DNA from: Leisingera sp. ANG-Vp
Lineage (GTDB): Bacteria > Pseudomonadota > Alphaproteobacteria > Rhodobacterales > Rhodobacteraceae
NCBI RefSeq assembly: GCF_000813725.1
Contig: NZ_JWLD01000006.1
Span: 44,621 to 108,620 of the forward strand
Length of the DNA: 64,000 nt
Direction: 5' to 3'
Position numbers and translations under genes: made by a program. Below, piece by piece: positions 1 to 64,000 of this stretch (positions are counted from its first letter, which is position 1; every line of letters starts with the position of its first letter). The notes beneath the pieces are model-generated. The model ran no database searches, was not told where the DNA came from, and saw nothing but the letters and a program-made list of their open reading frames with translations.

Positions 1-78
1 GGCCGCGATCCGGAAGCTGACGGCGGTTTCAGCTGGGAGCGCACCGACCTGGCCGAAGCGCTGAAGAAAGCCGTTTGA
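1..78 (+). CDS. metK: S-adenosylmethionine synthetase, C-terminal end (partial)
   Basis: The first 26 codons of the window are the 3' end of a gene running in from the left. The final residues (GRDPEADGGFSWERTDLAEALKKAV) match the characteristic MetK C-terminus, where a W-E-(K/R)-T-D motif follows the glycine-rich GHFGR segment. MetK makes S-adenosylmethionine from ATP and methionine. The next conserved gene downstream, trmB, uses that product. Only the tail is visible, so the assignment rests on this short match and the context. Confidence 0.75.
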   Translation, partial: GRDPEADGGFSWERTDLAEALKKAV

Positions 79-96
79 AGCTGGACATTTCAAGCA

Positions 97-127
97 AGGG
101 GGCGGGCCGCAAGGTCCGCCCTTTTTG
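97..127 (+). terminator. Rho-independent terminator after metK
   Basis: GGCGGGCC (101-108) pairs with GGTCCGCC (113-120) around a GCAA loop, with one G-U pair, and is followed directly by CTTTTT. This is a canonical intrinsic terminator 22 bases after the metK stop. Confidence 0.85.
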
Positions 128-301
128 TTGGCAGAAAGGCACCCGCCCGGTTCGTCGCATTCAGTGAATACGCCTCACCCGTTGGGCCGGATGCTTTGCG
201 CGCGAAATATTAGGGCAGAATGACTGACTTTCCAGGGCTGGAGTGCGCAGGCAGGACAGGCCATAGTGCGGGGGGTGTTTTGTTCGGCTGCCGGAGGTGT
301 G

Positions 302-958
302 ATGCTGCGGGTTCTGACTGCTTTTTTCTGTTTGACCCTCGGGTCAGGCGCTGTGGCCAAAGACGGGCTGCCGCAGAAATTCAGCCTGCAGGGCCGGACG
401 CTGGTCTATGACACGGAGACCGGGGAAGAGGGGGAGCCTGCCGAAATCTCCGATGAGGATATCGGGCGGCTGCGGGATATCCTGAAACAGAACCCGGATG
501 TTTCTGAACTTCAGCTCAACAGCATTGGCGGCAGTGTCTTTGCGGGCGAAGAGATCGCCGGGCTGGTGCTGGAGCATGAGCTCGATACTTTGGTCGACGG
601 CGAGTGCATCAGTGCCTGTGTCGATGTTTTCCTGGCCGGCAACCGCCGGCGGATGACAATTGGATCGCGTATCGGGTTTCATCAGCGCAGCTGGCCAGCT
701 GCGGCAGTGCACACGTACTATCGCAGCGAGCGCAAGAGGCAGCGATGGGCGACGCCTTTCGAATTTGGCTCCTGGATTTATGTGGATACTCAGCGCGAGA
801 TGTATGACCACCTGAGCTATATGGTGTCGCGCGGGGTGGATCCGGGGTTTGCGATTGAGACGCTGCGCACGGAGCCAGGCAGCGAGTGGTTTCCAAGCCG
901 GCTGCGGCTGATCGCGGCGGGTGTGCTGCGGGGGGTAATGACGGACCGGCAGCCGTAA
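302..958 (+). CDS. Exported ClpP-fold (COG3904-like) protein
   Basis: A 218-residue protein of unknown role. It begins with a short signal peptide (MLRVLTAFFCLTLGSGAVA). Residues 70-130 resemble the ClpP/crotonase-like periplasmic proteins: a glycine-rich SIGGSVF segment near 74-80, C-x-S-x-C around residues 102-106 with Ser104 as likely nucleophile, and GFHQ with His127 as likely base. The ATG at 302 was chosen because GGAGG lies at 293-297 and the signal peptide starts there; an upstream ATG at 266 would bury it. It stands alone between the metK terminator and trmB. The family resemblance suggests a periplasmic serine hydrolase; substrate unknown. Confidence 0.7.
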   Translation: MLRVLTAFFCLTLGSGAVAKDGLPQKFSLQGRTLVYDTETGEEGEPAEISDEDIGRLRDILKQNPDVSELQLNSIGGSVFAGEEIAGLVLEHELDTLVDGECISACVDVFLAGNRRRMTIGSRIGFHQRSWPAAAVHTYYRSERKRQRWATPFEFGSWIYVDTQREMYDHLSYMVSRGVDPGFAIETLRTEPGSEWFPSRLRLIAAGVLRGVMTDRQP

Positions 959-1047
959 CCGGGACGGCGCCGGCTTGACCCTGGGGCCTGCTTGCGGCAG
1001 AGGAGCGGCCAGCCCTTTGAAGATGCCCTGAACAGGAGGCCAGACGC

Positions 1048-1821
1048 ATGTCCGGCGACCAGAAGCCCCGCGAAGATCAATCCGCGGAAGCCAAGCCCGC
1101 AGCTGCCAATGCCGCAGACAAACACGCCAGCGGCGCACCCTGGCGGAACTTTTACGGCCGTTTCAAGGGCAAGACGCTGAAGGACAGTCAAAAGCGCTAC
1201 CTGGACGAGGACCTTGCCGCTCTCAGCCCTGGCGCCGTTGGCTGGGACGAGAACCCGGACCGCCAGCCGCTGGACCTGGAGGCGCTGTTCGGCGGCAAGG
1301 ACGTGTGGCTGGAGGTCGGATTTGGCGGCGGCGAGCATTTGGTGCATCAGGCTGTCAGCAATCGGGATGCCGGCATCATCGGCGCGGAGCCCTTCATCAA
1401 CGGCGTGGCAATGCTGCTGGGCAAGATCCGCAACGCGGGCGCAGACAATATCGCGGTGCACCCCGGCGACGCCCGGGACCTGATGGATGTGCTGCCTGAG
1501 GCCTCTATCTCGCGCGCCTTTCTGCTCTATCCCGATCCCTGGCCCAAAGCCCGCCACCACCGCCGCCGGTTTGTGACACAGGAACATCTGGAGCCGTTGG
1601 CCCGCTGCCTGAAGCCCGGTGCGATCTTCCGGGTTGCCACCGATATTCCCGACTACGTGCGCCAGACCCTGGAAGAGGTGCCCAAGGCCGGTTTCGAATG
1701 GCTGGCCGAAGGCCCGGAGGACTGGCGGCAGCCCTGGGAAGATTGGATCTCCACCCGCTACGAGCAGAAGGCTCTGCGGGAGGGGCGCACGCCGCACTAC
1801 CTGACTTTCCGCCGCCGTTGA
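1048..1821 (+). CDS. trmB: tRNA (guanine-N7-)-methyltransferase
   Basis: TrmB methylates N7 of G46 in the tRNA variable loop using S-adenosylmethionine. The 257-residue protein has the Rossmann SAM-binding loop LEVGFGGGEHL (about 88-98) and the family signature YPDPWPKARHHRRRF (about 160-174). The first 30 residues are an Ala/Lys-rich tail, and the C-terminus ends in a basic FRRR. AGGAGG lies about 10 bases upstream of the ATG. Position downstream of metK is common in Rhodobacterales. Family assignment is secure. Confidence 0.95.
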   Translation: MSGDQKPREDQSAEAKPAAANAADKHASGAPWRNFYGRFKGKTLKDSQKRYLDEDLAALSPGAVGWDENPDRQPLDLEALFGGKDVWLEVGFGGGEHLVHQAVSNRDAGIIGAEPFINGVAMLLGKIRNAGADNIAVHPGDARDLMDVLPEASISRAFLLYPDPWPKARHHRRRFVTQEHLEPLARCLKPGAIFRVATDIPDYVRQTLEEVPKAGFEWLAEGPEDWRQPWEDWISTRYEQKALREGRTPHYLTFRRR

Positions 1822-1873
1822 CCGGCAGGCCGGATGTGGCACTATGGCTCTGTTTTTTACGGAGCCATTTGCC

Positions 1874-2965
1874 ATGTCCGGATCGCGGATCACCAATTGC
1901 CATATTCATTTGTTTACTGCGCAGCATGTGCCCAGGAACTTTCCTTTTGCGTGGACCAGAGTATTCCGGAAGGATCCGAGCCTGATACTGGGCTTGTCCT
2001 GGCTGGCCCGGATTGCCGGCCGCGATGAATGGGCGGATAAGCTGCACAGGCTGTACCAGTTCCAGCAGCAGGGCGCCTTGCCGGATGAGGCGAGCGTTTT
2101 TGCAGATGTTGCCGCCCATTATCCCCGTAATACGCGCTTTATTGCCTTGCCGATGGATATGCGCTGCATTGGCCACGGCGAAGTGCCGGTTAGCCTCCGT
2201 GAACAGCACGACGCGCTGGCCAGGCTGCGCAGCACCCGGCAGGCACGCGGGGCTGTTATTCCTTTTGCAACAGTGAATCCGCTGGTTCCCGGCAGCGTTG
2301 AGGAATGCAAGCGGGCACTGACCGATTTGCGGTTCGCAGGGTTGAAAATCTATCCCCGCATGGGTTTTGCCCCGGACCACCCGGACCTGATGGAGGAAAT
2401 TTACCCTCTGGTCAGTGACCTCAACTTGCCGGTGATGACACATTGCTCGCGCGGCGGTGTGCAAGGGAAACGCATATGCAATTACCGCGGTGACGCCTTT
2501 ACCAGGCCCAAGGCGTATCTGCCGGTGCTGCGCCGGTTTCCGCAGATGCGGATCTGCCTCGCGCATTTTGGCGGCCAGGATGACTGGGTGGACTATGCAG
2601 CAGCGCAGCCGACCCGGGGCAATGAAAACTGGATGGTGCAGATCCGCGAGATGATAGGCAGCGGGGAATTCCCAAACCTGTGGACTGACATTTCCTACAC
2701 CATGTTCCACTTTCAGGATCTTGCCCCGATCCTGAAACTCATCCTGACCGGAGGCAGCCTTGAGGCTCGACGGCTTCGGTCCCGGGTTCTGTTTGGCTCG
2801 GATTTCTATATGACCCGCCAGGAAGAGCTGAGCGAAAGGGCTGTTTGCATCCGGCTGCGCGAAAAACTGGGGGAAGAGTTGTTCTGGCAGCTGGCTGAGA
2901 CCGGGCCGGAAGTTTGGCTGGGTGAACGGGACGAAGACAAATCGCTCTGGACCCTTCAGGGGTGA
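1874..2965 (+). CDS. Amidohydrolase_2 family metal-dependent hydrolase
   Basis: A 363-residue TIM-barrel hydrolase of the amidohydrolase-related family. Metal-ligand motifs are visible in order: NCHIHLF (His10, His12), MTHCSRGG, ICLAHFGG and LFGSDFY with the catalytic Asp. The ATG at 1874 follows GGAG at 1861-1864; an in-frame ATG at 1844 lacks a comparable site. Family members include decarboxylases and lactonases, so the substrate cannot be named. Neither neighbour (trmB, aroA) suggests a pathway and the gene appears to be its own unit. Confidence 0.75.
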   Translation: MSGSRITNCHIHLFTAQHVPRNFPFAWTRVFRKDPSLILGLSWLARIAGRDEWADKLHRLYQFQQQGALPDEASVFADVAAHYPRNTRFIALPMDMRCIGHGEVPVSLREQHDALARLRSTRQARGAVIPFATVNPLVPGSVEECKRALTDLRFAGLKIYPRMGFAPDHPDLMEEIYPLVSDLNLPVMTHCSRGGVQGKRICNYRGDAFTRPKAYLPVLRRFPQMRICLAHFGGQDDWVDYAAAQPTRGNENWMVQIREMIGSGEFPNLWTDISYTMFHFQDLAPILKLILTGGSLEARRLRSRVLFGSDFYMTRQEELSERAVCIRLREKLGEELFWQLAETGPEVWLGERDEDKSLWTLQG

Positions 2966-3009
2966 TTTTGTAGGGACTTTGCTAACGCTAGCATAGGAAA
3001 GGTCTCCTA

Positions 3010-4356
3010 ATGTCCGGACACGGCACGCCCATCCCGATGACTTCGCACCGCTGCGGTCCGCTGACCGGTACAGCTGAGGTGCCCGGCGACAAGTCGATCT
3101 CGCACCGTTCGCTGATCCTGGGGGCCTTGTCGGTTGGCGAAACCAAGATCTCCGGCCTGCTGGAAGGCGAGGATGTTCTGGACACAGCCAAGGCGATGCA
3201 GGCCTTTGGCGCTGAGGTGGTGAACCACGGCGGCGGCAGCTGGTCGGTGTTCGGCGTGGGTGTCGGCGGCTTTGCCGAGCCGGAAAATGTGATCGATTGC
3301 GGCAACTCGGGCACCGGCGTGCGGCTGATCATGGGGGTGATGGCGACCTCTCCGATCACGGCGACCTTCACCGGTGATGCCTCGCTGAACAAACGCCCGA
3401 TGGCGCGGGTGACTGACCCGCTGGCGCTGTTTGGCACCCAGTCGGTGGGCCGCTCAGGCGGCCGCCTGCCGATGACTATCGTGGGGGCCGCCGACCCGGT
3501 TCCGGTGCGCTACGAGGTGCCGGTCCCGTCCGCGCAAGTGAAATCCGCGGTGCTGTTTGCGGGCCTCAACGCGCCCGGCAAGACCGTGGTGATCGAGAAG
3601 GAAGCCACCCGCGACCACACCGAGCGGATGCTGGCCGGTTTCGGTGCCGAGATCACCACCGAGGAAACCGAAGAGGGCCGCGTCATCACCTTGACCGGCC
3701 GTCCCGAACTGACGCCGCAGGTCATCGCCGTCCCGCGCGATCCGTCCTCGGCCGCCTTTCCGGTCTGTGCGGCATTGATCACACCCGGGTCTGACGTGCT
3801 GGTGCCGAACATCGGCCTCAACCCGACCCGCGCAGGCCTGTACTATACGCTGCAGGACATGGGCGCGGATCTAACATTCGAGAACATGCGCGAAGAGGGC
3901 GGTGAGCCTGTGGCCGATCTGCGCGCCAAATACTCGCCGAATATGAAGGGCATCGAAGTGCCGCCGGAACGCGCCGCCTCGATGATCGACGAATACCCGG
4001 TTCTGTCGGTGGTTGCCTCCTTTGCGGACGGCAAGACCATGATGGCCGGCGTCAAGGAGCTGCGGGTCAAGGAAAGCGACCGGATCGACGCGATGGCCAA
4101 GGGCCTGCGCGCCAATGGCGTCACCGTCGAGGAAGGCGAGGACTGGTGGGAAGTCACTGGCCTGGGCATTGATGGCGTGTCCGGCGGCGGCACTTGCGAG
4201 AGTTTCCTGGATCACCGCATCGCCATGTCCTTCATGGTGATGGGCATGGGCGCGCAGAACGCGGTCTCCGTTGATGACGGCAGCCCGATTGCAACCTCTT
4301 TCCCGATTTTTGAAAGCCTGATGGGCAATCTGGGTGCCAAGCTGGAGCGCACATGA
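3010..4356 (+). CDS. aroA: 3-phosphoshikimate 1-carboxyvinyltransferase (EPSP synthase)
   Basis: EPSP synthase, sixth step of the shikimate pathway; joins phosphoenolpyruvate to shikimate-3-phosphate. The 448-residue sequence has the substrate-binding GDKSISHRS (26-34), the RPMARVTDP segment, and LRVKESDR near the C-terminal domain. Overall it resembles the alphaproteobacterial class II (CP4-like) enzymes. At the glyphosate-determining position it has NSGTG (99-103), with Gly101 where CP4 has Ala100. The stop overlaps the cmk start by 4 bases (ATGA), so the two are translationally coupled, an arrangement frequent in this order. Confidence 0.95.
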
Positions 4357-4973
4357 GCGAGAGCTTCACCATCGCCATCGACGGGCCAGCTGCTGCGGGC
4401 AAGGGGACGATCTCCAAGGCCGTGGCGGCGCATTACGGATTTGGCCATCTGGACACTGGCCTCTTGTACCGGGCTGTCGGTGCAAGGATGCTGGAGGGCG
4501 TGGCCCCCATTGAGGCGGCGCAAAATCTGACACCTGACGACCTGGCACGCGATGATCTGCGCGGGCCGGAGGTGGCTCAGGCCGCTTCCAAGGTGGCAGT
4601 GGTTGCCGAAGTGCGGGCGGCGCTGGTGGACTTCCAGCGGGCGTTTGCCCGTCGGGTGGGCGGCGCGGTGCTGGACGGGCGCGACATCGGCACCGTGATC
4701 TGCCCTTATGCGCAGGTGAAACTGTTTGTCACGGCCAGCGCCGAGGTGCGGGCGCGGCGGCGGTTCCTGGAACTGACTGCGGCGGGCAAAGTGATCTCTC
4801 TGGAAGAGGTCCTGGCTGATGTGAAGGCGCGTGATGACCGCGATATGAACCGGGCAGAGGCGCCGCTGAAACCGGCCGAGGATGCGGTGCTGATCGATAC
4901 CAGCGATCTCAGCATCGAAGACGCGCTGGCCGCGGCACTGGCGGTGATCGAAGAGCGCCGCTCTGCAAGCTAA
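4353..4973 (+). CDS. cmk: Cytidylate kinase
   Basis: Cmk phosphorylates CMP/dCMP to the diphosphates with ATP. The 206-residue protein has the P-loop GPAAAGKGT (11-19), the [11 protein letters not shown] segment, the DGRDIGTV motif and the D-x-R-D-x-x-R region (DDRDMNR) expected for NMP kinases of this family. It overlaps aroA by 4 bases. Length is normal for short proteobacterial Cmk (about 205-225 residues). Confidence 0.95.
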
Positions 4974-4976
4974 TCA

Positions 4977-5002
4977 CCCGCAGCTGATGCAGCAGCTGCG
5001 GG
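4977..5002. terminator. Perfect 10-bp inverted repeat between convergent cmk and YHS gene
   Basis: CCCGCAGCTG (4977-4986) and CAGCTGCGGG (4993-5002) are exact complements around a 6-base loop, just after the cmk stop. No U-run follows on either strand, so it may be a 3'-end stabilising hairpin or a weak bidirectional terminator. Confidence 0.55.
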
Positions 5003-5062
5003 CGGAGGGACAGCAGGACGGAGCAGTGCTGCCGCCCCTCTGGGACACGGGTGCGCTTGGGA

Positions 5063-5542
5063 TCAGAGCTCGCCGACGGCGGTGTGCTTGATCTGGCCCC
5101 ACTGAGTGTCCGCGGTTTTGGCAGTTCCGGCCACGTCTTCCAGGAAGGCGGCGCGGGTGGCGGCGTTCAGGAACAGGAACAGCTTGCCGTCGTGCACCAG
5201 GTACTGGTCCGGGTCGCCGTCAAACTTCTTGCCGACCGACACGCCGTAGGAGCAGAAGCCGCCATGCTGCGGCAGGTATTTCGCCGGGTTGGCTTCGAAG
5301 GCGGTCTTGTTCTCTTCGGAGGCAAAGTAGTACGACGCGCCGTCCACGGTTGCAGAGTAGTTTGCCACACCTTCCACCGGGTTGCGGCTGTCGAGCAGCG
5401 CCACCAGGTCGACGCCATGGGCCGCCAGCGGCGCGCCGCCGGCCGAGATACCGTTGGAGACGTTGACCTCATCGGCGGCAAAGGCCGGGGCTGCCAGGGC
5501 GGCGGAGAGCGAAATCAGGGCGGTTGTCAGAAGCGTTTTCAT
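5063..5542 (-). CDS. Exported YHS-domain protein
   Basis: A 159-residue protein starting with a signal peptide (MKTLLTTALISLSAALAAPAFAA). It is followed by a YHS-type domain: GVDLVALL near residue 45, then YYFASEENKTAFEANPAKYLPQ, the characteristic YxFxSxxxxxxFxxxPxxY pattern. The ATG at 5542 is preceded by GAGG at good spacing; an ATG four codons upstream (5554) lacks one. YHS domains are often linked to metal handling, but no ligand set can be read with certainty; FCSYGVSVGKKF carries the only cysteine in the domain. Function is unknown. Confidence 0.75.
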   Translation of the reverse strand: MKTLLTTALISLSAALAAPAFAADEVNVSNGISAGGAPLAAHGVDLVALLDSRNPVEGVANYSATVDGASYYFASEENKTAFEANPAKYLPQHGGFCSYGVSVGKKFDGDPDQYLVHDGKLFLFLNAATRAAFLEDVAGTAKTADTQWGQIKHTAVGEL

Positions 5543-5779
5543 GTTGATCCTCATCAGGTTCGGTTGCTGTTTCGGTTTGTTCAGGACAGGCTGTTTGGCC
5601 CGGTGATCTGAAGCTAAGTCCGCATGGCTGGACGTTTAATCTCTGATCGTTCGGGTGATTTTGCAGATCGTCCGGAACTCTGGCGTGCCTGCTTTCACGC
5701 GTGCTCACCGATCTGTGCATGGAGCCTGGGCCCGCGCGGCAGTAGCCTGAGGGTGCTTTGCTGAAGAGGAGGTGCCGAC

Positions 5780-6322
5780 ATGGCCTGGCTGCGGACATTT
5801 GTGACTGCCTGTGTATTGGCGGCGCCTGCCTGGGCGCAGGAGGCCCCTGAACCTCCTGAGGCGACCGAACCGCCGATGACCTATGAACGCCTCGGGCGGA
5901 TCATCTTTGCGCTGGATGAGAATGCGCAACCGATGGGCGCGGGCTTTCAATTGTCCATTTCAGGAGTGCCGATGCTGGTGGTGACCGACCCTGCAGCGGA
6001 CCGGATGCGGGCGATGGTGCCGCTGCGCCCGGCCGAGGGGCTGACAGCAGAAGAGCTGATGCGGATGATGCAGGCCAATTTCGACACGGCGCTGGATGCC
6101 CGCTATGCGGTGGCCCGCGGGCAGCTGTGGGCGGTGTTCATTCACCCGCTGTCGCCATTGGAGAAGGATCAGCTGATTTCCTCGCTGGGCCAGACCGTCA
6201 ATATCGCCCGCACCTACGGCACTCTCTATACTGGCGGGGCGCTGCAATTCGGCGGTGGCGACAGCCCGGGGATCCAGCGGCAGCTGATTGAGGAACTGCT
6301 GGAAAAGGGTGAAGAAATCTAA
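5780..6322 (+). CDS. Conserved exported protein of unknown function
   Basis: A 180-residue protein with a signal peptide (MAWLRTFVTACVLAAPAWAQ) and a proline/glutamate-rich linker. The mature domain (about 35-165) alternates short beta-like strands and an amphipathic helix, somewhat like the YbjN/type-III-chaperone fold, though this is only a resemblance. AGAGGAGG precedes the ATG. No catalytic motif is visible. It stands alone, with 155 bases before the next gene. Confidence 0.6.
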   Translation: MAWLRTFVTACVLAAPAWAQEAPEPPEATEPPMTYERLGRIIFALDENAQPMGAGFQLSISGVPMLVVTDPAADRMRAMVPLRPAEGLTAEELMRMMQANFDTALDARYAVARGQLWAVFIHPLSPLEKDQLISSLGQTVNIARTYGTLYTGGALQFGGGDSPGIQRQLIEELLEKGEEI

Positions 6323-6476
6323 CACCTGGCATGGGTTGAATATGTCTCTGCAGTGGTACGAAATTCAGCCCGGTTGCACGGTCAGGCGATAAATTTCGTC
6401 ACCTGAAAAGCGGAATAATACGCGCCAAATCGCAAATCGCAGCCTAGAGTCGCTGCAAACGGTTTGGAGAGCGCAT

Positions 6477-7622
6477 ATGACCACATTCGAGGACCGGCTG
6501 ATCGCGCTGCGCCGCGATTTTCACCGCCATCCTGAGCTTGGTTTTCAGGAAGAACGCACCAAGGCCAAAGTGGCGGAGCATCTCCGCGGGCTCGGGCTGG
6601 AAGTGCATGAAGGGGCAGGGGTTGTCGGCCTGCTGCGCGCCGGACAGGGCAACAGGGCCATCGGATTGCGCGCCGACATGGACGCGCTGCCGATCACGGA
6701 AATCTCGACCCATGATTATGTCTCGGAAACGCCGGGAAAGATGCACGCCTGCGGCCATGACGGCCATATGACGATGCTGCTTGGCGCCGCTGAACGGCTG
6801 GCACAGGAACGGGATTTTGATGGCACCGCGGTGTTTATCTTCCAGCCCAACGAGGAGCACGGGCTGGGCGCGCAGGCGATGATTGCCGAGGGCGTGCTGG
6901 AGAAGTTTCCGATCGAAGAGGTTTATGCCATTCACAACCTGCCGGGCGCGCCGGCGGGGCAGGTCTCGACCCGGCCGGGACAGATCTGCAACAGCGAAAG
7001 CCTGTTTGAAATCTCGATCAAGGGGCAGGGCGGCCATGCCTCGATGCCGCAGGCGGGGGTGGATGCAATCACTGTCGGCGCCGAGATGGTGCTCGCGCTG
7101 CAGACCATTGTGTCGCGCAAACTGGCACCAGGGTCCGGGGCTGTGGTTTCGGTCACTGAGTTCCTGACCGACGGCCAGCGCAACGTGCTGCCGGGCCATG
7201 CAGTGCTGAAGGGTGATGTGCGGGCACGGGTGCCTGCGGACCGGGAGGCGGTTGAGCGCCTCATGCGCCAGATCGCGGCCGGTGTTGCCAGCACCCACGG
7301 AGTGGAAGCGGAAGTAAGCTTCAACACAGAGTTTGTTGAGGCCATCAACGCGGAAGGACCCGTTGAGGCCGTCTATCGCGCCGGCGAGGCCGCGGGCTGC
7401 GAGGTGATCCGCAACCGGCCGCCGATGAGCTTTTCCGAGGACTTTGCCCATTTCTCGGCAGCTGTGCCGGGCTGCTTCCTGCTGCTGGGCAATGGTGAAG
7501 AGGGCCCCAACGGCCAGCCGCTGCATTCGGCGGATTATGATTTCAACGATGCTCTGCTGCCGATTGGCGCAGAGTTCTGGGTGCAGCTCGTGCGTGACCG
7601 GCTGCCAGCGGGAAAGGACTGA
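6477..7622 (+). CDS. M20 family amidohydrolase (hippurate-hydrolase type)
   Basis: A 381-residue zinc-dependent amidase/aminoacylase. Motifs: GLRADMDALPI, then HACGHDGHMTMLL (HACGHDGH at 90-97, with cysteine and histidine ligands) and NEEHG (about 125-129) carrying the catalytic Glu. It is the first gene of a unit with 2-base spacing to the diaminopropionate ammonia-lyase gene. Escherichia coli also places an M20 peptidase (ygeY) beside its diaminopropionate ammonia-lyase (ygeX), so this enzyme may release diaminopropionate or a relative from an N-acyl precursor. That role is inference. Confidence 0.85.
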   Translation: MTTFEDRLIALRRDFHRHPELGFQEERTKAKVAEHLRGLGLEVHEGAGVVGLLRAGQGNRAIGLRADMDALPITEISTHDYVSETPGKMHACGHDGHMTMLLGAAERLAQERDFDGTAVFIFQPNEEHGLGAQAMIAEGVLEKFPIEEVYAIHNLPGAPAGQVSTRPGQICNSESLFEISIKGQGGHASMPQAGVDAITVGAEMVLALQTIVSRKLAPGSGAVVSVTEFLTDGQRNVLPGHAVLKGDVRARVPADREAVERLMRQIAAGVASTHGVEAEVSFNTEFVEAINAEGPVEAVYRAGEAAGCEVIRNRPPMSFSEDFAHFSAAVPGCFLLLGNGEEGPNGQPLHSADYDFNDALLPIGAEFWVQLVRDRLPAGKD

Positions 7623-7624
7623 CC

Positions 7625-8815
7625 ATGTTTGACAAATTTGCAGTGGCGATGAGCCATGCGGCAGGAAGCCCGAAGGCAGGTGAGGCGGCCTATACCGTTC
7701 TGTCCGAACAGGATTTCGGCAATGCTCAGGCGGAAATCACCGCTTGGGACGGCTATGAAGCAACGCCGCTGGTCTCGCTGGCCGGCCTGGCGGGCAAGAT
7801 CGGCGTCGGCCGTATCGACTACAAGCATGAAGGGCCGCGCTTTGGCCTGGGCAGCTTCAAGGCGCTGGGCGGGTCATATGCAGCTCTGCGGGTATTGCAG
7901 CGGGAACTGAGTGCGCAGCTGGGCCAGGACGTCAGCCTGGAATCCATCCGCAAGGGCGAGCATAGGGAAGCCTGCGCCGGGATCACACTGGTGTCTGCCA
8001 CCGACGGCAACCACGGCCGCTCTCTGGCATGGGGCTGCCAGCGGTTCGGCGCGCCCTGCCGGATCTACATCCACGCCGAAGTCAGCGAAGGCCGTGCCGT
8101 GGCCATGCGCGAGCTGGGTGCCGAGGTGATCCGGATCACGGGCGACTACGACGAATCCGTGCTGCTGGCCAAGAAAGAGGCAGATGAGAACGGCTGGTTC
8201 GTGGTCTCCGATACCTCCTGGGAAGGCTACACCGAGCCGCCGCGCGACGTGATGGCTGGCTACAGCGTGATGACCCGCGAGGCCTGTGAAGCTCTGGAGC
8301 ATGCGCCCACACATGTGTTCCTGCAGGGCGGTGTCGGCGGCCTGGCGGCTTCGGTTGCGGCCGGTCTGCGCCAGTACTACGGGGAAAACGCCCCGCGGGT
8401 GGTGATTGTTGAACCCGAGCTGGCCGCCTGCCTGTTCGACAGCGCCCGCAACGGCAAGGCAACGAATTTTGCCATTCAGGAAGAGACCATCATGGCGGGT
8501 CTTTCCTGCGGCGAACCGTCGGAAATGGCATGGGAGATCCTGGCCGAGGAGTCTTCGGACTTCCTGACCATCCCGGACAGCATCGTGGCGCCCACGGTGC
8601 GGCTGCTGGCCAATTCTGAGACCGGCGATCCCGTGGTTGAGGCCGGCGAAAGCGCGGTGGCAGGGCTGGCCGCCGTCATCGCGGCGTGCCAGTCGGCAGA
8701 GATGAAGGGCACCCTGGGACTGGATGCAGAGTCCCGCGTGCTGCTGATCGGGTCCGAAGGTGTGACCGATCCGGCAATCTTTGCTGCGATCATGGAAGGG
8801 AAAGACCATGTCTGA
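7625..8815 (+). CDS. dpaL: Diaminopropionate ammonia-lyase
   Basis: A PLP fold-type II enzyme that splits 2,3-diaminopropionate to pyruvate and two ammonia. The 396-residue length and the sequences GPRFGLGSFKALGGSYA (PLP-binding Lys79), SATDGNHGRS and the phosphate loop GGVGGLAASVAAG fit the DpaL/YgeX family rather than short threonine dehydratases. A Ser-Glu-rich N-terminus precedes the catalytic core. The start is 2 bases after the M20 stop and the end overlaps the M24 gene by 8 bases, so the genes form one operon. Confidence 0.9.
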   Translation: MFDKFAVAMSHAAGSPKAGEAAYTVLSEQDFGNAQAEITAWDGYEATPLVSLAGLAGKIGVGRIDYKHEGPRFGLGSFKALGGSYAALRVLQRELSAQLGQDVSLESIRKGEHREACAGITLVSATDGNHGRSLAWGCQRFGAPCRIYIHAEVSEGRAVAMRELGAEVIRITGDYDESVLLAKKEADENGWFVVSDTSWEGYTEPPRDVMAGYSVMTREACEALEHAPTHVFLQGGVGGLAASVAAGLRQYYGENAPRVVIVEPELAACLFDSARNGKATNFAIQEETIMAGLSCGEPSEMAWEILAEESSDFLTIPDSIVAPTVRLLANSETGDPVVEAGESAVAGLAAVIAACQSAEMKGTLGLDAESRVLLIGSEGVTDPAIFAAIMEGKDHV

Positions 8816-9974
8816 CGCGCCCTTGCGCGGGTTTCCGGATGCGGAATTTGCAGCCCGGACTGAAAAGGCACAGGCGTTGATGGCACAGCAGGGGCTCGAC
8901 GGGCTCCTGCTGCTGACCGAGCCGGAGGTGCGCTATTTCAGCGGTTTTCACACGCTGTTCTGGCAGAGCCCGACCCGGCCCTGGTTTCTGTTTGTGCCGC
9001 CTGCGGGCAAACCGATTGCCATCATCCCGGAGATCGGCGCCGACCTGATGCGCCGCACCTGGATTGAGGACATCCGCACTTGGAGCGCGCCCGCACCCGA
9101 GGATGACGGCCTCAGCCTGCTGACCGAGCTGCTGTCGCCGATTGCCGGGCGCGGCGGCTCGATCGGGGTGATGAAGGGGCATGAAACCGCGCTGCGTATG
9201 CCGCTGGGCGACTATGAACGGCTGATGGCCGGTCTGCCGGGACTGAAGGTGGCGGATGCAACTCCGCTGGTGCGCAGCCTGCGGATGGTGAAATCCGCAG
9301 CCGAGATCGAAAAGCTGAGCCATATCTGCGGCATTGGTTCGCGGACATTTGCACGGGTGCCGGAGATTGCCCGTGAGGGGCAGCCTTTTGAAGACCTGTT
9401 CCGCGCCTTCCGCCGCGAGGCGTTGGCCCAAGGGGCAGACGATGTGCCTTATCTGGTCGGCGGCGCCGATCAGGGCGGCTATAGCGATGTGATCTCTCCG
9501 CCGACCAGCCGCCCGCTGCAGGCGGGGGATATCGTGATGCTGGATACCGGCTCCACCTGGGACGGTTACTTCTGCGACTTCGACCGCAACTTTGCCATTG
9601 GACAGGCCGATGACCTGTCGAAACGGGCCTATGATGTCCTGTGGCGGGCCACCGAAGCGGGAATCGAAGCAGCCAGGCCCGGCGCCACCTGCCGGGATCT
9701 GTTCACCGCGATGCAGTCTGTGATCGCGGAAATGGATGATCAGGGCGGCGACGTTGGACGGCTGGGCCACGGGCTGGGGATGCAGCTCACCGAATGGCCT
9801 TCGCACGCGGCGTTTGACGGCACGGTGATCGAGGAGAACATGGTGCTGACCCTGGAACCCTCGCTGGGCTATGGTGACGGCAAAATCATGGTGCATGAGG
9901 AAAACATCGTGATCCGGCCTGGCGGTGCGGAGCTGCTGACAACGCGTGCAGCACCCGAACTGCCTGTGATTTAA
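8808..9974 (+). CDS. M24 family metallopeptidase-fold enzyme (creatinase/Xaa-Pro/ectoine-hydrolase type)
   Basis: A 388-residue pita-bread-fold enzyme with an N-terminal creatinase-like domain (1-160) and a C-terminal catalytic domain. Metal ligands are recognisable: DTGSTWDGYFCDFDRNF (two Asp), GHGLGM (His), TLEPS (Glu) and HEENIVI (Glu). Family members include proline dipeptidases, creatinase and the ectoine hydrolase DoeA/EutD. The ATG at 8808 overlaps dpaL by 8 bases. Pairing with an Asp/Glu racemase-fold gene recalls the eutD-eutA pair of ectoine utilisation, but no eutE-like gene is present; substrate unknown. Confidence 0.85.
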   Translation: MSDAPLRGFPDAEFAARTEKAQALMAQQGLDGLLLLTEPEVRYFSGFHTLFWQSPTRPWFLFVPPAGKPIAIIPEIGADLMRRTWIEDIRTWSAPAPEDDGLSLLTELLSPIAGRGGSIGVMKGHETALRMPLGDYERLMAGLPGLKVADATPLVRSLRMVKSAAEIEKLSHICGIGSRTFARVPEIAREGQPFEDLFRAFRREALAQGADDVPYLVGGADQGGYSDVISPPTSRPLQAGDIVMLDTGSTWDGYFCDFDRNFAIGQADDLSKRAYDVLWRATEAGIEAARPGATCRDLFTAMQSVIAEMDDQGGDVGRLGHGLGMQLTEWPSHAAFDGTVIEENMVLTLEPSLGYGDGKIMVHEENIVIRPGGAELLTTRAAPELPVI

Positions 9975-9989
9975 AGGAGGCCGCGGCCC

Positions 9990-10745
9990 ATGAAGCTCCC
10001 TTTTGACACGGACGCAGGCATCGGCACCCGCGCCAATCTGGGCGTGATCGTGCTGGAAACCGACGAGACGCTGGAGGCAGAGTTTTCCCGGATGATGGCG
10101 CAGGAGGGTGTGGCGCTCTATCACAGCCGCATCCCTATGGTGCCGGAAATCCGCCCCGAGACCCTGGCACAGATGCAGGCGGATCTGCCGGCTTCGGTCC
10201 GGCTGTACCCGTCGTCGCTGAACTTTGACGTGATCGGCTACGGCTGCACGTCGGCTTCGACGGTGATTGGTTCGGACAAGGTCGCGGAGGCGGTTCAATC
10301 CGTCCTGCCCGGCGTCAAGGTCACGGATCCGCTGGCGGCGATCATCGCTGCGGGCAAGGCGCTGGGGGTATCCCGGTTCGGATTTGTCACCCCCTACCTG
10401 CCGGAAGTTTCCGCACAGATGCGGCAGAAGCTGGAAGACGCGGGATTTGCGATTGCCGGTTTCGGCTCGTTCGAAGAGATGGATGACCGGGTCGTCGCCC
10501 GGATTTCGGAAACGTCGATTTCGGAGGCTGCCAAGCGCGTGGCCAGGGAGCAGGATTGCGACGCCATTGTCATCTCCTGCACCAACCTGCGCTGTCTGCG
10601 CGTCATTCCGGAGATCGAAGAGGCAACTGGCGTGCCGGTGATCTCCAGCAATCAGGCGCTCGCCTGGCACATGCTGCGGCTGGCGGGGGTGGACCACGCC
10701 ATGCCGCAATTCGGCAAGCTGTTCGAGCAGGCCTTGGGCCGCTGA
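9990..10745 (+). CDS. Asp/Glu racemase superfamily protein (maleate isomerase / EutA-like)
   Basis: A 251-residue protein with the two-cysteine active-site pattern of the family: GYGCTSAS (Cys86) and VISCTNLR (Cys197), in two similar half-domains. Such enzymes include maleate cis-trans isomerase, arylmalonate decarboxylase and EutA of ectoine degradation. A strong AAAGGAGG lies upstream of the ATG, 15 bases after the M24 stop. It most likely isomerises or racemises an intermediate of the same pathway. Confidence 0.8.
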   Translation: MKLPFDTDAGIGTRANLGVIVLETDETLEAEFSRMMAQEGVALYHSRIPMVPEIRPETLAQMQADLPASVRLYPSSLNFDVIGYGCTSASTVIGSDKVAEAVQSVLPGVKVTDPLAAIIAAGKALGVSRFGFVTPYLPEVSAQMRQKLEDAGFAIAGFGSFEEMDDRVVARISETSISEAAKRVAREQDCDAIVISCTNLRCLRVIPEIEEATGVPVISSNQALAWHMLRLAGVDHAMPQFGKLFEQALGR

Positions 10746-10865
10746 CCAGAGCTGCGGAGGCTGCGCCGGGCGGGGCGCAGCTTTCCTAAAGCACGCTTGT
10801 AATTCTTCCGCGGATCGCGACAGATTGCCTGTCAGAGTTTGATTCGCGCTTGCAAGGATGCCCGG

Positions 10866-12425
10866 ATGCCAGCCACCCGCCCCTCCACCCGAAATGTCCT
10901 GTTCATCATCATCGACCAGCTGCGCGCCGACTGTGTTTTCGGTGGCATGTCGGAGCATGTGGAGCTGCCCAACATCCGCTCTTTCATGAAGGAGGCGGTC
11001 TCCTTCAAGCGGCATTTCTCGGTGACCAACCCCTGCGGTCCGTCGCGGGCCTCGATCCTGACCGGGCAATATGCGATGAACCACCGGTCGGCCCGCAACG
11101 GCGCGCCCTTGCGCCATGACACGCCGAACATCGCCACCGAGATGCGCAAGGCAGGCTACATGCCGATGCTGTTCGGCTATACCGACACCTCGCAGGACCC
11201 GCGCGCCTTTGAACCCAACGACCCGGCGCTCAGGACCTATGAGTTCCCGATGAACGGGTTTCACGAGATGACCGAGATGCGGATGGAGATGTCCTATCCG
11301 TGGCAGTCGCACCTTATGAACCGGGGTTATGAATTCGAGAACTATTGGGATGTCTACAAGCCGGTCTCGCCGGATGGCGGCACGCCCAAGCTGAACGATC
11401 CGGCGCTTTATGCAGCTGAGGACAGCGATACCGCCTTCCTGACCAACTCCTTCCTGGGCAAGATGACCGCCTATCACAAGGAAAGCTGGTTTGCGCATCT
11501 GACCTATATCCGCCCGCACCCGCCGCTGGTAGCGCCTGCGCCTTACAACACCATGTACGACCCGGCTTCATTGCCGCTGCCGGAGCGGCTGGTCACGCCG
11601 GAGGCAGAATGCGAGCAGCACGCCTTCTTTGATCCGGTGCTGCGCAAAAGCACCATTGCAGGTTTTGTCGAAGGCTTCCCGGAACTGGAGCCGACGGATG
11701 AGAATACCGCCACCCTGCGCTCAATTTACCTGGGGCTGGCAACCGAAGTTGATCATCACATTGGGCGGGTGGTGCAGTTCCTTAAGGACACCGGCCAGTA
11801 TGACGATACCATGGTGGTGATCACAGCCGACCACGGCGAGATGCTGGGCGACCGGCATTCCTGGGGAAAGATGACGGTCTATGATGCGGCGTATCACACG
11901 CCGCTGATCATCCGGGTGCCCGGTAATGAAGAGAACGCCGGGGCTTGTCTGACCCAGATCACCGAGTCGATTGACGTGACGCCGACCATTCTGGACTGGG
12001 TCGGACAGGAAATTCCGAATTCCATGGACGGGCGGTCGCTTCTGCCGCTGCTAAAAGGGGATGTGCCGCAGGACTGGCGGCAGTATTCGTTCTCGGAGCT
12101 GGATTTTGCGGAGCCGCTGAAACCGACATTGTGGCAGCTGGCTCTGGGAACCACGCCAAGCGACAGTTGCCTTGGCATCCTGCGGGAGGAACGTTTCACC
12201 CTGGTTGAGTTTGCTGCCGACCTGCCGCCGATGCTGTTTGATACTGAAGGGCAGGGCGAACTGGAGAATGTGGCCGGAAAACCAGAGTATGCCGCTGATC
12301 TCAACCGGCTGACACGGATGATGCTGCGGCACCGGATGAAAAACATGGACCATACACTGTCGCTGACGGCTATCACACCTGAGGGGCCGCGCAGCCTGTC
12401 CCGCGGGGCTGTTCAAAAAGGCTGA
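10866..12425 (+). CDS. Sulfatase superfamily enzyme, phosphonate monoester hydrolase-like
   Basis: A 519-residue alkaline-phosphatase-fold hydrolase. NPCGPSRASILTG contains the C-x-P-x-R motif whose Cys57 would be matured to formylglycine. FIIIDQLRAD (metal Asp17) and ITADHGEMLGD (metal Asp/His) are the other hallmarks. Stretches such as GYTDTSQDPR, the RPHPPLVAPAPYN segment and the C-terminal MKNMDHTL region resemble the rhizobial/Burkholderia phosphonate monoester hydrolases more than arylsulfatases. The ATG at 10866 has AAGGA 7 bases upstream. It follows the racemase gene after 120 bases, so it may be in the operon or separately transcribed. True substrate (phosphodiester, phosphonate or sulfate ester) is undetermined. 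Confidence 0.8.
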   Translation: MPATRPSTRNVLFIIIDQLRADCVFGGMSEHVELPNIRSFMKEAVSFKRHFSVTNPCGPSRASILTGQYAMNHRSARNGAPLRHDTPNIATEMRKAGYMPMLFGYTDTSQDPRAFEPNDPALRTYEFPMNGFHEMTEMRMEMSYPWQSHLMNRGYEFENYWDVYKPVSPDGGTPKLNDPALYAAEDSDTAFLTNSFLGKMTAYHKESWFAHLTYIRPHPPLVAPAPYNTMYDPASLPLPERLVTPEAECEQHAFFDPVLRKSTIAGFVEGFPELEPTDENTATLRSIYLGLATEVDHHIGRVVQFLKDTGQYDDTMVVITADHGEMLGDRHSWGKMTVYDAAYHTPLIIRVPGNEENAGACLTQITESIDVTPTILDWVGQEIPNSMDGRSLLPLLKGDVPQDWRQYSFSELDFAEPLKPTLWQLALGTTPSDSCLGILREERFTLVEFAADLPPMLFDTEGQGELENVAGKPEYAADLNRLTRMMLRHRMKNMDHTLSLTAITPEGPRSLSRGAVQKG

Positions 12426-12426
12426 C

Positions 12427-12487
12427 GGCAGCGGAGCAATACCGCTGCCGCCGGAGTTAGGGGGCTGGGCGGATCGCCGCCCAAGCC
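12427..12487. terminator. Tandem hairpins between convergent sulfatase and RTX protease genes
   Basis: GGCAGCGG (12427-12434) and CCGCTGCC (12442-12449) form an 8-bp stem with a 7-base loop. A second hairpin, GGGCGG-ATCG-CCGCCC (12467-12482), is extended by GGCT/AGCC outside it. They fill the gap between convergent genes and probably end transcription from both sides, though neither has a clear U-run. Confidence 0.6.
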
Positions 12488-12515
12488 ATAACCCTTGATA
12501 TTCCTTCCTGACTGA

Positions 12516-15500
12516 TTAGAGAACAAACCAGTCCTCAGTCAGCACGTCTGTCGACTTGACGCCTTTCAAGCTTGCAATCAGCAGTGCCTCTGCGCCGCCG
12601 TCACCGTCCGCGTCATATGCGAGCCAAACAGTTTTGCCTTGAGCGCTGAGGTTCAGGCTGCCGCTGTCCAATGCGTCATCTAGATTTGTGCCCAGCTCCA
12701 GAAGCAGGTCGTCCAGAGCGAACTGGTCTCCTTCCGAGCGTTTGAAATCATTGATGATGTCGCCGGCGTCTGCGGCGGCGGTGAAAACAAAGACATCCGC
12801 ATCCCTGCCGCCAGTAAGCAGGTCAACGCCGGTGCCGCCTTCGATCCAGTCCATCCCGGACCCGCCGTTCAGCCTGTCATTCCCGCTGCCGCCGCTGAGC
12901 GTGTCGTCGTCGTTGCCGCCAGTCAGCTGGTCGAGGCCGTCGCCGCCATTTAGGGAGTCGTTGCCATTGCCGCCATCCAGCTTGTCGAGACCGCCGCCAG
13001 CATTCAGGACATCATTGCCATTGCCTCCTTTCAGCTGATCGTTGCCGCTGCCAGAGCTGATCACATCATCGCCTTGGCCGCTGTCCACCCGGTTGCTGCC
13101 GTCGCCCGCATCAATCGTGTCATTGCCGTTGCCGGTTTTGATCTGGTCGCCGTCGCTGCCGCCAGTGATCATGTTGTTGCCGTCGCGAACGTCTATCCGG
13201 TTGGCGCCGTCGCCGGCATCGATGGTGTCGTCGCCGGTTCCGGTCTTGATCTGATCTTTGCCGGATCCGGTGGTGATCACATTGCTGCCGCCGCGGGTGT
13301 CCACCCGGTTGGCACCGTCGCCTGCGTCAATGGTGTCGTTGCCTTCGCCGGTCTTGATCTGGTCCTTGCCGATGCCGGTTGTGATCATGTTGCTGCCGCC
13401 GCGGGTGTCCACCCGGTTGTTGCCGTCGCCCGCATCAATGGTGTCGTCGCCTTCGCCTGTCTTGATCTGGTCATTATTGCTGCCGGCCGTGACCACGTTG
13501 CTGCCGCCGCGGATATCCACCCTGTTGGCGCCCTCTCCGGCATCAACGGTGTCGTCACCTTCGCCGGTCTTGATCTGGTCTTTGCCGCTGCCGGTTGTGA
13601 TTGCGTTGCTGCCGCCGCGGGTATCCACACGGTTGTCGCCGTTGCCAGCATCAATGGTGTCGTTGCCTTCGCCGGTTCTGATCTGGTCCTTGCCTTCGCC
13701 GCTGGTGATCATATTGCTGCCGCCGCGGGTGTCCACGCGGTTATTGCCCTCGCCGGCGTTGATTGTGTCGTTCCCCTCGCTGGTCTTGATCTGATCTTTG
13801 CCGGATCCGGTGGTGATCTGGTTGTTGCCGCCACGGTCATCGACTTTGTTGTCGCCATCGCCGGCATCAATCGTGTCGTTGCCTTCGCCAGTCTTGATCT
13901 GGTCCTTGCCGCTTAAGCCGGTGATCAGGTTGTTGCCTTCGCCGTCCACCAGCTTGTTGTCGCCGCCTAAGCCGTACAGGGTGTCATCACCTGCGCCGCC
14001 ATCCAGCTGATCATTTTCATGCCCTGCGGTGAGCCAGTCATTGCCATCACCTCCATACACCTTGTTTTTACCTCGGACACCATGGAGCGTGTCGTCACCC
14101 AGACCGCCCTCGATAAAGTCGTTGCCGTCGCCGCCGCTCAGGCTGTCATTGCCTGAGCCGCCATAGAGCTTGTCATTTCCTGTGCCGCCATAAATCGTGT
14201 CGTCGCCGTCGAGGCCGTAGAGAATGTCATTGCCTGCACCGCCATCGATCAGGTTGGCTTCGGCATTTCCGTATCCCTTGTCAGAACCTTTGCCCAGTAT
14301 GAGGTTTTCAATCACCGTACCGTCGCTGATTGTCAGCTGCTTGGAACCGATTTTGCCGCTGACGCCGCTGGTTAGGTAGATGGTCGACCTCAGAGTCACC
14401 GTACTCAGATCAAGGGTGTCATTGCCGCCGTTCGTATCTGTGACTGTGCCCAGTAATGTGGTCCAGTTCCGCACGAAACTGTCGGAGAATTCGTAGATGT
14501 TGTCAGGTGAAGGCGGCGGCGGCGGCGGCGGTGTGTCGCCGCTGTCGATAATCTCGGCAACATCCGCATCGGCGGTAATGCCGGACAGAAAGACAAGATT
14601 GGTGCTGTTGACCCGCAGCCAAGAGCCGCCGGTGCCGGCCTGCAGCGACACGATGCCGTCGCCTGCGGCATCGCTGCCAGTGTACCCAATGGCCTGCAGC
14701 AGCGCGGTAATGTCGACCCGGTCGCCTGCTGCGAGGTCGAAATCCGTGATGGTATCGCCAGCTTCGTTCAGCGCCGTATAGACAAACCGGTCGCCGCCGG
14801 TTCCGCCGATCAGCGTATCCGCCCCGGTGCCGCCGATCAGGATGTCGTTGCCTTCCCGAGCTTCGATCCGGTCGTCGCCGCCGCCGCTTTCCAGCCTGTT
14901 GTTGGCTGCATTGCCAATGATGTAGTCGTTGCCCGAGCCGGTCACGGCGTTTTCAATGACGGTGCCGCGGGCAATCGAGAAGTTGTCAGTCGCGCCGTTG
15001 AGATCGGAAAAGGTCTCTTCCCCCAGATTCAGCGTCTGATCGCTGCTGCGCGAGCCCAGGTCGATTGTGTCGATGCCGCCGCTGTCAACGAGAGAAACCG
15101 CCCAATTGCCGTTCAGGTCCATGCCGAAGCGGCCGGTGGTTTCGTTGTCGCCATAGGTGGTGTTGCCGGTTTCCACATTCACCGGGGTGCCATAGAGGTG
15201 GTGCACCGCGGCGATGTCGGCCGATTGCGCCGTCGCCAGATAAGCAAAAGACGCGTCAATGGCGGTGTTCTCATGTTGGCTGAAGTAGGACATCACTGAC
15301 ATTTGCCAGCTGTCGTTGGCAAAATCCGCATCCGAACCATAGCTGGCGCTGCCGTTGTAATTGCCCGTATGGCCCAGGCCCAGGGCATGGCCGATTTCGT
15401 GGATGTAGGTCTGGTAGAAATAGTTGTCGTTGCCGTTGGACCAGCCGGAATTCACATTGACGTGGGAGCTGAGGATGGTGCCGTTGTTGACCGAGGAGCT

Positions 15501-15848
15501 GGCCCAGGCGCCGGATTGGTTGTCGTCAAAGGTGATCTTGGCGCTTCCCGTGGTTTCGACAAAGTCGATGCCTGTGATGGCGGTCCAGCTCTCCAGCGCC
15601 TTGCGGGCCGCGTCCTGGCCTTTTGTGTTCAGGCCGCTGAGGTTGACGGTCAGTTCGCCGCCGGTTTGCACATCAAAGGAGCGCTGGGTGCGGCCGGTGT
15701 CTTCCCAGTATCCTTGGTACAGGTATTGGGCAATCTGGTCGACGGTATAGGTCGGCTTGCCTGCGCCATCGCCGCCGCCTGAGCCTGAGCCGCTGTCGTC
15801 GGTGACTTCTGGAATTCTGTGATAGTCTCGGCCGCAAAATTCACACAT
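12516..15848 (-). CDS. Serralysin-family (M10) metalloprotease with long RTX repeat domain
   Basis: A 1110-residue secreted zinc protease. Residues about 30-240 are the catalytic domain, with HEIGHALGLGH (150-160) and the Met-turn SVMSY (184-188) typical of serralysins. RTX-like blocks surround a first T1SS-type C-terminal segment (FVYTALNEAGDTITDFDLAAGDRVD, around 350-380), and a second one (DVFVFTAAADAGDIINDFKRSEGDQF) lies near the end. Between them is a long calcium-binding repeat region, including eight copies of a 36-residue unit (about residues 663-950). There is no Sec signal peptide, as expected for type I secretion, and the N-terminus starts MCEFCGRDYH. No T1SS genes or serralysin inhibitor are recognisable nearby. 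A small exported-protein gene lies 27 bases upstream on the same strand. Confidence 0.9.
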   Translation of the reverse strand: MCEFCGRDYHRIPEVTDDSGSGSGGGDGAGKPTYTVDQIAQYLYQGYWEDTGRTQRSFDVQTGGELTVNLSGLNTKGQDAARKALESWTAITGIDFVETTGSAKITFDDNQSGAWASSSVNNGTILSSHVNVNSGWSNGNDNYFYQTYIHEIGHALGLGHTGNYNGSASYGSDADFANDSWQMSVMSYFSQHENTAIDASFAYLATAQSADIAAVHHLYGTPVNVETGNTTYGDNETTGRFGMDLNGNWAVSLVDSGGIDTIDLGSRSSDQTLNLGEETFSDLNGATDNFSIARGTVIENAVTGSGNDYIIGNAANNRLESGGGDDRIEAREGNDILIGGTGADTLIGGTGGDRFVYTALNEAGDTITDFDLAAGDRVDITALLQAIGYTGSDAAGDGIVSLQAGTGGSWLRVNSTNLVFLSGITADADVAEIIDSGDTPPPPPPPSPDNIYEFSDSFVRNWTTLLGTVTDTNGGNDTLDLSTVTLRSTIYLTSGVSGKIGSKQLTISDGTVIENLILGKGSDKGYGNAEANLIDGGAGNDILYGLDGDDTIYGGTGNDKLYGGSGNDSLSGGDGNDFIEGGLGDDTLHGVRGKNKVYGGDGNDWLTAGHENDQLDGGAGDDTLYGLGGDNKLVDGEGNNLITGLSGKDQIKTGEGNDTIDAGDGDNKVDDRGGNNQITTGSGKDQIKTSEGNDTINAGEGNNRVDTRGGSNMITSGEGKDQIRTGEGNDTIDAGNGDNRVDTRGGSNAITTGSGKDQIKTGEGDDTVDAGEGANRVDIRGGSNVVTAGSNNDQIKTGEGDDTIDAGDGNNRVDTRGGSNMITTGIGKDQIKTGEGNDTIDAGDGANRVDTRGGSNVITTGSGKDQIKTGTGDDTIDAGDGANRIDVRDGNNMITGGSDGDQIKTGNGNDTIDAGDGSNRVDSGQGDDVISSGSGNDQLKGGNGNDVLNAGGGLDKLDGGNGNDSLNGGDGLDQLTGGNDDDTLSGGSGNDRLNGGSGMDWIEGGTGVDLLTGGRDADVFVFTAAADAGDIINDFKRSEGDQFALDDLLLELGTNLDDALDSGSLNLSAQGKTVWLAYDADGDGGAEALLIASLKGVKSTDVLTEDWFVL
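13000..13862 (-). repeat. Eight 108-bp coding tandem repeats (36-residue RTX higher-order unit)
   Basis: Within the RTX protease, a 36-residue unit made of four 9-residue RTX-like steps is repeated about eight times. A typical unit reads GEGNNRVDT / RGGSNMITT / GSGKDQIKT / GEGNDTIDA. Only the last two steps keep the GxGxD calcium motif well; the first two have Asn in its place. DNA copies remain highly similar, especially around the R-V-D-T-R-G-G-S-N codons. Confidence 0.85.
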
Positions 15849-15875
15849 GGGGTGCTTCCATCCTAGATCGTTAAT

Positions 15876-16280
15876 TTACAAAGGAAATTCAGTGTGCCTG
15901 ACCAGCTGGCCGGCAAAGTCCGAAAGGCTGTCCGGGGTCAGTTGCCCGTCCATAACCGAATGTTCGATAACCGGTCCCTGGCCGTTGCGGCCATCACTGT
16001 GCTGCCAGGCCAGATAGCCGGAAACCCAATCTGCGGACCGGGCCTGGCCGACATAGCGCAGGGTCAGATCCGGTCCGGTGCCAAAGCTGTCTGCGGCAGT
16101 CACCGCAGCGCTGGGGAACCTGCCTTGCAGCTCAACGGTCAAGGCTTCGCACAGGGGTTGCCGCAGGGGGGCATCGCATTGCAGCTGAATGGTGTGCCCG
16201 GAATTGGCAAGGGCCGTTGAGCCGGTAACCAGCAGCCAGACGGCTGCCGAGCAGCTGGACAGTTTTCCAGGTGTCGCCAT
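15876..16280 (-). CDS. Small exported protein upstream of the RTX protease
   Basis: A 134-residue protein with an N-terminal signal sequence (hydrophobic SSCSAAVWLLVTGSTALA) and a mature domain with two cysteines (LQCDAPLRQPLCEAL) likely to form a disulfide. It ends 27 bases before the protease gene on the same strand, so the two are probably co-transcribed. I do not recognise the family. It does not look like the lipocalin-like AprI/Inh serralysin inhibitor, but position makes an inhibitor, chaperone or accessory role worth testing. Confidence 0.65.
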   Translation of the reverse strand: MATPGKLSSCSAAVWLLVTGSTALANSGHTIQLQCDAPLRQPLCEALTVELQGRFPSAAVTAADSFGTGPDLTLRYVGQARSADWVSGYLAWQHSDGRNGQGPVIEHSVMDGQLTPDSLSDFAGQLVRHTEFPL

Positions 16281-16479
16281 TGGGGAATCGCTCGCTCAGA
16301 CGGTTGAAGGATCAGGTTCAGTCCTGCGCCGTTCTGGCTGCACGTTCTCAGTTCTAGGCAGGGATTGGGGCGAAATGGCGGTTAGGAAACTGACAACATT
16401 TAGACACCGTTAACCTGCGTTAACCTTCTGGCAGCGCGGCGTGTCCGGCAGCAGGCTTGGCTGAAAGCCCTACTTGTTT

Positions 16480-16525
16480 TTGCAAATCATTCTCATATTT
16501 GTTGACAGTTGAGAATGATTTGCAA
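16480..16525 (+). promoter_or_regulatory. Perfect 16-bp inverted repeat operator (Fur/Mur-type) overlapping the sitA promoter
   Basis: TTGCAAATCATTCTCA (16480-16495) and TGAGAATGATTTGCAA (16510-16525) are exact reverse complements separated by 14 bases. The spacer contains TTGACA (16502-16507), a perfect -35 hexamer; a weak -10 (TAACGA at 16526-16531) follows after 18 bases. The half-sites resemble Fur-family boxes with TGCAAAT/ATTTGCA edges, as for Mur sites in alphaproteobacteria. Binding at both arms would cover the promoter of the Mn/Fe transporter operon. Confidence 0.8.
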
Positions 16526-16563
16526 TAACGATACGTCAACGACAGTATCAGACGGAGAATCGG

Positions 16564-17466
16564 ATGTTACCCAACCTGCTCAAGACGGCCTCGGTCGCCG
16601 CTTTCGCCGCCGTTGCCGCCACAGGTGCCATGGCCGAAGACAAAATGAAGGTCGTTACCACCTTCACGGTGCTTGCCGACATGGCAGCCAATGTGGCGGG
16701 GGATGCTGCTGAGGTGGTCTCAGTCACCAAGCCGGGCGCCGAGATTCACGGTTACGAGCCGACCCCCCGCGATATCGTCCGGGCCTCGGATGCCGATCTG
16801 ATCCTGTGGAACGGTATGAACCTGGAATTGTGGTTCGAGCAATTCCTGACCAATCTGGACGGCGTACCCTCGGTGACCTTGACCGATGGCATCAGCCCGA
16901 TCCCGATCGCTGCAGGCTCTTATGAGGGCAAGCCTAACCCGCATGCCTGGATGGGGTTGGATAACGCGCTGATCTACATCGATAATATCGTCGAAGCCTT
17001 CGCCGAGCACGACCCGGAAAACGCTGCCGTCTACGTCAAGAACGCAGGCGAATACAAGGACAAGCTGCGCGCCACCATTGAGCCGCTGCGCCAGGCGATC
17101 GCCGAGATCCCCGAGGACAAGCGCTGGCTGGTGACCTGCGAGGGCGCCTTCAGCTATCTTGCCCGCGACTTTGCCATGAAAGAGCTGTATCTCTGGCCGA
17201 TGAACGCCGATCAGGTCGGAACCCCGCAGCAGGTGCGTGGTGTGATCGATGGAGTGCGCGCCAACAATATCCCGGTAGTGTTCTGCGAAAGCACTGTGAA
17301 CACCGCTCCGGCCGAGCAGGTTGCACGTGAAACCGGCGTGGCGTACGGCGGCGAGCTTTACGTTGACTCGCTCAGCGAAGCAGATGGCCCGGTGCCGACC
17401 TACCTCGATCTGCTCAAGGTCACCTCGCAGACTGTGGCCCGGGGCCTGACGTCGGTAACCAACTAA
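16564..17466 (+). CDS. sitA: Manganese/iron ABC transporter, substrate-binding protein
   Basis: A periplasmic metal-binding protein of the cluster 9 (SitA/YfeA/MntC) family, 300 residues, with a signal peptide ending ATGAMAE. Metal ligands fit the family: His in [11 protein letters not shown], His in NPHAWMG, Glu in [13 protein letters not shown], and an Asp near the C-terminus ([10 protein letters not shown]). The ligand set and the CEGAFSY segment favour Mn/Fe over the zinc-type ZnuA, which usually carries a His-rich loop absent here. It heads a four-gene operon behind a Fur/Mur-like palindrome. Confidence 0.9.
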
Positions 17467-17490
17467 GCCGTTCCTATCGCATATCCTTTT

Positions 17491-17520
17491 GCCCCGCAGC
17501 GCAAGTTGCGGGGCGTTTCA
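17491..17520 (+). terminator. Hairpin between sitA and sitB (partial terminator / 3'-end stabiliser)
   Basis: GCCCCGCA (17491-17498) pairs with TGCGGGGC (17507-17514), followed by GTTTCATTTC. A leaky terminator or stabilising stem directly after the binding-protein gene would give the usual excess of SitA over the membrane components. Confidence 0.7.
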
Positions 17521-17591
17521 TTTCACAAAGCACATTTTCTGTGTGTAACTCTGCGGGACAGCCCATGCTTGATGCCAGCGAGACCCACGTA

Positions 17592-18482
17592 ATGGAAACC
17601 AGCGCTCCTCCCGCAGATGGCGGGATCGCCGCCAAGAATGTCACAGTGACCTACCGAAACGGCCACACAGCGCTGTGGAATGCGAGCTTTGGCATTCCCC
17701 GGGGTACGGTGACTGCTCTGGTCGGGGTAAATGGCGCAGGCAAGTCGACTCTGTTCAAGGCGATCATGGGCTTTGTTCCGGCGGCGCAGGGGGAGATCCG
17801 CATTCTCGGCATGACGGTCAAGGACGCGCTTCGCAAGAACCTTGTCGCCTATGTCCCGCAGTCCGAGGAAGTAGACTGGGCCTTCCCCGTGCTGGTCGAG
17901 GATGTGGTGATGATGGGCCGCTACGGCCACATGGGCTTTCTGCGCCGTCCCAAGGCCGCTGATCACGAGGCCGTCGATCAGGCGCTGCGCCGGGTCAACA
18001 TGCAGGACTTCCGCCACCGCCAGATCGGCGAGCTGTCGGGCGGCCAGCGCAAGCGGGTGTTTCTGGCCCGGGCTCTGGCACAGGACGGGCAGGTGATCCT
18101 GCTGGACGAGCCGTTTACCGGTGTCGATGTAAAGACCGAAGAACAGATCATCGCGCTGTTGCGCGAACTGTGCGCCGAGGGCCGGGTGATGCTGGTCTCC
18201 ACCCACAACCTCGGCAGCGTGCCGGAGTTCTGCGACCGGACCGTGCTGGTCAAAGGCACCGTGCTGGGTTACGGGCCGACCGAGACCACTTTTACCCGTG
18301 CCAATCTGGAACATGCATTTGGCGGTGTGCTGCGCCACTTCACCCTGGGCGGCGATGCGCTGCATGACGACGGCGACACCCGCGAGGTCACTATCTTGAC
18401 CGACGACGAGCGCCCCTTTGTCCAATACGGCGAAAAGACCCAAACCAGCGAAAGCAAAGGCGAGGGCGGGGGGCAGTCCTGA
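17592..18482 (+). CDS. sitB: Manganese/iron ABC transporter, ATP-binding protein
   Basis: A 296-residue ABC ATPase powering the Sit transporter. Visible motifs: Walker [10 protein letters not shown], the Q-loop ([10 protein letters not shown]), signature [15 protein letters not shown], Walker [13 protein letters not shown] and the switch His in VSTHNLG. The SEEVDW segment after the Q-loop is typical of the Mn/Fe branch. Start is uncertain: ATG at 17592, ATG at 17565 and GTG at 17541 are all in frame with weak ribosome sites. The stop overlaps sitC by one base. The C-terminal 40 residues are acidic and variable. Confidence 0.92.
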
Positions 18483-19360
18483 TGGAATACCTGCTGGAGC
18501 CGTTTTCCTACGGCTATATGACCAACGCGATGTGGGTGTCGGCTCTGGTCGGCGGTGTCTGCGCATTCCTCTCCGCTTACCTGATGCTGAAAGGCTGGTC
18601 GCTGATTGGCGACGCGCTGTCCCATTCGGTGGTGCCCGGCGTGGCCGGCGCCTACATCCTCGGCCTGCCTTTTGCGCTGGGCGCCTTCATTGCGGGCGCA
18701 TTGGCCGCGGGCGCGATGCTGTTCCTGTCGGAACGCTCCGGCCTCAAGGTCGATGTGATCATCGGCCTGATTTTCACGTCTTTCTTTGGCCTTGGCTTGT
18801 TCATCGTCTCGATCAGCCCGATGTCGGTCTCGGTGCAGACCATCACCATGGGCAACATCCTGGCGATCACGCCCGAGGACACGCTGCAATTGGCGATCAT
18901 CGGTTTTGTGTCGCTGGCGGTGCTCTTGGCCAAGTGGAAGGACCTGATGGTCACTTTCTTTGACGAAAACCACGCCCGCACTATCGGGCTGCGGCCAGGG
19001 CTGCTGAAAGCGGTGTTCTTTGTGCTGTTGTCGGCCTCGGTGGTGGCCGCGATGCAGACCGTCGGCGCCTTTCTGGTGATCGCCATGGTGGTGACGCCCG
19101 GCGCCACGGCCTATCTGCTGTGCGACCGCTTCCCGCGGCTGATCATGGTCTCGGTTCTGATCGGTGCGGCCACCAGCTTCTTCGGAGCCTATGCAAGCTA
19201 CTTCCTGGACGGTGCCACTGGCGGCATCATCGTGACGCTGCAGACGCTGATTTTCCTGGCAGTCTTCATTTTCGCCCCGAAACACGGGCTGCTGGCGGCC
19301 AAGCGCAAGGCGCGCGAGGCGCTGAAACGCGGCGCCATTGCACAAGAGGGAGCTGCGTGA
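18482..19360 (+). CDS. sitC: Manganese/iron ABC transporter, permease
   Basis: A 292-residue inner-membrane permease of the ABC-3 family with about eight hydrophobic segments. The GDALSHSVVPGVAGAY motif near residues 41-57 is the conserved ABC-3 signature. Overlaps both sitB and sitD by one base (TGATG), indicating translational coupling. It is paralogous to SitD, with which it should form the heterodimeric channel. Confidence 0.92.
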   Translation: MEYLLEPFSYGYMTNAMWVSALVGGVCAFLSAYLMLKGWSLIGDALSHSVVPGVAGAYILGLPFALGAFIAGALAAGAMLFLSERSGLKVDVIIGLIFTSFFGLGLFIVSISPMSVSVQTITMGNILAITPEDTLQLAIIGFVSLAVLLAKWKDLMVTFFDENHARTIGLRPGLLKAVFFVLLSASVVAAMQTVGAFLVIAMVVTPGATAYLLCDRFPRLIMVSVLIGAATSFFGAYASYFLDGATGGIIVTLQTLIFLAVFIFAPKHGLLAAKRKAREALKRGAIAQEGAA

Positions 19361-20220
19361 TGGACCTCGAAACTCTGCTGATGCCGTTCCAGTTTGCGTT
19401 CATGCAGAACGCGTTCCTGATTTCGCTGATCGTCTCGGTGCCCACCGCGCTGCTCTCGTGCTTCCTCGTGATGAAGGGCTGGGCTCTGATGGGGGACGCC
19501 GTCAGCCACGCGGTGCTGCCGGGGATTGTGCTGGCCTATGTGCTGGGCTTCCCGCTGCTGATCGGCGCTTTTGCGGCGGGTATGCTGTGTGCCGTGGCCA
19601 CCGGCTTTCTGGCAGGCAACAGCCGGGTCAAGCAGGATACGGTGATGGGGGTGGTCTTCTCGGGCATGTTTGGATTGGGCATCGTGATGTATGTCGGGCT
19701 TGAGACCCATGCACATCTGGACCACATCCTGTTCGGCAACATGCTGGGGGTGGAGCCGGATGAGCTGTGGACCGCGGGCATTATCTCGCTGGTGGTTGGC
19801 GCGGCGCTGGTTCTGAAGTGGAAAGACCTGCTGCTGCACAGCTTTGACCCGGCGCAGGCGCAGGCTTCGGGCCTGCCGGTGACGGTGCTGCATTACGGTC
19901 TGCTGTCGGCGCTGTCGCTGACCATCGTTGCAACGCTCAAGGCAGCCGGTCTGATCCTGGCGATTGGGCTGCTGATTGCACCGGGTGCGGTGGCCTTCCT
20001 GGTGGTGCGCAAGTTCAGCACTATGCTGTGGGTCGCGGTCCTGATCTGCATGTTCTCGATGCTGGCTGGCACCTATGCGAGCTTCTTCCTCGACAGCGCG
20101 CCTGCACCGACCATCGTGCTGATCCTGACAGTGCTGTTCATCCTGGCCTTTGTGCGCAGGCTCTACCTGACCCACCGCACATCAATGCAGCGGACCAAGG
20201 ACACCTCTGGTATCGCGTGA
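19360..20220 (+). CDS. sitD: Manganese/iron ABC transporter, permease
   Basis: A 286-residue second ABC-3 permease, with the equivalent motif GDAVSHAVLPGIVLAY and the same multi-span pattern. The ATG at 19360 overlaps the sitC stop. It is the last gene of the sit operon and ends 2 bases from the end of the convergent LysR gene, leaving no room for an intergenic terminator. Confidence 0.92.
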   Translation: MDLETLLMPFQFAFMQNAFLISLIVSVPTALLSCFLVMKGWALMGDAVSHAVLPGIVLAYVLGFPLLIGAFAAGMLCAVATGFLAGNSRVKQDTVMGVVFSGMFGLGIVMYVGLETHAHLDHILFGNMLGVEPDELWTAGIISLVVGAALVLKWKDLLLHSFDPAQAQASGLPVTVLHYGLLSALSLTIVATLKAAGLILAIGLLIAPGAVAFLVVRKFSTMLWVAVLICMFSMLAGTYASFFLDSAPAPTIVLILTVLFILAFVRRLYLTHRTSMQRTKDTSGIA

Positions 20221-20221
20221 G

Positions 20222-21136
20222 TCACGCGGTTCCGGCGGCAACCATCTCCAAGAGCCACTGGCGTACCAATTCGGCGTTCGGAACCAGATCCTGGCTTTTG
20301 GACCAGACCAGGTAAAACCCTGCCCCGGTGGTCCAGGACCACTCTTCCCGTGCGGCGAGAAGCCCTTGTTTGATCAGCGGCTGTGTCACATGACGCCAGC
20401 CGAAGGCAAAGCCTTCGCCGGCGATCGCCGCTTGCAGAACCAGAGCATAGTCGTTCAGGCGCATGCCCGCGGCCGGCGGCCGGCCCGTGACGCCGAAATG
20501 GGCAAACCATTGCTGCCAGCTGGGACGTTCCCGGATCGGCTCCTCCAGATGGATCAGCCGCTCGTGCAGCAGGTTTGGCACTGTCGCCAGATTGACCGCC
20601 GAGGCCATCACCCGCGGGCTGGCCACCGGATAGATCACTTCGGGCGCGATCAGGGCTGAGTGGCAGTCGGGCCAGTTGCCATCCCCCCGGCGTACCGCCA
20701 GCGATATGCCTTCGGTGTTGATGTCCGGTTCCCTGTCAGAGCTTTGCAGCCGCAGGTCGATGTCCGGGTGCGCCTCATGCAGCTGGGTCAATCTTGGCAT
20801 CACCCAGTAGTATGCAAAAGCTGAGGAGCAGTTGAGCGTTACATGGTCGTTCCTCCCGAATTGCCGCACCGCTTTGGCCGAGGAAAGGATGTCTTCAAGC
20901 GCCTTGGAGACATCGGTGTAAAGCCGCATGCCGGCGCCGGTCAATTCCACTCTGCGGTGGCTCCGGCGGAACAAAATAACGCCCAGCGAAGCTTCCATCT
21001 GCTTGATTGCCGCGCTGACGGCAGGCTGCTGCACATTCAGTTCCTCCGACGCGCGGGTAAAGGATCCGTGCCGGGCTGCGGCTTCGAACACGATCAAGTG
21101 GCGGGGGCTGGTGAGGAGTTTCCACAGTTCTTGCAT
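20222..21136 (-). CDS. LysR-family transcriptional regulator
   Basis: A 304-residue regulator: winged helix-turn-helix at residues 8-65 (FEAAARHGSFTRASEELNVQQPAVSAAIKQMEASLG, in shorter terms the LTTR recognition helix) and a periplasmic-binding-fold sensor domain. It resembles GcvA-type LTTRs. It is divergent from the trimethylamine-methyltransferase-like gene across a 95-base gap, so it probably regulates that gene in response to a methylated amine or pathway intermediate. ATG at 21136 was preferred to an in-frame TTG at 21145. Confidence 0.88.
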   Translation of the reverse strand: MQELWKLLTSPRHLIVFEAAARHGSFTRASEELNVQQPAVSAAIKQMEASLGVILFRRSHRRVELTGAGMRLYTDVSKALEDILSSAKAVRQFGRNDHVTLNCSSAFAYYWVMPRLTQLHEAHPDIDLRLQSSDREPDINTEGISLAVRRGDGNWPDCHSALIAPEVIYPVASPRVMASAVNLATVPNLLHERLIHLEEPIRERPSWQQWFAHFGVTGRPPAAGMRLNDYALVLQAAIAGEGFAFGWRHVTQPLIKQGLLAAREEWSWTTGAGFYLVWSKSQDLVPNAELVRQWLLEMVAAGTA

Positions 21137-21231
21137 AACTCTCAATTATCCAAACGATCAGATTTTTCAACCGTCACAAACCGGGGCGGCAGAGATAGTT
21201 TGATTCATCACTTGAAAGTTTGGAGAGCCCC

Positions 21232-22752
21232 ATGGCCCGACGCGCCCGCGCCTCGCGCGACAGAACCACTGCCCCCGCCGGCGCCCCTGCATCGCCTTTC
21301 ATCCAGCGGACGCTGCCTTTCTTTGACGTGCTGGACGAGGAGAAGCTGGTCAAGATCGAGGCCCAGGTCGACTGGATCTTCGAAGAGGTTGGCATTGCCT
21401 TCCGTGACGATCCGGAGGCGCTGCGGATCTGGAAAGAGGCAGGCGCACGGATCGAAGAGGATACCGTGCGGGCGGATGCGCAATGGATCCGGTCGCTGTG
21501 TGCGAAAGCGCCGCGGGAGTTTACCCAGCTGGCCCGCAACCCGACGCGCTCGGTCACCATCGGCGGCAACAGCCAGGTGTTCGCGCCGATCTATGGCGCG
21601 CCGTTTGTGCGCGATCTGGAAGGCGGCCGCCGCTATGGCGATATGGAGAGTTTCGAGAAGCTGGTGAAGCTCACCTACATGCATCCGAACCTGCACCATG
21701 GCGGGCTGGTGATCTGCGAGCCCTGCGATGTGCCGGTCTCCAAACGCCATTTCGATATGCTGTTTGCCCATATGACTCTGAGCGACAAGCCGCACCTGGG
21801 CGCCATCACTGAGATGTCCCGCGCGCAGGACAGTGTCGACATGGCCGAGATCGTCTTTGGCAAAGAGGTCATGGACAGCAACTGCGTAATCATGGGCAAT
21901 GTGAACACCAACTCGCCGCTCTTGGTCGACAAGGTGGTGACGGAGGCCGTGCGCACCTATTCCGCCCGCGGGCAGGGAATGGTGGTTGTTCCGTTCATCC
22001 TGACAGGGGCGATGGGGCCTGTGTCGACCGCGGCGTCGGTGGCGCAGGCGATGGCCGAAGCAATGATGGTCTGCGCTTTCACACAGCTGGTCCGTCCGGG
22101 CGCCCCTTTCGTGCTGGGCAACTTCCTGTCGTCAATGTCTCTGAAGTCAGGTGCGCCGACCTTTGGTATGCCGGAACCGGTGGTGTCCAACTATGCCATC
22201 GGCCAGCTCGCACGCCGCGCAGGTTTGCCGCTGCGCTGCGGCGGCTCGCTGACCGCCTCCAAGATCGAAGACGCGCAAGCAGCCTATGAAAGCGCAGATT
22301 CCATGCACTCCACCATGCTGGCCGGCGCAAACTTTGTTTTGCACTCGGCGGGCTGGATGGAAGGCGGGCTGTGCACCGGCTTCGAAAAACTGATCATGGA
22401 TGCCGACCGGCTGGGTTCCTACCAGAAAGTGCTGAGCCAGGGCCTGGACACCAGCGATGAGGCCTTTGCGCGCGACGCGTATGCCGAGGTGGAGCCGGGC
22501 GGGCATTTCTTGGGATCCGGCCATACCATGCGCAATTACCAGACCGCCTTTTATGAGCCGAAACTCAGCGACAGCGAAAATGTCGAAAGCTGGGAAGAGG
22601 GGGGCTCCAAGGACATGCGCCGCCGCGCCTATGAGCGCTGGAACCAGATGCTGAACGAGTATCAAGCGCCGCCGATGGATGAGGCGGTGAAAGAAGAGCT
22701 GGCTGCCTATGTGGCCCGGCGCAAAGAAGAAATCCCGGACGCCTGGTACTGA
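21232..22752 (+). CDS. Trimethylamine methyltransferase (MttB/MtgB) family protein, non-pyrrolysine
   Basis: A 506-residue TIM-barrel methyltransferase of the MttB superfamily, whose members demethylate quaternary or tertiary amines (trimethylamine, glycine betaine, proline betaine). The reading frame has no internal TAG, so this is a non-pyrrolysine member like MtgB. GGAGA precedes the ATG by 7 bases. It is followed after 66 bases by a dimethylglycine-dehydrogenase-like gene, suggesting glycine betaine to dimethylglycine to sarcosine chemistry. No corrinoid-binding protein gene is adjacent, although characterised MttB relatives transfer the methyl to one. Confidence 0.82.
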   Translation: MARRARASRDRTTAPAGAPASPFIQRTLPFFDVLDEEKLVKIEAQVDWIFEEVGIAFRDDPEALRIWKEAGARIEEDTVRADAQWIRSLCAKAPREFTQLARNPTRSVTIGGNSQVFAPIYGAPFVRDLEGGRRYGDMESFEKLVKLTYMHPNLHHGGLVICEPCDVPVSKRHFDMLFAHMTLSDKPHLGAITEMSRAQDSVDMAEIVFGKEVMDSNCVIMGNVNTNSPLLVDKVVTEAVRTYSARGQGMVVVPFILTGAMGPVSTAASVAQAMAEAMMVCAFTQLVRPGAPFVLGNFLSSMSLKSGAPTFGMPEPVVSNYAIGQLARRAGLPLRCGGSLTASKIEDAQAAYESADSMHSTMLAGANFVLHSAGWMEGGLCTGFEKLIMDADRLGSYQKVLSQGLDTSDEAFARDAYAEVEPGGHFLGSGHTMRNYQTAFYEPKLSDSENVESWEEGGSKDMRRRAYERWNQMLNEYQAPPMDEAVKEELAAYVARRKEEIPDAWY

Positions 22753-22818
22753 CCAGACCGGCCTCAAGAATGACCTCGCGGCCCGGTTGCCGCCTGCCTT
22801 AAGTCAAAGGACAAACCC

Positions 22819-25293
22819 ATGTCAGACAATTTTGCCCAATCGACGCTCAACATCCACAAAGAGGAGAGCACCGGCGACAAGAAGCTGCCGAGCCACGCCA
22901 AGGCGGTGATCATCGGCGGCGGTGTTGTTGGCTGTTCGATCCTGTTCCACCTGGCCAAATTCGGCTGGAAGGATGTGGTGCTGCTGGAACGTGATGAACT
23001 GACCTCCGGCTCGTCCTGGCACGCGGCGGGGCAGATTCATACGATCTCTTCAGACCCCAACATCTCGCGCCTGCAGTCCTATACCATCGACCTGTACAAG
23101 GAGATCGAAGAGACCTCGGGCCACAGCGTCGGCCTGCATATCACCGGCGGGTTTTATTTGGCGTCGAACAAGACCTGGTATGACTATCTGAAGCGGGAAC
23201 GCTCCAAGGCGCGTTACATGGGGCTGAATCAGGAGTTCATCAGCCCCAAGGAAGTGGCGGAACGTCACCCGCTGATCGACCCGAAGCACTACCACGCGGC
23301 GCTGTGGGATGATCAGGACGGCGATCTGGACCCGTCGGGCGCGACCTATGCGTTCGCGAAATCCGCCCGTGTGCATGGGGCGCAGTATTTCACCCATACG
23401 CCGGTGACCGGCACCACCCAGCGCCCCGACGGCAGCTGGGATGTGGTGACCCCGCGCGGTGTGATCAACGCTGAGCACATCGTGAACTGCGGCGGCCTGT
23501 GGGCGCGCGAAGTCGGCCACATGCAAGGCGTCAACCTGCCGGTGCAGCCGATGGAGCACCATTACCTGATCACCGACAAGATCGACGCGGTGGCAAACCA
23601 TCCGACCCGCCTGCCGGCCGGCATCGACTATGAGGCCAACATCTACTTCCGTCAGGAACGCCAGGGGATGCTGCTGGGCACCTATGAACCCAAAGGCACG
23701 CCGTGGAAGGTTGGCGGCACGCCCTGGGACTTCGGGCATGAGCTGCTGCAACCTGATCTGGACCGGATTGCCGACCGTCTGGAAATGTCGTTTGAGCGTA
23801 TCCCGGCAATCGGTGAGGCCGGTATCAAGGATATGATCAACGGCCCCTTCACCTTCGGCCCCGACGGCAACCCGATGATCGGCCCGGTTCCGGGTATGAA
23901 GAACTACTGGTGCGCCGTGGGCGTGATGGCGGGCTTCTGCCAGGGCGGCGGCGTCGGCCTGACCATGGCCGAGTGGATGATCGACGGTGAGCCGTCCATC
24001 GACGTCTGGGCGATGGATGTGGCGCGCTTTGGCGACTTTGCGACCCCTGACTGGGGCACCGTGAAGTCGACCGAGAACTACGAGCGCCGCTTTGTGATGA
24101 CCTTCCCGAACGAGACGCTGCCGAAGGGACGGATGCAGAAGACCACCGCGCTTTATGACCGGCTGGTCGCCAAGGGCGCGCGGATGGGTCAGGGCTTTGG
24201 CCTGGAGAATGCCCTGTGGTTTGCCGATGGCCCCGAGGACGCGCATGAGGAGCCGACCTTTGAGCGCAACCGCAGCCACGATTATGTGGCGCGCGAGGTC
24301 AAGGCGGTGCGCGAGGCGGTGGGCGGCATTGAAGTTGCCAACTTTGCCAAGCATGAGTTCAAGGGCTCAGGCGCGCGGGCCTATCTGGACCGGGTGCTGG
24401 CGGGCTATGTGCCGAAACCGGGCCGCCTGACGCTGACGCCGATGCTGACGCCGAAGGGCAAGCTTTATGGCGATCTGACCGTGGCCTGCCTGGGCGAGGA
24501 TCACTTCATGCTGTTCGGTTCCGGCGCCATGCAGGAAGCGCACCGGCGCTGGTTCGAGAAGGATCTGCCAGCGGATGTCTCCTATCAGAACGTCTCCGAC
24601 GACTGGCACGGCATCGCTCTGTCCGGCCCGAAATCGCGCGAGCTGCTGCAGCGGATCACCCGTGACGATGTCTCGGGCGAGGCGTTCAAATTCCGTGATC
24701 TGCGCCAGACTTTTGTGGGTGGCGTGCCGGTGATCCTGAACCGGATCAGCTTCTCGGGCGAGCTGGGCTATGAGATCTACTGCAAGCCGCAGTATCTGCT
24801 GCGTCTGGCGGAGGCGATCGAGGAGGCGGGCGCCGATCTGGGCTACCGCTGGTACGGGGCGCGGGCGCTGATGTCGATGCGTCTGGAGAAGGGCTGGGGT
24901 GTCTGGACCCTGGACTTCCGCCCCGACTTTGACGCGGCGGAAAGCGGCATGGATGTCTTCATCAACTGGAAGAAGGACTTTGTCGGCAAGGAGGCCGCGC
25001 TGACCGCCAAGGAAGCAGGCCCCAGCCGCAAGCTGGTCACCATGACCATCGACGTGGACGGCATTGATGTCTCCAACGACGAGGCGATCCTGAAGGACGG
25101 CGAAGCGGTGGGCTATATCTCCTCCGGCGGCTATGCGCATCACGCGCAGAAATCCATGGCGATGGGCTATGTCTCGGCGGAGCACGCCGAAGCAGGCACC
25201 AGGCTGCAGGTGGAGATCCTGGGCGAGATGTATGACGCCGAGGTGCTGGGCGCGCCGATCTATGACGCCAACGGCGCCAACATGCGCGCCTGA
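22819..25293 (+). CDS. Dimethylglycine/sarcosine dehydrogenase-type FAD oxidoreductase fused to aminomethyltransferase domain
   Basis: An 824-residue two-module enzyme. Residues about 28-390 are the FAD-dependent DAO-type oxidoreductase (AVIIGGGVVGCSILFHL dinucleotide-binding loop; SSWHAAGQIHT, a segment with the conserved His found in dimethylglycine dehydrogenases). Residues about 430-820 are a GcvT-like folate-binding domain. It would oxidatively demethylate an N-methylglycine and pass the C1 unit to tetrahydrofolate. Downstream of the MttB-like gene and just upstream of a GlxA-type regulator. Exact substrate is not determinable from sequence. Confidence 0.85.
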   Translation: MSDNFAQSTLNIHKEESTGDKKLPSHAKAVIIGGGVVGCSILFHLAKFGWKDVVLLERDELTSGSSWHAAGQIHTISSDPNISRLQSYTIDLYKEIEETSGHSVGLHITGGFYLASNKTWYDYLKRERSKARYMGLNQEFISPKEVAERHPLIDPKHYHAALWDDQDGDLDPSGATYAFAKSARVHGAQYFTHTPVTGTTQRPDGSWDVVTPRGVINAEHIVNCGGLWAREVGHMQGVNLPVQPMEHHYLITDKIDAVANHPTRLPAGIDYEANIYFRQERQGMLLGTYEPKGTPWKVGGTPWDFGHELLQPDLDRIADRLEMSFERIPAIGEAGIKDMINGPFTFGPDGNPMIGPVPGMKNYWCAVGVMAGFCQGGGVGLTMAEWMIDGEPSIDVWAMDVARFGDFATPDWGTVKSTENYERRFVMTFPNETLPKGRMQKTTALYDRLVAKGARMGQGFGLENALWFADGPEDAHEEPTFERNRSHDYVAREVKAVREAVGGIEVANFAKHEFKGSGARAYLDRVLAGYVPKPGRLTLTPMLTPKGKLYGDLTVACLGEDHFMLFGSGAMQEAHRRWFEKDLPADVSYQNVSDDWHGIALSGPKSRELLQRITRDDVSGEAFKFRDLRQTFVGGVPVILNRISFSGELGYEIYCKPQYLLRLAEAIEEAGADLGYRWYGARALMSMRLEKGWGVWTLDFRPDFDAAESGMDVFINWKKDFVGKEAALTAKEAGPSRKLVTMTIDVDGIDVSNDEAILKDGEAVGYISSGGYAHHAQKSMAMGYVSAEHAEAGTRLQVEILGEMYDAEVLGAPIYDANGANMRA

Positions 25294-25315
25294 TCAAAGC
25301 AGGGGAGCGGAAACC

Positions 25316-26299
25316 ATGACCAAACCCATGCGGAAGCTCCCCGAAGCGGCTGAGGCCGTGCCGGCCTGCCGCTGCATCTTTCTGCTGCTGCCCACCTTCT
25401 CACCGCTGGATCTGTCCAGCGCGGTGGCAGCGCTGGAAGCTGCGAACAGCCACGATGGAACCGCGCGCTATGACTGGCGCGTGGTCAGTGAAGACGGCTT
25501 GCCGGTCACGGCGCCCAACGGGCTGGGCGTGTCGGTGGATGGCAGCCTGCCGGACCTGGTCCGCGGCGACATGATCTTTGTCTGCGGCGGCCAGGGGTCC
25601 GAGCCGGGCGTTTCGCTGAAGGTGCTGGGCTGGCTGCGCAAGGCGCAGCGCATGGGTGTGACCCTTGGCGCGCTGGGCGGCGGCGTGCTGGCGCTGGCGC
25701 GTTCGGGTCTGCTGGCCGGGCGCCAGGTGTCGGCCCATTGGGCGCTGCGGGCGATCCTGGCGGAGGCGCATCCGGATGTTGAGGTGAAGAGCTCGCTGTT
25801 CACTGTTGAAGGCAAGCTGATCACATGCGCGGGCGGCACCGCAACCGTCGACATGATGCTGAGCCTGATTTCGGATCATCACGGGGCCGGAGTGGCGACA
25901 GGCGCTGCCGACCTGATGGTCTGCTCCTCTGCCCGCAAGGGAAGCCAGGATCAGACCATTTCCGAGTACGGCCGTACCGGGGTGCGGCACGAGAAACTGG
26001 CTGCGGCGCTCAGCCTGATGCGCAGCAATCTAGAGGAGCCGCTGACGCCGGGAGCCATTTCCGATCTGGTTGGCCTGTCTGTGCGCCAGCTGGAGCGGTT
26101 GTTCTCGAAGTATCTGCAGACCACGCCTAAGGTCTATTACACCCGGCTGCGGCTGGACTATGCGCGCAGCCTGCTGCTGCAGACCAACATGCGGATCATC
26201 GATGTGGCGCTGGCGTCCGGCTTCAACAGCCAGACCCATTTCGCAAAGGTCTACCGCCGCTATTTCGGCAAGTCGCCGCATCAGGAACGGCCGTTTTAA
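25316..26299 (+). CDS. GlxA-family AraC-type transcriptional regulator (GbdR-like)
   Basis: A 327-residue regulator with an N-terminal DJ-1/PfpI-like (class I glutamine amidotransferase-like) domain (about 18-185) and a C-terminal AraC/XylS double helix-turn-helix (about 220-327, ending in the ASGFNSQTHFAKVYRRYFG signature). The same architecture occurs in GbdR, the Pseudomonas activator for glycine betaine and dimethylglycine genes, which fits its place after the dimethylglycine-dehydrogenase-like gene. AGGGGAG precedes the ATG. The stop overlaps the convergent PNPOx-like gene by 4 bases. Confidence 0.87.
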   Translation: MTKPMRKLPEAAEAVPACRCIFLLLPTFSPLDLSSAVAALEAANSHDGTARYDWRVVSEDGLPVTAPNGLGVSVDGSLPDLVRGDMIFVCGGQGSEPGVSLKVLGWLRKAQRMGVTLGALGGGVLALARSGLLAGRQVSAHWALRAILAEAHPDVEVKSSLFTVEGKLITCAGGTATVDMMLSLISDHHGAGVATGAADLMVCSSARKGSQDQTISEYGRTGVRHEKLAAALSLMRSNLEEPLTPGAISDLVGLSVRQLERLFSKYLQTTPKVYYTRLRLDYARSLLLQTNMRIIDVALASGFNSQTHFAKVYRRYFGKSPHQERPF

Positions 26300-26925
26300 G
26301 CGTTGCTCCCCAGCTGGCTAAGTTCCTGCTTCAACCGCTCATTCTCGGCCTTGAGCTGCGCCAGCTCGGCGCCGAGTGCGTTCAGATGCGGCCTCAGTTC
26401 GGCCTCGCTAAAGCGCGGTGTGATGTGGCGGGGGCAGTTCCAGTCCAGCCCCTCCACATGGATTTTCACCAATCTCTCGGGCTGGGTTTCCGCGCCCTCA
26501 GGGTACAGGTGCGCTGCCGCTTCAGCGCCCTCGGTGAACTCGGCACGGCCCAGAATCTTCAGCCTGCTCCTGCCGGCGTAATCCATCAGGATCATCGCAA
26601 TCCTGTCATTCCCGTCCAGGTTGCCGCGCGAGATGTACTGGCGGTTGCCGCTGAGGTCGGCATAGGCGATGGTCCGGGCGCCCAGAACTCGCAGAAACCC
26701 GGCAGGGCCGCCGCGGAACTGCACGTAGGGCCAGCCGGTTTCCGAGACCGTCGCCTGATAGAAACCGTCCTGCGATTCGATGAAGGCCTTTTCCGAGGGG
26801 CCGATCTCATGCCCTTGCTGCGGCCCGCCCTCAATGAACTTGGAATAGCTGCGGGCCGAGCCCATGCGCGCCTGATGGGCGCGCACAGCGGGCGTAAATG
26901 TTAGCTCAGCAAAGGCGCGGGGCAT
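26296..26925 (-). CDS. Pyridoxamine 5'-phosphate oxidase-fold protein
   Basis: A 209-residue protein of the putative flavin-nucleotide-binding PNPOx-like group. The split-barrel region spans about 45-160 (QDGFYQATVSETGWPYVQFRG start, then YISRGNLDGNDRIAMILMDY). The last 30 residues form a leucine-heptad coiled coil (LAQLKAENERLKQEL), which could mediate oligomerisation. It follows the NTF2-like gene by 13 bases and would be co-transcribed with it. Function unknown, probably redox or cofactor binding. Confidence 0.75.
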   Translation of the reverse strand: MPRAFAELTFTPAVRAHQARMGSARSYSKFIEGGPQQGHEIGPSEKAFIESQDGFYQATVSETGWPYVQFRGGPAGFLRVLGARTIAYADLSGNRQYISRGNLDGNDRIAMILMDYAGRSRLKILGRAEFTEGAEAAAHLYPEGAETQPERLVKIHVEGLDWNCPRHITPRFSEAELRPHLNALGAELAQLKAENERLKQELSQLGSNA

Positions 26926-26938
26926 GTGGTGTCTCCTG

Positions 26939-27412
26939 TCAGAGGCCGAGGTCGCTGAGGCCGGGATGGTCTGCCGGCCGCGGGCCCTGCGGCCAATGGA
27001 ACAGGCGGTCCGCCTCGTTGATTTTCAAGTCGTTGATCGAGGCAAACCGATGCGCCATGCGGCCGTCTTCGGCAAACTCCCAGTTCTCGTTGCCATAGGA
27101 ACGGTACCATTGGCCGGACGCATCATGCCACTCATAGGCGTAGCGCACGGCAATGCGGTTTTCCGTGAAAGCCCAGAGCTCCTTGATCAGCCGGTATTCC
27201 AGCTCCCGGTCCCATTTGCCGGACAGGAACGCCTGCACTTCATCGCGGCCCTGGGGGAAGTCTGTGCGGTTTCGCCATTTGCTGTCCGGAGTATAGGCCA
27301 GCGCGACGGCCTCAGGGTTGCGGCTGTTCCAGCCGTCCTCGGCGGCGCGGACCTTGGCAATTGCGGTCTCGCGGGTGAAGGGCGGCAGCGGGGGGCGGGG
27401 GGCTTCTGTCAT
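26939..27412 (-). CDS. NTF2-like (DUF1348) family protein
   Basis: A 157-residue protein of the DUF1348 branch of the NTF2-like fold, recognisable from [29 protein letters not shown] and [13 protein letters not shown]. Members are small alpha+beta cone proteins without an assigned reaction. It is first in a two-gene unit with the PNPOx-like gene and is divergent from a TetR gene across an operator pair, so it is probably the target of that regulator. Confidence 0.82.
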
Positions 27413-27417
27413 GTTTG

Positions 27418-27464
27418 TGTACCGATCTGTAAACTTTCACACTGAAGGTGTACAGATCGGTAAA
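27418..27464. promoter_or_regulatory. Paired TetR-type operators in divergent promoter region
   Basis: TGTACCGATCTGTAAA (27418-27433) and TGTACAGATCGGTAAA (27449-27464) are two near-identical sites, each with a TACMGATCKGTA core. Their inner parts ACCGATCTGTA and TACAGATCGGT are exact reverse complements. They lie directly upstream of the NTF2-like gene and 157 bases before the TetR gene, as expected for divergent autoregulation. Confidence 0.75.
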
Positions 27465-27620
27465 TAAATGCAAGGGGCAGTTCGAAATTTTCAGGGCGGC
27501 AGCATCTGTGTTTGCGCTTCTCTTCCGTTGGAAAACGCTGAAATCAAATCGATAAACTTGACCGCGGCTGTGCGGCCAATGCTTACTGGACGGTGCGGAA
27601 AATCATCCTGGGGATCTCTG

Positions 27621-28184
27621 ATGCGGCCCAACAAACGCGCCGAATTGATTCGAAAGTCATTGGAACTGTTCTATCGGAACGGCTTCCACGCCACCGGTAT
27701 GGACTTGGTGGCGGCGGAAACCGGGGTTTCAAAAACTTCGATCTACAAGCACTTCCGGTCCAAGGAGGAACTGATCCTGGCAGTGCTGCAGCTCAGAGAT
27801 GAGGATTTCCGCAACTGGCTGTACCGGCGGCTGGAGGAATTGGCGGATACCCCGCGCGGCCAGCTGGAAGCCTTGTTTGATGTCCTGGAGGAGTGGTTCG
27901 GGCAGCCCGGGTTCCAGGGCTGCATGTTCATCAAGGCCAGTGCCGAGTACCAATCCGGCAAGGACCCGATCAATATGCAATCGGCTGAGCATAAGCGCCT
28001 GCTGCAAGAACATTTTGCGGCTCTGGCCGCCAAGGCCGGAGCGGCGGATCCTGCAGCTCTGGCCCGGCAGCTGATGATCTTGAAGGAAGGTGCCATTGTG
28101 CTGGCGGCCATGAGCCACAGCGCCGCTCCGGCCAAGGATGGAAGGCAGGCGGCGCTGGCATTGATTAAACAGGCGGTCCGCTAG
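27621..28184 (+). CDS. TetR/AcrR-family transcriptional regulator
   Basis: A 187-residue repressor. The helix-turn-helix covers residues 4-50 (LFYRNGFHATGMDLVAAETGV followed by SKTSIYKHFRSKEEL, the TetR pattern). The ligand domain resembles the TetR_C branch with LEEWFGQPGFQGCMF. ATG at 27621 begins exactly at the HTH as in relatives; a longer in-frame upstream frame has no supporting start. It probably controls itself and the divergent NTF2-like/PNPOx-like unit through the paired sites at 27418-27464. Confidence 0.88.
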   Translation: MRPNKRAELIRKSLELFYRNGFHATGMDLVAAETGVSKTSIYKHFRSKEELILAVLQLRDEDFRNWLYRRLEELADTPRGQLEALFDVLEEWFGQPGFQGCMFIKASAEYQSGKDPINMQSAEHKRLLQEHFAALAAKAGAADPAALARQLMILKEGAIVLAAMSHSAAPAKDGRQAALALIKQAVR

Positions 28185-28213
28185 CGTTCAGACCGCAGCC
28201 ATGTGCATCTGTG

Positions 28214-29629
28214 CTATCGTCTGCCTTTCTTCCGGTTTTTCCAGAAGGGCGGCACATCGCCGGCCATGATGCAGCCGAAGGGGTCAATGTAGTCCTCAAT
28301 CTCCGCCAGATCGTAGGACTTGATCTGGGCCACGACGCTGTCCGCCTTTTTGTAGCTGGACGGCAGCTCTGAGGCATCCACCCCGCCGGCATGGAAGCGG
28401 ATGTCCAGGCCTTCGGTCTCGGCTTGCAGCATCTGTTCCGCCGTCACGGAGCCCATCCGGCGTTTGTGCTCGGACCGGGAGAAGTTCCGCCCGGCGCCAT
28501 GCGGGCTGAAACCCAGGCCATGTGCCGCGTCCTTGCCGCGGGCAACCAGAACCGGTTCCGACATGTTCAGCGGGATCAGGGTCAGCCCGGTGGCGTCGGC
28601 AGCATAGTCACCCCAGGCAGGCGTTGCGCCCTTTCCGTGGTAGTACAGGTCGCCGCGCTTGAAGACGAAATTATGTTCGTTCCAGTAGCGGTCGCCGACA
28701 TCGCCCGTCCGTGCGGCCTCCACCGTCGCCTGATGAATGGCGTTGTGGTTGGCCTTGGTCCATTTGCGGATCAGCTGCAGCGCCTCCCAGTAGTCGCGCC
28801 CTTCCTGCGTGTCTGCCGGGATCCAGGCGTTCTGCTTGGAGGTCTCCGGCGACAGTTCCTTGCGGAAACGCTCGGCCACGGCCATGCCGTTCTTGTAGAG
28901 CACAGCCCCCGGCCCGCGGGAGCCGTGATGGGTCACAATTGCCGTCCGCCCGGTCTTGCGCGAGCGCCCGACAAACAGGAAGTGGTTGCCGTCGCCCTGG
29001 GTGCCCATGTGCTCCTGCGCCATGCGCAAGGACTTGGGGTTGTTCAGAAACGGGTTCTCCCGGAACGCATCCAGAAGCTTCAGCGAGGTTGTGAAGCGTT
29101 TGCCCTGCGGGCGGCCGCCAGGGCCGAAATGGGTGACCGATTGCGCCGCGTCCAGCACCGCCTTCGGATCCGCATTGCCCAGATCGGTGATCATCACCGA
29201 GCAGCAGATGTCTGCAGAGTGCATGCCCGGATGAATCGCGTTCCGCGCCGCGGCAATTCCGCCAACAGGGATCGTGCCCACCGGCCCGGCCGGGCAGGCG
29301 TCCGGCATGATAGCGCCGGCCTCAACCGTCGGTGTGCGCATCAGCTCGGTCATGGTCTGGCGAACCTGCGCGACATTGGTTTCCTCGTCCGGATGGGCTG
29401 CGTCGATGTTCTCCTCAAACGGCACTTCGCCGCGGGCGCGCAGGCTCATGGTGACGGGTTCAGGCGGGATCTCGCCTTCCAGCTCCTGGCGGATGCGCAC
29501 CAGGCCAAAGCCCTCGGCCCGCATTTCGTTGGCCTTCTCCAGCAGAGCCGGAAACTGCTTGCCGGGGCGGTGGCCCCAGTCTTTCAGGTGCGCGCCGGTT
29601 ACGGGTTCGCGTGCCAGTTCGTCAGTCAT
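28214..29629 (-). CDS. rtcB: RNA-splicing ligase RtcB
   Basis: RtcB joins RNA 2',3'-cyclic-phosphate or 3'-phosphate ends to 5'-hydroxyl ends using GTP and Mn2+. The 471-residue protein belongs to the longer RtcB type. Key motifs: SADICC (138-143) carrying the metal-binding cysteine, GDGNHF (212-217), THHGSRGPG (233-241), HGKGATPA (331-338) and PHGAGR (376-381), whose His377 should be the guanylylated residue. It is the last protein gene of the RNA-repair locus, 23 bases after the last RNA unit of the upstream array. No rtcA gene accompanies it. Confidence 0.94.
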   Translation of the reverse strand: MTDELAREPVTGAHLKDWGHRPGKQFPALLEKANEMRAEGFGLVRIRQELEGEIPPEPVTMSLRARGEVPFEENIDAAHPDEETNVAQVRQTMTELMRTPTVEAGAIMPDACPAGPVGTIPVGGIAAARNAIHPGMHSADICCSVMITDLGNADPKAVLDAAQSVTHFGPGGRPQGKRFTTSLKLLDAFRENPFLNNPKSLRMAQEHMGTQGDGNHFLFVGRSRKTGRTAIVTHHGSRGPGAVLYKNGMAVAERFRKELSPETSKQNAWIPADTQEGRDYWEALQLIRKWTKANHNAIHQATVEAARTGDVGDRYWNEHNFVFKRGDLYYHGKGATPAWGDYAADATGLTLIPLNMSEPVLVARGKDAAHGLGFSPHGAGRNFSRSEHKRRMGSVTAEQMLQAETEGLDIRFHAGGVDASELPSSYKKADSVVAQIKSYDLAEIEDYIDPFGCIMAGDVPPFWKNRKKGRR

Positions 29630-29652
29630 CTGTTTATCTCACTCCTCAATGG

Positions 29653-29806
29653 CCCCGGCGACAAGGGGGAAGAAACTGGTGGGAGGCCCGCCCCGCATCC
29701 GAATGGGCGGATGCGTTTTCCGTCTGGGCGCCGGCACGGAGGGGAATTGAACCCGCTCGGCCTGTCCCGGTTTGGTGCCATGTAGTTCCTTCGGCATTCG
29801 CCGGGG
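29653..29806 (-). ncRNA. Y RNA-like unit d with degenerate tRNA-like insert
   Basis: Reads on the minus strand. The terminal stem is CCCCGGCGA (29806-29798) with TCGCCGGGG (29661-29653), 9 perfect pairs. Next to it are the shared core AATGCCGAAGGAACTACA and, on the other side, CCCTTGTC. The insert has a T-loop-like TTCAATT and a GGCAC/GTGCC closing stem followed by a perfect 7-bp hairpin GCATCCG-CCCATT-CGGATGC. Its end CAATTCCCCTCCGTGCC looks like a tRNA-Ser/Leu 3' portion. The unit ends 23 bases before rtcB. Ro60 binding is inferred from location and resemblance to bacterial Y RNAs. Confidence 0.65.
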
Positions 29807-29825
29807 TTTTCCTTTCAATTTGGGC

Positions 29826-29915
29826 CAGGAGGACAATGGGGGCGGGACAGCGGACTCGAACCGCGAGGCGTGAGCCTCTCAACCAGATGATGTAGTCCCG
29901 CAGGCATTCCTCCTG
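29826..29915 (-). ncRNA. Y RNA-like unit c with mini-tRNA module
   Basis: Minus strand. Terminal stem CAGGAGGA (29915-29908) with TCCTCCTG (29833-29826). The core GGAATGCCTGCGGGACTACA is identical over 20 bases to unit a, and the 3' side has CATTGTC. Inside, GCGGGAC (29901-29895) pairs with GTCCCGC (29848-29842) like an acceptor stem, enclosing a D-arm-like TCATCTGGTTGA, a short GAGGC-TCAC-GCCTC hairpin where the anticodon arm would be, and a T arm GCGG-TTCGAGT-CCGC. It therefore folds as a tRNA elbow lacking an anticodon. Confidence 0.68.
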
Positions 29916-29926
29916 CAGTATTGTGT

Positions 29927-30002
29927 TGGCTGGAAAGGCAGGACTCGAACCTGCAACCTGCGGCACCAAAAGCCGTTGCTCTTCCAATTGAGCTACTTTC
30001 CA
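29927..30002 (-). tRNA. tRNA-Gln (anticodon TTG), embedded in the Y RNA-like array
   Basis: A complete cloverleaf can be drawn by eye. Acceptor TGGAAAG/CTTTCCA; D arm GCTC-AATTGGAA-GAGC; anticodon arm with loop TTTTGGT giving anticodon TTG and four good pairs plus an A-C mismatch at the top; variable loop AGGTT; T arm GCAGG-TTCGAGT-CCTGC; then discriminator G and an encoded CCA. The T-A first acceptor pair is typical of tRNA-Gln. It sits 8 bases from unit b and 11 bases from unit c on the same strand as Ro60 and rtcB. It may be a functional tRNA or a decoy/substrate; aminoacylation is not provable here. Confidence 0.75.
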
Positions 30003-30010
30003 TTGCGGTC

Positions 30011-30148
30011 CCCGGCGACAAGGGGGTGGTGAAACGATCCTGCTCTACCAGACTGAGCTACGCGCCATCATGTGGTTGGCTGGCGCGGCGGGATTTGAAC
30101 CCGCGACACGGGGATTAGATTCCTGTAGTTCCACCAGCATTCGCCGGG
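30011..30148 (-). ncRNA. Y RNA-like unit b containing a circularly permuted tRNA
   Basis: Minus strand. Terminal stem CCCGGCGA (30148-30141) with TCGCCGGG (30018-30011). The core AATGCTGGTGGAACTACA lies on the 5' side and CCCTTGTC on the 3' side. The insert is a tRNA in permuted order: first the 3' half (TCTAATCC, variable loop, T arm GCGGG-TTCAAAT-CCCGC, acceptor strand CGCGCC plus AGCCA), a short linker, then the 5' half (acceptor strand GGCGCG, TA, D arm GCTC-AGTCTGGTA-GAGC, AGGATC). The break lies in the anticodon loop; TCTAATCC resembles an Arg(UCU)-type loop. Bacterial Y RNAs of the YrlA type are known to carry a tRNA-mimicking module. Confidence 0.75.
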
Positions 30149-30151
30149 AGT

Positions 30152-30296
30152 GGAACCGATAACGCAGACTGGTCGGTATGGGGTCCCGCTCATGCCAGAA
30201 AGCGCCCGCAAGAGTGGAGGAGTCGAACCTCCAAGTTCCCCTGATTGTGCCCCCGCAATGTCTGCACTATTGGCTATCGCTTACTCCTTCGGTTCC
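30152..30296 (-). ncRNA. Divergent Y RNA-like unit with tRNA-like module
   Basis: Minus strand, between units a and b. GGAACCGA (30296-30289) and TCGGTTCC (30159-30152) form an 8-bp terminal stem, 3 bases from unit b. The 3' side reads GTTATCGG, close to the CTTGTCGC of other units. The interior holds a degenerate tRNA-like segment with acceptor AGGAGT/ACTCTT (30288-30283 and 30215-30210), an ATTG/CAAT anticodon-like stem and a perfect T arm GGAGG-TTCGACT-CCTCC. The GGAACTACA core is replaced by AGGAGTAAG, so the assignment to the same family is weaker. Confidence 0.5.
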
Positions 30297-30306
30297 ATTC
30301 AAATCC

Positions 30307-30381
30307 GGTCAGGCGGACAAGAGATTTGCGAGACATCCGACAGGTTTCAAAGCTGTAGTCCCGCAGGCATTCCGCCTGACC
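30307..30381 (-). ncRNA. Short Y RNA-like unit a
   Basis: Minus strand, starting 5 bases after the Ro60 stop codon. An 11-bp terminal stem, GGTCAGGCGGA (30381-30371) with TCCGCCTGACC (30317-30307), closes 75 bases. The core GGAATGCCTGCGGGACTACA is identical to unit c and the 3' side has CTCTTGTCC. The interior is only about 30 bases and contains no T arm, so this appears to be a minimal Ro60-binding unit without tRNA mimic. Confidence 0.68.
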
Positions 30382-30386
30382 TGTTT

Positions 30387-31943
30387 TCAAAATTCGATCT
30401 TTTCGATCTCGCCAACCCAATGGTCCGGGCCGGTCTGATCAGCTGCAAAGGCGGCGATCTGGTCAAAGACCGCATCCGAGAAGCCGCCGACGTTCAGCAC
30501 ATCCTTGCGCGTCTGCGCCTGGGTGGTGCCGTAGGGCGCGATGTCGATGCAGACCAGTTTGGCCTTGGGGTTGCGGCGCTTGATCCGCTCCCATTCCTGC
30601 ATCATCGCCGTGCCCTGACGCCCGCCGCGGGCATCCGCCCACGACTGGTTGTCCGAGACGAACACCACCAGATCCGGCGACCGGCCGCGCTCGTTCAGCC
30701 ATTTCAGCGGCGCCGAGCAGTTGGTGCCGCCGCCACCCAGCGCCGCCAGCTTTTCGGCATTGGTGAGCACAGTGTCCCGCGGCTGCAGGCGCACGCTGCG
30801 CACATCAAAGTCGAACGGCAGCACCTGGCAGCCGCGGTTCACCCGGGCAAAGGCCGCGGCAACCAGAGCGGCCACGTCCACGTGGCGCACCGCCGAGGCT
30901 GCCCCCGGACGGTAGCCGGTGACCGGCCAGGTCATCGAGCCGGACACATCCGGGCACACCACCACCTGGCCTGCAGCCTTGGGCACGTTGGCGACCGCGG
31001 TCTCCATCGCGTCATGCAGGGCATCCACGATCTGCTGCGGCATGTCGGGCGCAACATTCTGCGCTGCCACCATCAGCTGGTACGGGAATACCCGTGCCTT
31101 TGCGATGACCGCCGGGTCGCGCAGCAAGGCTGCAACGTGGTCCACGTTCTTTTGAACCTGGAATACACCGTGGCGGTGGAAGGTGTTCAGGTTCTGGCGA
31201 ACCATCTGCCACGATCCCTTGCGGGCGATCCGGGCCCAGTGCTGCGGTGCCAGCGGCAGCTGGGTCAGCATCTGGAACGGCACATCCGGCACCGGCCCCT
31301 TGCCGGTTTCCTTGAACACCATCCAGTCCTGCACCACCTGCGGCAGCCGTGCCGCATTGCACGGCCGCCCGACGATCCAGGCAAACAGCGCCTCCCGCTC
31401 CGGGGTTGCCGGTTTCGGGTGCACCATCCTGATCACATCCGCCAGCGACGGGTCGTTGCCGATGTTGGCCTGCAGCAGCGCCCGGTCGGACGCCGTGTTC
31501 AGCCAGTTCTGCACCATCGCCTTGGGCGCAGAGCCCAGCGATTTGCGTCCCGTCTGGCCGGAGCGGATCACCTGCACAAAAGTGCGCAGCATCTTGCCGT
31601 TATCCACCCCCCGGCCAAAGACCGCACGGAACAGCACCGGGTCGCGGCGCGCCAGAACCGCCAGCAGCACGGCCGGCATGTCCTTCATATGCCCGTTCTT
31701 GCGGGAATAGACCGCCGCCCGGGCCAGAAACTCCGGGGGCACCGCTTCAGCGGTGTCGACAGTGTACTCCAGCTCTTCCTGAGGGCTCTGATAGTACATG
31801 CCGCCGAAGGTGCCGGTTACAGCCACCTGCGCCAAGGCATGCGCATCGGAATAAGCGTAGGCCGGCGCGCCTGCGGCGTTCCTTGTGTCTGCTTTCGGCA
31901 GCAGCCGGCCCTTCAGCGATGCAAACACGGATTTGTTTGCCAT
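30387..31943 (-). CDS. rsr: Ro60-like TROVE domain protein (Rsr)
   Basis: A 518-residue orthologue of the Ro60 autoantigen. Residues 1 to about 320 form the HEAT-repeat TROVE ring that binds Y RNAs and misfolded RNA ends; residues about 325-515 are a von Willebrand A domain with the MIDAS motif DVSGS (332-336) and GGGGTNCSAPL. The ATG at 31943 (MANKSVFASL) matches relatives; an in-frame start at 31982 would add 13 unsupported residues. It is divergent from rtcR and upstream of an array of Y RNA-like units and rtcB on the same strand. In bacteria Ro60 with Y RNA acts in RNA quality control with PNPase and is often encoded with RtcB. Confidence 0.93.
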   Translation of the reverse strand: MANKSVFASLKGRLLPKADTRNAAGAPAYAYSDAHALAQVAVTGTFGGMYYQSPQEELEYTVDTAEAVPPEFLARAAVYSRKNGHMKDMPAVLLAVLARRDPVLFRAVFGRGVDNGKMLRTFVQVIRSGQTGRKSLGSAPKAMVQNWLNTASDRALLQANIGNDPSLADVIRMVHPKPATPEREALFAWIVGRPCNAARLPQVVQDWMVFKETGKGPVPDVPFQMLTQLPLAPQHWARIARKGSWQMVRQNLNTFHRHGVFQVQKNVDHVAALLRDPAVIAKARVFPYQLMVAAQNVAPDMPQQIVDALHDAMETAVANVPKAAGQVVVCPDVSGSMTWPVTGYRPGAASAVRHVDVAALVAAAFARVNRGCQVLPFDFDVRSVRLQPRDTVLTNAEKLAALGGGGTNCSAPLKWLNERGRSPDLVVFVSDNQSWADARGGRQGTAMMQEWERIKRRNPKAKLVCIDIAPYGTTQAQTRKDVLNVGGFSDAVFDQIAAFAADQTGPDHWVGEIEKIEF

Positions 31944-31965
31944 TTCTCTCGTCCTCGTTTGTTGA

Positions 31966-31981
31966 TGGCAGAGTTTTGCCA
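31966..31981 (-). promoter_or_regulatory. Imperfect sigma-54-like element upstream of Ro60
   Basis: TGGCAAAACTCTGCCA on the minus strand, 23 bases before the Ro60 start. It has TGGCA (-24-like) and TGC (-12-like) blocks, but 9 rather than 10 bases separate GG from GC, so it does not satisfy the standard spacing. It is also itself an inverted repeat (TGGCA...TGCCA), so it might instead be a protein-binding site. Confidence 0.35.
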
Positions 31982-32079
31982 CGAGGCCCTCGAGTGAGCG
32001 AGAAAAAGCATGAAGTGATTTATGTAATTGATTTCATTTTGAAAAATCGGAAATTGCTGTTTTCCCCTCTTGATTGTAC

Positions 32080-32113
32080 TATCCATTGGTATACCAATTT
32101 ATCTAAATGGATA
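32080..32113. promoter_or_regulatory. Nested palindromes directly upstream of rtcR
   Basis: ATTGGTATACCAAT (32085-32098) is a perfect 14-bp palindrome. It overlaps a wider inverted repeat, TATCCATT (32080-32087) and AATGGATA (32106-32113). They lie 5-38 bases before the rtcR start in an unusually AT-rich stretch (about 31995-32115). Candidate binding site for RtcR or another regulator of the divergent promoters. Confidence 0.55.
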
Positions 32114-32117
32114 ACAC

Positions 32118-33698
32118 ATGCGAAACATCGTCATCGGCTTTCTCGGCACCCAGCTTGATATGGGTAAAAAGCGGCGCTGGCGCCCGACGCTCAGCCTGGT
32201 TCAGCATGGCAGCTTTCATGTGGACCGGCTGGAGCTTCTGTTCGACATTAAGTTCAACCGCCTTGCTCATCAGGTGAAGCGCGAAGTTGAGGAGGCCTCG
32301 CCCGGTACGGAGGTGCTGCTGCAGGAGCTGAACCTGGACGATCCTTGGGATTTCCAGGAGGTCTATGGCAAGCTGTTCGACTTCGCCCGCGGGTATGGCT
32401 TTGATGAAGACCGGGAAAAGTACCATGTGCATCTGACCACCGGCACCCACGTGGCGCAGATCTGCTGGTTCCTGCTGACCGAAAGCCGCCATGTGCCTGC
32501 ACGGCTGATCCAGACCGGCCCGCCCGGGCCGGAGGAAGCGGCCGCGAAATTCGACATCATTGACCTGGATCTCAGCCGTTACAACGCGCTGCAGCAGCGG
32601 TTCGACCAGCTGTCGCGGGAGTACAGCGATCAGCTGAAGGGCGGGATCGAAACCCGGAATCCGGCTTATAACGCCTTGATAGATCAGATTGAGCTGGTCG
32701 CAGGCAGCTCCGATGAGCCGATCCTGCTTCTGGGTGAAACCGGTACTGGTAAAAGCGAGCTGGCCGGCCGCATCTATAATCTGAAGCTGGACCGGCGCCG
32801 GGTGAAAGGGCGGCTGGTGCATGTAAATTGCGCCACGTTGAACGGGCCGGACGCGGTCGCAACGCTGTTTGGCCAGCGCCGCAGCTACCTGGGGCAGGCA
32901 GGGTCCGAGCGCAGCGGCTTGCTGCGCGAAGCTGACGGCGGAGTGCTGTTTCTCGACGAAGTGGATGAGCTGAGCCTTAGTATGCAGGCCATTCTTTTGC
33001 ACGCGCTTGAAACCGGGCGGTATTATCCGCTGGGGTCGGACCATGAAGTTTCAAGCCGCTTTCAGGTTGTTGCAGGTGCCAGCCGTGATCTGCGTGCGTT
33101 GTCAGCCGAAGGGAAGTTCCGCACCGATCTGCTAGCACGGCTGGCCATGTGGAGCTTCAGTTTGCCTCCGCTGCGCGCGCGCCGGGAGGATATTGAGGCA
33201 AATCTGGTCTTTGAGCTGGCGCGCTCGGAACGGGTGCTGGGCATTCAGGTCGGTTTCAACGCCGATGCGCGGGAGAAATTCCTTCGTTTTGCCCAGGATC
33301 CAGGGACGCTGTGGCCAGCCAATTTCCGAGACTTCAGCGGATCGGTCCGGCGCCTGTGCACCCTGGCGCCCCGCGGCAGGATTACCCGGGCGATGGTTGA
33401 GGGGGAAATCTGCAGATTGCAAGCGGACTGGCAGGCCGCCAGTCCTGATGCTGATGTCAGGCTGGTGGAGCAGGTTGTGGGCGCGGAGGCGGCGGACCTT
33501 GATCCGTTCGACAGGGTGCAGCTGGCTGAAGTTGTGCGTGTCTGCCGGCGGTCGCCAAATCTAAGTGCGGCCGGCCGAAGCCTGTTTTCGGCATCGCGCC
33601 AGAAGCGCAAGATCCAGAATGACGCGGACCGGCTGCGAAAATACCTGCAAAAGTTCGGCTTGAGCTGGGAGGCTGTCACCGCGGGCCGTTTGGGCTGA
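32118..33698 (+). CDS. rtcR: RNA-repair regulator RtcR (CARF + AAA+ + HTH), atypical
   Basis: A 526-residue orthologue of RtcR, the regulator of RNA-repair operons. Residues 1-165 are the CARF-type sensor, with the conserved TTGTHVAQICWFLL region (107-120). The AAA+ domain has Walker A GETGTGKS (206-213) and Walker B GGVLFLDE (274-281). The C-terminal helix-turn-helix region ends with the family sequence DADRLRKYL. At the place of the sigma-54-contacting GAFTGA loop it reads SYLGQA (256-261), so only the last residue is kept. In Escherichia coli and Salmonella, RtcR responds to tRNA fragments. It is divergent from Ro60, 174 bases away. Confidence 0.9.
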   Translation: MRNIVIGFLGTQLDMGKKRRWRPTLSLVQHGSFHVDRLELLFDIKFNRLAHQVKREVEEASPGTEVLLQELNLDDPWDFQEVYGKLFDFARGYGFDEDREKYHVHLTTGTHVAQICWFLLTESRHVPARLIQTGPPGPEEAAAKFDIIDLDLSRYNALQQRFDQLSREYSDQLKGGIETRNPAYNALIDQIELVAGSSDEPILLLGETGTGKSELAGRIYNLKLDRRRVKGRLVHVNCATLNGPDAVATLFGQRRSYLGQAGSERSGLLREADGGVLFLDEVDELSLSMQAILLHALETGRYYPLGSDHEVSSRFQVVAGASRDLRALSAEGKFRTDLLARLAMWSFSLPPLRARREDIEANLVFELARSERVLGIQVGFNADAREKFLRFAQDPGTLWPANFRDFSGSVRRLCTLAPRGRITRAMVEGEICRLQADWQAASPDADVRLVEQVVGAEAADLDPFDRVQLAEVVRVCRRSPNLSAAGRSLFSASRQKRKIQNDADRLRKYLQKFGLSWEAVTAGRLG

Positions 33699-33848
33699 GT
33701 GCTCACCAGTCAAATCCAAAGCGCGTGGTGCTGTTTGCAGTCCCTTTCCGGGAGCTGCCGTTTTGGGCCGAAAAATCAGAGTGCCAGCAGAGCCGAAAGG
33801 GGCGGTTGGGCACCCGGCTGTCTAACCGTTCCAAATCTCGGGGAAGGG
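33699..33848. other. Gap between rtcR and tRNA-Met with no recognised feature
   Basis: I see no supported gene here. Beyond modest GC-rich complementarity such as CCGAAAGGGGCGG, no clear terminator hairpin with U-run follows rtcR. The further 154 bases between the tRNA and paaX (33926-34079) also show nothing recognisable. Confidence 0.5.
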
Positions 33849-33925
33849 TGGTAGCGGAGGAGGGACTTGAACCCCCGACACGCGGATTATGATTCCGCTG
33901 CTCTAACCAACTGAGCTACTCCGCC
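33849..33925 (-). tRNA. tRNA-Met (CAT)
   Basis: A full cloverleaf on the minus strand: acceptor GGCGGAG/CTCCGCT with encoded CCA, D arm GCTC-AGTTGGTTA-GAGC, anticodon arm GCGGA-ATCATAA-TCCGC (anticodon CAT), T arm with GGGGG-TTCAAGT-CCCTC. The standard G1-C72 type end indicates an elongator-type rather than initiator tRNA. The alternative, an Ile2 tRNA with modified CAT, is less likely by overall sequence. Confidence 0.93.
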
Positions 33926-34079
33926 GCTCGCTGTGTGGGGGCGATTTACGGAATGCCGCGGGCTGGGTCAAGCGGAAAAGCAGCGGAAATGCCGATTCTC
34001 GGGAAGTTTTTCCGTGGCGCAGAGAAATGCTTTGAAAAGCAAAGGGTTGCGCAGCGCCATCGGCTGCGGTGCCTAAGGT

Positions 34080-34892
34080 TTATTCAAGCAGGTCATCCAG
34101 CGTGGACAGCGCGGGCAGCGGCAGCTGGTCAAGCAGCTGGAACACCAATGTGCGGCAGGATTCTCCTGTCCAGTCCGCTGGGTGGAAGCTGGCGGGCAAG
34201 TCGGGGTGGCGCAGCACCACGCGGCGCCAGCGGTGGACGGCAAGGGTGCGCAGGGTGCCTATCTGAGCAGCCGACAGGCCTGAAGGGGGCGGTGTTACCC
34301 GGCTCAGATCCTCTTGCAGCGCGGTGCAGGCCTCGCGCAGATGTTCGGGAAACAGCCGTGACTTGAGCCAGCCGGGTACGGCAATATTACTGACCTCGGC
34401 GGCCATCACGTCATTCAGATTGCGCGGCATTGGACCGTGGCCAAGCGCGGTGGTGCGGTTCACCGCCACGTAATTGGGAAGCAGCAGCACCTCGTCCAGG
34501 GTCGCCTGCCCGGTGCCATCCTCGGCAACAAGCAAGTGCCAGTCGCCGGGAACAGCCGCGCGGCGCTCATAGATCCGCGGGGTGACGGCAGCCGACTGGC
34601 TGCGCCCGTATTCAGTTAGATAATGCACCGAAGCGCGCCCGGCCCGGGCGCTTTCGATCCAGCCGTCCTTGCGCAGCCGGTGCAGGGCTACCCGGATCGC
34701 TTCAGGCTTGATTCCCATCGGCGTGATGATGCGGGTCAGTGCACCGCCGCTGATCTGGGCGCCTTTGTCCTGCGCCAAGTCACCGAACAGCGATACGATC
34801 ACCGACCAGACCCGCTGGTTCTGGGGGTCGTTGAGATGCTGCACCGCAGTGTCAAACCAAGGGTTATGCTGTTCGTTCATACGGATAAACAT
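34080..34892 (-). CDS. paaX: Phenylacetate catabolon repressor PaaX
   Basis: A 270-residue PaaX-family regulator: N-terminal winged helix (about 20-95, with ALTRIITPMGIKPEAIRVALHRLRKDGWIES) and the C-terminal PaaX-type domain. PaaX represses phenylacetate genes and is released by phenylacetyl-CoA. It lies 72 bases downstream of paaZ on the same strand. Start is uncertain: ATG at 34892 or 34880, neither with a clear ribosome site. The start region contains TGTTTATCCGTATGAACGAA, a TGTT...AACA-edged sequence that could be an autoregulatory site. Confidence 0.88.
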   Translation of the reverse strand: MFIRMNEQHNPWFDTAVQHLNDPQNQRVWSVIVSLFGDLAQDKGAQISGGALTRIITPMGIKPEAIRVALHRLRKDGWIESARAGRASVHYLTEYGRSQSAAVTPRIYERRAAVPGDWHLLVAEDGTGQATLDEVLLLPNYVAVNRTTALGHGPMPRNLNDVMAAEVSNIAVPGWLKSRLFPEHLREACTALQEDLSRVTPPPSGLSAAQIGTLRTLAVHRWRRVVLRHPDLPASFHPADWTGESCRTLVFQLLDQLPLPALSTLDDLLE

Positions 34893-34964
34893 AGTTCGCC
34901 CGGACGGGTTAGACCAGTCCGGGCGGATTAGGATGATAGCGCTAGCTGCGTCTTTTGGGCTGCC

Positions 34965-36995
34965 TCAAAAGGCGTTCATGGTCAGCAGCTCGTATTCTGC
35001 GGCCACTTCGCCGTCCTGATTGGTGAGGGTCACATGCCAGCGGACCTCACCGTATTCCTCGTTGCGGGGGGTCTTCTTCTTGACGGTCAGGCGCACCTTG
35101 ATGCTTTCGCCGGCCTCAATCGGCTTCATGAAGCGCAGGCTGTCGAGGCCGGTGTTGGCCAGGACCGGGCCCTCGTCCGGCTGTACGAACAGGCCTGCAG
35201 CGAAAGACAGCAGCAGGTAGCCATGCGCCACGCGGCCCGGGAAGAACGGGTTCCGTTTGGCAGCTGCGTCGTCCATGTGGGCATAGAAGGTGTCGCCGGT
35301 GAAATGGGCGAAGGTCTCGATATCCTCCAGCGTCACGGTGCGTGGCGCGGTGTGCAGGGTCTCACCAATGGACAGCTCACCGAACTTGCGGGTGAAGGGG
35401 TGCGCCGGACCTTCGATCTCAGTGCCGCCGGGCACCCATTTCTCGCCGATTGCCGACAGGATGTCGGGCGAGCCTTGGATGGCAGTGCGCTGCATGTAGT
35501 GTTTGACGCCGCGCACGCCGCCCATTTCCTCGCCGCCGCCGGCCCGTCCGGGACCGCCGTGCACCATATGGGGCAGGGGGGAGCCGTGGCCAGTCGATTC
35601 CTTCATCGAATCACGGTTGTTGAAATAAAGGCGGCCGTGGTAGGCGCCGGCGCCGATGGCGACCTCGCGGGCAACGGCGGGGTCATGGGTGATGACCGAG
35701 GCCACCAGCGAGCCCTGGCCGCGGTTGGCCAGATCAATCGCGTGGTCCAGATCGCGGTAGCCCATGATGGTGGAGACGGGGCCGAAGGCCTCGGTGTCGT
35801 GCACGCGGCTGGCATTGTCCGGGTCGGCGCAGTGGAACAGCATCGGCGGCACAAAGGCGCCTTTTTCGGGGTCGGCGCCGTCGACGGTGAAACTCGCCGG
35901 GTCGCCGTGGACCAGTTCCGCCTCCTGGCCGATGATCGCGGCTTTTTCCAGCACGTCGTGTTTCTGGCTGTTCGAGACAAGCGCACCCATGCGGGTGGTT
36001 TCCAGGCGCGGGTCGCCGATGACGGTTTTCGACAGGCGGTCAGAGAGCGCCTCGATCACCGCGTCCACCTGCGCTTGCGGCGCGATGATGCGGCGGATGG
36101 CGGTGCATTTCTGACCCGCCTTGGTGGTCATCTCGCGGCTGACTTCCTTGACGAAGAGGTCAAACTCCGGCGTGCCGGGCTGCGCATCGGGGCCGAGGAT
36201 GGAGGCGTTGAGGCTGTCCTGCTCGGCCACGAAACGGACCGAGTTTTCCAGGATCACCGGGTTGGCGCGCAGTTTCAGCGCGGTATTGGCCGAGCCGGTG
36301 AAGCTGACGACATCCTGCATGGTCAGATGGTCCAGCATGTCGCCGAGGCCGCCGGAGACCAGCTGCAGTGCACCTTCAGGCAGGATGCCGCTGTCGAGCA
36401 TGAGTTTCACCGCCAGCTCGGTCACATAGCAGCTGTTGGTGGCGGGCTTCACGATGGCGGGCACGCCTGCCAGCAGGGTGGGCGCAAGCTTTTCCAGCAT
36501 GCCCCAGACCGGGAAGTTGAAGGCGTTGATATGTACTGCAACTCCGCGCAGCGGGGTGCAGATGTGCTGGCCGAGGAAGGTGCCGTTGCGGGAAAGCTGC
36601 TCCACATCGCCGTCGAGATAGACATGGGCGTCCGGCATCTCGCGCCGCCCTTTGGAGGCGAAGACGAACATGGTTCCGATGCCGCCGTCGATGTCGATCA
36701 TGTGGTCGGACTGGGTGGCGCCGGTGTTGAACGACAGATCATAGAGCGCCTGCTTGTGCTGGTTCAAATGGCCTGCCAGCGCCTTCAGCATCCGGGCGCG
36801 GTCGTGGAAGGTCAGCTTGCGCAGGTTTGCACCGCCGACAGTGCGGGCGTAGTCGAGCATTCCCTGCACGTCGAGCGCGTCATTGCCGGCGCTGGCGATC
36901 ACTTCCCCGGTGATGGCGCTGGCGATGCTGCGGGCGCCTGCGCCCGGTGCGACCCATTGACCCGCTGCAAAGCTGGAAATCTCTAGAAGGCTCAT
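34965..36995 (-). CDS. paaZ: Bifunctional oxepin-CoA hydrolase / 3-oxo-5,6-dehydrosuberyl-CoA semialdehyde dehydrogenase
   Basis: PaaZ opens the oxepin-CoA ring and oxidises the aldehyde product in aerobic phenylacetate degradation. The 676-residue protein has an N-terminal aldehyde dehydrogenase domain (about 1-520; catalytic Cys in GQKCTAIRR) and a C-terminal MaoC-like hydratase domain (about 540-676; [12 protein letters not shown] and [13 protein letters not shown]). The frame is open much further upstream, but the ATG at 36995 ([14 protein letters not shown]) matches the family start. Divergent from paaG over 126 bases that include a TetR-type palindrome. Confidence 0.93.
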
Positions 36996-37060
36996 CCTGT
37001 CGTCCTTTTCATCAGGCCGGGAGAAGCCGGCCGGCTGGAATCTGATGCTGAGATATATTG

Positions 37061-37074
37061 ACCGTCCGGTCGGT
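37061..37074. promoter_or_regulatory. TetR-type operator between paaZ and paaG
   Basis: ACCGTCCGGTCGGT is palindromic at 12 of 14 positions (ACCGNCCGGNCGGT) and sits centrally between the divergent paaZ and paaG starts. The form is typical of TetR-family operators rather than of PaaX sites. The paa cluster encodes a TetR regulator downstream of paaK that is the obvious candidate. Confidence 0.7.
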
Positions 37075-37121
37075 TTATGCAAGAAGTTTGTCAAATGCAC
37101 CGCTGACAGGGTGAGGGAGCG

Positions 37122-37907
37122 ATGAGCGACACGATTCTGACGCAGGATCACGGGGGCTGGGTGGAGATCACCCTGAACCGCCCGGACCGTCTGAACAGTT
37201 TTAACGAGGAGATGCACCTGGCATTGCGCACCGCGCTGGAGGCCGCGCGCGATGGCGGTGCGCGGGCGGTTTTGCTGACAGGAGCAGGCCGCGGCTTTTG
37301 CGCCGGCCAGGATCTGGGTGACCGCGACCCGCGCAAAATGGACGGGCCGCCGGACCTGAGCCAGACCGTGCGGACCTTCTATGCGCCGCTGGTGCGGCTG
37401 ATCCGCTCGCTGAACTTCCCGGTGATCTGCGCGGTGAACGGCGTAGCTGCGGGTGCAGGCGCCAATCTGGCGCTGGCCTGCGATATGGTGCTGGCGGGCG
37501 AAAGCGCCAAGTTCATTCAGTCGTTCTCCAAGGTCGGCCTGATCCCGGATACCGGCGGCAGCTGGCATCTGCCGCGGCTCTTGGGTGAGGCCCGCGCCAA
37601 AGGGCTGGCGCTGACAGCTGAGCCGCTGCCTGCAAAGAAGGCCGAGGATTGGGGCCTGATCTGGAAGGCTCTGCCGGATGAGGAGCTGATGGCAGAGGCG
37701 CGCGCGATGGCTGAGAAATTCGCAAACGGCCCGACGCTGGGTCTGGGGCTGACCAAGCAGTGCATCCAGGCCGCGGCCGTCAACACGCTGTCCGACCAGC
37801 TGGAGATCGAGGCGGACGCAATGAAGACCTGCGGCGAAAGCGTGGACTACGCGGAAGGCGTCGCTAGCTTCCTGGAAAAACGTGCGCCCGAATTCAAAGG
37901 CAAATGA
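37122..37907 (+). CDS. paaG: 1,2-epoxyphenylacetyl-CoA isomerase
   Basis: A 261-residue crotonase-fold enzyme that isomerises ring-1,2-epoxyphenylacetyl-CoA to oxepin-CoA. GAGRGFCAGQDLGDRD (oxyanion-hole region), NGVAAGAGANLALACDMVLA and FSKVGLIPDTGGSWHLPRLLG are characteristic of PaaG, including the Asp of the IPDTGGS segment. First gene of paaG-paaI-paaK-tetR; overlaps paaI by 4 bases. Confidence 0.92.
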   Translation: MSDTILTQDHGGWVEITLNRPDRLNSFNEEMHLALRTALEAARDGGARAVLLTGAGRGFCAGQDLGDRDPRKMDGPPDLSQTVRTFYAPLVRLIRSLNFPVICAVNGVAAGAGANLALACDMVLAGESAKFIQSFSKVGLIPDTGGSWHLPRLLGEARAKGLALTAEPLPAKKAEDWGLIWKALPDEELMAEARAMAEKFANGPTLGLGLTKQCIQAAAVNTLSDQLEIEADAMKTCGESVDYAEGVASFLEKRAPEFKGK

Positions 37908-38335
37908 CCATGACCCCGACAGAACGTGCCGAGAAATCTGCCGCTGCCATGTGGGCTGATGACCACGCCTCGAAATGGGCGGGGATGGAGATCACCCATG
38001 TGGACGAGGGCGAGGCCACGCTGGAGCTGACCATCGCCCAGCACCATTGCAACGGGCATGGCATCTGCCATGGCGGCGTGACCTTCATGCTGGCCGACAG
38101 CGCCTTTGCCTTTGCCTGCAACAGCCGCAATCAATCGACCGTGGCGCAGCACAACGTGATCAGCTTCACCGCGCCGGGGCGGCTGGGCGACAGGCTGACG
38201 GCCAAGGCCCGCGAGATTTCCCTGACCGGGCGCAGCGGCATTTATGACGTGACAGTGACCAATCAGGACGGCCAGCAGATCGCCGAGTTCCGGGGCTTCT
38301 CCCGGGCGGTCAAAGGCCGGCTGTTTGACGAATAA
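37904..38335 (+). CDS. paaI: Hydroxyphenylacetyl-CoA thioesterase
   Basis: A 143-residue hotdog-fold thioesterase. HHCNGHGICHGGVTFMLADSAFAFACN contains the PaaI active-site segment (N..G..HGG..F...D), here cited as the HGICHGGVTFMLADSAF block. PaaI rescues CoA from dead-end phenylacetyl-CoA derivatives. It begins in the paaG stop codon (ATGA); a second ATG two codons later is possible. Directly followed by paaK. Confidence 0.92.
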   Translation: MTMTPTERAEKSAAAMWADDHASKWAGMEITHVDEGEATLELTIAQHHCNGHGICHGGVTFMLADSAFAFACNSRNQSTVAQHNVISFTAPGRLGDRLTAKAREISLTGRSGIYDVTVTNQDGQQIAEFRGFSRAVKGRLFDE

Positions 38336-38350
38336 GGTGTGGAGGACGCC

Positions 38351-39661
<1,311 letters not shown>

Positions 39662-39664
39662 GCT

Positions 39665-40261
39665 TTGGCCCGCACGATTGCAAAAGACCATGATCAGAAG
39701 CGCGCGCAGATCCTGAAATCCGCAGCCAAAGTGTTTGCGGAGGCCGGGTACGACCGCGCGTCGATGACCCAGCTGGCGCGTGAGTGCGGGATCTCCAAGG
39801 CGAACATCTACCATTATTATGACAGCAAGGATGCCGTGCTGTTCGGCCTCCTTGATACTTACCTGAGCGAACTGCGCGACAGAGTCTGCAGCGTGGAGCT
39901 GGACGGCTATGGCCCCGAAGACCGGCTGCGCCGCATCGTGGCTGAGATCATGCTGGCCTATCAAGGCGCCGACCACGAGCACCAGGTGCAGATCGGGGCC
40001 ATGGGGGCATTGCCGGAAGAGCAGCAGAAGCTGCTGCGCGGCTATCAGCGCGAGATGGTGCAATTTGTGAGCAATGCCTTGGCGGCAGTGGCGCCGGAAG
40101 TGTTTCAGGGCGACTCAGCCAAGCTGCGCGGGGCCACCATGTCACTGTTTGGCATGCTCAACTGGTACTACATGTGGAATTCCGGCGCCGGGTCTCAGGC
40201 GCGCGAGGACTACGCGCAGCTCGCCGCTGAGCTGGTTTTGAACGGAGTCAAAGGGCTTTAG
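39665..40261 (+). CDS. TetR-family regulator of the paa cluster (PaaR-like)
   Basis: A 198-residue TetR regulator with HTH at 14-60 (FAEAGYDRASMTQLARECGI, then SKANIYHYYDSKDA). It starts with TTG 6 bases after AAGGAG and only 3 bases after the paaK stop, so it is the last gene of the paaGIK operon. TetR-family PaaR proteins control phenylacetate genes in several proteobacteria and Thermus. The ACCGNCCGGNCGGT palindrome at 37061 is its probable operator. The same cluster also encodes PaaX. Confidence 0.87.
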   Translation: MARTIAKDHDQKRAQILKSAAKVFAEAGYDRASMTQLARECGISKANIYHYYDSKDAVLFGLLDTYLSELRDRVCSVELDGYGPEDRLRRIVAEIMLAYQGADHEHQVQIGAMGALPEEQQKLLRGYQREMVQFVSNALAAVAPEVFQGDSAKLRGATMSLFGMLNWYYMWNSGAGSQAREDYAQLAAELVLNGVKGL

Positions 40262-40366
40262 CAGCTTTCGATGCCTTGCACGAAAACTTGAAGCGAATGC
40301 GTGGCAGAGTTTGTTTTGCGTTTGCGGCGGCCTGCATTAGCCTTTTGTCCCCAAATGGAGGGCGAG

Positions 40367-40582
40367 ATGGCGAATTCCGAGAGCTTCGAAAAATTCTATT
40401 ACAAGAAAGTTGGTTTGGGCGAAGGCTGCGGCTGCGCTGAGCGGGTCATCGACAATCACGAGCTTGACCGGCTGTCAGGGCGCGCTGTGATGAAATCCTT
40501 GGGAAGCAAGTTCTCGTTTCGCGCCTTTGCTCTGAAGTACGGGCTGATCTCCCGGCGCCATCCCGCACCGGACGCGGAATAG
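40367..40582 (+). CDS. Small hypothetical protein with Cys-Gly-Cys motif
   Basis: A 71-residue basic protein. After a short N-terminus with KFYYKKVG comes GEGCGCAERVIDNHELDRL, with two cysteines one residue apart, then a basic Phe-rich region. GGAGG is placed 5-10 bases before the ATG at 40367. No family recognised. It sits between the paa TetR gene and the convergent trpS and is followed by an inverted repeat. Confidence 0.55.
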   Translation: MANSESFEKFYYKKVGLGEGCGCAERVIDNHELDRLSGRAVMKSLGSKFSFRAFALKYGLISRRHPAPDAE

Positions 40583-40588
40583 AAGTTT

Positions 40589-40619
40589 GCGTCAGCAAGC
40601 CGGGACGGCCCGCTGACGC
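40589..40619. terminator. Inverted repeat between the small gene and convergent trpS
   Basis: GCGTCAGC (40589-40596) and GCTGACGC (40612-40619) pair over 8 bases. The plus strand continues GATTTCGCCTGTTTT, a loosely U-rich tail. It ends the small gene and lies 14 bases before the trpS stop. Confidence 0.6.
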
Positions 40620-40632
40620 GATTTCGCCTGTT

Positions 40633-41661
40633 TTACAGCTGCACCGGCGGCACCATGCCGACGATGTCGTAAGTCTTGCGCAGGATCGGCACGGTGATTT
40701 CCCGCGCGCGCTGCGACCCGCGGGCCAGGATGCGGTCGATTTCATCCTGATTGTCCATCAGGCGCGCCATCTCAGTGGAGATCGGCGCCAGTTTTGAGAC
40801 CGCCAGATCCGCCAGCATCGGTTTGAACTCCGAGAACTGCTTGCCGCCCACATCGGCCAGAACCTGATCGACGCTCTGCTCGTTCAGGGCGGCATAGATG
40901 TTGACCAGATTGCGTGCCTCGGGGCGCTCTTCCAGGCCATTCGCCTCAGACGGCAGCGCCTCCGGGTCGGTTTTGGCCTTGCGGATCTTCTTGGCGATGG
41001 CGTCGGCATCATCGGTCAGGTTGATGCGGGAGGCATCGGAGACATCCGACTTCGACATCTTCTTGGAACCGTCTCGCAGGCTCATGACGCGGGTGGCGGC
41101 GCCTTCGATGACCGGCTCGGTCTCCGGGAAGAAATCTACGCCGTAGTCGTGGTTGAACTTGATGGCGATGTCGCGGGTCAGTTCCAGGTGCTGCTTCTGG
41201 TCCTCGCCCACCGGCACATGGGTGGCGTGGTAGACCAGAATGTCCGCCGCCATCAGCGCCGGATAGGCAAACAGGCCTAGCGAGGCGTTCTGGGCGTTCT
41301 TGCCCGCCTTGTCCTTCCACTGGGTCATCCGCTGCATCCAGCCCATGCGGGCGACGCAGTTGAAGATCCACGCCAGCTGCGCATGCTCAGGCACCTGGGA
41401 CTGGTTGATCAGGATCGACTTTTCCGGATCGATGCCGGCGGCGATGAAGCCTGCGCAAAGCTCACGGGTGGATTTCATCAGGTCCTTGGGATCCTGCCAG
41501 ACGGTGACCGCGTGCAGGTCGACCATGCAGTAGATGGTCTCAAAATCGGCGCCTTGCATGTCGACAAAGCGCTTCATCGCGCCGAGATAATTGCCGAGGT
41601 GCAGGTTGCCCGTGGGCTGGATGCCCGAGAACACGCGCGGGGTGAAGGCGGATTCGCTCAT
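40633..41661 (-). CDS. trpS: Tryptophanyl-tRNA synthetase
   Basis: Class I aminoacyl-tRNA synthetase charging tRNA-Trp. The 342-residue protein has the HIGH-type motif [13 protein letters not shown] (about 16-28), the MVDLHAVT region and the KMSKS loop KKMSKSD. The ATG at 41661 fits the family N-terminus ([13 protein letters not shown]); an upstream in-frame start would add 22 unusual residues. Divergent from the rhomboid-fold gene. Confidence 0.95.
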
Positions 41662-41762
41662 TTGGGCGGAACTCCCGTCTGGAAATAGCAACCCCGGTGG
41701 CTTACCCATGGGGCCAGGATAGGTCAACAGGCGCGGGGGATTCCGTGCCGCAAGGAGCCCGG

Positions 41763-42449
41763 ATGAGCAGCCAGCCCCATAATGCCCCCGTAAACCCGCT
41801 GCCCCCCGCCGTTGTGGCGCTGGTGCTAGTCATCATGGGAGTGGAGGCCGTTTTCTCGCTAGGCGCCCGCGGCATCCTGGGCGATGCGTCGGCGATCGGC
41901 TGGCGGCTGGAGGCGGTGCAGTCTTATGCGTTCTCCAGCGAGATCTTCTGGTGGATGCAGGAAAGCGGCCGCTGGCTGCCGGAGCATCTGATACGTTTTC
42001 TCTCCTATGTCTTTGTGCACGGCGCTTTTACCCATGCGCTGTTCGTCTGCGTTTTTGTGCTGGCGATGGGCAAGATGGTCGGCGAGGTGATGGGCGATCT
42101 GGCGATGGTTATGATCTTTCTGCTGTCCGGTGCCGGTGGCGCGCTGGGCTATGCGTTGCTGATTGGCGGCGGCCAGCCTTTGGTTGGCGGCTTTCCAGCG
42201 GTCTACGGGCTGATCGGGGCCTTCACCTTTTTGCTGTGGCGGTCGCTGGCCTCGGTGGGCGCGCAGCAGAGCCGGGCGTTTTCGCTGATCGCTTTCCTGA
42301 TGGGGGCGCAGCTGCTGTTCGGACTGCTGTTTGGCGGCCAGAAGGATTGGGTGGCGGATCTGGCGGGTTTTGCCACCGGCTTTGGCCTGTCGTTCTTCCT
42401 GGCGCCGGGCGGCTGGGCCCGGATCCGCAACCGGATCCGTCACGACTGA
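41763..42449 (+). CDS. Rhomboid-fold membrane protein lacking protease residues
   Basis: A 228-residue protein with about six hydrophobic segments in the GlpG/rhomboid pattern. Where active rhomboids have GASGAVYGL it has GGFPAVYGL (142-150), so the nucleophile serine is replaced by Phe144. The catalytic His of the last helix (AHxxG) is Asp199 (VADLAG). In the HxxxN loop, [12 protein letters not shown] keeps both histidines but not the Asn. It should therefore be an inactive (iRhom/derlin-like) homologue. AAGGAG precedes the ATG at 41763. Confidence 0.8.
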
Positions 42450-42607
42450 CGGCGGGGGCTCCCGCCCGCTGTCAAAGCCCCTGGCGGGGCAGATCCAGCC
42501 GTTGGGCCGGGCCGCGCTGACGCGCGGCCGGAGATTCGCTGAGAAGCGTTTCAGGGGCAAGTTTGCCCTTGAAGCGCCTTGCTGTTGTAGGTTTGGCCGG
42601 TCCCGGG

Positions 42608-42805
42608 TTAGCCTTGTTTCTTCAGCGGGCAGGTGTTGAGGCCGATGATCCGGTAGAGCGGGCAATAGCCGGCCAGGCCGGTGGCCAGCGGCACCAGGCC
42701 AATAAGCCCCCACAGGGTTTGCGGGCCGATGAAAACCAGCGACAGCAGGGCTAGGCCGAGGAGGATGCGCAGGGAGCGGTCGAGCGGGCCTTCGTTGCGG
42801 GGCAT
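42608..42805 (-). CDS. DUF2892 family small membrane protein
   Basis: A 65-residue inner-membrane protein with two hydrophobic segments and the family features N-EG-LDRSLRILLG at the start and AGYCPLYRIIGLNTC with two cysteines near the end. DUF2892/YgaP-type domains often accompany sulfur or rhodanese functions. It follows the Crp/Fnr gene by 88 bases on the same strand, with a perfect palindrome in between. Confidence 0.82.
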   Translation of the reverse strand: MPRNEGPLDRSLRILLGLALLSLVFIGPQTLWGLIGLVPLATGLAGYCPLYRIIGLNTCPLKKQG

Positions 42806-42873
42806 TGCTTTGTCCTTTCGAACTCAGTTTGGAAAACGGTGAGTCCTTATTAATCCGGTGCGGCAGCCCGGTC

Positions 42874-42888
42874 GGTGACAGTGTCACC
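42874..42888. promoter_or_regulatory. Perfect 15-bp palindrome between Crp/Fnr gene and DUF2892 gene
   Basis: GGTGACAGTGTCACC has 7-bp arms around a single central base. It lies 69-83 bases upstream of the DUF2892 start and 6 bases beyond the Crp/Fnr stop. It could be an operator for that regulator or a short hairpin; it does not match the classical FNR or CRP site. Confidence 0.5.
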
Positions 42889-42893
42889 AAAGG

Positions 42894-43481
42894 TCAGCAT
42901 TCATCCCTTGCAATCGTTTCCAGTCCGCCGCGGTCCACGAGGCGCAGGCTGCCGCGGCCAGTCTCCACCAGTCCCAAGCGGGCAAATTCGCGCAGCCGTC
43001 GGGTAACAAAAGCCCGCCCCGAAGCGGTTTCTGCCGCCAGCGCATCATGGGTGATACGGATGCTGTCGCTCCCCCGGGCAAGTCGCAGCAGCACGCGTGC
43101 CAAACGGGCGTCGAACCCCGTAAGAGCGACATCCTCTACCAGCTGCTCGTAGTCGGCAAAGCGGCGGGCGACAGCGGACAGGACCTCTGCCCGGAATGCA
43201 TCGTCTGCAGACATCGATTTGCGGAAGTCTGCATGGGCAAGGATATCGCCTGCGAGTGCGGTCTCGGCCGTGCCCTCTGCCGAATAGGCGCGGTCTTCGG
43301 TCAGGCAGGCAAAGGTCTGCAGGCAGACATCGCCCGGTCCGACCCGGTAGAGCACCACTTCCCGGCCGTTAGCTGCGGTCAGGGTGACCTTGATGCTTCC
43401 GGAGGTGAGGCGGACAAAGCCCGGACACTCCTGCCCGGGCCTGAACAGAACAGTGCCGGCGGGGCAGGAAAGGCGGCTCAT
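42894..43481 (-). CDS. Crp/Fnr-family transcriptional regulator
   Basis: A 195-residue regulator: cyclic-nucleotide-binding-like beta roll (about 5-115) and winged helix at about 140-190 (ITHDALAAETASGRAFVTRRLREF). No N-terminal cysteine cluster for an Fe-S centre is present, so it is not FNR itself. The start codon overlaps the murJ stop by 3 bases. Probable target is the downstream DUF2892 gene through the palindrome at 42874. Confidence 0.85.
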   Translation of the reverse strand: MSRLSCPAGTVLFRPGQECPGFVRLTSGSIKVTLTAANGREVVLYRVGPGDVCLQTFACLTEDRAYSAEGTAETALAGDILAHADFRKSMSADDAFRAEVLSAVARRFADYEQLVEDVALTGFDARLARVLLRLARGSDSIRITHDALAAETASGRAFVTRRLREFARLGLVETGRGSLRLVDRGGLETIARDEC

Positions 43482-45028
43482 GCCTGTTTCCGGCGGCTGA
43501 GGGCGTTTCGGAATTCGGACAGGCGGAAAGCGCCAAGCGCCTGGCCGGCGGCAAAGTAGACGCATCCGCCCAAGGCAACCAGGCCGAGCAGGGAGAGGTA
43601 GCGCCAGTAGTCCAGCATGAAAAGCCAGCTGCCCCAGGTTGATACAGCATAAAGCACAGCGCCCATAACGGCAGAGGCGGCAAAGGTGCGCCAGGCCCGG
43701 CTGCGGAAACGGGCATCAAACCGGGCTTCGTCCCCCATCCGGCGGGTGCCGAGGGCCAGCAATGCCACCATGGCCCAGCCGGCAGCGGAGGCGGCAATGG
43801 CAGGAGCAATCCAGCCCAGCACCGGTTTCAAGCCAAAGGCCAGCGCGGCATTCACTGCCATCGCCACCAGCGCATAGCGGAACGGGGTTTTGGTGTCTTC
43901 GCGGGCGAAGTAGAGCGGCTGCAGGACTTTCTGCAGCATGAAGGCCGGCAGGCCCGCGCCGTAGATGGCAACTGCAAGGGCGATGGCGGCAATGTCTTCG
44001 GGACCGGTGGCACCGCGCTCATACAGGACCGAAACCAGCGGCAGCGGCACGGTCATGAAGGCCACGGCGGACGGGACTGCCAGCAGCAGGGAAAACTCGC
44101 CGGCGCGGGACAGGGCGTCCTGCGAGCCTGCACTGTCGCCTGCGCGCAGGCGGCGGGAGAGGGCGGGCAGCAATACAATGCCGACAGCAATGCCGACCAC
44201 GCCCAGGGGCAGCTGATACAGCCGGTCGGCGATAAATAGCCAGCTTGCGGCTTTCTCGATGTCCGAGGCCACGTATTGGCCGACCACCAGGTTGATCTGG
44301 GTGACGCCCATCGCAAGGGCGGCGGGGACTGCAACCCTGACCAGGCTGGACATCTCACTGTTCCAGCGGGGCAGGCCGGGCCGCAGGCAGATGCCTGCGC
44401 GGGCGGCGGCAACCCAGACCAGGGCCAGCTGCGCCACGCCGGCCACCGGGATCGTCCACACCAGCCACAGGACAACATCACCGCCCAGCACTGCGCCGGC
44501 AGCCATGGCTGCGCAGGCAAAAATGTTGAGCAGAACCGGCGCGGCCGCGGCAGCAGCAAACCGGCCGGTGGCATTCAGCACGCCCGAGAACAGCGCCGCC
44601 AGCGACATGAACAGGATATAGGGAAAGACGATGTAGCCGTACCCTACAGCGATATCGAAACGCGCGTCGCCGACAAAACCGCCGGCGGTCAGCCAGACCA
44701 GCCCCGGCATGAACACCATGCCAAGCCCCACCAAAGCCAGCACCGCGGCGGCCAGCAGGTTGAAGGCCTGCTGGGCATAGGTCTTGGCGTCCTCCCCGGC
44801 TTCGTACCGCTTGGCAAAGGCCGGCACAAAGGCTGCGTTAAAGGCGCCTTCGGCAAAGAAACGGCGGAACATGTTGGGCAGGCGGAAGGCCACAATGAAG
44901 GCATCCAGCACCGGCCCCGGGCCGATGAAGGCGGCAATCAGGATCTCGCGGGCAAAGCCCAGGATACGGCTGGCCAGGGTCCAGAACCCGACGGTCAGGA
45001 AGCCCGAAAGCAGTTTGATCGGCTTCAT
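43478..45028 (-). CDS. murJ: Lipid II flippase MurJ
   Basis: A 516-residue MOP-superfamily membrane protein with about 14 transmembrane segments. It flips undecaprenyl-PP-linked peptidoglycan precursor to the periplasm. Recognisable MviN/MurJ features include the N-terminal TLASRILGFAREILIAAFIGPG and FRLPNMFRRFFAEGAFNAAFVP. Overlaps glnD by 4 bases and the Crp/Fnr gene by 4, so it is in a glnD-murJ operon as commonly found in alphaproteobacteria. Confidence 0.94.
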   Translation of the reverse strand: MKPIKLLSGFLTVGFWTLASRILGFAREILIAAFIGPGPVLDAFIVAFRLPNMFRRFFAEGAFNAAFVPAFAKRYEAGEDAKTYAQQAFNLLAAAVLALVGLGMVFMPGLVWLTAGGFVGDARFDIAVGYGYIVFPYILFMSLAALFSGVLNATGRFAAAAAAPVLLNIFACAAMAAGAVLGGDVVLWLVWTIPVAGVAQLALVWVAAARAGICLRPGLPRWNSEMSSLVRVAVPAALAMGVTQINLVVGQYVASDIEKAASWLFIADRLYQLPLGVVGIAVGIVLLPALSRRLRAGDSAGSQDALSRAGEFSLLLAVPSAVAFMTVPLPLVSVLYERGATGPEDIAAIALAVAIYGAGLPAFMLQKVLQPLYFAREDTKTPFRYALVAMAVNAALAFGLKPVLGWIAPAIAASAAGWAMVALLALGTRRMGDEARFDARFRSRAWRTFAASAVMGAVLYAVSTWGSWLFMLDYWRYLSLLGLVALGGCVYFAAGQALGAFRLSEFRNALSRRKQA

Positions 45029-47865
45029 GTATCCGCCCGTTTTGCACCCTCGGCAATCGCCTCGCGCAGTTTCTTCTCCAGCGTCCGCTGTTTGGATTCG
45101 GCATAGTATTTCAAGCCGAACATGTCCTTTACATAGAAGGTATCCACCACCTGCTCGCCATAGGTCGCAATCACTGCATTGGCGATATAGACATTGGCCG
45201 CCGCCAGCGACCGTGCCAGATCATAGAGCAGCCCGGGCCGGTCGCGGGTGTCGACCTCGATGATGGTGTAGATCTCGGAGCCGTCATTGTCGAAGGTGAT
45301 ATGGGTCGGCACCTTGAAGGCTTTCTCGCGCTTCTTGATCTTGTCGCGGGACTTCAGCGCGTCGCGGGTGATCACCTCGCCCTTCAGGGTCTTTTCGATC
45401 ATTTGCTTGAGCCGGTGCAGGCGCAGCGGGTCGAAGGGATGGCCGTCCGCGTCCTGGATCCAGAAGGCGTCGGTCACATAGCCGTCCTTGGTGGTGTAGG
45501 ACCGGGCGTCCACGACATTGGCGCCGACCAGCGCCAGGGCGCCTGCAATGCGGGCGAAGATGCCGGGATGATCCTCCATCACAAAGGTGGCACGGGTGGC
45601 GTCGCGGTCCTCGTCCGGGTAGAGCCGGATCATCACCTCGCCCGGATCGCCCTTGGTGGTGAAATCGCGGAGCATCTCGGCGAAATCCACATGCGCGGTG
45701 ACATGCAGACCGTGCCAGTAGGGCGGGTAATGGCGGGCGGTCTCGGTCTTGAGGTCAGCCTTGGACCAATCCGGCAGCGCCTCGCGCAGAGCTTTCTTGG
45801 CGGCGGTGCCGCGCTGCTCGCGGTTCAATGCCTCCATGCCGCCCTCGAGTGCTGCGCGGGTGTGCTTGTACAGCGCACGCAGCAGGGCAGCTTTCCAGTT
45901 GTTCCAGGTGTCGGGGCCGACGCCGCGGATATCGCAGACGGTCAGCAGCAGCAGCAAGTCCAGCCGCTTCACAGTCTGAACAGCCTTGGCAAAATCGCGC
46001 ACTGTCCGCGGATCGGCGATGTCGCGTTTCTGCGCCATGTCCGACATCAGAAGGTGATAGCGCACCAGCCATTCCACGGTCTCGCATTCGGACTGCTTCA
46101 GCCCCAGGCGCGGCGCCACTTTGCGGGCGATCTGGGCGCCGAGGATCGAGTGGTCCTGTTCCCGCCCCTTGCCGATGTCATGCAGCAGCATTGCCACCAT
46201 CAGCACTTTGCGGCTGAGCCCCTTGCGCAGGATCGAGGAGGACAGCGGCAGCTCATCCTCCAGTTCGCCGCGTTCAATCGCGGCAAAGTTGGAAATCACC
46301 TGAATGGTGTGCTCATCCACTGTGTAGGAGTGATACATGTTGAACTGCATCATCGCCACGATGGGTTCAAACTCCGGCAGGAAGGCCGACAGCACGCCCA
46401 GTTCATTCATCCGCCGCAGCGCGCGTTCCGAGTTGCCGTGCTTGAGCAAAAGATCCAGGAAAATCTGCCGGGCTTCCGGGTTCTTGCGCATTTCGTCATC
46501 GATCAGATGCAGGTTTGCCGTCACCAGCCGCATCGCGTCCGGGTGGATCAGCATGCCGGTGCGCAGAGCTTCCTCGAAGATCCGCAGCAGATTCACCCGA
46601 TCTGCCAGGAATTTTTCCGGGTCCAGCACGTCCAGCCGGTTGTGCACCACCTTGTAGTCCGGCTTGATCCGCGGGCCGCGGCGGAAGATCCGCTGCAGCA
46701 GCGGCGCGCCCTTTTGCTGGCTTGCCTCCAGCTTGGTCAGGAAAATACGGGTCAGGTCGCCCACGCGGGTGGCGTGGCGGAAGTATTCCTGCATGAAGAC
46801 TTCCACTGCGCGGCGCCCGGCCTTGTCCTCATAGCCCATGCGGCTGGCAACCTCGACCTGCAGGTCGAAGGTCAGCTGTTCGGTGGCGCGGCCCGTCGCC
46901 AGATGCAAATGAGAGCGCACCGCCCAAAGAAAGGTCTCTGCTTTGGAAAACAGCTCCAGTTCCTCGGGGCGGAACAGGCCCAGCGGCACCAGTTCAGCGG
47001 CGTCCTGCACGTGATACAGGTACTTGGCAATCCAGTAGAGCGACTGCAGGTCGCGCAGGCCCCCTTTGCCCTCTTTCACATTGGGCTCGACCATATAGCG
47101 CTGGCCCTGTTTCACATGGCGTGCATCGCGCTCACCCAGCTTGGCCTCGATGAATTCGCGGGTGTCCTGTGAAAACAGCTCGGTCTTTAGCCGGTTGTCC
47201 AGCTCTTCCGCCAGCGGCTTGTGCCCGGCCAGGAAGCGGTGCTCCAGCATCGCGGTGCGGATGGTGTAATCTTCGCCGCCCAGCCGGATGCAATCCTTGA
47301 TGGTGCGGCTGGCATGGCCGACTTTCAGGCGCAGGTCCCACAGGATGTAGAGCATGGATTCAATCACGCTCTCCGCCCAGGCGGTGATCTTGTAGGGCGT
47401 GATGAACAAGAGATCGACGTCCGAGGCCGGCGCCATCTCGCCGCGGCCGTAGCCCCCCACCGCCATCACAGCGATGCGCTCGCCCTGGGTCGGCGTTGCC
47501 AGCGGATGCAGGATGCCGCTGGAGACGTAAAGCGCCGTGGTGACCAGACCGTCAGTCAGGAAGGTGTAGGAACGGGTCAAATCGCGTGCCGCAAAGGGTT
47601 TGGCGGCAAAGGCTTCGGCAATTGCGGCGCGCCCGGCCTTATTGGCTGCGCGCAGGATCTTCACGGTTTCCCCGCGCAGGGCGGCAGGGGCGGTGTCCTC
47701 GGCCAGGGCCTCGATCTGCGCCCGCACCGCCTGGGCATCAAAGATGGCGCCGGGGTCGCAGATCAGCGGCCCCAGCGGTTCGGGAAAACCATTGGCGGAA
47801 GGCCGGGCGGCGCCGGCAGCCGGGTCAGAGCCCGGCGCCTGTAAAGCTGACTGGGGCTGGGTCAA
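45025..47865 (-). CDS. glnD: [Protein-PII] uridylyltransferase / uridylyl-removing enzyme
   Basis: GlnD senses glutamine and uridylylates or deuridylylates PII proteins. The 946-residue protein shows the nucleotidyltransferase motif GGYGRGEM...SDVD (137-151), an HD domain with LLHDIGKGREQDHS, and two C-terminal ACT domains (about 735-810 and 850-925). No ATG is available at the N-terminus; a TTG at 47865 is used here, overlapping the lppC gene by 41 bases, so the exact start is uncertain. Confidence 0.92.
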   Translation of the reverse strand: MTQPQSALQAPGSDPAAGAARPSANGFPEPLGPLICDPGAIFDAQAVRAQIEALAEDTAPAALRGETVKILRAANKAGRAAIAEAFAAKPFAARDLTRSYTFLTDGLVTTALYVSSGILHPLATPTQGERIAVMAVGGYGRGEMAPASDVDLLFITPYKITAWAESVIESMLYILWDLRLKVGHASRTIKDCIRLGGEDYTIRTAMLEHRFLAGHKPLAEELDNRLKTELFSQDTREFIEAKLGERDARHVKQGQRYMVEPNVKEGKGGLRDLQSLYWIAKYLYHVQDAAELVPLGLFRPEELELFSKAETFLWAVRSHLHLATGRATEQLTFDLQVEVASRMGYEDKAGRRAVEVFMQEYFRHATRVGDLTRIFLTKLEASQQKGAPLLQRIFRRGPRIKPDYKVVHNRLDVLDPEKFLADRVNLLRIFEEALRTGMLIHPDAMRLVTANLHLIDDEMRKNPEARQIFLDLLLKHGNSERALRRMNELGVLSAFLPEFEPIVAMMQFNMYHSYTVDEHTIQVISNFAAIERGELEDELPLSSSILRKGLSRKVLMVAMLLHDIGKGREQDHSILGAQIARKVAPRLGLKQSECETVEWLVRYHLLMSDMAQKRDIADPRTVRDFAKAVQTVKRLDLLLLLTVCDIRGVGPDTWNNWKAALLRALYKHTRAALEGGMEALNREQRGTAAKKALREALPDWSKADLKTETARHYPPYWHGLHVTAHVDFAEMLRDFTTKGDPGEVMIRLYPDEDRDATRATFVMEDHPGIFARIAGALALVGANVVDARSYTTKDGYVTDAFWIQDADGHPFDPLRLHRLKQMIEKTLKGEVITRDALKSRDKIKKREKAFKVPTHITFDNDGSEIYTIIEVDTRDRPGLLYDLARSLAAANVYIANAVIATYGEQVVDTFYVKDMFGLKYYAESKQRTLEKKLREAIAEGAKRADT

Positions 47866-48991
47866 GGATCACGACCTTCTGTTCCTGGACGGTGGCAACA
47901 GCCAGACCGCGCTCATTGGTGCCATCGGGGCGCAGGCGGAAGATGCCGCCGGCTCCCTGGAAGCCTGCACCCTGGGTCAGCGCGCCTGCGGTCAGGGCGT
48001 CGGACTGGCCTGCAGCCACCAGCGCGCCGATGGCGGCAATACCGTCATAGGCCAGGCTGCCGATCGAATGCGGCGACCCGCCGTAGTTCGCCTGGTAGCG
48101 GGCGCTGAACTGCTGCACCTTGCCCTGGTCGGGCATGGCAAACCAGCTGCCCTGCACGCCGGGCAGGGCCAGGGTCTGTGCCGGAATGTCCCAGCGGGTC
48201 AGGCCAATGTACTGTTTCTCAGCCGGATCGACACCGGCCTCAGGCATCAGCTGCGCCAGCAGCGGCAGCGCGCCGGCTGTGGTTGCGGTCAAAAAGACCG
48301 CATCGGCGCTGGAAGACTCGGTGCGGATGGTGGGGATCGCATTGATAACACCCTGTTGCGACAGCTCATAGCCGACGCTGCCGGAGACATTGGCACCGGT
48401 TTGTGCCGCGGCCCTCTGGATGGCGCTGCGCCCGGCCACGCCTGCCGCGTCATTGCCGCTGACGATCAGAATGTTGCGCTTGCCGTTGCGGGCGGCAAAG
48501 CCGGTCAGGCGCCGCGCCGTGTTGTCAAAGGTCGGCCCCAGAATGAAGACATTGCCGCCGGCAATTGCCGGGTTGTTGGAGAACGCCAAAACGTTCACCC
48601 CGCGCTGGCGGGCTGCGATGCCCGCAGCATTGGCGGCTTCGGCATAGACCGGTCCCAGGATCACCCGCGCGCCGTCCTTCAGCGCCTGCTGCGCCGCGCC
48701 GGAAGCCACTTCCGGGCTGCCCGCGGTGTCATAGACGCGCAGATCGATCTGCACACCATCGAGATCGGCAATCGCCATCCGGGCGGCGTTTTCCAGGCTC
48801 TGCGCCAGCACGCTGTCGCCCTGCTGCGCCGAGCCGCGCGGCACCAAAAGCGCGACCGGAACCGGTTTGGACGTGTTGATTGTCGGGCCGGTACCGATGG
48901 CAACCGGATCACAAGCAGTCAATGCAATTGCGGACACCGCCGCGGCGGCTGCCAATGCCGCCTTGCGGGCGCGTTTGAAAACAGCAAACAT
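47825..48991 (-). CDS. Penicillin-binding protein activator (LppC-like) lipoprotein
   Basis: A 388-residue lipoprotein with signal peptide and lipobox (AIALTAC) followed by a type I periplasmic-binding fold, as in LpoA/LppC and Leu/Ile/Val-binding-like domains (PVPVALLVPRGS start, ILGPVYAEA, FLTATTAGALPLLAQL). LpoA relatives activate PBP1A in peptidoglycan synthesis; that role in alphaproteobacteria is inferred. Divergent from rsmI. The ATG at 48991 places the signal peptide correctly; an upstream in-frame start at 49063 does not. Confidence 0.82.
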   Translation of the reverse strand: MFAVFKRARKAALAAAAAVSAIALTACDPVAIGTGPTINTSKPVPVALLVPRGSAQQGDSVLAQSLENAARMAIADLDGVQIDLRVYDTAGSPEVASGAAQQALKDGARVILGPVYAEAANAAGIAARQRGVNVLAFSNNPAIAGGNVFILGPTFDNTARRLTGFAARNGKRNILIVSGNDAAGVAGRSAIQRAAAQTGANVSGSVGYELSQQGVINAIPTIRTESSSADAVFLTATTAGALPLLAQLMPEAGVDPAEKQYIGLTRWDIPAQTLALPGVQGSWFAMPDQGKVQQFSARYQANYGGSPHSIGSLAYDGIAAIGALVAAGQSDALTAGALTQGAGFQGAGGIFRLRPDGTNERGLAVATVQEQKVVILDPAPVSFTGAGL

Positions 48992-49079
48992 AATGGACTT
49001 GAAACTCCGTTCTCCCGGCGCCGATGCGCCGCGTGGGTTTAAAGGCAGATCATAAACGACCAAAAAGGCGGGTCCAGCG

Positions 49080-49937
49080 TTGAATCACCAGAATGTCATA
49101 TTGTCTCCCGGGCTTTACTTTGTTGCCACGCCCATCGGCACCGCCCGCGACATTACCCTGCGTGCGCTGGATGTGCTGGCCTCGGCAGATGTGCTTGCGG
49201 CCGAGGATACACGCTCGCTGCGCAAGCTGATGGAAATACACGGCGTACCGCTGGGGGAGCGGCGGATCATCGCCTACCACGACCACAGCGGCGCCGGTGC
49301 GCGTGCCAAACTGCTGGAAGCGATCGCCGCGGGAAAATCCGTCGCTTACGCATCCGAGGCCGGGATGCCGCTGATTGCCGACCCGGGCTATGACCTCAGC
49401 CGTGCAGCATCAGAAGCAGGCCACAAGGTCACTTGCGCGCCGGGAGCCTCCGCTGCCGCAACCGCGCTGACGCTGGCAGGGCTGCCGTCCGATGCGTTTT
49501 TCTTTGCCGGTTTCCTGCCGAACGCCTCGGGCGCCCGCCGCAAACGGCTGGACGAGCTGCGGGAAGTCCCTGGCACTTTGATCTTCTATGAATCGCCCAA
49601 GCGGGTTGCGGCTTCGGTGGCGGATATGGCGGCTGTTCTGGGCAACCGTCCGGCGGCAATGGCCCGCGAGCTGACCAAAAAATTCGAAGAGGTGCGCCGC
49701 GCGCCGCTGGCGGAACTGGCTGCGGGGCTGGAGGAGAATCCGGTCAAAGGCGAGATCGTTCTGCTGGTTGACCGTGCTCAGGAAGCTGAGGTCAGCGAAG
49801 GCGATCTTGAAAGCGACCTGCAAGCGGCCCTGCAGGGGAACTCGGTCAAGGATGCGGCCGGCATCGTCGCCGAAATGCACGGGCTGCCGCGGCGCAAGGT
49901 CTACCAGCTGGCGCTGCAGCTGGCCAAAGGCGGCTGA
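49080..49937 (+). CDS. rsmI: 16S rRNA (cytidine-1402-2'-O)-methyltransferase
   Basis: RsmI methylates the ribose of C1402 in 16S rRNA. The 285-residue protein carries the tetrapyrrole-methylase-like fold: GLYFVATPIG, ALDVLASADVLAAEDTR, YHDHS, ASEAGMPLIADPGY and the FYESPKR motif. The start appears to be TTG at 49080, the only option before the conserved N-terminus. The lppC/rsmI/yraN/gshB order is typical of this bacterial group. Confidence 0.93.
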   Translation: MNHQNVILSPGLYFVATPIGTARDITLRALDVLASADVLAAEDTRSLRKLMEIHGVPLGERRIIAYHDHSGAGARAKLLEAIAAGKSVAYASEAGMPLIADPGYDLSRAASEAGHKVTCAPGASAAATALTLAGLPSDAFFFAGFLPNASGARRKRLDELREVPGTLIFYESPKRVAASVADMAAVLGNRPAAMARELTKKFEEVRRAPLAELAAGLEENPVKGEIVLLVDRAQEAEVSEGDLESDLQAALQGNSVKDAAGIVAEMHGLPRRKVYQLALQLAKGG

Positions 49938-49940
49938 GCG

Positions 49941-50312
49941 ATGGCAGGCCCCCGTCAGCACCGCGGCGCCCGTGCGCATCTGGCGGGCGGGGCCGCGGAA
50001 GAGATCGTTGCCCGCCACTATGAAAACCACGGCTATACCGTGGCCGAGCGCCGCTGGCGGGGGCCGGGCGGCGAAATCGACCTGATCCTGCGCGGCCCGG
50101 ATGAGCTGGTGTTTGTCGAGGTCAAGCACAGCTCCCGCGACGCGGCAGCGCTGCGGATCACGCCGAGGCAGATGGAGCGCATCTATGCCAGCGCCGGGCA
50201 ATATTTGGAGAATGAACCGCAGGGCCAGCTGACACCGGTGCGCTTTGACGCGGCTCTGGTGGACGGCACCGGCGCGGTGGAGATCATCGAAAACGCCTTT
50301 GGCATGGACTGA
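49941..50312 (+). CDS. yraN: YraN-family (UPF0102) endonuclease-like protein
   Basis: A 123-residue protein of the restriction-endonuclease-like UPF0102 family. GAAEEIVARHYENHGYTVAERRWRGPGGEIDLIL contains the G-E-I-D core and FVEVKHSS the E-x-K core; shorter citation: GGEIDLIL and FVEVK. Function unproven. Starts 3 bases after the rsmI stop. Confidence 0.9.
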   Translation: MAGPRQHRGARAHLAGGAAEEIVARHYENHGYTVAERRWRGPGGEIDLILRGPDELVFVEVKHSSRDAAALRITPRQMERIYASAGQYLENEPQGQLTPVRFDAALVDGTGAVEIIENAFGMD

Positions 50313-50383
50313 TCTGCGCCTGACCCATTGAACACAAGGCCATGCTGGGCCATGTATTCCGCCAGCACAAAAGGGATACTGCC

Positions 50384-51319
50384 ATGAAAATCGCCTTTCA
50401 GATGGACCCGGTCATGGGCGTGGACATCAATGCGGACAGTAGCTTCCGCCTGGCTGAAGAAGCCCAGGCGCGCGGCCATGAGCTGTTCTATTACGGCCCC
50501 GATCAGCTGGCCTATCAGGAGGGCCGCATCACCGCCCGCGGCCACGACATGACCGTGCAGCGGGTCGCAGGAACCCCCGCGGTGCTGGGCGAAGAGCGCG
50601 AGGCGGATCTGGCGGATTTCGACGTGGTCTGGCTGCGCCAGGACCCGCCGTTTGACATGCATTACATCACCTCGACGCATCTTCTGGACATGCTGAAGGG
50701 CAAGGCGCTGGTGGTGAATGATCCGTTCTGGGTGCGCAACTACCCGGAAAAACTGCTGGTTCTGAACTTCCCGGAGCTGACCCCGCCGACCACCATTGCC
50801 CGCGACCTGCAGACCATCAAGGCGTTCAAGGAAAAGCATGGGGACGTGATCCTGAAGCCGCTTTACGGCAATGGCGGCGCAGGCGTGTTCCGGCTGGATG
50901 CAAACGACCGCAACCTCACCTCGCTGCATGAGCTTTTCACCGGCTTCAGCCGCGAGCCGCTGATCGTGCAGAAATTCCTGCCTGACGTCAGCAACGGCGA
51001 CAAGCGCGTTATCCTGGTCGACGGCGAGCCGGTCGGCGCCATCAACCGGGTGCCGGCGGCAGGCGAGACCCGCTCCAACATGCATGTGGGCGGGCGGCCT
51101 GAGAAGATCGGTCTGAGCGACCGCGATCTGGAGATTTGCGCCGCCATTGGCCCGCTGCTGCGCGAAAAAGGTCAGATTTTTGTCGGCATCGACGTGATCG
51201 GCGACTACCTGACCGAGATCAACGTGACTTCGCCTACCGGCATTCAGGAGCTGGAGCGCTTTGACGGCGTCAACATCGCCGAGAAGGTCTGGCAGGCGAT
51301 CGAAGCCAAGATCAGCTGA
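50384..51319 (+). CDS. gshB: Glutathione synthetase
   Basis: Second step of glutathione synthesis, joining gamma-glutamylcysteine and glycine with ATP. The 311-residue ATP-grasp enzyme shows KIAFQMDPV at the start, [28 protein letters not shown] and the [12 protein letters not shown]-terminal signature. The ATG at 50384 has AAGGGA upstream and matches the family start. Overlaps the following hydrolase gene by one base. Confidence 0.95.
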
Positions 51320-52227
51320 TGAGCTGGCAGCGCCGGGCCATAAACGCGTGGATGCGCTATGGCATGAAGCCGGTGCTGCAGCACACCTCCAGCCCGGATC
51401 TGGCGCGGCGGGGGTTCGAAGCGATGGCGCCGCGCCTCTATCCGGCGCTGCCGTTCACCCGGCTGCTGCCGCGGCCGGCGCCAGTGCCGATGACGCTGAT
51501 TTCCGCGGGCAGGCCGCGCCAAGGGCAAATCATCCTGTTTCTGCATGGCGGCGCCTATCTGGCCGGCAGCGCCCGCGCCTATCAGGGAATGCTGTCGCGC
51601 CTGTCGCTGGCTGCCGGGTTGGAAATTGCAGTGCCTGACTACCGGCTGATGCAGGAGGCGCCGTTTCCAGCTGCCTATGAGGACGCCATGGCAGCCTGGC
51701 AGTATCTGCGCGAAACCGGGTATGCAGCGGAAGACATTCTGATTGCAGGCGACAGCGCCGGCGGCGGGCTGGCGCTGGCTTTGCTGGCAGGCCTCTTGGC
51801 GAAGCAGGAGCGTCCTGCGGGCCTTGTTGCCTTCTCGCCCTGGTGCGATCTTACATTGAGTGGCGCCAGCATTCAGGCAAATGCGGCCAAGGACGTCATC
51901 ATCCCGGCGGGCCGGATGCAGGAAGCCGTGGATCAGTACCTGGACGGCGCGAACCCGTCGGACGGGCGCGCCTCGCCGCTGTTTGCGGCATTTCCTGATC
52001 CGCCGCCGGTGCTGATCCAGGCCGGCAGCACCGAGGTGCTGCTGTCGGATTCGCAGCGGATGGCGGAGAAACTGGAGAAGGCGGGCGGAAAGGTGCGGTT
52101 TAGCCAGTGGCGCAATGTGCCGCATGTCTGGCAATTCATGGCCGGGCATTTGCCGGAAGGGCAGACGGCGCTGGAAGAGGCCGCTGAATTCATCGCCTCC
52201 GCCCTTTCAAACAGTCAGCCAGGCTAA
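51319..52227 (+). CDS. Alpha/beta hydrolase (hormone-sensitive-lipase family)
   Basis: A 302-residue esterase-type enzyme. HGGAYLAGSA carries the HGG oxyanion motif of the HSL family, GDSAGGG the nucleophile serine, and the Asp and His are likely in AGSTEVLLSD and NVPHVWQ. It begins in the gshB stop codon, so it is co-translated with gshB, but a link to glutathione is not evident. Substrate unknown. Confidence 0.85.
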   Translation: MSWQRRAINAWMRYGMKPVLQHTSSPDLARRGFEAMAPRLYPALPFTRLLPRPAPVPMTLISAGRPRQGQIILFLHGGAYLAGSARAYQGMLSRLSLAAGLEIAVPDYRLMQEAPFPAAYEDAMAAWQYLRETGYAAEDILIAGDSAGGGLALALLAGLLAKQERPAGLVAFSPWCDLTLSGASIQANAAKDVIIPAGRMQEAVDQYLDGANPSDGRASPLFAAFPDPPPVLIQAGSTEVLLSDSQRMAEKLEKAGGKVRFSQWRNVPHVWQFMAGHLPEGQTALEEAAEFIASALSNSQPG

Positions 52228-52252
52228 GCGCAATGGGGAGCGCCCCCTGCGT

Positions 52253-53755
52253 TTATGAGGGCAGGCGGAAATGCAGGGCTTCGGCAAAATGCCGGCGCTG
52301 GACGCGTTCCTCGCAGGCCAGATCGGCAATTGTGCGTGCCACGCGCAGCACCCGGTGATAGCCGCGGGCGCTGAGGCCAAAGTGCTCGGCAGCGCGGATC
52401 AGCAGGTCGCGGCTTTCGGCATCCGGCGCGGCGATCTGCTCCAGCAGAGCCCCTTCAGCATCTGCGTTCTGACGCAGGCCTGGGTGGCCGCGGAACCGGG
52501 CGGCCTGCATTTCCCGGGCAATCGCCACCCGTTGAGCGACATCAGCTGAACCTTCGGCACTAGGCGGCAGCTCGAGTTCGGCAACGTCCACTGGCGGCAC
52601 ATCGAGATGCAGGTCGAACCGGTCCAGCATGGGGCCGGAAATCCGCCCAAGGTAATCTGCACCGCAGATAGGCGCGCGCGAACAGGCGCGGTTGGCATCT
52701 GCCAGATAACCGCATTTGCAGGGGTTGGCGGCAGCCACCAGCATGAACCGGCTGGGGTACTTCACATGCGCATTGGCGCGCGCCACCATCACCTCGCCGG
52801 TTTCCAGCGGCTGGCGCAGGGTTTCCAGCACCGAGCGGCCGAACTCCGGCAGTTCGTCCAAGAACAGGACGCCATTGTGGGCGAGACTGATTTCCCCAGG
52901 CTGTGCCCGCCGCCCGCCGCCGGCAATTGCCGCCATCGAAGCGGTGTGGTGCGGCTCGCGGAAGGGGCGGGCCCGGCTGATACCGCCTTCGTCGATCAGC
53001 CCGCACAAGGAATGGATCATCGAGGTTTCCAGCGCCTCGCCCGGCGTGAGCGGTGGCAGGATCGAGGGCAGCCGCGCTGCCAGCATCGACTTGCCTGAGC
53101 CTGGCGGGCCGACCATCAGCATGTGATGGCGCCCGGCAGCAGCAATCTCCAGCGCCCGCTTGGCCTGTTCCTGCCCCTTCACGTCACTCAGATCCCTGCC
53201 GCCCAGGCCGCTGACGGCCTCGCCCGGTGCGGCGGGCTCGATGCGGCGCTGGCCTGTATAGTGCTGCACCACTTCGGTCAGCGTGGCGGCGCCGATCACC
53301 TGGGCGGCATCGACCCAGGCGGCCTCCGGGCCGGAGGGCTTGGGACAGAGCAGCATCCGTTCTTCTTCTGCAGCCGTCACCGCCGCGGGCAAGGCGCCGG
53401 CCACCGGCATCAGCTGACCATCCAGCGACAGTTCCCCAAGGGAAATGGTTTCTTCGGCCTTTTCGGCAGGGACAATGCCGATGGCCGCCAGCAGCGCCAG
53501 TGCAATCGGCAGGTCGAAATGGCTGCCTTCCTTGGGCAAATCCGCGGGCGACAGGTTCACTGTGATCCGGCGGGAGGGCAGGGCGATGGACATCGCGGCA
53601 AAAGCTGCGCGGACCCGTTCGCGGGCTTCCTGCACCGCCTTGTCCGGCAAGCCAACCACTGTAAAGGCGGGCAGGCCGGGGGCGACAGAACACTGCACCT
53701 CGACCAGGCGGGCCTCGACCCCTTGAAAGGCAACTGTGTAAGAGCGTGCGGTCAT
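52253..53755 (-). CDS. comM: YifB/ComM-family AAA+ ATPase (Mg-chelatase-like)
   Basis: A 500-residue protein with an N-terminal Lon-S5-like domain (1-170), an AAA+ core (Walker A VGPPGSGKSMLA; Walker B GVLFLDELPEF) and a C-terminal Mg-chelatase-like helical domain. A C-x3-C...C-x3-C-type zinc site is visible (NPCKCGYLADANRACSRAPIC, in parts). ComM is a branch-migration helicase in natural transformation. The ATG at 53755 begins MTARSYTVAFQG as in relatives; upstream in-frame starts were rejected. Confidence 0.92.
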   Translation of the reverse strand: MTARSYTVAFQGVEARLVEVQCSVAPGLPAFTVVGLPDKAVQEARERVRAAFAAMSIALPSRRITVNLSPADLPKEGSHFDLPIALALLAAIGIVPAEKAEETISLGELSLDGQLMPVAGALPAAVTAAEEERMLLCPKPSGPEAAWVDAAQVIGAATLTEVVQHYTGQRRIEPAAPGEAVSGLGGRDLSDVKGQEQAKRALEIAAAGRHHMLMVGPPGSGKSMLAARLPSILPPLTPGEALETSMIHSLCGLIDEGGISRARPFREPHHTASMAAIAGGGRRAQPGEISLAHNGVLFLDELPEFGRSVLETLRQPLETGEVMVARANAHVKYPSRFMLVAAANPCKCGYLADANRACSRAPICGADYLGRISGPMLDRFDLHLDVPPVDVAELELPPSAEGSADVAQRVAIAREMQAARFRGHPGLRQNADAEGALLEQIAAPDAESRDLLIRAAEHFGLSARGYHRVLRVARTIADLACEERVQRRHFAEALHFRLPS

Positions 53756-53869
53756 TTCTCCCAGCCTCCTGCGGTTCAGGGAGAAATGCTTGTTAATCGT
53801 GGTTTCCGAGTCGTTAACGCGGGGCGCGGCCAGCCGCGAATTCACGCAGTTTTCGCGCTGGCGCTCAAA

Positions 53870-54553
53870 TCAGCCCAGCGGCCAGGGGCGCCGCGGCAGA
53901 TCCAGAGCATAGGGTTCTGGGTCATAACTGACCTCATGCGCCTGCTCCTGCCAGCGCAGGACCGCCGGGTCAGACAGCAGCAGCTTGCAATAGGACCGGG
54001 TCTCGGCTGAGACCGGCAGCCCGTATCCCATGATGCGGGCGGCCACTGGCGTATAGAAGACATCCGCCAGCGAATACGAGCCGAACAGGTAGCCTTTTGC
54101 CTGGCCTGAAATGGCGCGGGCGTGGGCAAACAAGTCCTCGATCCGGGCCAGATCCGCTTTCACCGCGGCTGAGACTTCAAATCCTTCGTACATATGCGCC
54201 AGCTGCATCGGGCACTCGCCACGCAGGGCAGAGAAGCCGCCGACCATTTCCGCCGCCAGCCAGCGGGCAGTGGCGCGATGGGCCGGATCCGAGGGCCAAA
54301 GCCCTGCTTCGGGGTGCCGCTCGGCGAGCGTCTCGGCAATGGCCAGGCTTTCCCCCACAACCGTGCCTTCGGGCGTGCGCAGCGCCGGCACCAGACGTGC
54401 CGGTGCCAGATGCGCCATATCCGACGCCATGGTTCCGGAATAGAGCCCTACCATATGCACAGTATGGGGCAGGGAGAACTTCTCGAGCATGAGCCAGCCG
54501 CGCAAAGACCAGCTGGAGAACATGCGGTCGCCAATATAGATTTCATAAGCCAT
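53870..54553 (-). CDS. Glutathione S-transferase family protein
   Basis: A 227-residue GST-like protein: thioredoxin-fold N-terminal domain (YIGDRMFSSWSLRGWLMLEKF with the SSWSLR active-site-type Ser, and VGESLAIAETLAE for glutathione binding) and an all-helical C-terminal domain. Substrate unknown. It stands alone between comM and the cobalamin pair on the same strand. Confidence 0.85.
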   Translation of the reverse strand: MAYEIYIGDRMFSSWSLRGWLMLEKFSLPHTVHMVGLYSGTMASDMAHLAPARLVPALRTPEGTVVGESLAIAETLAERHPEAGLWPSDPAHRATARWLAAEMVGGFSALRGECPMQLAHMYEGFEVSAAVKADLARIEDLFAHARAISGQAKGYLFGSYSLADVFYTPVAARIMGYGLPVSAETRSYCKLLLSDPAVLRWQEQAHEVSYDPEPYALDLPRRPWPLG

Positions 54554-54611
54554 GGCAGGAGGCTAGCGCAGCGCATTCCAACAGAAAATGGAATGATTGT
54601 GATGGGTGCAT

Positions 54612-55193
54612 TCACGGCAGGTGATTGATCACACCCGTTTGCCAGCCTTCCGGTCCAAGCGAGATCTCGCTGACCGAGAGGTTGTCAATCTTGTGGCCAA
54701 AGGCCTCTTCGGCGGTCAGCCGGTGCGCCCGCTGCAGCTGGGTCAGGATCTGGCCGAAATGACCAACCACAATCAAATCGCGGCCCATGTGCGCCGTGAT
54801 CAGCGCATCGATGGCTGTATCGACCCGGCTGCAGACCTGGTTCCAGCTTTCGCCGCCCGGCGGGGTCACATCCCCGGGGGCCTCCCAATAGGCGCGGATG
54901 CGCTCCGGATCTTCGGCGTCCACCTCGGCCCAGGTCCGCAGCTCCCAGGCGCCGAAATGGATCTCGCGCAGGGCCTGAACATGCGGCAGGCGGGTCCGGC
55001 TGCCCTGCAGAGCTGATGCAGTTTCCACCGCGCGGGACAGGTCGGAGGACACCACCAGCGCCTCCGCGGGCAGGTAATCCGACAGCCGTGCGAGAGCGGC
55101 AGTGTCAGACAGGTCGGCAGGCAGGTCGGACCAGCCGACCATGGATTTGGCATGGGTCGGTCCGTGCCGGATCAGGAACAGCCGGGTGATCAC
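54612..55193 (-). CDS. Histidine phosphatase family protein (CobC-like)
   Basis: A 193-residue branch-1 histidine phosphatase with FLIRHGPTHAKS (catalytic His in RHG) and VVGHFGQI (second His). It overlaps the cobU gene by 4 bases and follows it on the same strand, so it is probably the alpha-ribazole phosphatase of cobalamin nucleotide-loop assembly. The sequence alone does not exclude a phosphoglycerate-mutase-like role. Confidence 0.82.
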   Translation of the reverse strand: MITRLFLIRHGPTHAKSMVGWSDLPADLSDTAALARLSDYLPAEALVVSSDLSRAVETASALQGSRTRLPHVQALREIHFGAWELRTWAEVDAEDPERIRAYWEAPGDVTPPGGESWNQVCSRVDTAIDALITAHMGRDLIVVGHFGQILTQLQRAHRLTAEEAFGHKIDNLSVSEISLGPEGWQTGVINHLP

Positions 55194-55708
55194 AGTGCCC
55201 CTTTCAGCACCAGCGGCAGCCCGGCGGTCACCTGAACAACGGTCTCCGCCCGCGCTGCCAGCGCAATGTTCAACCGCCCTTGCGCCTCGCGGAAGCGGCG
55301 GGCGAGCTTGTTTTCCGGGACGATACCCAGACCGGTTTCATTGGAGACGATCACCAGATCCGCCGCGCAGCTGTCCACAGCCGCCAGCAGGTCGGCCTGC
55401 GCCGCTTCCAGATCATGCTCTGCCAGCAGATGGTTGGTCAGCCACATGGTGGCGCAGTCCATCAGGCAGATTTGTCCCGGCGCCAGGGGCGTCAACACGC
55501 TGGCCGCGGTTTCCGGCTCCTCTACAGTGGCCCATCCGACGCCTCTTTGTTGCAAATGGCGGAACACTTTTTCGCGCATTTCTGCGTCGAAAATCTGTGC
55601 CGTTGCCCAGTAAACCTTGTCTTTTCCGGTGCTTATGCAGATTTGCTCGGCAAAGGCGGATTTGCCCGAGGCAGCACCCCCTAGAATTAAAGTTACATTT
55701 GCAGGCAT
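55190..55708 (-). CDS. cobU: Adenosylcobinamide kinase / adenosylcobinamide-phosphate guanylyltransferase
   Basis: A 172-residue bifunctional enzyme of cobalamin biosynthesis. P-loop GGAASGKS (10-17), VYWATAQIFDAEMREKV segment, and the VSNETGLGIVPENKLARRFREAQG C-terminal region (cited as NETGLGIVPENKLARRF) typical of CobU/CobP. The upstream region was searched by eye for a cobalamin riboswitch and no AAGCCAGGAGACC-type box was found. Confidence 0.92.
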   Translation of the reverse strand: MPANVTLILGGAASGKSAFAEQICISTGKDKVYWATAQIFDAEMREKVFRHLQQRGVGWATVEEPETAASVLTPLAPGQICLMDCATMWLTNHLLAEHDLEAAQADLLAAVDSCAADLVIVSNETGLGIVPENKLARRFREAQGRLNIALAARAETVVQVTAGLPLVLKGAL

Positions 55709-55863
55709 TTTTTGCTAACCTGTAAGTACCGTAGCCGTTCCTGTGGGTAACCGCAGGGCCCGGTGAAGACAAGAGACCGCAGTGTCCCGGGGTTCCACTT
55801 ATTAAGGCCGGGAAAGTCTGCGCAGGGGCCAAAATACAATTTAGCTTTTCCGTTTTTTGGCCC
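55709..55863 (+). ncRNA. Candidate structured RNA (6S-like rod) upstream of rpoH
   Basis: Nested complementary blocks form one long rod: GCTAA/TTAGC (55714-55718, 55841-55845), CCTG/CAGG (55740-55743, 55823-55826), CGCAG/CTGCG (55752-55756, 55818-55822) and CCCGG/CCGGG (55759-55763, 55808-55812). The plus strand then runs into TTTTCCGTTTTTT, a terminator-like tract, favouring a plus-strand RNA of about 140-150 bases. Size and bulged-rod shape resemble alphaproteobacterial 6S RNA, but I cannot confirm the identity. A second overlapping pairing, GGGCCAAAA/TTTTGGCCC (55826-55834, 55855-55863), competes with the outer stem. Confidence 0.45.
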
Positions 55864-55992
55864 GTGGATGTGCCAAGAGTCGTATCCAGTGCGCTGATGT
55901 TAGCTGCCGGTCTGAAGAAGAACCGGGCCCATATTTGTTCCATGCGCGTCCCCAGGCGGCAGTTTGTTAATTAGTTTCCGGGGGGAAAACAC

Positions 55993-56871
55993 ATGGCACT
56001 TGATCATACACTCGAAAACCCATTGCCAAGACAGGCGATGAAGGCGGAACTGCTGGACGCAGAAACCGAGCTGCGCCTTGCCTATGCCTGGCGTGACGAC
56101 CGCGACGTGAAGTCGCTGCACCGGCTCATCAATGCCTATATGCGCCTCGCGATTTCCATGGCGGCCAAGTTCAAGCGGTACGGGGCGCCGATGAACGACC
56201 TGATACAGGAGGCGGGCCTGGGCCTGATGAAGGCAGCAGACAAGTTTGATCCGGACCGCGGTGTGCGGTTCTCGACCTATGCGGTCTGGTGGATCAAGGC
56301 GTCGATTCAGGATTACGTGATGCGCAACTGGTCGATGGTGCGCACCGGCTCGACCTCGTCGCAGAAATCGTTGTTCTTCAATATGCGGCGGGTACAGGCG
56401 CAGCTGGAGCGCGAAGCGCGCGCGTCCGGCGCCCGGCTGGACCGGCACCAGCTGCACCAGAAAATTGCCACTGAAATCGGCGTGCCGCTGCGTGACGTGG
56501 AGATGATGGAGGGGCGTCTGTCCGGCGCCGATTTCTCACTCAACGCGGTGCAATCCACAGATGAAGAGGGGCGCGAGTGGATCGACGCGCTGGAGGATGA
56601 CGCCACCCAGGCTGATGAATTGGTGCAGGAGCGCCACGACCGCCGCCAGTTGCGCAAATGGCTGGTTTCGGCGTTGCAGGCCTTGAATGAGCGCGAGCGT
56701 TTCATCATCACGGAGCGCAAGCTGCGCGAGCGGCCGCGGACGCTGGAAAGCCTTGGCACCGAACTGGGCCTGTCCAAAGAGCGGGTGCGCCAGCTGGAGG
56801 CGGGCGCCTTCCAGAAAATGCGCAAATGCCTTGAAAGCCAATCGCGCGAGGTGCACAGACTGCTTTCATGA
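55993..56871 (+). CDS. rpoH: RNA polymerase sigma factor, RpoH family
   Basis: A 292-residue sigma-32-type factor: region 2 with LIQEAGLGLMKAADKFDPDRGVRFSTYAVWWIKASIQDYVMRNW (core-binding and -10 recognition; shown by FSTYAVWWIKASIQDY) and region 4 with LGTELGLSKERVRQLE. The RpoH box differs somewhat from RpoH1 types (RTGSTSSQKSLFFNMRR), which resembles RpoH2 of Rhodobacterales, used in oxidative and singlet-oxygen stress. Overlaps the following gene by 4 bases. Confidence 0.9.
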   Translation: MALDHTLENPLPRQAMKAELLDAETELRLAYAWRDDRDVKSLHRLINAYMRLAISMAAKFKRYGAPMNDLIQEAGLGLMKAADKFDPDRGVRFSTYAVWWIKASIQDYVMRNWSMVRTGSTSSQKSLFFNMRRVQAQLEREARASGARLDRHQLHQKIATEIGVPLRDVEMMEGRLSGADFSLNAVQSTDEEGREWIDALEDDATQADELVQERHDRRQLRKWLVSALQALNERERFIITERKLRERPRTLESLGTELGLSKERVRQLEAGAFQKMRKCLESQSREVHRLLS

Positions 56872-57704
56872 GAAAGCGGTTCCAAACTCTGAAAACACTG
56901 GCAAGCGCCGCCGCTCTGGCGGTGCTTTGCTTGTCCGGCGCCCGTGCCGAAGACTTGCGGGCTGCGCTTGAGGCTTTGCGCGGAGCAGATGTCGCGATCC
57001 TCGGCGAGGTGCACGACAATCCGCATCACCATGCAAACCAGGCGGCGCTGCTGCAGTCGCTGCAGCCAAAAGCCGTAGTCTGGGAGATGATCACCGCTGA
57101 ACAGGCTTCCAGGCTGGATGCGGGCAGGCTGGACGAGGCTGCCTATACGGCCGGGCAATTGGACTGGGCGCAATCCGGCTGGCCGGACTTCAGCCTCTAC
57201 GCACCGGTCTTTGCCGCCGCCAAAGGCGCCCGGCAATATGGTGCGCTGGTGCCGCGGGCGGAGGCTTCCAAGGCTCTGGAACACGGGGTGGCTTCCTACT
57301 TCGGTGCCGGGCCTGCTGCCCGTTTCGGCCTGGACCGGCCCTTGCCGGGCACAGAACAGGCGGCAAGAGAAGCGGATCAGCTGGCCAATCATTGCAATGC
57401 CATGCCTGAGGAAATGCTGCCGGTGCTGGTGGATTTCCAGCGTTTGCGCGACGCGGCGCTGGCGGCGGCCGTTGACACGGCGCTGGAAGAGACCGGCGGC
57501 CCGGTTGCGGTGATCACCGGCAATGGCCATGCCAGAACCGATCGCGGCCTGCCGGTTTATCTCGCCAGGGCGCGCCCATCCCTGGCAGTCATCAGTTTGG
57601 GGCAGGGCGAGGGCGGCAGCATTTCGGGGGCATTCGACTATGTCCTTGATTCTGCAGCAGTGGAGCGTCCGGATCCCTGCCTTGCGTTCAAAAACAGCGG
57701 CTGA
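56868..57704 (+). CDS. ChaN-like (DUF399) exported haem-binding-type protein
   Basis: A 278-residue protein with a signal peptide (about 1-27, ending SGARAED, without a clear lipobox) and the ChaN-like alpha/beta domain: ADVAILGEVHDNPHHHANQAALL near the N-terminus (GEVHDNPHHH motif) and AVITGNGHARTDRGLP near the C-terminus. ChaN proteins bind haem or iron in Campylobacter. The start overlaps the rpoH stop (ATGA), so it is coupled to the stress sigma factor, which suggests a role under oxidative stress. Confidence 0.85.
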   Translation: MRKRFQTLKTLASAAALAVLCLSGARAEDLRAALEALRGADVAILGEVHDNPHHHANQAALLQSLQPKAVVWEMITAEQASRLDAGRLDEAAYTAGQLDWAQSGWPDFSLYAPVFAAAKGARQYGALVPRAEASKALEHGVASYFGAGPAARFGLDRPLPGTEQAAREADQLANHCNAMPEEMLPVLVDFQRLRDAALAAAVDTALEETGGPVAVITGNGHARTDRGLPVYLARARPSLAVISLGQGEGGSISGAFDYVLDSAAVERPDPCLAFKNSG

Positions 57705-57748
57705 CCAGTACCGGCTGCAAAGAAAACGGGCAGCTGATGCAAGGTACC

Positions 57749-57823
57749 GCGCCGGGCATAGCCCGGCGCCCGGCCCAACGCCGCTAGGCGGGGGCCTTGG
57801 CCCGGGCCGCGCGGGGGCGGGAG
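57749..57823. repeat. Dispersed palindromic repeat, copy 1
   Basis: Perfect 9-bp hairpin GCGCCGGGC-ATA-GCCCGGCGC, adjoining the 15-mer CCCGGCCCAACGCCG (57769-57783) and, 29 bases on, GGGGGCGGGAG (57813-57823). A second copy with the same 15-mer and tail but a different, still perfect, hairpin lies at 60674-60748. It resembles REP-type intergenic elements. Confidence 0.7.
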
Positions 57824-57922
57824 ACTCTTGCTGCGGCAGGGAGGAGCGGGCGGCGGGAAAACCGTTTCCCTCTTCCGCCGCAGCGCAGTAAAGTTGCCTG
57901 AAACCGGGGCAAGGGTGCAAAA

Positions 57923-59119
57923 ATGCTGGCTGGAAAACATATTCTCCTGATCATCGGCGGCGGTATTGCAGCTTATAAAACGCTTGAGCTGATCCGCCGC
58001 CTGCAGGACCAGGGCGCCCGTGTCACCCCGGTCCTGACGAAAGCCGGTGCTGAATTTGTAACGCCTCTGTCGGTTTCTGCGCTGGCTGGAACTGCAGTGC
58101 ATCAGGAGCTGTTCGATCTGACGGCCGAGGCCGAGATGGGCCATATCCAGCTGTCGCGCAGCGCCGATCTGCTGGTGGCGGCGCCTGCCACAGCGGATCT
58201 GATGGCCAAGATGGCCCAGGGGCACGCCAATGACCTCGCCTCGACTCTGCTGCTGGCCACCGATACTCCGGTACTGCTGGCCCCGGCGATGAATGTGCGC
58301 ATGTGGCAGCATCCGGCAACGCAGCGCAATATTGAGCTGCTGAAGGGGGATGGCGTGTCCTTTGCCGGGCCCAATGAAGGCAGCATGGCCTGCGGTGAGT
58401 TCGGGCCTGGCCGGATGGCGGAACCGGAGGAAATCCTCGCCGCCATTGCTGCCGAACTTGCGGATGGTCCGCTGCAGGGCAAACGCATTCTGGTCACCTC
58501 CGGCCCGACGCATGAGCCGATCGACCCGGTCCGCTACATCGCCAACCGCTCCTCCGGGGCGCAGGGGGCAGCAGTGGCCCGTGCTCTGCGCGCAGCAGGG
58601 GCTGAAGTGGTGTTCATCACGGGCCCGGCAGCGGTGCGCCCGCCTGAGGGGGTGCAGGTAGTCGCCGTGGAAAGCGCCCGCGAAATGGAGGCCGCAGTGC
58701 AGGCGGCTTTGCCTGCGGACGCCGGCGTCTTTGCCGCAGCGGTGGCGGATTGGCGGGTGGCCAGTGCCTCGGACCGCAAACTCAAGAAATCCAAGGACGG
58801 GCTGCCGGTGCTGGAGTTTGCCGAAAACCCGGACATTCTGAAATCCGTCTCGCAGATGAAAGAGGGCCGCCCCGGGCTGGTGGTCGGCTTTGCCGCGGAA
58901 ACCAACGACGTGGTGGAAAACGCCACTGCCAAGCGCAGGCGCAAGGGCTGCGACTGGATTGTCGCCAATGACGTCTCGCCTGCCACCGGCATCATGGGCG
59001 GCAGCGAAAACGCAGTGACCCTGATCTCGGACGACGGGGCCGAGGAATGGCCGCGCATGGGCAAGGATGAAGTAGCCCGCAGACTCGCGGACCGGATTGC
59101 TGCGGCGCTGGCCGGGTGA
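57923..59119 (+). CDS. coaBC: Phosphopantothenoylcysteine decarboxylase / phosphopantothenate-cysteine ligase
   Basis: Bifunctional CoA biosynthesis enzyme. The N-terminal flavin decarboxylase (CoaC, about 1-190) has [11 protein letters not shown], the [25 protein letters not shown] region and [17 protein letters not shown] (with the PAMN motif). The C-terminal CoaB ligase (about 190-398) begins [24 protein letters not shown] and contains the KLKKSKDG segment. In operon-like order with dut and moeB. Confidence 0.95.
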
Positions 59120-59156
59120 ATTTGAGTATTTTCAGCAAGATGAAAGAGGAGCCGTG

Positions 59157-59612
59157 ATGGTAACCATCCGTGTGATCCATGACGAGGGTGCAGACAGGGA
59201 TGTGCCGCTGCCTTCTTACGAAACCTCCGGAGCGGCAGGTGCGGATATCCGGGCCAACTTGCCCGATCGCGGAATGCTGACGCTGGCCCCCGGTGCAAGA
59301 GCGCTGGTGCCGACCGGGCTGCGTATCGAAATCCCGGCAGGCTATGAGGTGCAGATCCGGCCCCGCTCCGGTCTTGCGCTGAAACATGGCATTACCCTGC
59401 CCAACACCCCGGGCACCATCGACAGCGACTACCGCGGCCCGCTCGGAGTGATCCTGCTGAATGCGGGGCTGGAGCCTGTTGCAGTCAACCATGGCGACCG
59501 GATCGCACAGATGGTGGTGGCACCCGTGCTGCAGGCGCAGTTCGAGCTCGCGGATGAACTCTCCGGCACGGCCCGCGGTGCGGGCGGTTTTGGCTCCACC
59601 GGCACAGCCTGA
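59157..59612 (+). CDS. dut: Deoxyuridine 5'-triphosphate nucleotidohydrolase
   Basis: dUTPase, hydrolysing dUTP to dUMP. The 151-residue trimeric-type protein has the five motifs: [45 protein letters not shown] and the C-terminal GAGGFGSTG. The ATG at 59157 is preceded by AGAGGAG; an in-frame start at 59097 would overlap coaBC without support. The 37-base leader contains TTTGAGTATTTTCAGCAAGA, an AT-rich intergenic sequence type that I recall from other roseobacters. Confidence 0.95.
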
Positions 59613-60652
59613 TGCTGCGCATCCTCTTTCTTGCGGCGCTGGTCTGGTGGGGCGGGCGCTACCTCCGCCTGCCGCGCAACCTGCGCATCGCCGTGCTGGC
59701 GGTTCTGTTCGCGGCGGTGATCGCGATTCAATTGACCTTGCCTGCGGGGCACCCCTTGCGCGAGGGCACCGGCGGTTCTGTGTCTTCCTGGCTGCTGCTG
59801 GGCGGCTTGGCGCTTGCGGCCGGAAGTTATGCGCGTATCGTGGCGGCTCTGAAATCCCGTGCCCAGCCTCAGGACCGCCCGATGAGCCAACCCGCCAGCA
59901 CTTTCTCCGAGACCGAGCTTGACCGCTATGCCCGCCATATCGTTTTGCGGGAGCTGGGCGGCCCGGGACAGAAAAAACTGAAGCATGCCAAGGTACTGGT
60001 GATCGGGGCCGGCGGGCTGGGTGCTCCCGTTCTGCAGTATCTTGCAGCCGCCGGGGTTGGTACGATCGGCGTCATCGACGATGACACCGTCGACAATGCC
60101 AACCTGCAGCGGCAGGTGATTCACCGCGATGAGGATATCGGCAAGCCCAAGGTGTTTTCGGCCAAAACGGCGATGGAAGCGCAGAACCCTCATGCTGAGG
60201 TGCGCCCCTATAACCGCCGCCTGTCCGAAGACATGGCGGCAGAGCTGTTTGCGGATTATGATCTGATCCTCGATGGCACTGACAATTTCGAGACCCGTTA
60301 CCTGGCGAACCGTACCGCTGTCGCTTTGGGAAAGCCGCTGATCTCCGGCGCACTGTCGCAATGGGAAGGCCAGCTCAGCGTCTTCGACCCGGCCCAAGGC
60401 GGCCCTTGCTACCAGTGTATCTTTCCCGAAGCACCGGCGCCCGGTCTCGCCCCCAGCTGCTCCGAGGCAGGTGTGATCGGTCCGTTGCCGGGTGTTGTGG
60501 GGGCAATGATGGCGGTTGAGGCGGTGAAGCAGATTACAGGAGCAGGCGCGGTCCTGCGCGGCGAAATGCTGATCTACGACGGACTTTATGGCGAAACCCG
60601 TAAGATCCGTTTGTCACCCCGGGCAGATTGCCCGGTTTGCGGCGCCGCCTGA
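59612..60652 (+). CDS. moeB: MoeB/ThiF/HesA-family adenylyltransferase with N-terminal membrane segment
   Basis: E1-like enzyme activating the C-terminus of MoaD/ThiS-type sulfur carriers. Residues about 91-346 are the ThiF domain: VLVIGAGGLGAPVLQYL nucleotide loop, D-D-D-T-V-D-N-A-N-L-Q-R-Q motif, LDGTDNFETRY, and the zinc cysteines in CYQC and CPVC. Residues 1-85 hold two hydrophobic segments (about 4-40 and 58-78) not found in Escherichia coli MoeB. The frame is open throughout, but an internal ATG at 59882 (residue 91) with AGGA upstream would give a soluble MoeB. The start overlaps the dut stop by one base. Confidence 0.88.
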   Translation: MLRILFLAALVWWGGRYLRLPRNLRIAVLAVLFAAVIAIQLTLPAGHPLREGTGGSVSSWLLLGGLALAAGSYARIVAALKSRAQPQDRPMSQPASTFSETELDRYARHIVLRELGGPGQKKLKHAKVLVIGAGGLGAPVLQYLAAAGVGTIGVIDDDTVDNANLQRQVIHRDEDIGKPKVFSAKTAMEAQNPHAEVRPYNRRLSEDMAAELFADYDLILDGTDNFETRYLANRTAVALGKPLISGALSQWEGQLSVFDPAQGGPCYQCIFPEAPAPGLAPSCSEAGVIGPLPGVVGAMMAVEAVKQITGAGAVLRGEMLIYDGLYGETRKIRLSPRADCPVCGAA

Positions 60653-60673
60653 CCCTTAAGTTTAGCGGAACCG

Positions 60674-60748
60674 CCGCGCGCCGTCAGGCGCGCGGCCCGG
60701 CCCAACGCCGGGACGGGCATCTCTGATGCACGCTCCAGGGGGCGGGAG
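60674..60748. repeat. Dispersed palindromic repeat, copy 2
   Basis: Hairpin CCGCGCGCC-GTCA-GGCGCGCGG (60674-60695) followed by the same 15-mer CCCGGCCCAACGCCG (60696-60710) and GGGGGCGGGAG (60738-60748) as copy 1. It fills the gap between the convergent moeB and PLP-enzyme genes, where it may also act as terminator. Confidence 0.7.
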
Positions 60749-60758
60749 CTTCCCCCGG

Positions 60759-61967
60759 TTACAGCACCCGGTCCAGATCGGCGATCAGATCTTCAGCATC
60801 TTCCAGCCCAACCGACAGGCGGAATATCCCGTCGCCGGCGTAGGCGCGGTAATCGGCTTCCTGGGCTGGATCGAGCCGGAAGGAGGTTTCCATCAGCCCC
60901 GCCGTCTCCATCCAGAACACCAGCGAGCGGTGGTGGCCCAGCGACACCGCGTAGTGAATGACCTGCAGTTGGTCGATCATTTTCTGCGCTGCCGCCTGTC
61001 CCGCCGCTACATCGCCCACCTGGAAGGCAATCATGCCGGAGGTGTTAGACATCTGCGCCTGCACCAGAGCGTGCTGGGGATGGGAGACGAGGCCGGGGTA
61101 CATCACCCGGGTAACCCGCGGATGCGCTTCGAGCCATTCCGCCACCGCTTGTGCACCGGCTTCATGCGCTTTCATCCGCAAGGGCAGGGTGCTCATGCCG
61201 CGCGAGATCAGCCAGGCATTGAACGGCGACAGGATGCCGCCGTGATGGATCGCGGCCTCCAGCCGCATCCTGCCGATCAGCTCAGCAGAACCGGCCACCG
61301 CACCGCCCACTGCATCGCCATGGCCGCCAATGTATTTGGTGATCGAATGCATCACCAGGTCGACACCCAACGCCTGCGTGTCCATGCCCAGAGGCGAGGC
61401 AAAGGTGGCATCGCAGCTGAGCAGCGCGCCGCCTGCATGGGCGATGTCTGCAACGGCCTTCAAGTCTGTCAGCCGCAGGATCGGGTTCACCGGGCTTTCC
61501 GAATGGATCAGCTTTGTGCTGGGACGCATAGCGGCAGAGACCGCCTCTAGGTCCGACAGGTTCACGGTGGAGACTTCGATCCCCATCCTTGGCAGCGTGT
61601 CCCGCGCCAGCTCCGCAACACCGGCATATGACACATCCGACACGATCACATGATCGCCCGCAGACAGGAACGTCAGGAAGATTGCGGTCGCTGCCGCCAT
61701 GCCTGACGCGGTGCACAGGCAATCCTCGGTTCCCTGCAGGGCGGCGATCTTGGTTTCCAGCGCGGCCACGTTCGGATTGGCCCAGCGGGCATACAGGTAT
61801 GGGCTGTCCTCGCCGATATCATGGGCGGAGAAGCCTGCGACATTCTCCGTCACAAAGGTCGAAGACATATACAGCGGCGGCGCGGACGCCCCCGTGGTGG
61901 GGTCCGGTGCTTCGCCTGCATGGATCGCTGTTGTCTGAATGCCCTTGTAGATGTTGCCCTTGCCCAT
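60759..61967 (-). CDS. Trans-sulfuration family PLP enzyme (cystathionine gamma-lyase/methionine gamma-lyase type)
   Basis: A 402-residue fold-type I PLP enzyme of the Cys/Met metabolism family. PLP contacts: ASGMAAATA, CDATFASP and SITKYIGGHGDAVGG with Lys211. The catalytic distinction between cystathionine lyases, methionine gamma-lyase and sulfhydrylases cannot be made safely here. AGGAGG precedes the ATG at 61967. Divergent from the M3 peptidase gene. Confidence 0.88.
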   Translation of the reverse strand: MGKGNIYKGIQTTAIHAGEAPDPTTGASAPPLYMSSTFVTENVAGFSAHDIGEDSPYLYARWANPNVAALETKIAALQGTEDCLCTASGMAAATAIFLTFLSAGDHVIVSDVSYAGVAELARDTLPRMGIEVSTVNLSDLEAVSAAMRPSTKLIHSESPVNPILRLTDLKAVADIAHAGGALLSCDATFASPLGMDTQALGVDLVMHSITKYIGGHGDAVGGAVAGSAELIGRMRLEAAIHHGGILSPFNAWLISRGMSTLPLRMKAHEAGAQAVAEWLEAHPRVTRVMYPGLVSHPQHALVQAQMSNTSGMIAFQVGDVAAGQAAAQKMIDQLQVIHYAVSLGHHRSLVFWMETAGLMETSFRLDPAQEADYRAYAGDGIFRLSVGLEDAEDLIADLDRVL

Positions 61968-62077
61968 CGAATCCTCCTGCGGCTCCGCAAATTCTGGACA
62001 GGTCTGTACGGGCATTGCAAGCCCAATTGCAGCGCCCCGGCTTTCCCGTTAGCGTTCCCGGCAAAGGAGAGCCTCAC

Positions 62078-64000
62078 ATGTCCAACCCGCTTCTGTCCCG
62101 CTGGGACACGCCGTTTGAAATTGCCCCGTTTGCGTCCATTTCCGATGAGGATTTTGCCCCTGCGCTGGAGCAGGCGCTGGAGGATCATGCCGCACAGATT
62201 GAGGCCATCGCCAGCAGCACCGAGGCACCGGATTTTGCAAATGTGATCGAGGCCCTGGAAACGCCCTGCCGCGCGCTGGAGCAGGTGCTGGGCGTGTTCT
62301 TCACCGTGGCGGGGGCCGACAGCAACCCCAAGCGGGAAGAGCTGCAGCGGGCGTTCTCGCCCAAGCTGGCCGCGCATTTCTCCGCCATCACCGCCAACAA
62401 GGCGCTTTATGCCCGGGTCAAAGCGGTCTGGGACCAGCGCGAGGACCTTGATCTGACGGATGAACAGCAGCGCGTTCTGATGCTGACCCACCGCGGCTTT
62501 GTCCGCGGCGGCGCGGCGCTGGAGGGCGCGGCCGACACGCGGATGCAGGAGATCAAGGGCCGGCTCGCAACACTTGGCACTCAGTTCACCCAGAATCTGC
62601 TGGCAGACGAGCGTGATTGGTTCATGGAGCTCACCGAAGGCGATCTTGAGGGCTTGCCGGAATTTGTTGTTAGCGCTGCCCGTACCGCGGGTGAGGAAAA
62701 GGGCACGGATGGGCCGGTGGTCACCCTGTCCCGATCGCTGATCACACCGTTCCTGCAGTTCTCCCCGCGCCGCGACCTGCGGGAAAAGGCCTTCAACGCC
62801 TGGGCTGCCCGCGGCGCCAACGGCGGCGGAACCGACAACCGCGGTATCGCTGCCGAGATTCTGAAGCTGAGGGAAGAGCGTGCGCAGCTCCTAGGGTATG
62901 AAAACTTCGCCGTCTACAAACTGGAAACGGAAATGGCCAAGACACCGGACGCGGTCCGCGGCCTTCTGATGGATGTTTGGGAGGTGGCAAAGGCGCGCGC
63001 CGATGCGGATGCTGAAGTGCTGACCGCGATGATGCAGGACGATGGCATCAACGGTGATCTGGAGCCCTGGGACTGGCGCTACTACGCCGAAAAGCGCCGC
63101 AAGGCGGAGCATGATCTGGATGAGGCGGCGCTGAAGCCGTATCTGCAGCTCGACCGGATGATCGAAGCCAGCTTTGCCTGCGCCAGCCGCCTGTTCGGAC
63201 TGGAGTTTGCACCGTTGGAAGTGCCGCTCTACCACCCCGACTGCCGCGCTTGGGAAGTCACTCGTGACGGGAAGCATGTGGCAGTCTTCATCGGCGACTA
63301 CTTTGCCCGCGGTTCCAAACGCTCCGGTGCCTGGTGTTCGGCGATGCGCCAGCAGGCGAAGTTTCCGGAAACCCAGGCACCGGTTGTGATCAACGTCTGC
63401 AACTTCGCCAAGGGCGATCCGGCGCTCTTGTCCTGGGACGACGCCCGCACCCTGTTCCACGAATTCGGCCACGCTCTGCATCAGATGCTGTCCAACGTGA
63501 CCTATGAAAGCATCTCGGGCACCTCTGTGGCGCGCGACTTTGTCGAACTGCCCAGCCAGCTTTATGAGCACTGGCTGGAAGTGCCGGAGGTGCTGCAGAA
63601 GTTCGCCACCCATGCGGATACTGGCGAGCCGATGCCGCAGGAAATGCTGGAGAAAGTGCTGGGTGCAGCCAATTTCGACATGGGTTTCCAGACCGTTGAA
63701 TATGTCGCCTCGGCCCTGGTGGATCTTGCTTTCCATGACGGTGCAGCACCAGCCGATCCGATGGCAAAACAGGCCGAAGTGCTTGCCGGAATCGGCATGC
63801 CGCGCGCCATCATCATGCGCCACGCCACCCCGCATTTTGCCCATGTCTTTGCCGGCGACGGCTATTCCTCAGGCTATTACAGCTACATGTGGTCCGAGGT
63901 GATGGACGCTGACGCTTTTGCCGCCTTCGAGGAGGCGGGCGGCGCCTTTGATGCAGAGCGTGCAAAGGCGCTGGAAGAGCATATCCTCTCCACCGGCGGG
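62078..64000 (+). CDS. M3 family oligopeptidase (partial, runs off the window)
   Basis: A zinc oligopeptidase of the Dcp/oligopeptidase A type; 641 codons are visible and the frame is still open at the window end, against a usual length of about 670-690. HEFGHALHQ (starting at residue 461) is the HExxH zinc motif, and the GTSVARDFVELPSQLYEHW segment holds the third ligand. AAAGGAGA precedes the ATG. Cytoplasmic peptide degradation is the expected role. Confidence 0.93.
   Translation, partial: MSNPLLSRWDTPFEIAPFASISDEDFAPALEQALEDHAAQIEAIASSTEAPDFANVIEALETPCRALEQVLGVFFTVAGADSNPKREELQRAFSPKLAAHFSAITANKALYARVKAVWDQREDLDLTDEQQRVLMLTHRGFVRGGAALEGAADTRMQEIKGRLATLGTQFTQNLLADERDWFMELTEGDLEGLPEFVVSAARTAGEEKGTDGPVVTLSRSLITPFLQFSPRRDLREKAFNAWAARGANGGGTDNRGIAAEILKLREERAQLLGYENFAVYKLETEMAKTPDAVRGLLMDVWEVAKARADADAEVLTAMMQDDGINGDLEPWDWRYYAEKRRKAEHDLDEAALKPYLQLDRMIEASFACASRLFGLEFAPLEVPLYHPDCRAWEVTRDGKHVAVFIGDYFARGSKRSGAWCSAMRQQAKFPETQAPVVINVCNFAKGDPALLSWDDARTLFHEFGHALHQMLSNVTYESISGTSVARDFVELPSQLYEHWLEVPEVLQKFATHADTGEPMPQEMLEKVLGAANFDMGFQTVEYVASALVDLAFHDGAAPADPMAKQAEVLAGIGMPRAIIMRHATPHFAHVFAGDGYSSGYYSYMWSEVMDADAFAAFEEAGGAFDAERAKALEEHILSTGG

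Follow-up and report, generated by a model that had tools for sequence, protein, structure and literature searches.

A predicted Ro60–rtcB operon in Leisingera sp. ANG-Vp with an array of Y-signature RNAs and a tRNA and a likely sigma-54-independent RtcR

The closest described counterpart of the locus considered here is the rsr-yrlBA-rtcBA operon of Salmonella (PMC7790460). As far as the accessible part of that report goes, both loci share the order of divergent rtcR, Ro60/Rsr, Y RNAs and rtcB on the same strand, and RtcA is important for RtcR induction in Salmonella; for E. coli, too, a partly available source describes RtcAB as required for RtcR signalling. Extra tRNAs are described for Anabaena, where an inducible operon of 26 tRNAs is co-regulated with rtcB under TrcR (PMC10272220, accessible part). 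Enhancer-binding proteins that have lost the sigma-54 contact loop are described within the same bacterial class, namely the GAFTGA-less NtrC of Rhodobacterales and Caulobacter, of which the former was reported to use sigma-70 (PMC10274813, accessible part).

The window, a stretch of 64,000 nucleotides from contig NZ_JWLD01000006.1, is best read as containing an operon of this rsr–Y RNA–rtcB type, whose control has likely become independent of both sigma-54 and RtcA and which has likely grown into an array of putative Ro60 RNA partners and presumed back-up tRNAs. Compared with the Salmonella operon, as described in the available part of the report (PMC7790460), it has four units with a Y RNA signature, a further structured RNA (U2) and a tRNA where Salmonella has two Y RNAs; its RtcB is of a divergent type, rtcA is missing, RtcR lacks GAFTGA, and neither a sigma-54 promoter nor rpoN was found. 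The Anabaena trn operon would resemble it in that silent extra tRNAs share their regulation with rtcB and are switched on by translation stress; however, its 26 tRNAs reside on a plasmid under a ribbon-helix-helix repressor with no RtcR homologue, rtcB lies elsewhere, and the accessible text makes no mention of Ro60 or Y RNA (PMC10272220). The loop of NtrC is deleted (PMC10274813, accessible part), whereas that of the window RtcR is substituted at equal length, and RtcR differs in sensing RNA through its CARF domain. No earlier notice of such Y RNA/tRNA arrays was found in the literature searched, which was available in passages only.

Protein genes and related loci

The gene for RtcR (32118-33698, forward strand) encodes CARF-type and AAA+ domains and reaches 678.3 bits against the NCBIfam equivalog NF038308 (cut-off 650), its N-terminal CARF-type domain scoring 245 bits with PF06956. 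Divergent from it, Ro60/Rsr (30387..31943, reverse strand) comprises 518 aa when counted from 31943, which the conserved MANKSVF makes a likelier start than 31982. The vWA_Ro60 model PF25045 scores 61.3 bits, above its cut-off of 27.7, whereas TROVE PF05731 (21.7 bits; cut-off 23) and NF041674 (83.6; cut-off 900) stay below theirs; residues 15-501 match the Rsr structure 2nvo (E 1e-21), and a DVSGS motif at 332 is presumably the metal site. Downstream on the Ro60 strand, rtcB (28214..29629) encodes a divergent RtcB-family RNA ligase of 471 aa (PF01139, 120 bits), which falls below the NCBIfam equivalog (65 against a cut-off of 407). Its motif region aligns with P. horikoshii RtcB (4dwr), and ICCSV (141), GDGNHF (212), HHGSRG (234), HNFVF (319) and HGAGR (377) are motifs that we take to hold the metal ligands and the guanylylated His. 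These domain matches confirm the layout proposed in the sequence-only reading, with rtcR divergent from Ro60 and rtcB downstream of it.

For comparison, 93 distinct gaps 3' of related Ro60 genes were used, 14 of 107 having been removed as duplicates. The 80 named loci are the top-ranking ones among at least 559, so that close relatives are over-represented in them; their flanks (1.33 Mb, mainly coding) served as background. Divergent RtcR is present in 92 of the 93 distinct loci, and an RtcB gene lies downstream in 84.

RNA elements between Ro60 and rtcB

The array spans 30381-29653 on the Ro60 strand, within the 757-base gap between Ro60 and rtcB, and is made up, all on the reverse strand, of a complete gene for tRNA-Gln(UUG), one structured RNA of another kind and four units that carry the signature of YrlA, in which an outer stem, an AAUG...UUGU loop and an inner stem are followed by CUAC. 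With YrlA RF02553 the four units have in common the closing stem, the AAUG/UUGU loop and CUAC; the heads differ. Unit 1 (30307..30381; 75 nt; gap positions 6-80 in the strict scan), 5 nt past the Ro60 stop, is minimal and has no tRNA-like head. Unit 2 (30010..30149; 140 nt; gap 238-377) has a permuted tRNA-like domain and is the sole Rfam YrlA match in the gap (72 bits at 30147-30009; gathering threshold 69), and YrlA exceeds the gathering threshold in six of seven related loci examined. Units 3 (29826..29915; 90 nt; gap 472-561) and 4 (29653..29806; 154 nt; gap 581-734) have a T-arm-like head only. Rfam reported none of units 1, 3 and 4 even at E values up to 1. Units at least 60% identical to units 1 to 4 occur in 54, 78, 48 and 68 other loci, respectively, and an alignment of 13 was made for unit 1.

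Across the 93 gaps, 275 strict units were counted, a number that underestimates distant loci since the pattern was based on units of the window and of a few related loci. By comparison, 50 dinucleotide shuffles of all gaps yielded a mean of 0.18 and never more than one per shuffle, the antisense strand none, and both strands of the flanks three. The inner stem, which was not used in the search, reaches a score of 6 in 257 of the 275 units versus 37% of cross-paired controls. Single-sequence folding gave mixed z-scores (units 1 to 4: -3.6, -2.6, -2.9 and -1.2, the last clipped; fifth unit +0.95, clipped; tRNA -1.1), and the case for the units therefore rests on conservation. A lack of conservation in related rtcR-Ro60-rtcB loci, named beforehand as the outcome that would speak against the array, is not what was found, as the units recur across the 93 gaps.

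The fifth element, U2 (core 30154..30275), is a structured RNA, likewise conserved, in which a long stem closes the element and one hairpin resembles a T-arm. It recurs in nine other loci (nhmmer E below 1e-8), and covariation supports its fold: 11 of 42 pairs are changed on both sides, a level reached by none of 500 shuffles. An ordinary Y RNA is ruled out by the absence of the AAUG/UUGU signature and by a consensus fold of its own; U2, an RNA backed by covariation, gave no match to any Rfam family. Of the five stem-closed units claimed at the outset, four thus bear the YrlA signature and the fifth is another kind of RNA, and the spacing of 3-19 bases holds if the GGAACCGA/UCGGUUCC closure specific to the window is used to delimit this fifth unit, which is a reading of the sequence.

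The tRNA-Gln(UUG) (29927..30002) has a cloverleaf, its anticodon and an encoded CCA, and ARAGORN and RF00005 (65.7 bits) agree with the earlier claim that it is complete. It is not the sole tRNA-Gln(UUG) of the genome but a divergent second copy (55 identities in 77 aligned columns with the other gene); the genome's list of 47 tRNAs from Rfam includes no Ile or Tyr gene and is hence incomplete. Among the gaps, 39 of 93 contain 60 kept tRNAs: 22 Asn, 13 Lys, 13 Pro and 12 Gln, with no other isotype. ARAGORN had made 64 calls, of which four were set aside: two were 94-95 nt long, one fell inside a Y unit and one lacked an isotype. The flanks have 12 tRNAs of eight isotypes, and the density in the arrays is about 70 times that of these mainly coding regions. 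Housekeeping Asn, Gln and Lys genes with 96-100% identity to those of the window genome were found in 11/11, 4/4 and 6/6 genomes (the window genome counted), and the array copies that matched are 75-84% identical to those of the window genome. Judged by these identities, the array Asn, Lys and Gln tRNAs are, where checked, divergent second copies beside housekeeping genes. Copies of one isotype average 84-90% identity, and the restriction to four isotypes could stem from as few as four founder events.

Several copies have odd residues. All 13 array tRNA-Pro have A37, versus G37 in the two housekeeping Pro genes of the window genome compared; U33 is lost in three of them, and 12 of the 13 tRNA-Lys have an acceptor C2-A71 mismatch, the latter two of which may weaken use in translation. 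Anticodon-loop escape mutants have been proposed for phage tRNAs (PMC10264068, accessible part). General escape of this kind is unsupported for the array Asn, Lys and Gln tRNAs: the housekeeping loop is present in 16/22, 9/13 and 9/12 copies, respectively, and because the loops are mostly equal there appears to be no sign of a nuclease-proof design, except perhaps in Pro.

RtcR without GAFTGA

At the GAFTGA position, the window RtcR carries SYLGQA (residues 256-261; bases 32883-32900), and GETGTGKS, FLDEVDE and FRTDLLAR, which we take to be Walker A, Walker B and the arginine finger, are kept. GAFTGA and a sigma-54 promoter occur together in 23 of 24 loci, and 67 of 68 loci have neither; in the window locus, no sigma-54 promoter was found. 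The loss of GAFTGA corresponds to two changes on the tree, essentially one event, and its match with promoter loss does not therefore represent many independent cases. A search for rpoN gave no match in the window's genome; among the 26 genomes searched, one of them (G264) only 64% complete, rpoN is present in 8, and in 6 of the 24 without GAFTGA. The absence of rtcA, asserted in the sequence-only reading, was borne out, as PF01137 has no match in the window's assembly and a match in just one of the 26 genomes. Plain sigma-54 control as in Salmonella is rejected here, since GAFTGA, the promoter and a recognisable rpoN are all missing. Without the motif and a recognisable rpoN the Salmonella switch is not transferable unchanged, and given the role of RtcA in Salmonella and E. 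coli the signal may differ as well.

Two conserved blocks on the reverse strand may be part of the altered switch; both patterns were defined after viewing the sequence alignment. One (31964..31984) is positioned just before Ro60, at the expected site of a sigma-54 promoter; its pattern is found in 27 of 68 GAFTGA-less loci, in none of the 24 with GAFTGA and in 0.35% of mononucleotide shuffles. The other, an operator-like TATCC...GGATA block beside the rtcR start (32076..32113), is a candidate RtcR site that may partly be the ribosome-binding site of rtcR. A match of nine in ten positions is present in 50 of 68 GAFTGA-less and 18 of 24 GAFTGA loci, compared with 1-2% of mononucleotide shuffles.

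The undercount of distant loci by the strict pattern goes with a mean of 3.6 units per GAFTGA-less locus but 1.2 per locus with GAFTGA. A kept tRNA is present in 38 of the 68 GAFTGA-less loci; among the 30 without one, 28 have at least one strict unit, the window's two nearest relatives (L073 and L077) among them, which indicates that the tRNA is dispensable. Three strict units each were counted in L073, from Leisingera sp. ANG1, and in the Ruegeria lacuscaerulensis loci L064 and L069.

Possible function of the array

We predict, with a probability of roughly 0.58, that the array is co-transcribed with Ro60 and rtcB as a repair operon induced by tRNA damage, RtcR being likely sigma-54-independent. 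Nucleases leaving 2',3'-cyclic-phosphate ends would cut tRNAs, and the 5' halves may bind the CARF domain of RtcR directly, RtcA being unneeded; RtcR at the TATCC/GGATA block would then recruit a sigma-70-type polymerase, and tRNA-processing enzymes would cut the long transcript. The Y RNAs may load Ro60 rings, and differences between their heads may direct the rings towards distinct partners or substrates, PNPase being the known one; RtcB would re-join cut tRNAs, and the array tRNAs would restore lost isotypes. The fullest version is possible but doubtful: a damage-triggered tRNA bank, in which broken tRNAs, acting through a sigma-70-converted, RtcA-free RtcR, induce one transcript that provides the ligase, differently headed Y RNAs retargeting Ro60 rings, and a ready stock of exactly those tRNAs, for Asn, Lys, Gln and Pro, that enemies cleave. 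Should the array tRNAs serve as spares made on demand, one transcript would combine the repair of tRNAs with their replacement, and the choice of isotypes would hint at which tRNA nucleases these bacteria encounter. The role of bacterial Y RNAs and Ro60 beside RtcB, and the need for RtcA in the RtcR signal, become testable here, because RtcA and sigma-54 are removed and Y RNAs multiplied in culturable marine relatives.

Other uses of the tRNAs can be envisaged. They may be cutting marks, recognised along with the tRNA-like heads by RNase P and tRNA 3'-end enzymes, which would free the Y RNAs and split the Ro60 and rtcB messages; the elements are indeed closely packed (median spacing 17 bases; 167 of 249 at 20 bases or less), and the window tRNA sits between two Y units. 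Yet 54 of the 93 gaps are without a kept tRNA, 47 of these with at least one unit, and cutting needs neither particular isotypes nor correct anticodons, which makes this use unlikely. The tRNA-free gaps would equally suit tRNAs that are passengers without a role in an array turned into a recombination hot spot by its tRNA-like units, as would the atypical bases of the Pro and Lys tRNAs and a minimum of 17 switches between presence and absence of a tRNA along the best Ro60 tree; the restriction to four isotypes among 60 tRNAs, the retention of copies with CCA across genera and the density above that of the flanks render mere passengers quite improbable.

Finally, the tRNAs and tRNA-like parts could act as decoys that, under attack, occupy anticodon nucleases or enzymes that modify tRNAs, a role for which the housekeeping-type loops of most array Asn, Lys and Gln tRNAs and the T- and D-arm sequences in many Y units would be suitable. 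We consider this very improbable: decoys need neither acceptor stem nor CCA, yet CCA is encoded in 59 of 60 tRNAs and the acceptor stem is fully paired in 19/22 Asn, 12/12 Gln and 11/13 Pro copies (Lys 1/13), and in Salmonella, according to the accessible part of the report, cleavage of tRNAs was not accompanied by observable YrlA fragments (PMC7790460). Back-up tRNAs in a damage-induced repair operon remain the preferred reading.

As a separate observation, a tRNA-Ala call is located 15-84 nt past Ro60 in locus L271.

Layout and RNA units of the gap

In the window, rtcR (32118-33698, + strand) is divergent from Ro60 (31943-30387, - strand), which is followed by a 757-base gap and rtcB (29629-28214, - strand). 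The gap is occupied by an array on the - strand, which comprises, in transcription order, the Y-type unit 1 (30381-30307; 5 nt past the Ro60 stop), the core of a different structured RNA, U2 (30275-30154), unit 2, a YrlA RNA (30149-30010), tRNA-Gln(UUG) (30002-29927) and the Y-type units 3 (29915-29826) and 4 (29806-29653), the latter lying 23 nt ahead of the rtcB start. A tRNA-Met gene (33849-33925, - strand), possibly the insertion site of the locus, is located past the rtcR 3' end; it is likewise on the rtcR side in two loci of the same genus (L073, L077) and in L087.

Y-type units were scanned for in 107 gaps (the window, the best 80 of at least 559 named loci and 26 further loci; 93 distinct), using a pattern modelled on the units of the window and of a small number of relatives. 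It required a closing arm of 6 bp or more, with G-U counted as half, that directly abuts AAUG on the 5' side and UUGU on the 3' side. The 93 distinct gaps yielded 275 strict units, with at least one in 85 gaps, at least three in 54 and a maximum of seven. Dinucleotide-shuffled versions of the whole gap set (50 shuffles) averaged 0.18 units, the same scan found no strict unit on the antisense strand of the gaps, and 1.33 Mb of mainly coding DNA around the 80 named loci contained three on both strands. An inner stem, which is outside the search pattern, is present in 257 of the 275 units, at a score reached by 37% of cross-paired controls. The heads of the units vary: some are minimal (65-80 nt), some carry a T-arm, and YrlA-like ones carry T- and D-arms. 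YrlA reaches the Rfam gathering score in the window and in six of seven related loci tried, once or twice per locus. In six loci (L066, L090, L091, L093, L094, L103), the gap extends to ~2-3 kb, with long stretches assigned to neither units nor tRNAs.

The Y signature is absent from the fifth unit, U2. Relatives were found in nine other loci (E below 1e-8; the L063 and L065 copies are nearly the same), and the ten sequences together yield a consensus of 42 pairs. Both sides have changed in 11 of these pairs, a number that exceeds all 500 shuffles and every slid register. An Rfam search with U2 gave no match, and the window copy alone, clipped to 150 nt, folds no better than shuffles (z +0.95).

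RtcR, the sigma-54 promoter and RtcA

The sigma-54-contacting GAFTGA loop is kept in the RtcR of 24 loci, 23 of which have a TGGCAYR-N4-YYG promoter before Ro60; it was not found in RtcR of 68 loci, 67 of which lack this promoter. Two loci are discordant: L130, which has the promoter but reads GSFTGA, and L056, which keeps GAFTGA but shows no match to the promoter pattern; one locus of the 93, L134, gave no RtcR match. The window RtcR has SYLGQA at this position, at equal length. Of the GAFTGA-less loci, 66 of 68 fall into one clade (SH-aLRT 95) of the Ro60 tree, on which two changes are required. The sigma-54 gene rpoN was not found in the window's own genome (99.65% complete) and is present in 6 of 24 GAFTGA-less genomes checked. 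Two upstream block patterns were drawn up after the sequences had been viewed: close to the rtcR start, both groups share a TATCC...TATAA block (50/68 GAFTGA-less and 18/24 GAFTGA loci; shuffles, 1-2%), whereas a block near Ro60 occurs in 27/68 and 0/24, respectively. The shared and the group-limited block together suggest that RtcR retained its site yet switched its polymerase partner.

Two RtcB types occur at the 80 named loci (best 80 of at least 559), and neither was seen in eight of them. RtcA is encoded nearby in ten, nine of which have canonical RtcB; rtcA accompanies canonical RtcB in 9/9 loci and the divergent, window-type RtcB in 1/63. Of 26 whole genomes searched, one of them 64% complete, a single one gave an rtcA match. 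In Salmonella, RtcR is reported to bind cyclic-phosphate 5' tRNA fragments, RtcA being important for induction via RtcR (PMC7790460), and activation of E. coli RtcR is reported to require RtcAB (PMC9650030). As RtcA is gone here, either the nuclease itself would leave the cyclic phosphate, or the signal would differ.

Array tRNAs and a putative function

ARAGORN called 64 tRNAs in the 93 gaps; after removal of four doubtful calls, 60 remain in 39 gaps (Asn 22, Lys 13, Pro 13, Gln 12), and CCA is encoded in 59. In the window's own genome, 46 other tRNA genes were found, 7 of which belong to these four isotypes, and the 1.33 Mb of flanks contain 12 tRNAs of eight isotypes. Array tRNAs occur in 38/68 GAFTGA-less loci versus 1/24 others (L113). 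The window tRNA-Gln and the second tRNA-Gln(UUG) gene of that genome are identical at 55 of 77 aligned columns. A gene 96-100% identical to the housekeeping one of the window's genome exists in every genome searched, this genome included: 11 genomes were covered for Asn, 4 for Gln and 6 for Lys. Array copies matched in these searches are 75-84% identical to that housekeeping gene, and some are unmatched. Same-isotype array copies resemble one another (mean identities 84-90%), and each isotype may therefore stem from few events. The presence of any array tRNA requires at least 17 changes on the best Ro60 tree (built by a quick method; 32 of its 90 internal branches are drawn open); tRNA content therefore turns over, yet within four isotypes.

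The favoured reading is a single transcript that would supply RtcB for repair, Ro60 and several Y RNAs for RNA handling, and the array tRNA for replacement. The first two roles are attributed from knowledge of the families. Bacterial Y RNA is described as linking Rsr to PNPase (reviewed in PMC8394870). Replacement is the least certain, because 30/68 GAFTGA-less loci, including the window's nearest relatives L073 and L077, have no array tRNA and because unusual residues are seen in some of the Pro and Lys copies. Array tRNA-Pro (13 loci, e.g. L084, L091, L113) has A37 in 13/13 and lacks U33 in 3/13; the two housekeeping tRNA-Pro genes compared, both from the window's own genome, have G37. A C2-A71 acceptor mismatch is conserved in 12/13 array tRNA-Lys, at the position where the housekeeping tRNA-Lys of that genome has G2-U71.

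Distribution of Ro60

Ro60 is patchily spread, like an accessory module: it was found in 3/21 genomes of the genus, 25/394 of the family (one a weak partial match), 10/385 of the class (7 full-length) and 17/398 of the phylum (10 full-length). Eleven full-length Ro60 loci were taken from outside the family, of which at least L254 and probably L255 are already among the 93; in these, the 1.5 kb past Ro60 hold 0-4 strict units and no tRNA but one Ala call. One locus, L120, groups with alphaproteobacterial ones; its contig is labelled Mycobacterium sp. KBS0706, a label that may be wrong. Ro60 relatives below 60% identity occur in 54 plasmid records, 43 of them from Rhizobium, and in 39 phage records. 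Myxococcus phage Mx1 (OR576727.2, 56915-58561) encodes a full-length Ro60 that is 46% identical to that of the window.
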